Positions 1 through 20,864 of a stretch of 20,864 bases of DNA are shown piece by piece. A program made the translations under genes and the position numbers. How positions within the stretch are numbered: the first letter of the stretch is position 1; every line of letters starts with the position of its first letter. The notes beneath the pieces are model-generated. The model saw only the letters and a list, made by a program, of their open reading frames with translations. It did no database searches and had not been told where the DNA came from. This DNA is from a virus. The stretch spans positions 1 through 20,864 of IMG/VR virus record IMGVR_UViG_3300009684_000213; one strand, given 5' to 3'.

Positions 1-264
1 AATCTTTTGTGTTCGATATAGCATTGAAGTGATGGCTTCCGCGACCATGATTGAATCGCGGATACCCTCATCATCTTCTAGAACTGCATAACCTGCCATT
101 TGACACTTAGCCAATAGCACACCCATAAGATCATCGACAATCATTTCACAATAATATGCCTTGGCATTTTCTGCCTTTTCTACGGCTTCTTCTATACTAG
201 AAACCTGTGCTGCATCAATGTTATCTCGTGTTGGAAATCTGATAACATTTGTTGGTTCTGTCAT
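1..264 (-). CDS. Hypothetical protein, N-terminal part only
   Basis: The reading frame starts at ATG 264 and stays open for 88 codons to the window edge, so the gene is cut off and its true length is unknown. The start is supported by an ATGA overlap with the stop of the 373-aa gene upstream. The visible protein begins MTEPTNVIRFPTRDNID and continues as a probably helical, acidic domain with several Met residues. No signal peptide, membrane segment or known motif is visible. I do not recognise it. The overlap suggests translation coupled to the upstream gene. Confidence 0.75.
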   Translation of the reverse strand, partial: MTEPTNVIRFPTRDNIDAAQVSSIEEAVEKAENAKAYYCEMIVDDLMGVLLAKCQMAGYAVLEDDEGIRDSIMVAEAITSMLYRTQKI

Positions 265-1382
265 TTTTCTACTCGCAATAGGATTACGTCTGATGTGATA
301 CGACCAGACAATTGAACTTCAGCAGCCTTCGACATATTTAGGTCTTTCACTATCTTCTTTAGTTGAGGCTTTGTAGCCTTTAGAATAGACGGACAAAGTT
401 CTTCTGGTTTCCTGTAACGCTTTCGTATAGACAACGTTTCGTCATAGCCAAGAATGGTTGTACCCTTTACGCTTAGACCACCTTCACTGATATAAGCAGT
501 GAATAGATTATACTTAGGATTAAAGGTCCATAGTTGCTTTGCTCCAACGATTTGTGCTGGATCAATAGAAGCAATCTTATATTCTGCATTTTCTTTAGCG
601 TAACTTAGCTTTGAAACTACTTGAACGGAAGACTTGGCTTTTGGCTTACGGGGAGTACGGGTTGCCTTGATGACATAAGACATAGATTCTGCTGCCTTGA
701 TGATCTTGGTCAGAAACTCGATAAACCTTGTTTGTTGCGCTCGATTAATATGAGCATAACCTTCCTTTTCTTTCTTGGCATAAACCAACTCATCAATGAC
801 TGGCTTATAATAAGAAATGATCTTATTGGTTTGTGCAGCCTTAAGATCATGAGTCTTCATAAAGGAAAAAGGATCAAACTCACTATTATAATCATTGGTT
901 GTAAAAGTATCAACCTCTGCTTCTAGTTCAGCGATAGCATTGTCTGTTTTTTCACGGATACGATCCTGAACAGAAACCACAGACTTAGTTGTAGTTGCTT
1001 CTGGAACCTTTACTCGTGCAGCCAAACTAGAAATTAGTTTTTCGTGAATACGATCAAGACTTCTTTGTTCAATTTCCGTACCATTATTAACAATACGACA
1101 CATTGACATTGTGGTTATACCAATCTTCTTAAAATCAACACGACGAATATCATTCACCTGTTGCTTCGTGTAGATCGGATTTGCCTTCATATAAACCATG
1201 ACCCAATCGATACCATCATTCAATTCGTACATATAATTGTACCAATTAAGGGCAAAGATCATTTCGCTTTGGCTGTAACCGTGCTTTACAATAGGTTCTG
1301 GACCCATGTACTTATCGCTAGCCAATTTGGATGCAAGCGATCCCATACGGATTGGCTTTTTATTTTTTGTACTCTTAATCAT
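261..1382 (-). CDS. Conserved-looking phage protein of unknown function (373 aa)
   Basis: Complete ORF from ATG 1382, preceded by an AAGGG ribosome site, to a TGA that overlaps the next start. The protein is basic. Its N-terminal 25 residues are Lys/Ser-rich (STKNKKPIRMGS). A predicted-helical region follows with aromatic clusters (FALNWYNYMYELNDGIDWV, residues about 43-61). A charged, likely coiled middle spans about residues 100-240, and the last 110 residues look beta-rich (LWTFNPKYNLFTAYISEGGL). No catalytic motif, zinc site or membrane segment is obvious. It lies in a small downstream unit led by the sigma70-type promoter near 1590. The mixed organisation suggests a multidomain nucleic-acid or virion-associated protein, but that is a guess and no function is assigned. 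Confidence 0.8.
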   Translation of the reverse strand: MIKSTKNKKPIRMGSLASKLASDKYMGPEPIVKHGYSQSEMIFALNWYNYMYELNDGIDWVMVYMKANPIYTKQQVNDIRRVDFKKIGITTMSMCRIVNNGTEIEQRSLDRIHEKLISSLAARVKVPEATTTKSVVSVQDRIREKTDNAIAELEAEVDTFTTNDYNSEFDPFSFMKTHDLKAAQTNKIISYYKPVIDELVYAKKEKEGYAHINRAQQTRFIEFLTKIIKAAESMSYVIKATRTPRKPKAKSSVQVVSKLSYAKENAEYKIASIDPAQIVGAKQLWTFNPKYNLFTAYISEGGLSVKGTTILGYDETLSIRKRYRKPEELCPSILKATKPQLKKIVKDLNMSKAAEVQLSGRITSDVILLRVEK

Positions 1383-1391
1383 GATAAACCC

Positions 1392-1553
1392 TTATTGAGT
1401 TAAAACGGTGTTAGCCCAATCCATCCAATCAAGTTGTTCTGGATTTAAATTTTCTCCAGATCGCTTTCGACTTAGAAGATCACAGTATGTTTCTTCTACC
1501 TTATCGTTGCCGTCCCTCACAGGATCAGGAAACTTAAAAATTACAAACTCCAT
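1392..1553 (-). CDS. Small hypothetical protein (53 aa)
   Basis: A 53-codon ORF with an excellent ribosome site (AGGAGGT, 5 nt before ATG 1553), about 25 bases below a near-consensus sigma70 promoter. The protein begins MEFVIFKFPDP and ends LNPEQLDWMDWANTVLTQ, with two Trp residues near the C-terminus. It is soluble, with no signal or membrane segment. The short gap to the 373-aa gene downstream (9 nt) indicates one transcript. The function is unknown. The promoter and the strong ribosome site argue that it is real despite its size, and such genes often act early against the host, though nothing here shows that directly. Confidence 0.75.
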   Translation of the reverse strand: MEFVIFKFPDPVRDGNDKVEETYCDLLSRKRSGENLNPEQLDWMDWANTVLTQ

Positions 1554-1577
1554 TTAGACCTCCTCATTCTATCCCTT

Positions 1578-1606
1578 AGTATATAGGAAGAAAAGGAGAA
1601 AGTCAA
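1578..1606 (-). promoter_or_regulatory. Sigma70-type (early) promoter
   Basis: On the minus strand TTGACT (1606-1601), a 17-bp spacer and TATACT (1583-1578). It sits in the non-coding gap after the GIY-YIG gene and points at the 53-aa gene. Predicted transcription start is near 1571. The hexamers and spacer are close to the bacterial consensus. Confidence 0.8.
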
Positions 1607-1629
1607 TAGGTAAAATGCAGTTTAGCAAA

Positions 1630-2052
1630 TTATAATGTTAGGGTCTTAGTTTTTCTGACCCTTACCATGATCCAAGAATTGTACCACTTGTCGCTTAATA
1701 GAACATCGTGGTCAAACTGCATCTTTGCTTCATAGTATGATAGTTCTGTTTTAGAGAAACACAGCCTAATGATTTCTCGTGTGAAGTTTTCTTTACCTAA
1801 CTTAACAACATCTGCCGTTAGTTCATCACTCGAACCATAATAATCTAGCCAATCAGAATCAATCTGTGACTTTATTTTCTTTTTCTTTTTGATGCCATTT
1901 TTTTGGGTTATGACTTTGTATTTTGTCTTACTAAACTTAGACAACTTCTTTCCAATATATTTTCTATCGGTTAGGTTGTTTGTTATAATATAAACAAACC
2001 CTACAGTTGTTTCGGGCAACTGTAGGGTTTCTTCACCGTTGTATAACCACAT
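1630..2052 (-). CDS. GIY-YIG family endonuclease, Seg-like (140 aa)
   Basis: Probable DNA endonuclease of the GIY-YIG superfamily, the fold used by phage homing enzymes such as the T4 Seg proteins. The N-terminal half carries GFVYIITN (residues 18-25) and KYIGKK (31-36), the two halves of the GIY-YIG signature. SDWLDYYGSSDEL follows, a block typical of this phage subfamily, and then YYEAKMQF with the likely catalytic Glu and a late Asn (YNSWI). A Lys-rich stretch (KNGIKKKKKIK) could contact DNA. The ATG at 2052 has a GGAGG site, and the N-terminus MWLYNG resembles what I recall of family members. It lies just after the nrdA-nrdB-zinc-ribbon genes, a common neighbourhood for such free-standing endonucleases. 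A 14-bp inverted repeat lies in codons 8-19. Mobility is inferred, not shown. Confidence 0.85.
   Translation of the reverse strand: MWLYNGEETLQLPETTVGFVYIITNNLTDRKYIGKKLSKFSKTKYKVITQKNGIKKKKKIKSQIDSDWLDYYGSSDELTADVVKLGKENFTREIIRLCFSKTELSYYEAKMQFDHDVLLSDKWYNSWIMVRVRKTKTLTL
1996..2030 (-). terminator. 14-bp perfect hairpin with U-rich tail inside GIY-YIG gene
   Basis: Arms AAACCCTACAGTTG (1996-2009) and its exact complement (2017-2030) enclose a 7-nt loop. On the minus-strand transcript the stem is followed by UUUGUUUAUAUU. It therefore resembles an intrinsic terminator for the nrd operon, but it sits 20 nt inside the downstream coding sequence. It could equally be a translational control element. 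Confidence 0.55.
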
Positions 2053-2076
2053 GCAGTACCTCCATAAAAGAAGTAC

Positions 2077-2247
2077 TTAGTCTTCCCAATCTTCTCCTGA
2101 AAGGAAGTCTTCAGAGTTCATTTCTGTGTTTTCTAGAATGGAACCGCAGAAGCAACAATACTCAATTGGAGCATTTGCTTCTGAGTTTGCGGGAACAATT
2201 TCAAATTCTGCATCACACATATTACAAGTAACTTCTGTAGAGTGCAT
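2077..2247 (-). CDS. Small zinc-ribbon protein (56 aa)
   Basis: Starts at ATG 2247 with an AAAGGA ribosome site and ends at TAA 2077. Two CxxC knuckles, C8-C11 (CNMC) and C31-C34 (CCFC), are spaced as in zinc ribbons and rubredoxin-like knuckles. The C-terminal half is very acidic and ends in SGEDWED. It lies 29 nt after nrdB and should share its transcript. The architecture suggests a metal-binding protein-protein or nucleic-acid adaptor. A link to ribonucleotide reductase, such as an electron donor, is only suggested by position, because the cysteine pattern looks structural rather than glutaredoxin-like. Confidence 0.75.
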   Translation of the reverse strand: MHSTEVTCNMCDAEFEIVPANSEANAPIEYCCFCGSILENTEMNSEDFLSGEDWED

Positions 2248-2276
2248 TTGTTATCCTTTTAACTTTTTTAATTCGG

Positions 2277-3395
2277 TTATAAACTCATATCACTAAAGGT
2301 TGTAGTGTCTACGTCTTTCTTCAGTCCCCCAATAATATATTGGGAAATTTCAACTTCTTGTGGCGCTGTTTGAACTTCACTGCCACCGATCCACTTCTGT
2401 GTCCAAGGGAGGGGATTTGACTTTACACCTTTAACAGATGGAGTCAAACCAATAGCAAGCATTCTCTTGTTCGCAATCCAATCAACGTAATCGCATAGAA
2501 GCTCTTCGTTAAGACCAATCATAGAACCACCTTGGAACAAGTATTTAGCCCAATCCTTTTCTTGTTGAATGACCATATTGAACATTTGTCCAACTTCTTC
2601 AGCACATTCTTCTTTGATTTTTACAAAATCAGGATCATCCTTTGGAAGCAACTTAAGCATCTGTTGGGTAGAAGCTAGGTGGACATTCTCATCACGAGCA
2701 ATGAACTTGATGATCTTGGCGTTGCCTTCCATTTGCTTTAGTTCAGCAAAAGCCCAAGAACACGCGAAGGAGACATAGAAACGAATACCTTCTAGAGCAT
2801 TAACAGCATTGAGGCAGAGCCAGAGAGCTTTCTTGTGGTTGTATTCATTTTCAATTCTATTTGAACCACTATAAGGCGTATCTGCTCTCCAATCAGATTT
2901 CCAACCATTTATATCAATCAGATCATCGTAGTATTTGCTGATGTCACTGGCGCAGTCTGCAATTTCCTTAACGTCCAACATCTCGTCAAATACTTTAGAT
3001 GGATCAGAATATACATTACGAATAATATGAGTATAAGACCGAGAGTGAATAGTTTCAAAGAATGACCATGTAATCAACCAGTTTTCAATTTCTGGTAGTG
3101 AACAAATAGGAAGAAATGCCTCTACAGGTGCTCTACCTTGAACGGAATCCAAAAGGATTTGACGCTTTAGGTTAGAAGTAAAGATATGCTTCTGTGCATC
3201 ACTAAGGGTCTTGAAATCCTTAATGTCCTTTGAACAATCGACTTCCTGTGGTCGCCAGAAGAACCCCTGTTGCTGCTCAGTCAATTTTTCAAATTGGGGA
3301 TACTTCTGTTTATCATAACGAGCAATATTTACTTTCGGACCAAAAAACATGGTGCTCTTAGTAAAGTCTTGATTATGTAGTTCAAATACTGACAT
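2277..3395 (-). CDS. nrdB: Ribonucleoside-diphosphate reductase, class Ia beta subunit
   Basis: Beta subunit of the aerobic ribonucleotide reductase, housing the di-iron/tyrosyl radical that powers NDP reduction in NrdA. At 372 residues it matches the usual length. The iron ligands can be assigned by alignment to E. coli: D83, E114 and H117 (SFFETIHSRSYT), E202, E236 and H239 (ARDENVHL). The radical tyrosine is Y121. The C-terminal tail YIIGG...TFSDMSL keeps the electron-transfer Tyr and the acidic peptide that docks on NrdA. The start ATG 3395 has AAGGA 6 nt upstream. It follows nrdA by 8 nt in the same operon. Nothing suggests inactivation. It would raise dNTP supply during phage DNA synthesis. 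Confidence 0.97.
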   Translation of the reverse strand: MSVFELHNQDFTKSTMFFGPKVNIARYDKQKYPQFEKLTEQQQGFFWRPQEVDCSKDIKDFKTLSDAQKHIFTSNLKRQILLDSVQGRAPVEAFLPICSLPEIENWLITWSFFETIHSRSYTHIIRNVYSDPSKVFDEMLDVKEIADCASDISKYYDDLIDINGWKSDWRADTPYSGSNRIENEYNHKKALWLCLNAVNALEGIRFYVSFACSWAFAELKQMEGNAKIIKFIARDENVHLASTQQMLKLLPKDDPDFVKIKEECAEEVGQMFNMVIQQEKDWAKYLFQGGSMIGLNEELLCDYVDWIANKRMLAIGLTPSVKGVKSNPLPWTQKWIGGSEVQTAPQEVEISQYIIGGLKKDVDTTTFSDMSL

Positions 3396-3403
3396 TTTGT
3401 TCC

Positions 3404-5680
3404 TTAAATATTACAGGCGTCACAAATTTCATCATCAAGATCGCCAATGGCTAATGGTGCATCTTCTGATTCGTCTGAAGAGTTATCGTTCGTGTTAAAG
3501 TAGTAAAGTGTCTTGCCGCCCCACTTATAATGTAGAACAAGATGGCGAAGCAAGTCACTCATAGGAATTTCTTCGTTTTCATAGAACCTTGGATTATAAG
3601 AAGTATTAACTGAAATAGCTTGGTCAATAAACTTCTGTAGAACGGCAGCAATCTTTAGATAACCTTCTGGAGACTTTTGATCCCATAGGAGTTCATACTT
3701 ATTCTTTAGCTTCTGGATACCAGGAACAACTTGCCTTAGTACACCATCCTTAGATTGCTTCACTGATACCAATGCCCTAGGTGGTTCAATACCATTAGTA
3801 GCATTAGAAATCTGAGAAGAAGTTTCACTAGGCATTAGAGCCATCAGAGTTGAATTGCGAATACTAAACAAATCAGCCCTGTTCCTTAATGCTTGCCAAT
3901 CCATATTATAAACTGGTTCTGCTAGCTCGTCAACTTCTTTCTTGTACGTGTCAATAGGGAAAATGTGAGCATCGTATTTAGTTTCATTTGATTTTGAACA
4001 TGCGCCAAACTCTTGAGCAAGATCAACAGATGCCTTGATCAAATAGTAAGACCATGCTTCTGCATATTCATGAACTAGATCAAGATTTGGATTAGAATAG
4101 TTACTGTTATTCTTAGCTAACCAATAAGCAAAGTTAATGATGCCAATACCAAGAGGACGACGAGCCATAGTGCTCTTCTGAGCAGCCACGACAGGATAAG
4201 ACTGATAATCTAGCAAAGCATCCAAGGCACGGACAGCAAGTGTACATGGCTTTTCAAAGTCGCTTGGCTTCTTAATCTTACCCCAGTTAATAGCCGCAAG
4301 AGTACATAGGCTAATCTCGCCTTCTTCATCCCGTATATTATCAATTGGCTTAGTTGGAAGAGTAATTTCCTGACACAAGTTTGACATATAGATTGGTGCT
4401 TCTGTCTTGACGAAAGAACTATGATCATTGACATGATCGACATTCATCAAGTAGAGACGACCAGTTTCCTTTCGCTCTTGCATGAAAGCAGAGAAAAGTT
4501 CAGAAGCAGGAATTACTTTCTTTCGTAGCTTCGGGTTCTTTTCGGCTGCTTCGTACAAAGTTCTAAACTTATCGACATCAGTGAAGAACGAATTATACAT
4601 ATCAGGTACATCGTGAGGAGAGAAAAGAGTAATATTGCCATTTGTCAGAAGCCTTTCGTACATTACCTTGTTAAGTTGAATACTATAATCTAGGTGACGC
4701 ACACGGTTATCTTCTGTCCCCTTGTTGTTCTTTAGAACAATAATGTCTTCAATTTCAAGATGCCAGAGAGGCACATGGAGAGTAGCTGCACCACCTCTGA
4801 TGCCGCCCTGCGAACAAGACTTAACAGCAGACTGAAACAACCTGTAGTAAGGAATAACGCCAGTAGTGCTAGTAGCACCGTTACGAACAGGAGAATTGAC
4901 AGCACGAATACGACCAGCGCCGATACCGATCCCGGCACGTTGTGAAACGTATTTTGCGATTGCTGACGTTGTTGCGTTAATAGAATCCAAAGAGTCTTCA
5001 GTCTCGATGAGCACACAAGAACTAAATTGGCGGTCAGGTGTCCGCACACCTGCCATAATAGGAGTGGGGAGACTAATATCAAACGTAGAAATGGCATCAT
5101 AAAGTTCCTTTACCCACTTAATGCGGTCTGTTGTGTAATTTTGGAAAAGAGTCATGGCAATCAACATGAAAGCCATCTGTGGCGTTTCAAAGATTTGTCC
5201 AGTAACCCTGCTTTTTACTAGATACTTGCCACGGAATTGTTCCATAGCAGCATAAGTCAATAGGTTGTCACGATTGTGATCTATATAATCATCAAGTTCA
5301 TCAAACTCTTCGACAGAATACATATCACCCATATCACGATCATAATAGCTCTGATCGCGCACTTTAATATAATGCTTCAATAGAGGTTCAGGCTCATATG
5401 TGCCATAAACTTGCTTACGGAGATGGTAGTTGATAAGACGACCAGCAACATATTGATAATTTGGCGCATCTTCGCTGATTAGATCAGCAGCAGCCTTAAT
5501 TAAAGTCTCCTGAATATCAGAAGTCTTCATTCCATTATAGAATTGAATTTTAGTTTGAAGTTCAATTTCAGATGCAGATACACCAGAAAGATCGGCACAC
5601 GACCAAGCAACGACACGATGAATCTTGTCGATATCCAATGGCTCTTTATGCCCATCTCGCTTAACAACATTAATGCTCAT
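3404..5680 (-). CDS. nrdA: Ribonucleoside-diphosphate reductase, class Ia alpha subunit
   Basis: Catalytic subunit that reduces ribonucleoside diphosphates to deoxy forms. It has 758 residues, close to the 761 of E. coli NrdA. Residues 1-92 form the ATP-cone allosteric domain (VVKRDGHKEPLDIDKI). Active-site residues are all present: C222 (FSSCVL), N434, C436 and E438 (NLCQE), C459 (SLCTLAAIN), the Tyr pair Y726-Y727 (TLYYFN), and the C-terminal shuttle pair C753/C756 (EICDAC). ATG 5680 overlaps the end of the dCMP deaminase gene by 11 nt. No intron, intein or split is seen, unlike several T4-like nrd genes. The kept ATP cone implies dATP/ATP feedback control. It works as a complex with the NrdB encoded just downstream. 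Confidence 0.97.
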   Translation of the reverse strand: MSINVVKRDGHKEPLDIDKIHRVVAWSCADLSGVSASEIELQTKIQFYNGMKTSDIQETLIKAAADLISEDAPNYQYVAGRLINYHLRKQVYGTYEPEPLLKHYIKVRDQSYYDRDMGDMYSVEEFDELDDYIDHNRDNLLTYAAMEQFRGKYLVKSRVTGQIFETPQMAFMLIAMTLFQNYTTDRIKWVKELYDAISTFDISLPTPIMAGVRTPDRQFSSCVLIETEDSLDSINATTSAIAKYVSQRAGIGIGAGRIRAVNSPVRNGATSTTGVIPYYRLFQSAVKSCSQGGIRGGAATLHVPLWHLEIEDIIVLKNNKGTEDNRVRHLDYSIQLNKVMYERLLTNGNITLFSPHDVPDMYNSFFTDVDKFRTLYEAAEKNPKLRKKVIPASELFSAFMQERKETGRLYLMNVDHVNDHSSFVKTEAPIYMSNLCQEITLPTKPIDNIRDEEGEISLCTLAAINWGKIKKPSDFEKPCTLAVRALDALLDYQSYPVVAAQKSTMARRPLGIGIINFAYWLAKNNSNYSNPNLDLVHEYAEAWSYYLIKASVDLAQEFGACSKSNETKYDAHIFPIDTYKKEVDELAEPVYNMDWQALRNRADLFSIRNSTLMALMPSETSSQISNATNGIEPPRALVSVKQSKDGVLRQVVPGIQKLKNKYELLWDQKSPEGYLKIAAVLQKFIDQAISVNTSYNPRFYENEEIPMSDLLRHLVLHYKWGGKTLYYFNTNDNSSDESEDAPLAIGDLDDEICDACNI

Positions 5681-6110
5681 TCAGTTTACTTCTTTCTACT
5701 TTTGTATAGTCTAGCTTTACCTTTTTTAGGAAATCTAAACCATCATTTGATCTATAGTCGTTAATATAATACACTTTTGAAATTCCTGCAAGATAAATCA
5801 ACCTAGCACAATGGATACATGGAGAATGTGTCACAAAAAGCACAGAACCATCTGAGGAGTCATTAGATTTAGCCATCTTCAAAATGGCGTTTTCTTCGGC
5901 GTGAATTACATCATCTGTTGTTCTACCATCTTCATTTTCGCATTTGTTGTCAGACCCAGATGGAGTGCCATTATAGCCAATGGATTGTATTCTTCCATCC
6001 TTAACTAAAATAGCACCCACCTGAAGTCTTTTTGCATAAGACAACTTTGCGGTTTCTTCTGCGATATTTGCAAAAAAATCTACAAACTTATCTTTCACAT
6101 TACACACCAT
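5670..6110 (-). CDS. cd: Deoxycytidylate (dCMP) deaminase
   Basis: Zinc-dependent deaminase converting dCMP to dUMP, the substrate for thymidylate synthase, so it feeds the ThyX encoded in the same operon. Counting from ATG 6110 (146 aa), the zinc site is H70-A-E72 (HAEENA) and P97-C98-x-x-C101 (SPCIHC). The upstream block GYNGTPSG is characteristic of dCMP deaminases and includes substrate contacts. The length is somewhat below the 193 aa of T4 Cd, partly because the T4 insert is missing. A GTG start at 6128 would add six residues. I prefer the ATG, although neither start has a strong ribosome site. It overlaps nrdA at its end and the 78-aa gene at its start. Confidence 0.92.
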   Translation of the reverse strand: MVCNVKDKFVDFFANIAEETAKLSYAKRLQVGAILVKDGRIQSIGYNGTPSGSDNKCENEDGRTTDDVIHAEENAILKMAKSNDSSDGSVLFVTHSPCIHCARLIYLAGISKVYYINDYRSNDGLDFLKKVKLDYTKVERSKLNEH

Positions 6111-6336
6111 GACCAGTGTTTGGGTCACTATCTGGAAACGGAGGATAAATGATCTTTGGCTTAAAGGTAGCTATCTCGTGTTGCCTTTTAATATAATCTT
6201 TGCATTGATAATATGTCCATTTAGGTGTGGGGCGATCATAATAATCAATAATAGAATCGTACCAGAACCCTAAAAATCCTTTATGCTCTACCTTCCACGA
6301 TCCATCTAGTTTTTCTTTAATTCTATACTTCTTCAT
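6100..6336 (-). CDS. Small aromatic-rich hypothetical protein (78 aa)
   Basis: Starts at ATG 6336, inside the end of the AbrB-like gene, and ends at TAA 6100 inside the dCMP deaminase gene. A TTG at 6342 is an alternative start. The protein begins MKKYRIKEKLDGSWKVEHKG and is rich in Trp, Tyr and Phe (FLGFWYDSIIDYYDRP). It is basic and has a Pro-rich tail (YPPFPDSDPNTG). It looks like a small beta-rich soluble domain. No family is recognised with confidence. The tight overlaps on both sides support expression as part of the thyX-nrd operon. Confidence 0.75.
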   Translation of the reverse strand: MKKYRIKEKLDGSWKVEHKGFLGFWYDSIIDYYDRPTPKWTYYQCKDYIKRQHEIATFKPKIIYPPFPDSDPNTGHGV

Positions 6337-6496
6337 CGTCAATCAACTTTCTCAATGTAGTCTTTTCTTCTGTTAAATCCCAAATCAATTTGGTTGTTTC
6401 ATCCCAACCTAAATCTTTTATCAAACCATCAGGAAATTCTATATATAGCTCTCCATCGAGTCCTTCACAAACTTCGGCTGTATAAATGTTAGTCAT
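6323..6496 (-). CDS. Small AbrB/MazE-like protein (57 aa)
   Basis: ATG 6496 overlaps the upstream stop as TGATG. The core GELYIEFPDGLIKDLGW followed by DETTKLIWDL follows the pattern of SpoVT/AbrB swapped-hairpin proteins: a short strand, an I-x-F-P-x-x-[LI] turn, a small helix, G-W, then a second strand. MazE-type antitoxins and small DNA-binding regulators share it. No toxin gene is adjacent. The acidic tail (TEEKTT...DDEEV) argues against simple DNA binding. The fold call rests on pattern only. It could be a regulator, an anti-host factor or an orphan antitoxin. Confidence 0.6.
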   Translation of the reverse strand: MTNIYTAEVCEGLDGELYIEFPDGLIKDLGWDETTKLIWDLTEEKTTLRKLIDDEEV

Positions 6497-6645
6497 CACT
6501 CGCCTTCTTTCATTTGTTTGGTGTGTTCTTTTTTCAGAACAGATTCTTTGAAGTTTACAAATATATCTTCGACAAACTTTCCATACATAAAAGCAAATGT
6601 CTTTTTGCCTTTGAAGTTTTTATTGCCGAGGTTTCTACTAGCCAT
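6496..6645 (-). CDS. Small basic hypothetical protein (49 aa)
   Basis: Starts at ATG 6645 with GAGG upstream and ends in a TGA that shares bases with the next start. The protein MASRNLGNKNFKGKKTFAF is Lys/Asn-rich in its first third. A short likely-helical stretch (KFVEDIFVNFKESVLKKEH) and a charged tail follow. No motif is recognised. The stop/start coupling with the AbrB-like gene suggests the two are translated in step. Confidence 0.65.
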   Translation of the reverse strand: MASRNLGNKNFKGKKTFAFMYGKFVEDIFVNFKESVLKKEHTKQMKEGE

Positions 6646-6760
6646 CTTTCAATGCCTCAATAATATCAGGGAAGTGAATGCCAATAATTTCCCAGCAGCG
6701 GTTTACTTTTCTACGAATAAACCCGTTAATGGTTGGATTCGTCTTTGTAGTTATTTGCAA
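6638..6760 (-). pseudogene. ThyX-tail-like small ORF or remnant (40 codons)
   Basis: An open frame just after thyX encodes WEIIGIHFPDIIEALKDG before a TAG at 6638. It lacks an ATG. The nearest start is TTG 6760, inside thyX, with a GGAAGAG ribosome-like site. Its end resembles the tail of the upstream ThyX (DIIMHHFPDMRELLEEQ), both at protein level and loosely at DNA level. It may be the leftover 3' end of a second thyX-like gene, or a tiny coupled gene. Evidence for translation is weak. Confidence 0.35.
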
Positions 6761-7424
6761 TCTGCTCTTCCAATAACTCTCGCATATCTGGAAAATGATG
6801 CATTATAATATCTGAAATTTGTTCAGCAACAATTCTATGCTCTTTTTGTGTTGCTGGATGATGACGGACTAAAATATAGTGCCAAAAACTTCTCAAACTA
6901 CCAGCCATTATGATAGTTGATTCAGTATTTCCTTCTGGCAATACGCTTCTTGCTATTTCCTTCGCAATACCATTATCAATAGCCCAGCGATAAGAGATGA
7001 GAGCTTCAGCCATAGACTTATGCTGCCTCATATTCCATTCTTCTTCGAGACGAGAGTCTTCAGTCTCTACTGAATTCTGACGATTCTTTGGGTCTTGAAG
7101 TCTGGCTTCCCGTGTGACAAATCCCAAATCCTTGGTAGGATCAGCGTAACGCTGGCTATACTCTTGGAATGAGAATGAACGATGACGCAAGATTTGACGT
7201 GCAATGTCCCTTGTTGTAGAAATATTCATAACAACGTGTACCATTTCTAATGGACTAAAATGTTTATTGTTAATTAAATACTTTACAAGTTTTCCTGCTG
7301 TTTGTGTATTATTTTGATTACTTGGGTTGCTTACTCTTGCACACCAAGCAACCAATTCGTTTGCCGTATTACAATCAGTAATAGCTGATGGTTTTGTGAT
7401 ACCAATCAATTCAACTTTAGACAT
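6726..7424 (-). CDS. thyX: Flavin-dependent thymidylate synthase ThyX
   Basis: Makes dTMP from dUMP using FAD, NADPH and methylene-tetrahydrofolate, replacing the ThyA-type enzyme (td) found in T4. With ATG 7424 the protein is 232 aa, normal for the family. The ThyX signature RHRxxSxxxxSxRY is at residues 80-93 (RHRSFSFQEYSQRY). The C-terminal block SLRSFWHYILVR...ATQKEHR carries the expected dUMP- and flavin-contacting Arg and His residues. The start is fixed by TAAGGA upstream and a TAATG overlap with the 38-aa ORF. The frame is open further upstream, but that extension lies inside the preceding gene. The same operon supplies dUMP (dCMP deaminase) and dNDPs (NrdAB). Confidence 0.96.
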   Translation of the reverse strand: MSKVELIGITKPSAITDCNTANELVAWCARVSNPSNQNNTQTAGKLVKYLINNKHFSPLEMVHVVMNISTTRDIARQILRHRSFSFQEYSQRYADPTKDLGFVTREARLQDPKNRQNSVETEDSRLEEEWNMRQHKSMAEALISYRWAIDNGIAKEIARSVLPEGNTESTIIMAGSLRSFWHYILVRHHPATQKEHRIVAEQISDIIMHHFPDMRELLEEQIANNYKDESNH

Positions 7425-7540
7425 TATATTTTCCTTAATGAACAAAAGATTCTGTTCTTAACTTCAGAATAACGAATACGAAACTTTAGACCAAATGCCT
7501 TATAGATATAAGTCCACTTCCACCAATAAATCTTAGACAT
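7424..7540 (-). CDS. Very small Trp/Tyr-rich basic protein (38 aa)
   Basis: ATG 7540 to TAA 7424, where the stop overlaps the thyX start as TAATG. The sequence MSKIYWWKWTYIYKAFGLKF is strikingly aromatic and the remainder is basic (RIRYSEVKNR). It could be a membrane-interacting peptide or simply a coupling ORF that delivers ribosomes to thyX. No ribosome site is strong, and it overlaps the 58-aa gene by 8 nt. Function unknown. Confidence 0.5.
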   Translation of the reverse strand: MSKIYWWKWTYIYKAFGLKFRIRYSEVKNRIFCSLRKI

Positions 7541-7709
7541 GATACTTGTCCAATTCTTCTTTGTTATCATAATACCAAAATGCTGATGCTAGTTTATTGT
7601 AAGCATTTGCTGCTTCAATATCACCATGCATCTTACCATCAATCAAAACTAAATTATAATGCTCTGCTAGAGTTCTACGAGCAAATCCTACTGCTTCACT
7701 TATTGTCAT
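7533..7709 (-). CDS. Small hypothetical protein (58 aa)
   Basis: Starts at ATG 7709 with AAAGGG about 6 nt upstream and overlaps the preceding membrane-protein gene by 14 nt. It begins MTISEAVGFARRTLAEHYNL and continues with HGDIEAANAYNKLASAFWYY. It is probably two or three amphipathic helices, soluble, with no cysteines. No family is recognised. It lies within the primase-to-nrd operon. Confidence 0.7.
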   Translation of the reverse strand: MTISEAVGFARRTLAEHYNLVLIDGKMHGDIEAANAYNKLASAFWYYDNKEELDKYHV

Positions 7710-7983
7710 TTTTTCCCTTTATCCTATAATAAATCATAATACCATACCAAGTTAGGTTCAGACTAGTGAGAACTATTGCACCTGCAAGTGACCAATACTT
7801 TTCCATAGTCCACATGAAGTACGCACCCCACAACTGACCACAGTAAAAGAACAAAGGTGTCAGCCAATAAGACCCTTTAAGTTCTTTATCTTTAAGCATT
7901 GTACGAATATTAGCTATAACAAAAAATGAGCCAACAAAGGCAAATCCACTATTGATTGCATCTACTATATTTGGATCGATCAT
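7696..7983 (-). CDS. Small polytopic membrane protein (95 aa)
   Basis: The chosen start is ATG 7983, which overlaps the primase stop as TAATG. The frame also offers an upstream start at 7995. Three hydrophobic segments are visible: residues about 8-27 (AINSGFAFVGSFFVIANI), 40-57 (YWLTPLFFYCGQLWGAYF) and 64-85 (WSLAGAIVLTSLNLTWYGIMI). Charged loops and a Lys-rich tail (YRIKGKNDNK) put the C-terminus probably in the cytoplasm. It is likely an inner-membrane protein. The layout loosely recalls small PQ-loop or PnuC-like fragments, but no motif proves this. It is transcribed early with primase, which argues against a holin role. Confidence 0.75.
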   Translation of the reverse strand: MIDPNIVDAINSGFAFVGSFFVIANIRTMLKDKELKGSYWLTPLFFYCGQLWGAYFMWTMEKYWSLAGAIVLTSLNLTWYGIMIYYRIKGKNDNK

Positions 7984-8981
7984 TACTTTTTCCATTTTTC
8001 TAACGTTGCCATAGCCTCAAGTCCGCTAAACGTATTTTCCTTAACGATAGAATTTACATCTAGATTTATCATCACCATATCATTAATATCTTTTTTATCA
8101 ATAGAAGATGGCCAAATAACTACCTTATATCCACGAGCAATTGTCTTAGCTATCTTTGCTACAATTTCTTTATTTCTAGGTTCATTATCATAAACAAAAA
8201 CAGCAGTGTCTTTATTAAACCACGTTAAAGGAGCATCCGACCCAACCATGGCCATAGAATTTTCTAGGAACATGGAGTCAATTGGTCCTTCTGTTATATA
8301 GTGGGTCTTTGAAACATCACAGGTATCCATGCCGTATAGCTTTGGCACATCTTCATCAAGAATAATAGTGATGTAACGCATCTTGGAAGTTGAACTTAGA
8401 CTTCTACCCTGATACCCATACATTTCTCCATTCTTATCAAACAAAGGAATAATGAGACGAGAATGCTCATGTTCTGGAGAAAGCTTGTTTGGTATCATAC
8501 TATTTGTCCAAGCAACAAACTTACTACAAAAATATAATTTGTGATGATACTTAGTTGGAATACCTCTGCCGACCACATACAGTTTTGCAGGATGGGTTGG
8601 GTCTAGCTGCGAGACTTTCTTAAGTTTAGCCAAGTTTGCTGGAGGACGTTTAAATATAGGTTTTGGATTAGAAATACTAGGAGCATCTTCTTTTCTCTGG
8701 TTTCCATTTTGAAAGGTTTCCATCAAGTATTCTTTGTACATGAGTTGATCAAGTTCTTTTAATACTTTGGATATAGATTTTGTCACGCCACAGTTATGAC
8801 AATGATAATGCACAGTGTCTTTCTGTGCATACATGTAACCACGAGCTTTGGTTTTGTTTTTTTCTGAATCTCCGCACAGATAGCAACGGAAATTGATTAG
8901 CAGTGGTGATTGATTCTTGACAACGAACTTGTCCAATCGTCCACGAAGTTGCATAGCATATTTAACGTCAACCCAATACAT
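7983..8981 (-). CDS. 61: DNA primase, T4 gp61-like
   Basis: Makes RNA primers for lagging-strand synthesis, in T4 as a complex with the gp41 helicase. Counting from ATG 8981 (332 aa), the N-terminal zinc finger is C33-x-x-C36 (CYLC) and C61-x-x-C64 (CHNC). A Pro/Lys-rich linker follows. The C-terminal TOPRIM part has the acidic residues in HYITEGPIDSMFL and VFVYDNEPRN. An upstream in-frame TTG at 8993 would add four residues. I prefer the ATG, with GGAT placed 6 nt before it. A near-perfect sigma70 promoter lies about 30 bases upstream, so primase leads the nucleotide/replication operon. The helicase partner is at the far right of the window. Confidence 0.9.
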   Translation of the reverse strand: MYWVDVKYAMQLRGRLDKFVVKNQSPLLINFRCYLCGDSEKNKTKARGYMYAQKDTVHYHCHNCGVTKSISKVLKELDQLMYKEYLMETFQNGNQRKEDAPSISNPKPIFKRPPANLAKLKKVSQLDPTHPAKLYVVGRGIPTKYHHKLYFCSKFVAWTNSMIPNKLSPEHEHSRLIIPLFDKNGEMYGYQGRSLSSTSKMRYITIILDEDVPKLYGMDTCDVSKTHYITEGPIDSMFLENSMAMVGSDAPLTWFNKDTAVFVYDNEPRNKEIVAKIAKTIARGYKVVIWPSSIDKKDINDMVMINLDVNSIVKENTFSGLEAMATLEKWKK

Positions 8982-9010
8982 AACAAAATCCAATCATTAA
9001 TTCAGCATCC

Positions 9011-9039
9011 AGTATATCAGGTGCTTATGTGATTGTCAA
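9011..9039 (-). promoter_or_regulatory. Strong sigma70-type (early) promoter
   Basis: Minus strand TTGACA (9039-9034), exactly 17 bp, TATACT (9016-9011). It is in the 65-bp gap between the coiled-coil gene and primase. Predicted start is near 9004, giving a leader of about 23 nt. It should drive the operon from primase through nrdB. Confidence 0.88.
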
Positions 9040-9046
9040 GTGATTT

Positions 9047-9508
9047 TTAATGGATGAATGAAAAAATATTTACTTTTGAAAAATACATGAAGGCAGCGCC
9101 GATTACACCAATTGCTATCCAACGCCATCTTTCTAAGACAGCAGTTCTTTTTTCTGATTCTTTATGACGCTTGTGCATGTCATTTCTCATATCTTTCATT
9201 TCAGACATAAGAGATGTCTCGACAGAAGTAATATCCAATTTAACTTGATTATGAAGATCATTAAATTTTTGTTGCATAACATTATTTTGAGCCACGATCT
9301 CATCACGACGAGCATCTAGTAACATATAAATTTCGTCGTCTGCTTCGTCGTGCTTCTTCAATTGAACCTCGTGTACAGCTAATAGCTGTTTAATTGAATT
9401 TGATACGTCTGCTAATTTTTCTATAGTGGTATCAAATCGTCCAAGTAACGAGGAGAGACCAGTTTGCTCTCTTTCAAGTAACGCGACTCTGGTCTCTAAT
9501 TCAGCCAT
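9047..9508 (-). CDS. Coiled-coil protein with C-terminal membrane anchor (153 aa)
   Basis: ATG 9508 overlaps the Rz stop as TAATG. Residues 1-125 are charged and heptad-like (TRVALLEREQTGLSSLLGRF and KDMRNDMHKRHKESEKRTAVL). They precede one hydrophobic segment, about 131-145 (WIAIGVIGAAFMYF), and a short tail. This layout, a long coiled coil followed by a single C-terminal TM, resembles XhlA/hemolysin-type lysis accessories and similar phage proteins. It is the last gene of the late lysis cluster. The likely site is the cytoplasmic membrane, with the coiled coil in the cytoplasm if tail-anchored. It could be a holin partner, a lysis regulator or a superinfection factor. Confidence 0.75.
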   Translation of the reverse strand: MAELETRVALLEREQTGLSSLLGRFDTTIEKLADVSNSIKQLLAVHEVQLKKHDEADDEIYMLLDARRDEIVAQNNVMQQKFNDLHNQVKLDITSVETSLMSEMKDMRNDMHKRHKESEKRTAVLERWRWIAIGVIGAAFMYFSKVNIFSFIH

Positions 9509-10014
9509 TACATTTTACCTTCTAATGCTTTTTGTGTTGTTATTAGCCATTCTTGTAAAGTTCTTAATTGTTCGGAGTTTTTTTCACAGATTCCGTAGTT
9601 TTCGACAACGATAGCGAGAGCGGTATTGTCTTTAATGGTTGTGGGGGTTGCATCAGAATAGCTGGCGGCGTTAGAACTATCACCGTTGGTTGCAGAGACG
9701 TTGTGGAGCTGCACCCAGCCAGTAGACATGAGATGGTCAGAAGGAACAACTGAGGTCGCAAGATTAACATAAACATATTCCTTTTTAGTAATAGTGACCA
9801 CTTTATCAACATACTTAGTCACAACGGCGTCATTGTTTTTATTTATTTTTATTTGTGCTTCAGCTAATTTTTTATTAAGTTCAGCAACATACTTTGCTTC
9901 AGCTTGTTTAGAATGATCTGCACCTTTTAAGTATCCAAACGAAAATAAACCACCGCACAGAAGAGCGATGATTAATATTCTATATGGAAGAGGGATTAGA
10001 TTAAACAAAGACAT
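9508..10014 (-). CDS. Rz: Rz-like inner-membrane spanin (168 aa)
   Basis: Probable i-spanin that, with the lipoprotein encoded inside it, fuses inner and outer membranes at the last step of Gram-negative lysis. The N-terminus has one TM segment, residues about 11-29 (RILIIALLCGGLFSFGYLKG). A Lys/Glu/Ala-rich helix (KQAEAKYVAELNKKLAEAQ) and a periplasmic domain ending in a second helix (CEKNSEQLRTLQEWL) follow. This is the Rz topology, and the length is typical. The start ATG 10014 overlaps the upstream stop as TAATG. The Ser/Thr/Ala-rich middle (about residues 108-130) coincides with the Pro-rich part of the embedded gene, so its composition is probably constrained by the other frame. Family assignment rests on architecture, not on close sequence memory. 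Confidence 0.8.
   Translation of the reverse strand: MSLFNLIPLPYRILIIALLCGGLFSFGYLKGADHSKQAEAKYVAELNKKLAEAQIKINKNNDAVVTKYVDKVVTITKKEYVYVNLATSVVPSDHLMSTGWVQLHNVSATNGDSSNAASYSDATPTTIKDNTALAIVVENYGICEKNSEQLRTLQEWLITTQKALEGKM
9564..9770 (-). CDS. Rz1: Rz1-like outer-membrane lipoprotein (o-spanin), nested in Rz
   Basis: This frame lies wholly within the Rz gene in a different reading frame. From ATG 9770 (68 aa) it encodes a signal peptide, MLILRPQLFLLTISCLLAGC, with lipobox LLAGC and lipidated Cys20. The mature chain has about 48 residues after the Cys and is Pro-rich (VLTPPAILMQPPQPL). Those are the hallmarks of Rz1. AAGGA sits 8 nt before this ATG. Earlier in-frame ATGs at 9812 and 9776 would spoil the signal peptide. 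It ends inside Rz, the fully embedded arrangement known from phage lambda. The product should sit in the outer membrane and bind the Rz periplasmic tip. Confidence 0.85.
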   Translation of the reverse strand: MLILRPQLFLLTISCLLAGCSSTTSLQPTVIVLTPPAILMQPPQPLKTIPLSLSLSKTTESVKKTPNN

Positions 10015-10235
10015 TACTTAATACCGAGACCATTAATGCGTCTCATCATACCAGTTAAGTCTGTATTGTTTTTTTGATAAGCAGCGTTATCATCTTTATA
10101 CTTGTTTCTAATTTCTGGACGAACAACAACGGTCTTCTTATCATCACCTGTACCAACTACACCAGCAGTTGAAGTCGCTGGAGCACCGCCTACTGCGCCA
10201 TCTTCTGCCAATATAAATTCTACGAAAGACATCAT
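10014..10235 (-). CDS. Small hypothetical late protein (73 aa)
   Basis: Start chosen at ATG 10235 (a second ATG follows at 10232), with AGAG about 7 nt upstream. A longer frame from 10265 would run deep into the preceding gene. The sequence has a hydrophobic start (MMSFVEFILAEDG), a Gly/Ala/Thr-rich flexible section (GAPATSTAGVVGTG) and a basic second half (VVVRPEIRNKYKDDNAAYQ). It is the first gene after a GATAAATA late site and is coupled to Rz by TAATG. The flexible linker plus basic tail suggest a minor virion component, but nothing proves it. Confidence 0.7.
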   Translation of the reverse strand: MMSFVEFILAEDGAVGGAPATSTAGVVGTGDDKKTVVVRPEIRNKYKDDNAAYQKNNTDLTGMMRRINGLGIK

Positions 10236-10246
10236 TGTTATTCTCT

Positions 10247-10639
10247 TTATATTTTTGCTAAACATTCTTCAACATATTTATCAGAAGGAATATCTGCACT
10301 GATTAATGTTTTAGGAATGAACCCAATATTTTCTACTCGACTTGGCATATAAGTTAGAAATTCTAGAAAAGGCTTAAGCTCAGAATGCATATTTGTCATT
10401 TTAAAAAATAACATTCTCGTAGCAGGAAGAACACCAAATACATTATAGATGATAATGATATGGTTTAAAATTAGACGTTCTTTTAACTCACCAGTTTCTT
10501 TATAACGTTTTAAAAGTCTCTTGATATATCTAAACCTGTTTAAATCTTCAAGAAACTCTTGAGTATCAAAACATTGTGGATTATCATAATATTTTGCGGC
10601 ATATAATAAGAAATTGGTTTCGTCTAATTTTTCATTCAT
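10247..10639 (-). CDS. Conserved T4-like phage protein, function unknown (130 aa)
   Basis: ATG 10639 to TAA 10247. The ribosome site is weak (GTAAAG). The protein begins MNEKLDETNFLLYAAKYYDN, then PQCFDTQEFLEDLNRFRYIK, a basic helix (RLLKRYKETGELKERLILNH) and a hydrophobic stretch (IIIIYNVFGVLPATRMLFF). I recognise this layout as a protein commonly present beside structural genes in T4-like marine phages, annotated as hypothetical. The hydrophobic run is probably buried helices rather than a TM. Its last codons contain a late promoter for the lysis genes. Confidence 0.8.
   Translation of the reverse strand: MNEKLDETNFLLYAAKYYDNPQCFDTQEFLEDLNRFRYIKRLLKRYKETGELKERLILNHIIIIYNVFGVLPATRMLFFKMTNMHSELKPFLEFLTYMPSRVENIGFIPKTLISADIPSDKYVEECLAKI
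10275..10282 (-). promoter_or_regulatory. T4-type late promoter (GATAAATA) for lysis cluster
   Basis: GATAAATA on the minus strand, 40 bases before ATG 10235 and inside the end of the 130-aa gene. The octamer is identical to the one at 14173-14180. Expected start is near 10269, giving a leader of about 35 nt. Confidence 0.65.
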
Positions 10640-10666
10640 AATATTGCTTTACTAGTTACAAAGTAG

Positions 10667-10710
10667 AATTGGAGGAGATATTAATAATATTTGACATATC
10701 TCCTCCAATT
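10667..10710 (-). terminator. Long 15-bp hairpin after the virion protein gene
   Basis: Arms AATTGGAGGAGATAT (10667-10681) and its exact complement (10696-10710) flank a 14-nt A/T-rich loop, 5 nt after the stop of the 303-aa gene. The minus-strand tail (CTACTTTGT) is only weakly U-rich, while the plus-strand side has TTTTATATT. It probably ends or protects the late mRNA. It also carries GGAGG within the stem. Confidence 0.6.
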
Positions 10711-10715
10711 TTATA

Positions 10716-11627
10716 TTAGGTATTAGCGAATACGGTATTTTCTGAGTCAACAGTTGTGTCCATGCTACGAATATAAGCAATATTTTCATATTGAACACGA
10801 TTAGCACGACCACCCAATGTTCTTGTAGTAAAGGTTGAACTTAATACTGCTCCAGTGTTTCCACTTGTAGTCAAGTTAGCAGTAAATGTTGCGCCAGAAC
10901 CACCAGTAGCACCACCAGTTGCATTGGTAACAGCAACAACAGCAGAAGCATTAGCAGCAGTGTTTGAAAACAATCCACGATTTGTGAAAGTGAAGGTTAG
11001 TGTGCCACCAGTTGCATTTGTTGAAACTGAAGCAGTAGCATTAGAAATACCATTAGAAACAGTAAAGATATCAGTATTGTTATATCCAGTTGCAGTACCA
11101 GAAACAACAATTAAATTTACTCTCTTTTGACGAGCAAAGGCAAGTGAAACAGCAGCGGCATTAGTAAAGCCAGAGCCACCGTTTGTTACGGAAAAACTTA
11201 CGATGTTTGATGTGGCGTTAGTAGTTATGGTAGCTGAACCATTTGAAGTTCCTCCACTGATTACAACTGTTTCGCCGTTGGAAAAGCTAGTAGTATTAAA
11301 AGTAGCATTACTAGTACCAATAGTAAGCCCTGTAACTGGTCCAGTTCCAAATCTTACGTTAACCCAACCAGGAGAAACTCCTTTACCCTTCACGCCAGCT
11401 TGTTGTGTTTCATTGGTTGTTACACCAAATGTACCAATAGCAGACAATGATTGGAATGCACCAACAGTTGTATTGTTGAACGATGTTATTGCACTAGGCA
11501 TAGCAACACTAGTTGTTGTAGCAACGTTACCAGCTCCAGTTATATTCTTCTTTGCAACTCGGTCTGACGTAACAGTCGTAGACTTAGGTGCGTTATTTTG
11601 ATAGTCTGAATTACCCCATAAGGCCAT
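10716..11627 (-). CDS. Virion structural protein, MALWGN family (303 aa)
   Basis: The N-terminus MALWGNSDYQNNAPK and the C-terminal block LGGRANRVQYENIAYIRSMD match a structural-protein family I recognise from T4-like cyano- and alphaproteobacterial phages, where it is a virion component of unknown place. Between them lies a Thr/Asn/Ser/Gly-rich beta-type region with two related units, about residues 111-164 and 181-235 (ATITTNATSNIVSFSVTNGG versus ASVSTNATGGTLTFTFTN). No cysteines or signal peptide are present. It starts at ATG 11627 with GGAG upstream, behind an AATAAATA late site, and is followed by a hairpin. The repeats look like a surface-exposed beta domain inserted between conserved ends. 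Confidence 0.85.
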   Translation of the reverse strand: MALWGNSDYQNNAPKSTTVTSDRVAKKNITGAGNVATTTSVAMPSAITSFNNTTVGAFQSLSAIGTFGVTTNETQQAGVKGKGVSPGWVNVRFGTGPVTGLTIGTSNATFNTTSFSNGETVVISGGTSNGSATITTNATSNIVSFSVTNGGSGFTNAAAVSLAFARQKRVNLIVVSGTATGYNNTDIFTVSNGISNATASVSTNATGGTLTFTFTNRGLFSNTAANASAVVAVTNATGGATGGSGATFTANLTTSGNTGAVLSSTFTTRTLGGRANRVQYENIAYIRSMDTTVDSENTVFANT

Positions 11628-11644
11628 GTTTATCTCCTATGTTT

Positions 11645-11652
11645 TATTTATT
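11645..11652 (-). promoter_or_regulatory. T4-type late promoter (AATAAATA)
   Basis: AATAAATA on the minus strand, 17 bases before the virion protein start. It overlaps the first base of the upstream gene's stop triplet at 11652. Expected start is near 11639, which leaves a short leader holding the GGAG ribosome site. Confidence 0.7.
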
Positions 11653-11834
11653 TAGGTTGTTAATAACATAGGTCGAGACTCTGTTACGGGATCGACCAAT
11701 TTCACTATTGAATCTTGAATGTTGTAAGTTGGGGAAGTACGAAGTTTAATTTGATGTACTTCCCCAGACTTTAGTTCTTTCACTGTTTCTCCAACACTAT
11801 TAGTAATGGTAGCAGCATTAGAAATAGTGAACAT
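11652..11834 (-). CDS. Small hypothetical late protein (60 aa)
   Basis: ATG 11834 lies one base after the stop of the 417-aa gene, which favours this start over a longer frame reaching 11960 that would overlap that gene. The protein MFTISNAATITNSVGETVKE continues as short predicted strands (GEVHQIKLRTSPTYNIQDSI) with a Thr-rich end. It looks like a small beta domain, such as a head-decoration or connector accessory, but no family is recognised. It shares a transcript with the 417-aa gene. Confidence 0.7.
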   Translation of the reverse strand: MFTISNAATITNSVGETVKELKSGEVHQIKLRTSPTYNIQDSIVKLVDPVTESRPMLLTT

Positions 11835-11835
11835 G

Positions 11836-13089
11836 TTATTCTTTTTCTTGTGACTTTGCGTTCTTTTGGAAAGCAGCGATCTTAGCTTCTTGACGAAGAT
11901 CACGATTGGTAGCCATAATTTCCATGATTGAACGCTCAACTGCCTTATTACGGCTGACAAGAGTATCTGGAGTTACCCGTTGTGTTTCTTCCTTACGAAG
12001 CTTCTTGAAATCTTCAGCATCGATCTTATTAGGATCACCAGCAAGCTTTGCAATTTTCATTTGCTTAGGTGAAAGTTTCTTTTCTTCGCAAGAAGCGCAC
12101 TCTTCTTCGAATTCAATCCCACCTTTGGTAAGATTTTTAACAGCTCTTCCAATACCTATTGAGCGTTGTGCGTGTTTTCTATTTAAAGCGTTTCTATCTT
12201 CACGATCTCTAGGTGTTGTGCCTGTAGTTGCGGCTTTTTGATTAATCTTACCAATGCCATGAGCAAGAGCACTTTTACTTGCACTGGCGCTACCAATATA
12301 ATCACCATAAGTTTTGCTTGACAACTCATCAACCTGTTCGGCTTCTTTTTCAACTTCTGGCTTTTTCTTCTTGCCTGTTGGAGTATATCGAGCTGCATAA
12401 GCTTGACGACTTTTTTCGCCACCAGCTAACTTTTCTTCGAGTTCAACTTCTTCATTCTTAGCAGTATGAAGAGCAGGACCACCGCCTTGACCTTCTTTCT
12501 TAGCCTTTTCATATTCAGCCTTACGCTGATATGCTGGCTTATCTAAATTTTTACCCATCCAAGGTGCTTTATCTTCTGATACTTTATTTGCGTGATAATT
12601 AGCAGTAATTGTAGCATCTTTTTTATCATCGCCATGATATGAAACTGGACCTTCGCCCATATGCTTGCCCTTGGGATCATAATGGTGAACTTGATATTCA
12701 TTATAATCTTTACTATAACGAACTTCATGACGACGACCGTCTTTACCTGTATGCGTAGAAACTAAACGAGTACCTGCAATTGGACTAGGTTTACGCTCTT
12801 CACCAAGTTCAACTTCTTCCTTACGAAGAATCTTTCTACCCTGTTGTAGCTTACCTTTTACATAAGCTCTTCCGCCATCAGAACCAATTCTAGCAAAAGC
12901 TTTTTCAAGTTCTGGATTTCCAAAATTATTTTTCTGGATACCAAGTTTAGTAGTAGCAATATTCTTCTTCAACTTATTTTCTCTTTTAGCCATACCTTCT
13001 TCAAGATCGACGCCAGAATACTTGGCTTCAAAATCTTCGGCGGTCATGGTTTCGATATCGTGTTCTAGTTCTTCTTCTGAAAATGACAT
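11836..13089 (-). CDS. Large charged head-precursor-like protein (417 aa)
   Basis: A highly charged, Lys/Glu-rich, low-hydrophobic protein. It carries repeated acidic motifs: EEVELGE (residues 91-97), EEVELEE (213-219), EQVDELSSKT (251-260) and IEFEEE (325-330), plus VDLEEG near residue 27. Similar EEVEL/VDELS phrases occur in prohead and virion precursor proteins of T4-like marine phages. L-x-E and F-x-E match the cleavage rule of the T4 gp21 prohead protease, so this may be a processed internal head protein or scaffold. A CASC pair (331-334) precedes a Lys-rich helix (KLSPKQMKIAKLAGDPNKI). The start ATG 13089 has AAAGGA upstream and a CATAAATA late site before it. Function is inferred from composition and context. 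Confidence 0.75.
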   Translation of the reverse strand: MSFSEEELEHDIETMTAEDFEAKYSGVDLEEGMAKRENKLKKNIATTKLGIQKNNFGNPELEKAFARIGSDGGRAYVKGKLQQGRKILRKEEVELGEERKPSPIAGTRLVSTHTGKDGRRHEVRYSKDYNEYQVHHYDPKGKHMGEGPVSYHGDDKKDATITANYHANKVSEDKAPWMGKNLDKPAYQRKAEYEKAKKEGQGGGPALHTAKNEEVELEEKLAGGEKSRQAYAARYTPTGKKKKPEVEKEAEQVDELSSKTYGDYIGSASASKSALAHGIGKINQKAATTGTTPRDREDRNALNRKHAQRSIGIGRAVKNLTKGGIEFEEECASCEEKKLSPKQMKIAKLAGDPNKIDAEDFKKLRKEETQRVTPDTLVSRNKAVERSIMEIMATNRDLRQEAKIAAFQKNAKSQEKE

Positions 13090-13118
13090 GGTTCGTCCTT
13101 TTAATTAAAATTTCTTAC

Positions 13119-13126
13119 TATTTATG
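13119..13126 (-). promoter_or_regulatory. T4-type late promoter (CATAAATA)
   Basis: CATAAATA on the minus strand, 29 bases before ATG 13089. It overlaps the stop codon of dps. Expected start is near 13113. Confidence 0.7.
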
Positions 13127-13562
13127 ATTTCTTGGAGGTGGCTCTGAGCATCCAACCATGCTTCTTATGGGTGTCTGTTCTGTCTTGTAGGAAGTTTGAT
13201 AGACCAATTTCGTTGGCATCATTAGCAGCTTCATATGCTTCTTTTAGTGTATTAAGTACAATTTCATTATCTGCCAACAATCTTGAAAACATTGATCGGG
13301 CATCTGGAACAGTAGTAGCGTCTTCGATGTTTGTTAGTTCTGAGAAACGAGAAAATGAGCCAGGAGAATATTCATCCAAGGCACGAATGTGTTCTGCGAT
13401 AGCATCTGTGGCTGACCAAAGCTCATTATATAATCCATCAAAGAATGAATGGTACTGAGGAAAGTCTGCGCCTTCTACATTCCAATGATAGTTATGAGTT
13501 TTAAGATACATAGCAAAAGTATCAGCTAAAACAACTTTTAATTTATCTGCAACCACTGACAT
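13122..13562 (-). CDS. dps: Dps-family ferritin-like DNA-protection protein
   Basis: A 146-aa member of the Dps/ferritin superfamily, which forms 12-mer shells that oxidise and store iron and guard DNA from Fenton damage. The signature is complete: HNYHWNVEG places H26, and H38, D42, D53 and E57 (YHSFFDG, TDAIAEHI) fall at exactly the spacing of E. coli Dps H51, H63, D67, D78 and E82. An active inter-subunit ferroxidase centre is therefore expected. The Lys-rich DNA-binding N-tail of E. coli Dps is absent, but the C-terminus is basic (THKKHGW...ATSKKS). ATG 13562 has AGGAG. It is downstream of a GATAAATA late promoter, between two virion-type genes, so it is made with the capsid. Confidence 0.92.
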   Translation of the reverse strand: MSVVADKLKVVLADTFAMYLKTHNYHWNVEGADFPQYHSFFDGLYNELWSATDAIAEHIRALDEYSPGSFSRFSELTNIEDATTVPDARSMFSRLLADNEIVLNTLKEAYEAANDANEIGLSNFLQDRTDTHKKHGWMLRATSKKS

Positions 13563-13571
13563 TATATTCTC

Positions 13572-14144
13572 CTACTTAATTTCTGTTTTTTTAGCAAGTT
13601 TACGAGCAATTCTTTTTTTCGCTACTTCTGGATTTGGTTCTTTTGGAGGAGCTTTTAGGTCTTCGTATTCCCTGTCGCTAAATCCAAGAACCCTCTCTAA
13701 TGCAAAAATTTGTTTAATTCTTTTCATGGCTCTTCTTCTCTTTAATTGAGTTTCGTCACCATCAAGATCGTCCATGCCAATATCAACACCAAACTTACTT
13801 TTACCTAATGCGCTATCAGTTGGAGTAGGAATAACTGCCTCAGTTACTCTAGCAACATGTTCTTCAGCGCCACGACGAGTAGTGAAAATAGTAGGCTGAC
13901 CAATAGGTTTACCAGACTTACTATGCTTACGAACAGCATAACGAGTTTTTTCGCTACCAGGATTTGTTTCGGTAATTCTATGTTCTTCTTCTATATTCGT
14001 CTTACTTCTGGCAAAAACTTTATTGATTACGGATTCCATCGGATTGATGATAATCTCATCGGGTTCTTGTCCAGACGCAGTTCTTACGATTTGACCAGAA
14101 GCTTCAAATCTACCTTTAATAATATCCGAAAATTTCTTAGCCAT
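13572..14144 (-). CDS. Basic late protein, probably virion-related (190 aa)
   Basis: ATG 14144 with GAGG upstream, ending 9 nt before dps. The N-terminus (MAKKFSDIIKGRFEASG) is basic and the centre is charged (KTRYAVRKHSKSGKPIGQP, then TTRRGAEEHVARVTEA). The C-terminus is Lys/Arg-rich (EVAKKRIARKLAKKTEIK), which suggests DNA or RNA contact. IEEEHRITETN and AVIPTPTDSALGKSK look like flexible linkers. The overall feel matches phage internal head or structural precursor proteins. It begins a late transcription unit at GATAAATA and is co-transcribed with dps. No specific family is recognised. Confidence 0.75.
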   Translation of the reverse strand: MAKKFSDIIKGRFEASGQIVRTASGQEPDEIIINPMESVINKVFARSKTNIEEEHRITETNPGSEKTRYAVRKHSKSGKPIGQPTIFTTRRGAEEHVARVTEAVIPTPTDSALGKSKFGVDIGMDDLDGDETQLKRRRAMKRIKQIFALERVLGFSDREYEDLKAPPKEPNPEVAKKRIARKLAKKTEIK

Positions 14145-14172
14145 TGGTTCGCCTCTACGAAATGATTTTAGT

Positions 14173-14180
14173 TATTTATC
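14173..14180 (-). promoter_or_regulatory. T4-type late promoter (GATAAATA)
   Basis: GATAAATA on the minus strand in the non-coding gap, 28 bases before ATG 14144 and 17 bases after a strong terminator. Expected start is near 14167. It opens the late region. Confidence 0.8.
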
Positions 14181-14196
14181 TTTATTAAAATCCAAC

Positions 14197-14223
14197 AAAA
14201 AAAAGCCCCCCGAAGGAGGCTTT
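14197..14223 (-). terminator. Intrinsic terminator with UUCG tetraloop
   Basis: The minus-strand RNA reads AAAGCCUCC-UUCG-GGGGGC followed by eight U. The stem closes on a C(UUCG)G tetraloop, with one U-G pair. It starts 4 nt after the stop of the gene at 14227 and ends the preceding early unit just before the late promoter. Confidence 0.95.
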
Positions 14224-14226
14224 AGA

Positions 14227-14772
14227 TTAAATCCACCAATAAGGAATATCTCGCTTAGTGTATTTTTTTAAATGTGATTTGCCTTTAACATAATAATTCC
14301 TATAATTAATCATCGGATCATCAGAGATGATGTATTCTTTATCCATACACGATGGCATTGGTGTCATATCCCAATCATTTAGATTGAATGGTGGGGATTG
14401 GATTAGATACCCAAGCTTAGCCATAGTAGCATGGCGCTTATTATAACGATGGGTATACTCATCACTAAGAGCAAACAAATGATCAACCAACCAATTATAG
14501 TTGCTAATGGATTGCCTTGCCCAGATAGCAGAAGGATGATTAATATGAGTAGCACTATAAAGAATGTCATTACGTCCGTCTCCTAGAATCCACACCGTTT
14601 TCTTACGGCGCTTGCCATCTTTTTCTAAAGTAACTTCTATAGGCGCACCATCAAGCACACGGTGTGCAGTTGACAATAGTTGTGCGGACTCTAGGATCAT
14701 CTTAACAACGTGCCTATCTACCATCGATTGAGCAGATTGTACGGGACATTCGTCTAACATAAAAATATTCAT
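14227..14772 (-). CDS. Conserved phage protein, possible nucleic-acid enzyme (181 aa)
   Basis: ATG 14772 overlaps the deaminase stop as ATGA. An in-frame TTG at 14778 is less likely. The N-terminus MNIFMLDECPVQSAQSM leads into DRHVVKMILESAQLLSTAHR, then NHPSAIWARQSISNYNWLVD, EYTHRYNKRH and a C-terminus YRNYYVKGKSHLKKY...PYWW. I recognise this as a phage-wide family (D-x-H-V-V-K-M, N-H-P-x-x-x-W-x-R). It is sometimes labelled as a pyrimidine-dimer glycosylase relative, but I see no clear likeness to T4 DenV and leave the function open. The many conserved His, Asp and Arg residues suggest an enzyme. A terminator follows directly. Confidence 0.8.
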   Translation of the reverse strand: MNIFMLDECPVQSAQSMVDRHVVKMILESAQLLSTAHRVLDGAPIEVTLEKDGKRRKKTVWILGDGRNDILYSATHINHPSAIWARQSISNYNWLVDHLFALSDEYTHRYNKRHATMAKLGYLIQSPPFNLNDWDMTPMPSCMDKEYIISDDPMINYRNYYVKGKSHLKKYTKRDIPYWWI

Positions 14773-15179
14773 AACCAATTATATCCATCATCTGTTGTGT
14801 AACACACATGTTTAATATTAAAGGTGGCAATAGCTTTTTGGCATCCTGCACACGGCTTAGACAATCCCCACTGAAGGGTACGCCCAAACTCATTATCATA
14901 CTTTACTCTGCAAATGTAAAGCTTTGATTTTGCAATTGTCGCAATATCATGCTTTTTTAATGCATTTTTTATAGCATCAGTCTCAGCGTGAAGATAGATA
15001 GAATCTTCGTTAGAAGAATATTGACGTTGAAATGGATGTGACTTCATTTGATTTACACCAAACGAAAGTATCTCATTTCTATGTACAACAGCAGCAGCAA
15101 GCCTTCCTCTAAATTCAACAGGAACTGTTTCTGCCATGACCTGTAATATGTTTAGAATTTTTAAATGCGGATCACGCAT
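14769..15179 (-). CDS. Second cytidine/dCMP deaminase-fold protein (136 aa)
   Basis: Zinc-dependent deaminase fold. H64-A-E66 (LHAETDAI) gives one zinc ligand and the proton-shuttle Glu. P109-C110-x-x-C113 (KPCAGCQ) gives the other two ligands. The core begins RLAAAVVHRNEILSFGVN. KSHPFQRQYS before the HAE motif is typical of a phage-encoded group distinct from classical dCMP deaminases. The substrate is not evident; it may act on dCMP, cytidine, a modified base or RNA. It is less similar to the dCMP deaminase at 5670 than the shared motifs suggest, so it is not a recent duplicate. It overlaps the following gene by 4 nt. Confidence 0.85.
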   Translation of the reverse strand: MRDPHLKILNILQVMAETVPVEFRGRLAAAVVHRNEILSFGVNQMKSHPFQRQYSSNEDSIYLHAETDAIKNALKKHDIATIAKSKLYICRVKYDNEFGRTLQWGLSKPCAGCQKAIATFNIKHVCYTTDDGYNWL

Positions 15180-15183
15180 ATTG

Positions 15184-15336
15184 TTATCTCACTATGAGTA
15201 TCCAAGGTTCTGTCTTTGATGGATCATAATATGTAATCTTCTTAGACAACTTTTTATTATTATTGGTTGTCTCATTCATTTCATAGTATGTTTTAAAAGT
15301 CATAATGCTAGAACGTTTCTTCTTCATATCAATCAC
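15184..15336 (-). CDS. Small basic hypothetical protein, GTG start (50 aa)
   Basis: AGGAG lies 6 nt before GTG 15336, while the first in-frame ATG (15327) would sit 15 nt from it, so GTG is the likelier start. The protein is Lys-rich (MKKKRSSIMTFKTYYEMN and NNNKKLSKKITYYDPSK) and ends EPWILIVR. It is soluble, with no motif recognised. It lies 9 nt after the metallopeptidase-like gene and 4 nt before the deaminase gene, in one transcript. Confidence 0.65.
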   Translation of the reverse strand: MIDMKKKRSSIMTFKTYYEMNETTNNNKKLSKKITYYDPSKTEPWILIVR

Positions 15337-15345
15337 AGATTTCTC

Positions 15346-15846
15346 CTACTTTAAACCATACGACTTACGAGTATCAATATCAAGAGATTGGAAATATCTA
15401 CTATACAACCCAACCTCACGCCCAAATGCTTCTATTTCCCAAGGGCTGTCAAAGTAAGCATCTTCGTCGGCGTCATTTATAACATGCATTTGATTTTTCC
15501 ACATAACAGAATTATCTGCACCAATGACATCAATTAATTCATTCTTCACATATTGCTTGATGTGAACTATTTCGTGGGCGAGTGTTTTTTCTAGAATTAC
15601 TTTTCTATCGGTTGATAAAGAAATTTCAAAGTATTTTGGATTTTCATCATATTCAATACAGGTACATAGACCTTCTGTTTGTTCTTTTACCAAAGTTTTA
15701 TCAAAAACTACAGAAACATCTATGGAAGAAAATTCTTCTTCTGTGAATAGTTTTCTTCCATAAAATATCAACGCATTTTTAACTCTATCTTCCCAATACT
15801 CAGTAGGCTTCTTTTGTCCTGAGTATGGCTCCACTGATATTTTCAT
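15346..15846 (-). CDS. HExxH zinc metallopeptidase-like protein (166 aa)
   Basis: The motif LAHEIVHIKQY gives H91-E92-x-x-H95, the zincin signature. The acidic SPWEIEAFGRE (E137 or E139) is placed to supply a third zinc ligand, as in gluzincins and phage SprT/WLM-like proteins. The N-terminal part (residues 1-75) is mixed alpha/beta. There is no signal peptide, so action in the cytoplasm of the infected cell is expected. ATG 15846 has AGGA upstream. It belongs to the unit behind the sigma70-type promoter near 16150. Possible roles are cleaving a host regulator or processing a phage protein. No substrate can be inferred. Confidence 0.75.
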   Translation of the reverse strand: MKISVEPYSGQKKPTEYWEDRVKNALIFYGRKLFTEEEFSSIDVSVVFDKTLVKEQTEGLCTCIEYDENPKYFEISLSTDRKVILEKTLAHEIVHIKQYVKNELIDVIGADNSVMWKNQMHVINDADEDAYFDSPWEIEAFGREVGLYSRYFQSLDIDTRKSYGLK

Positions 15847-15852
15847 GATATA

Positions 15853-16116
15853 TTAGTCCTGTAATGGATTAACGTCGAGGATTTTCTTTAGAAGTTTGAT
15901 GGTTTTCTTATTGTATGAATTTAGTCGTTTAATAGATTCATCAACCTGTTCAGAAGTAATTCCATATTTTGTAGAAAGACAATCGTAGATGTCCATCATC
16001 ATTTCATGACCAGACATCCTTGGATTTTTCTTTTTGAAATATCTTGCTGTACACACCAGTTCATCATAATCAACCCATAGTTGATAATCTTCGTACTTAT
16101 CAAGTCCGTTTGCCAT
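15853..16116 (-). CDS. Hypothetical acidic protein (87 aa)
   Basis: The start is ATG 16116, because AAGGAG lies about 7 nt upstream and the promoter's -10 box (16140-16135) falls inside the longer frame that begins at 16152. The protein MANGLDKYEDYQLWVDYDEL is acidic at first. It then has a helical basic stretch (RYFKKKNPRMSGHEMMMDIY) and ends with a Lys-rich helix (KKTIKLLKKILDVN). The transcript start is predicted only about 12 nt from the ATG, an unusually short leader. Function unknown. Confidence 0.75.
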   Translation of the reverse strand: MANGLDKYEDYQLWVDYDELVCTARYFKKKNPRMSGHEMMMDIYDCLSTKYGITSEQVDESIKRLNSYNKKTIKLLKKILDVNPLQD

Positions 16117-16132
16117 TAAGTACTCCTTGACA

Positions 16133-16531
16133 TTAGTATAGCACATCTTCATTTTTTGTCAACCCATGTTTTTCGATCTTTTCATGAATTTTTTCAAAGT
16201 GTTTATCAATATGCTCAGTAAGTTTATACAATTGTTCGTGCTCAGAGGTCTCTAATCTATATATCGAAATTGAACGCTCACGATCAATTTGAGATTGCCT
16301 ATTGTTACTAATCATAATAATTGGAGCAGAATATGCTGCTTGAAATGATAATGCTAGATTTAAAAATATAAAAGGAAACGAATCAAACCTTAAATTTATT
16401 GGACCTAGAGTATTCCACAATATATAAGAAAGCAATAGACAACTTTGTAAAACAATAAATCTCCAAGAGCCTAAAGTTTTAGCAGCACGGTCAGCTAATC
16501 TTTCCCCAAATGTTGGATTTTTTTCTACCAT
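16133..16531 (-). CDS. DUF1003-family membrane protein (132 aa)
   Basis: The protein matches the DUF1003 layout: FGERLADRAAKTLGSW, two hydrophobic segments (about residues 24-43, FIVLQSCLLLSYILW; and 53-74, FPFIFLNLALSFQAAY), then the hallmark SAPIIMISNNRQSQIDRER and a charged C-terminal helix. Family members are small bacterial inner-membrane proteins of unknown function. Here the C-terminal tail is amphipathic and probably coiled (LYKLTEHIDKHFEKIHEKI). ATG 16531 has AGGAG, and a perfect TATAAATA late site lies 45 bases upstream. Late timing in a membrane protein suggests a role in lysis timing or superinfection, but this is inference. Confidence 0.88.
   Translation of the reverse strand: MVEKNPTFGERLADRAAKTLGSWRFIVLQSCLLLSYILWNTLGPINLRFDSFPFIFLNLALSFQAAYSAPIIMISNNRQSQIDRERSISIYRLETSEHEQLYKLTEHIDKHFEKIHEKIEKHGLTKNEDVLY
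16135..16162 (-). promoter_or_regulatory. Sigma70-type (early) promoter inside DUF1003 gene end
   Basis: Minus strand TTGACA (16162-16157), a 16-bp spacer, TATACT (16140-16135). It overlaps the last codons and stop of the DUF1003 gene. The predicted start near 16128 is about 12 nt before ATG 16116. Confidence 0.82.
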
Positions 16532-16575
16532 TTTATTCTCCTGTTTGATCCATATTAAAAACAGAAGTCACCCAT

Positions 16576-16583
16576 TATTTATA
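16576..16583 (-). promoter_or_regulatory. T4-type late promoter (perfect TATAAATA)
   Basis: TATAAATA, the exact T4 consensus, on the minus strand in the non-coding gap 45 bases before the DUF1003 gene. Expected start is near 16570. Confidence 0.85.
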
Positions 16584-16586
16584 GTA

Positions 16587-17003
16587 TCAGATATGAGACA
16601 GTATAATTGCTAAAAAAATAAAACCAAATATCCAAACCGTTGCTGTTAGTGATAACGGTTTGGATTTAGTGGTTCTTCGACGATTTACATTTTTAGTTCT
16701 AGGTGTTGCTCTTGGCTTATACAACTTTGTCTTTGGTGGAGCTTTGAACTTAGTTGGCTTAATAACCTTAGTCTTTACAACCTTCGTTCTAACTTTCTTT
16801 GGAGAGATGGTTTTCCTTGTTACATAGCCAGATGAATTTGTATAAGTCTTAGTGATCTTAGTAGGACCATTACTGGGCCTACTAGAAGTAGTTCTAATGT
16901 TTCCACTTTTTGAACTATGAGACTGAACAGTTTTGCCATTTGTATTTCGGCTAAATGTATTTCTAGAATTTCCACTCGAAGTAGTAGTTCGTTTTGTTCC
17001 CAT
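16587..17003 (-). CDS. Lys/Thr/Ser-rich protein with C-terminal membrane anchor (138 aa)
   Basis: From ATG 17003 (a TTG at 17015 is less likely), about 110 residues are low-complexity and very basic: TKRTTTSSGNSRNTFSRN, then KVRTKVVKTKVIKPTKFKAP and KPRATPRTKNVNRRRTTK. A single hydrophobic segment closes the chain (SLTATVWIFGFIFLAIILSH). This is a tail-anchored topology with a polycationic, probably disordered body. It may bind nucleic acid or acidic lipid at the inner membrane. No family is recognised. It is the last gene of the metK unit. A 12-bp hairpin with U-tract lies within its last 30 codons, and low-complexity composition makes any homology call unsafe. Confidence 0.75.
   Translation of the reverse strand: MGTKRTTTSSGNSRNTFSRNTNGKTVQSHSSKSGNIRTTSSRPSNGPTKITKTYTNSSGYVTRKTISPKKVRTKVVKTKVIKPTKFKAPPKTKLYKPRATPRTKNVNRRRTTKSKPLSLTATVWIFGFIFLAIILSHI
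16612..16665 (-). terminator. 12-bp hairpin plus U-tract inside a gene's 3' end
   Basis: Arms ATCCAAACCGTT (16630-16641) and its exact complement (16654-16665) have a 12-nt loop. The minus-strand RNA continues AUUUGGUUUUAUUUUUUU. It has the shape of an intrinsic terminator for the metK unit, yet lies before the stop codon at 16587. Confidence 0.6.
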
Positions 17004-17018
17004 TTTATATCTCAACTA

Positions 17019-18119
17019 TTAAAATAAATCTAACGATTCCCAAGGTAACTCAGTTTTTCCGAAATGACCATAGTTTGTAGTTTGTGTATATATGGGACGG
17101 AACAATTTAAACTTATCAATAATTCCCTTTGGCGTCAAGTCAACATTCTTAGAAATCCAATTAGATAAATGTTGATCTTCTTGGCCATTAACTTTAACAC
17201 TCACACTAATTGGTTCTGCAACGCCAATAGCATATGCTAATTGAACTGTAGCAAACATTGGTGTAGAATACGCCCAATTATATACGATATTCTTAGCTAA
17301 GTATCGAGCCATGTATGCAGCACTTCTGTCTACTTTTGTTGGGTCTTTACCACTAAAAGCACCACCACCATGAGGAGAAGAGCCTCCGTAAGTATCTACG
17401 ATAATCTTTCTACCTGTCAGACCAGTATCTCCATCTGGACCACCGATAACAAATCTACCTGTAGGATTAATTAGAAATTCAGTATTTTTTAAATTTACTT
17501 CAGAAATTAAATTACGGATAGCACCTTCTACTATTTCCCTAACATGTTCAATTTTTACATCTTCTCTATGTTGAGTTGAGCATACGATTTTACGGATACC
17601 GATAATATTATTACGGTCATCATACTCTAAAGTTACTTGTGCCTTAGAATCTGGTCCTAGCTCAGTTTGTCCATTTTTACGAAGAGAAGTTAGATGTTGC
17701 ATTATCTGGTGACTATAATTAATAGCTGCTGGCATATAATTTTTAGTCTCATTACATGCATAACCAAACATAAGACCCTGATCACCAGCACCAAAATTAT
17801 CAGTACCTAAAGCAATATCTTCTGACTGTCCGTGTAGTAAATTAGTAATATCTACAGTGCGCCAATTAAATCCAGATTGTTCATACCCAATATTTTTAAT
17901 AGTAGAACGAACTGTATTTTCAACTTCTTCTGGATTTAAAATACCTTTGTACTCTCCAGCTAAAATTACTTTATCTGTAGTAACTAATGTTTCACACGCA
18001 CATCTCATGCTTGTGTCTTCATGTTTCATGACTAAATCTAAAATAGAATCACTAATAAGATCAGCAACTTTATCTGGATGACCTTCGCTGACGCTTTCGC
18101 TTGTAAACAAATAATTCAT
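17019..18119 (-). CDS. metK: S-adenosylmethionine synthetase (methionine adenosyltransferase)
   Basis: Makes S-adenosylmethionine from ATP and methionine. The 366-aa chain is near full length (E. coli MetK 384). Conserved blocks are intact: SEGHPDKVAD (H14, D16), E43, Q98, GAGDQGLMFGYAC, GPDSKAQVT (K159), DGDTGLTGRKIIVDTYGG (D231, R237, K238) and GGGAFSGKDPTKVDRSAAY (K258, K262, D264). These are the ATP, Mg and K binding residues, so activity is expected. ATG 18119 has GGAG. No methyltransferase gene lies in the window, so the consumer of the extra SAM, such as DNA methylation, polyamine or quorum signals, is unknown. It is an uncommon phage gene. It sits in an early-type operon behind a structured leader. 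Confidence 0.97.
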   Translation of the reverse strand: MNYLFTSESVSEGHPDKVADLISDSILDLVMKHEDTSMRCACETLVTTDKVILAGEYKGILNPEEVENTVRSTIKNIGYEQSGFNWRTVDITNLLHGQSEDIALGTDNFGAGDQGLMFGYACNETKNYMPAAINYSHQIMQHLTSLRKNGQTELGPDSKAQVTLEYDDRNNIIGIRKIVCSTQHREDVKIEHVREIVEGAIRNLISEVNLKNTEFLINPTGRFVIGGPDGDTGLTGRKIIVDTYGGSSPHGGGAFSGKDPTKVDRSAAYMARYLAKNIVYNWAYSTPMFATVQLAYAIGVAEPISVSVKVNGQEDQHLSNWISKNVDLTPKGIIDKFKLFRPIYTQTTNYGHFGKTELPWESLDLF

Positions 18120-18122
18120 AAA

Positions 18123-18707
18123 TTAACTCCAAAGCATATTATAATATTTACCAAAGAGACGATTTCCATTCTTAATTCTGACAGAATGAGCATCATATGC
18201 TGCTTTGTCGGTGTTGAACTCATCTTCTAGATAGGTATTTTGAATAGCATGTTGTTCGAATGTCCAGACCATTTCGTCGATAACATAATCCCAACGAGCA
18301 TGATAGCGGCTATCGATATCCCATTGGTGTTCTTTTACTTCTAAAGGATCGACCTTCAGATGATCAGGAACATCAACATCATCAACAAATGGAGAACCTT
18401 GTTTAGCATCCTTTAGCTTCTTAAGGGCAGGAACAATAATAAGAGCCAGAGTATAATCTAATGCCCAAACATCGTGCTTTTCGATCTTTACCTTAACCCT
18501 CTTGGGAATCTTGAAGATAATCTTATTGATAGTAGCGTTTAGAATATTATCAATAGTATCGCCAATCGCAACAACTACATTATCGATAAAACTTAATTCT
18601 TTATCTTCCATAGAAAAATATGGCTTATTGTACTTCTTCATAAAATATTTATTAATAAGTCCATAAGTCTCTAATGCGTAATGATCATTGCCAATATTAA
18701 TCTTCAT
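18123..18707 (-). CDS. Conserved phage protein of unknown function (194 aa)
   Basis: The middle, KHDVWALDYTLALIIVPALK, then GSPFVDDVDVPDHLKV, RWDYVIDEMVWTFEQH and the end RIKNGNRLFGKYYNMLW, form a pattern I recognise from many marine and alphaproteobacterial phages. It is a family annotated as hypothetical. The W/D/E/H conservation suggests a binding or enzymatic site. There is no TM or signal peptide. ATG 18707 lies inside the end of the 53-aa gene, and the stop is 3 nt before metK, so the two are likely coupled. Function is not known to me. Confidence 0.85.
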   Translation of the reverse strand: MKINIGNDHYALETYGLINKYFMKKYNKPYFSMEDKELSFIDNVVVAIGDTIDNILNATINKIIFKIPKRVKVKIEKHDVWALDYTLALIIVPALKKLKDAKQGSPFVDDVDVPDHLKVDPLEVKEHQWDIDSRYHARWDYVIDEMVWTFEQHAIQNTYLEDEFNTDKAAYDAHSVRIKNGNRLFGKYYNMLWS

Positions 18708-18858
18708 CGAATAAATCTCCTATAATTGAATTCATTTGTAAATTACCAATATCATCTTCTAAATTTTCAATATCTTTTGGAGCTGCGCCCATTTCTTTCA
18801 TCTCGTTGAGCTTTTCAATCAATCTGAATATAGCGTCAATTTCTACTTCTCTACTCAT
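18697..18858 (-). CDS. Small acidic helical protein (53 aa)
   Basis: ATG 18858 overlaps the zinc-ribbon gene stop as TAATG, and its end overlaps the next start by 11 nt. The protein MSREVEIDAIFRLIEKLNEM continues KEMGAAPKDIENLEDDIGNL and ends GDLFDED. It is probably a helical hairpin or small coiled coil, strongly acidic. No family is recognised. It sits in the metK operon. Confidence 0.7.
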   Translation of the reverse strand: MSREVEIDAIFRLIEKLNEMKEMGAAPKDIENLEDDIGNLQMNSIIGDLFDED

Positions 18859-19145
18859 TATATCAACTCGTTTCTATAAAGGGTTAATTCGCTAGATTCT
18901 TGAAATGTCTTGATACAAGAATCACATAAGGTATCGCCCACGTTTAAACCAGGATCATTATTAAACTTCCAAGATTCAAAATCAATGAGCTTAGAACCAA
19001 ACCCACCAGCTACTAAGTATAATGTACTGTCATAAGGACCTGTCATAGTATAAAAAGTAGAAGCGCAGTCGTTTGCTTGATTATGAAAAAATCCTTCAAA
19101 CTCAGTTCCACACTCATTACAAGTTACTAAAAATTCTTCTTCCAT
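18858..19145 (-). CDS. Zinc-ribbon-containing hypothetical protein (95 aa)
   Basis: The start is ATG 19145, overlapping the upstream stop as TGATG. A GTG at 19154 is an alternative. Two CxxC pairs, C9-x-x-C12 (CNEC) near the N-terminus and a second pair at about residue 75 (LCDSC), would form one zinc-binding knuckle pair. Between them is an aromatic, beta-type insert (YTMTGPYDSTLYLVAGGFGS). The CNECGTEF knuckle is typical of small zinc ribbons. It may be a protein or nucleic-acid adaptor. It belongs to the metK operon, and no specific role is apparent. Confidence 0.75.
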   Translation of the reverse strand: MEEEFLVTCNECGTEFEGFFHNQANDCASTFYTMTGPYDSTLYLVAGGFGSKLIDFESWKFNNDPGLNVGDTLCDSCIKTFQESSELTLYRNELI

Positions 19146-19327
19146 CACAACCACTTGATGTTCATGATACTCACAGTCTTGCCTTGATGGCGTTCTTGTA
19201 AATAATTTTGAACAGCAAAATCACTAGTCGATCCAGCTAAGTTCAGAGTAGAACTGCCTTGCATTTGTTGACGAGACTTTCGCCCACCTTCTTCAAGATA
19301 GTAATCAACAAAAAAAGTCGTTTTCAT
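19145..19327 (-). CDS. Small hypothetical protein (60 aa)
   Basis: Start chosen at ATG 19327, preceded by CAGGAAAC. Starts at 19348 (AGGA 7 nt before it) or GTG 19375 (overlapping the previous stop) are possible. A longer frame up to 19432 is rejected because it would overlap the 55-aa gene. The protein MKTTFFVDYYLEEGGRKSRQ continues with a small-domain beta pattern and ends GKTVSIMNIKWL. It resembles short phage proteins of one strand-helix-strand unit. Unknown function. Confidence 0.65.
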   Translation of the reverse strand: MKTTFFVDYYLEEGGRKSRQQMQGSSTLNLAGSTSDFAVQNYLQERHQGKTVSIMNIKWL

Positions 19328-19371
19328 TTTGTTTCCTGTTAAAGACATTTCCATTTCCTGAATAGTATAAC

Positions 19372-19539
19372 TCACTTTGAACCCGCTGTCTCTAAAATAA
19401 TATCGACAACGGCAATAGCTGCCATACGACATTGATGCATAGAAACAAGTTGATTGCTTGGATATGGCTTTGTCTTCTGCATAGTTTCATAGATTTGATG
19501 AGTGATCTTTTCACGAAGTACAGATGGCGTCTCGGTCAT
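19372..19539 (-). CDS. Small helical hypothetical protein (55 aa)
   Basis: First gene after the structured leader. ATG 19539 to TGA 19372. The protein MTETPSVLREKITHQIYETM continues QKTKPYPSNQLVSMHQC and a hydrophobic helix (RMAAIAVVDIILETAG). The ribosome site is poor (GAAAG). The start also overlaps the stop of a five-codon mini-ORF (MKELK, 19553-19536), which could deliver ribosomes. No family recognised. Confidence 0.65.
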   Translation of the reverse strand: MTETPSVLREKITHQIYETMQKTKPYPSNQLVSMHQCRMAAIAVVDIILETAGSK

Positions 19540-19553
19540 TTCAATTCTTTCAT

Positions 19554-19635
19554 AAAAATTAAAGATAGACTGGAAGGAGTGTCCTTCATCATCGGGTTCA
19601 AAGCCGCGAGGTCTTTATTAAACGACAGTCTATCT
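19554..19635 (-). ncRNA. Folded leader or small RNA upstream of the metK operon
   Basis: A perfect 10-bp pair, AGATAGACTG (19635-19626) with CAGTCTATCT (19572-19563), closes a domain with two internal hairpins. One is AAAG(A)CC-UCGC-GGCUUU (19616-19600). The other is GAAGGA-CAC-UCCUUC (19587-19573). The U-rich run UUAAUUUUU follows (19562-19554). The closing stem begins at the predicted transcript start of the promoter at 19640-19667. It could be a riboswitch-like leader, or a stand-alone RNA of about 80 nt ended by the U-tract. Confidence 0.5.
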
Positions 19636-19639
19636 ACTT

Positions 19640-19667
19640 ATAATATATCAATTTGACCAAATGTCAA
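19640..19667 (-). promoter_or_regulatory. Sigma70-type (early) promoter
   Basis: Minus strand TTGACA (19667-19662), a 16-bp spacer, TATTAT (19645-19640). It lies just after hsp20 and drives the folded leader and the metK operon. Predicted start is 19633-19635. Confidence 0.78.
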
Positions 19668-19675
19668 TCGATATA

Positions 19676-20107
19676 TTAATCTTGGATAAAGGTTTTCTTC
19701 TTATCTTTTTTGGAATTGATCGGAATAGATTCTTCCTTTGCCTTATCTGTGGCATAGGAAATAAGAATCTTCAAGATACCATCTTCCAAAGTAACATCGT
19801 CTACGATACTATTATCTGGAACGACAAAAGAAACTGCATAATGGTTTTTATTGATACCACGATATACATACGGACGTTCGCCAGCATCGGAACGCTTCGC
19901 ATGAATAGACACACGGTTGTCCTTCTTAGACACATCGATGTCTTCTTCTGTAAATCCAGGAAGAGCAATCTCGATAATATGTCCATTGTCCGCAAGAGAA
20001 GACTTACGAATAATATTATAATAAGGAATATGTGTCAAATCAGAATTAAGGTTTGCAGTTAGCTTCATCAATTCTTCATACTGATTAAAAAAAGTCTTAA
20101 GCATCAT
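19676..20107 (-). CDS. Small heat-shock protein (Hsp20/alpha-crystallin)
   Basis: ATP-independent holdase chaperone. Using ATG 20107 (143 aa; GGAG lies 6 nt upstream, whereas an upstream ATG at 20119 has no site), the alpha-crystallin domain runs from about residue 30 to 123. It includes IIEIALPGFTEEDIDVSKKD, RPYVYRGINKNHYAVSFVVP and the conserved LEDGILKI near the C-terminus. The short C-terminal tail contains I-P-I, the I-x-I motif used for oligomer assembly. Hsp20 genes are frequent in T4-like cyanophages and relatives, where they may aid capsid assembly or host stress tolerance. It has its own promoter and the following transcription unit starts right after its stop. Confidence 0.93.
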   Translation of the reverse strand: MMLKTFFNQYEELMKLTANLNSDLTHIPYYNIIRKSSLADNGHIIEIALPGFTEEDIDVSKKDNRVSIHAKRSDAGERPYVYRGINKNHYAVSFVVPDNSIVDDVTLEDGILKILISYATDKAKEESIPINSKKDKKKTFIQD

Positions 20108-20164
20108 GTGTTTCTCCATTTAAGCAAGATATATTAAAGCGTCCCACATTGGCAACGCCAAGCA

Positions 20165-20193
20165 TATATAGTATTTCTTATTTTATTTGTCAA
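20165..20193 (-). promoter_or_regulatory. Sigma70-type (early) promoter for hsp20
   Basis: Minus strand TTGACA (20193-20188), a 17-bp spacer, TATATA (20170-20165). The -35 box overlaps the helicase stop codon. Predicted start is near 20158, with a leader of about 50 nt that begins at a small TTGGC/GCCAA hairpin. Confidence 0.8.
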
Positions 20194-20864
20194 GCCATGA
20201 AATCATCAAAATTCTTCTTTTTGCTTTTCCATGTTGCCTTCATGTCTTCTTCGTAACGTTCGCCATACTGAGTTTCATCCATCACAGGAACATCTTTATT
20301 CTTCTTCCTCTTCTTAGGAGTTGAATTGTCGAGATCGTCCTGTGCAGATTGTTCTGCGTCGAACAACTGCATCTTGGCTCTATCCATACCAATAACAAAC
20401 TTCTTGCCGTTCTCTGCATATCGGTTCTTGAGGATTTTCACCATTAGCTGATGCATTTCTTCAAGTTCTTCGGTAGCAATAAGAGCAAACATTAAGTCGG
20501 CAGTAGCAGGAACGCCAAAGCTTTCTGATGTGTTTGCGAGGTCAACATCACTAGATGCATAACCATCACGATTTGTTTGTGTAGCGGTAAAGATAGCAGT
20601 CTTTGTTTCTACAGCTAGACCACGAATTTCTTCTGCAATAGACTTGATGTAAGTATAGCTATTGACGCTATTCCCCATCTTCATCCTAGATGATGCACAG
20701 ATATTCAGATAGTCAATATAGATAACATCAGGAACGAAGCCCTTCTTTAGCTTTAGTTCCTGAATAAGATGCTTGAAGTGAGATACGCCAGCGCCACTGG
20801 TTGGATATTCCTTAATAATAAGTTTACCCTTAACCTTTGTCTTGACACGAGCCATCTTCTTCTG
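20190..20864 (-). CDS. 41: Replicative DNA helicase, T4 gp41-like, C-terminal part
   Basis: Only the last 224 codons are in the window; the frame stays open past the edge, so the ATG at 20855 is internal. The RecA-like core shows the Walker B strand DVIYIDYLNICASS and helicase motifs EEIRGLAVETKTAIFTATQT and DLANTSESFGVPATADLMFAL. KILKNRYAENGKKFVIGMD includes the Arg-finger region of DnaB-type helicases. The tail is Lys/Asp-rich and ends KKKNFDDFMA. In T4, gp41 is the hexameric 5'-3' fork helicase that works with gp61 primase; a gp61-like primase is at 7983. The Walker A part lies outside the window. Confidence 0.93.
   Translation of the reverse strand, partial: QKKMARVKTKVKGKLIIKEYPTSGAGVSHFKHLIQELKLKKGFVPDVIYIDYLNICASSRMKMGNSVNSYTYIKSIAEEIRGLAVETKTAIFTATQTNRDGYASSDVDLANTSESFGVPATADLMFALIATEELEEMHQLMVKILKNRYAENGKKFVIGMDRAKMQLFDAEQSAQDDLDNSTPKKRKKNKDVPVMDETQYGERYEEDMKATWKSKKKNFDDFMA

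Follow-up and report, generated by a model that had tools for sequence, protein, structure and literature searches.

A gene encoding a true Dps protein lies at 13122-13562 on the minus strand of the viral DNA analyzed here, which comprises the whole of IMG/VR record IMGVR_UViG_3300009684_000213 (20,864 bases; the window). The window derives from a T4-type phage, as it has genes that match those for ribonucleotide reductase-type proteins, primase, and DnaB-like helicase. The product is a miniferritin of 146 amino acids, and on balance we consider it probable that this protein is made late in infection and clears Fe(II) and peroxide while heads are assembled and DNA is packaged, which would give it a protective role. 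This reading is the best explanation because of the fold and iron site, the late context of the gene, the link of its relatives to head genes, and purifying selection. Phage Dps proteins have so far been read as products of general stress-tolerance genes; the repeated association with genes for terminase, portal, and prohead protease described below points to the packaging step, and perhaps to the virion interior. Such a link would provide a concrete source of iron in phage particles and would explain why a phage controls Fenton chemistry while naked DNA is threaded into the head. Part of this idea can be tested in an isolated phage, S-SRM01.

Identity and Predicted Structure of the Window Dps

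The dps open reading frame has an ATG start and an AGGAG Shine-Dalgarno-like sequence. Its product matched the Pfam Ferritin family (PF00210; E 7.7e-27, residues 6-142, cut-off passed) and phrog_3636 among the PHROG families (7.4e-36), and the PDB sequences retrieved were Dps chains, the best being Pseudomonas aeruginosa PA0962 (1.9e-29). An AlphaFold model with a pLDDT of 93.3 contains helices at residues 3-28, 34-61, 70-76, 88-115, and 119-144, which form a four-helix bundle with a short BC helix. When this model was searched with Foldseek, the top match was 8ff9, the P. aeruginosa Dps PA0962 (rmsd 0.9 Å, TM 0.93), and the top matches listed were Dps-family proteins throughout. Pfam, PHROG, PDB, predicted fold, and ligands thus agree with the initial annotation, which had described the product as a Dps with a complete ferroxidase site. 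As a member of this family, the protein is expected to assemble into a 12-subunit cage, and its sequence predicts that it oxidizes Fe(II), both the catalysis and the choice of oxidant being deduced from its relatives.

The Ferroxidase Site and Iron Pore

The proposed iron ligands H26, H38, D42, D53, and E57 had been noted to reproduce the spacing of E. coli Dps, and the residues are indeed as described, with gaps of 12, 4, 11, and 4; D42 would be a second-shell or water-mediated ligand, W27 lies beside the iron site, and Y45 is a further conserved residue. Conservation was assessed in 64 dereplicated viral relatives and 52 bacterial copies. H26, H38, D53, E57, W27, and Y45 are invariant in 64/64 viral relatives, and the ligand spacing is therefore not a matter of chance; H26, H38, D53, and E57 are also unchanged in all 52 bacterial copies.

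Position 42 is less telling than had been claimed, being Asp in only 17/64 viral copies and Gly in 27/64, while the bacterial copies have Glu or Met. As a diagnostic ligand it was ruled out, since it varies widely and is no ligand in PA0962, where the di-iron site is formed by two His residues from one subunit and an Asp and a Glu from the other (PMC10002758). The His-type enzyme NpDps4 of Nostoc is active with Asn at the equivalent position (PMC6675082), which shows that an enzyme may be active without a ligand at this position, 67 in the E. coli numbering. The site of the window protein is therefore complete, but not owing to D42. A His-type ferroxidase has His at E. coli position 78; the window Dps keeps Asp there (D53), as do 64/64 viral copies, and therefore does not belong to that class.

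At the iron pore, the pair corresponding to D134/Q138 of PA0962 is N123/D127 in 44/64 viral copies, D123/G127 in 11/64, and N123/E127 in 7/64, so that an acidic residue is kept at 123 or 127 in 62/64. In most phage Dps proteins, the acidic pore residue is shifted by one helical turn relative to bacterial Dps. In one terminase-linked type, Gly42 is paired with His49 in most copies; this His would point to the dimer interface from the same side of the helix, making it a candidate replacement ligand, although we do not claim it as one. The N-termini of terminase-linked copies show a small overlap with a prohead-protease-like LxE motif, which is absent from the window Dps.

Genomic Neighborhood and Predicted Late Expression

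Directly upstream of dps is a gene for a 190-amino-acid protein of unknown function (13572-14144, minus strand), which shows weak similarity (E 1.7e-7) to a single member of a neighbor family, c1. The dps start lies 9 bases past the stop of this gene. A T4-late-promoter-like motif, GATAAATA, is located at 14173-14180 on the minus strand, 36 bases before the same gene, so that dps would come second in a unit instead of having a promoter of its own. We propose GATAAATA as the putative promoter of this two-gene unit, from which dps would probably be co-transcribed with its upstream neighbor. The initial annotation was thus right that a late-type motif is present, but it precedes the 13572-14144 gene and not dps itself. 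Another element, CATAAATA, is found at 13119-13126 on the minus strand, inside the 3' end of dps and upstream of the next gene, which starts at 13089. The core ATAAATA occurs in the window no more often than chance would give (7 found vs. 9.3 expected), although all seven occurrences are on the coding strand.

The significance of the motif became clearer in related loci, which were scanned for BATAAATA within 60 bases of gene starts. It was found upstream of gp13-like genes in 11/35 cases, sheath genes in 13/29, c1 genes in 30/97, and c10 genes in 13/35, compared with ~1.0 to 1.4 expected for each. Enrichment before known late genes in related loci validates BATAAATA as a late signal of these phages, as judged from sequence. 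No BATAAATA was found in these loci before primase, TerS, TerL, gp14, tube, or portal genes; that TerS, TerL, tube, and portal genes lack it would fit an arrangement in multi-gene operons with gp13 and sheath as the first genes. The dps genes of several relatives, including that of the cyanophage isolate S-SRM01, have their own TATAAATA at -28. Late expression of dps, as originally suggested, is supported by the late-type motif at -36 of the preceding gene and by the enrichment of this motif before the late genes of relatives, and the timing in the window phage is predicted on these grounds.

The same annotation had placed dps between structural-type genes, and this was not borne out. Neither of the two flanking genes matched a structural family in PHROG; direct homologues of the two were found in no isolate, and in IMG/VR they occurred only on contigs of the same phage. 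The downstream neighbor (11836-13089, minus strand) encodes a Glu/Lys-rich protein of 417 amino acids that matches phrog_5709 and phrog_7884, both of unknown function, and has relatives in cluster c6, whose genes come after dps in phages of the window type. Farther downstream are a gene for a 303-amino-acid protein of cluster c10 (10716-11627, minus strand), homologues of which are encoded downstream of dps in phages of this type and also, in one case, in Caulobacter phage Cr30, and a gene for a DUF7207 protein (phrog_407; 10247-10639, minus strand), a conserved marker that was used for sampling the window-type neighborhood.

Close upstream of dps is a Pyr_excise-like gene (14227-14778; PF03013, E 5.5e-7; phrog_624), and similar genes accompany dps in roughly a dozen related loci; it is possible, from its sequence, that this is a second DNA-protection gene. 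The window also contains an Hsp20-type small heat shock gene (19676-20119; PF00011). The gene at 1630-2052 carries the PHROG label 'NAD synthetase', yet also matches homing endonuclease families.

Association of dps With Head and Packaging Genes in Relatives

A Dps protecting packaged or replicating phage DNA had been described as unusual. In terms of frequency this is incorrect, for a loosely set scan of IMG/VR yielded at least 552 confirmed relatives, and phage Dps had been reported before (PMC8008677; PMC6669764). Gene location was surveyed in 129 viral loci, consisting of 128 IMG/VR contigs and S-SRM01, among the matches listed. Two locations dominate these loci, one found in 71 (type A) and the other, that of the window itself, in 49 (type B). 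The 14 long contigs carry one dps each (14/14).

In type A loci, dps is near TerS or TerL and nearly always directly between them. A representative order by PHROG assignment (locus L176) is gp13, gp14, sheath stabilizer (gp15), TerS, dps, TerL, sheath, tube, and portal. When TerL was used as the query, 70 loci had enough upstream sequence to be scored, and dps was adjacent in 57, a proportion that applies to the kin of the query, one large T4-like group, because the query was taken from a dps-bearing phage. In four others a gap of ~590 bases separates dps from TerL, and in nine TerS and TerL lie side by side without dps, which is therefore dispensable. In most of 42 distinct junctions, the dps stop is a few bases from the TerL start. 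The gene preceding dps has a Lys/Arg/Ala-rich, histone-H1-like end in several loci (L168, L170, L172, L174, L179, L194, L201, L204, L205), and S-SRM01 has an annotated 'histone H1' near dps.

In type B loci, the c6, c10, and DUF7207 genes lie downstream of dps. When DUF7207 was used for a scan, dps was found ≤8 kb upstream in 51 of the 61 loci that could be scored, the other 10 having the full flank without dps; 19 more loci were short of flank. A phrog_1645-like 'virion structural protein' gene is within eight genes of dps in 18/49 type B loci. The type B order of c10, primase, thymidylate synthase, and ribonucleotide reductase recurs in Caulobacter phage Cr30, in which no Dps was found.

The association with head genes extends to a third arrangement and to gene fusions. 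A Dps open reading frame directly follows a phrog_776 portal gene in 10 loci (L386, L387, L389, L399, L431, L440, L449, L450, L460, L462). Dps either stands alone there or makes up the N-terminal domain of a longer protein, which bears DUF5824 in four loci (L387, L440, L450, L460); in L389 the portal, Dps, and DUF5824 proteins are encoded by three separate adjoining genes. A Foldseek search of viral models (BFVD) revealed Dps folds within entries named 'Prohead protease', and a DNA pattern scan followed by open reading frame analysis located corresponding fusions. In L405, a single 754-amino-acid reading frame (303-2567) following TerL and portal genes encodes a Ferritin domain (residues 315-454) and a Peptidase_S78 prohead protease domain (526-677); in L465 (3031-4656), Ferritin occupies residues 103-241 and Peptidase_S78 residues 312-466, and the major head protein gene is next. 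Proteases of the S78 type act inside the procapsid. The fused Dps domains retain the H, H, D, and E ligands, and twelve apparent ligand exceptions among unfused copies proved to be one-residue insertions. A short motif family, phrog_9737, is common to the fusion partners and to dps neighbors in type B phages (L163, L435). The original suggestion that Dps acts during packaging thus gains from the relatives, in which dps lies between terS and terL, follows portal, or is fused to prohead protease, while the flanking genes of the window itself match no structural family.

Phylogeny and Selection

A tree of 63 viral and 26 bacterial Dps rows, from which S-SRM01 (a long branch) and further phage lineages were absent, separated the viral proteins from the sampled nearest bacterial Dps on one branch with support of 100/100, as expected if they form a clade of their own. 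The terminase-linked copies fall in two groups. Two independent insertions of dps between TerS and TerL were considered and not adopted, since a single origin was not rejected by the AU test (p 0.342). On a TerL tree (loci L218-L304), loci with either of the two dps types and loci with an empty slot are intermingled, and the dps cassette between terS and terL has therefore been exchanged and lost. The gene is under purifying selection, with dN/dS of 0.03-0.25 in ten pairs; one more pair was saturated.

Protective and Alternative Roles

According to the role that we favor, Dps would be produced from a late T4-type transcript while heads assemble and fill. Paired inter-subunit iron sites, each comprising H26 and H38 of one subunit and D53 and E57 of the other, would oxidize Fe(II). 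The oxidant would probably be hydrogen peroxide, which PA0962 uses, and the product, ferric iron, would be stored inside the Dps cage. By using up Fe(II) and peroxide, Dps would spare the packaging machine, and phage DNA that is incoming or still unpackaged, from attack by hydroxyl radicals. Against this proposal stand the window flanking genes, which are not known to be structural, the nine TerL loci without dps, and the location of dps elsewhere in Grimontviridae and Lactobacillus phages, which also speaks against a strict role in the head. In the Grimontviridae phages SE131 and BUCT695, dps is among replication genes; their locations and that in Lactobacillus phages indicate that Dps is not always the product of a late gene.

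A closer tie to the head is conceivable, and we entertain it tentatively: Dps may be a structural passenger that is built into the procapsid and retained in the virion, where it would store iron beside the DNA or bring ferroxidase to the next host. The prohead protease fusions in L405 and L465 make a location inside the virion plausible, if short of an even chance, and the position of dps after portal and between terminase genes and the BFVD 'prohead protease' entries with a Dps fold point the same way. Nevertheless, the fusions come from phages of another lineage than the window, whose Dps has no identified targeting peptide, and gene order can reflect expression timing alone; a late cytosolic pool of Dps explains the window equally well. 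A broader version, also to be regarded as speculative, is that tailed phages have several times recruited the Dps cage into the head-assembly and packaging machinery, with the cage becoming part of the procapsid; many environmental virions would then contain an iron-mineralizing compartment beside their DNA. At the opposite end, dps may be an auxiliary gene of general use, whose product renders iron and peroxide harmless in infected cells and has no special tie to the head, its site being a recombination hot spot in late operons. This would account for the interleaving on the TerL tree, in which the slot is swapped and emptied, and for the replication-gene setting in Grimontviridae, and it resembles published readings (PMC6669764; PMC8008677). 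It also fits the response to phage YerA41, infection by which raises host dps and catalase (PMC7354516), so that iron and peroxide matter to infected cells generally. We nonetheless regard this explanation as rather unlikely, for recurrent head and packaging loci in three architectures, together with fusion to a head protease, exceed what a random slot would produce.

Two further activities involve DNA directly. Condensation of phage or host DNA by a nucleoid-type protein is suggested by the family name, by the PHROG label 'DNA binding protein' for phrog_3636, and by a C-terminal tail that is small and basic (TSKKS; viral copies have ~2 K/R), although the label is itself carried over from the family name. 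The basic N-terminal tail of E. coli-type DNA-binding Dps is lacking: the first helix begins at residue 3 in the AlphaFold model, the sequence before the aligned core has a median of 7 residues and 0.4 K/R in viral copies vs. 16 and 1.9 in bacteria, and the pI of the window protein is 5.1. Binding of the E. coli kind by such a tail is therefore unlikely, as judged from sequence and model, which renders doubtful the earlier suggestion of DNA protection insofar as it would depend on DNA binding, and makes a condensing role improbable. Finally, the nearest solved relative, PA0962, is reported to cut DNA in vitro (PMC10002758), and a similar activity might aid host DNA breakdown; we consider this highly improbable, because late expression would be too late for degrading host DNA, and there is no known conserved nuclease site by which to test it.

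Comparison With Known Dps Proteins

That phages encode Dps is itself established (PMC8008677; PMC6669764; S-SRM01 annotation). Bacteroidetes gut phages ('Gratiaviridae' and others) carry Dps, which was proposed to raise oxidative stress tolerance; these phages infect anaerobes and are not T4-like, and the available text of that source reports no linkage to terminase, portal, or protease (PMC8008677). A literature search that left subscription papers and preprints outside its range found no report of Dps with terminase, portal, prohead protease, or virion proteomics, which is weak evidence of novelty. In Lactobacillus plantarum myophages, Dps is encoded near DNA-metabolism genes (PMC6669764). 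These proteins and those of the Grimontviridae podophages (Salmonella SE131, Aeromonas BUCT695) belong to the same phage Dps family and are encoded away from head genes, the Grimontviridae proteins being 29-32% identical to the window Dps. The cyanophage S-SRM01 (MW015081) is an isolated T4-like phage with an annotated Dps and its own late-type motif; this Dps is 34.5% identical to that of the window, with a very long branch and different neighbors.

The closest solved structure is that of PA0962 (PDB 8ff9 series; PMC10002758), which is 38% identical to the window Dps. H37, H49, D64, and E68 of PA0962 correspond to H26, H38, D53, and E57, and the two proteins share the conserved Trp and Tyr residues at 19 and 45. 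Unlike PA0962, the window Dps is without the 8-residue N-terminal coil and part of the Tyr network, having Phe at 16, 70, and 73, and the pore pair D134/Q138 is represented by N123/D127 in most viral copies.
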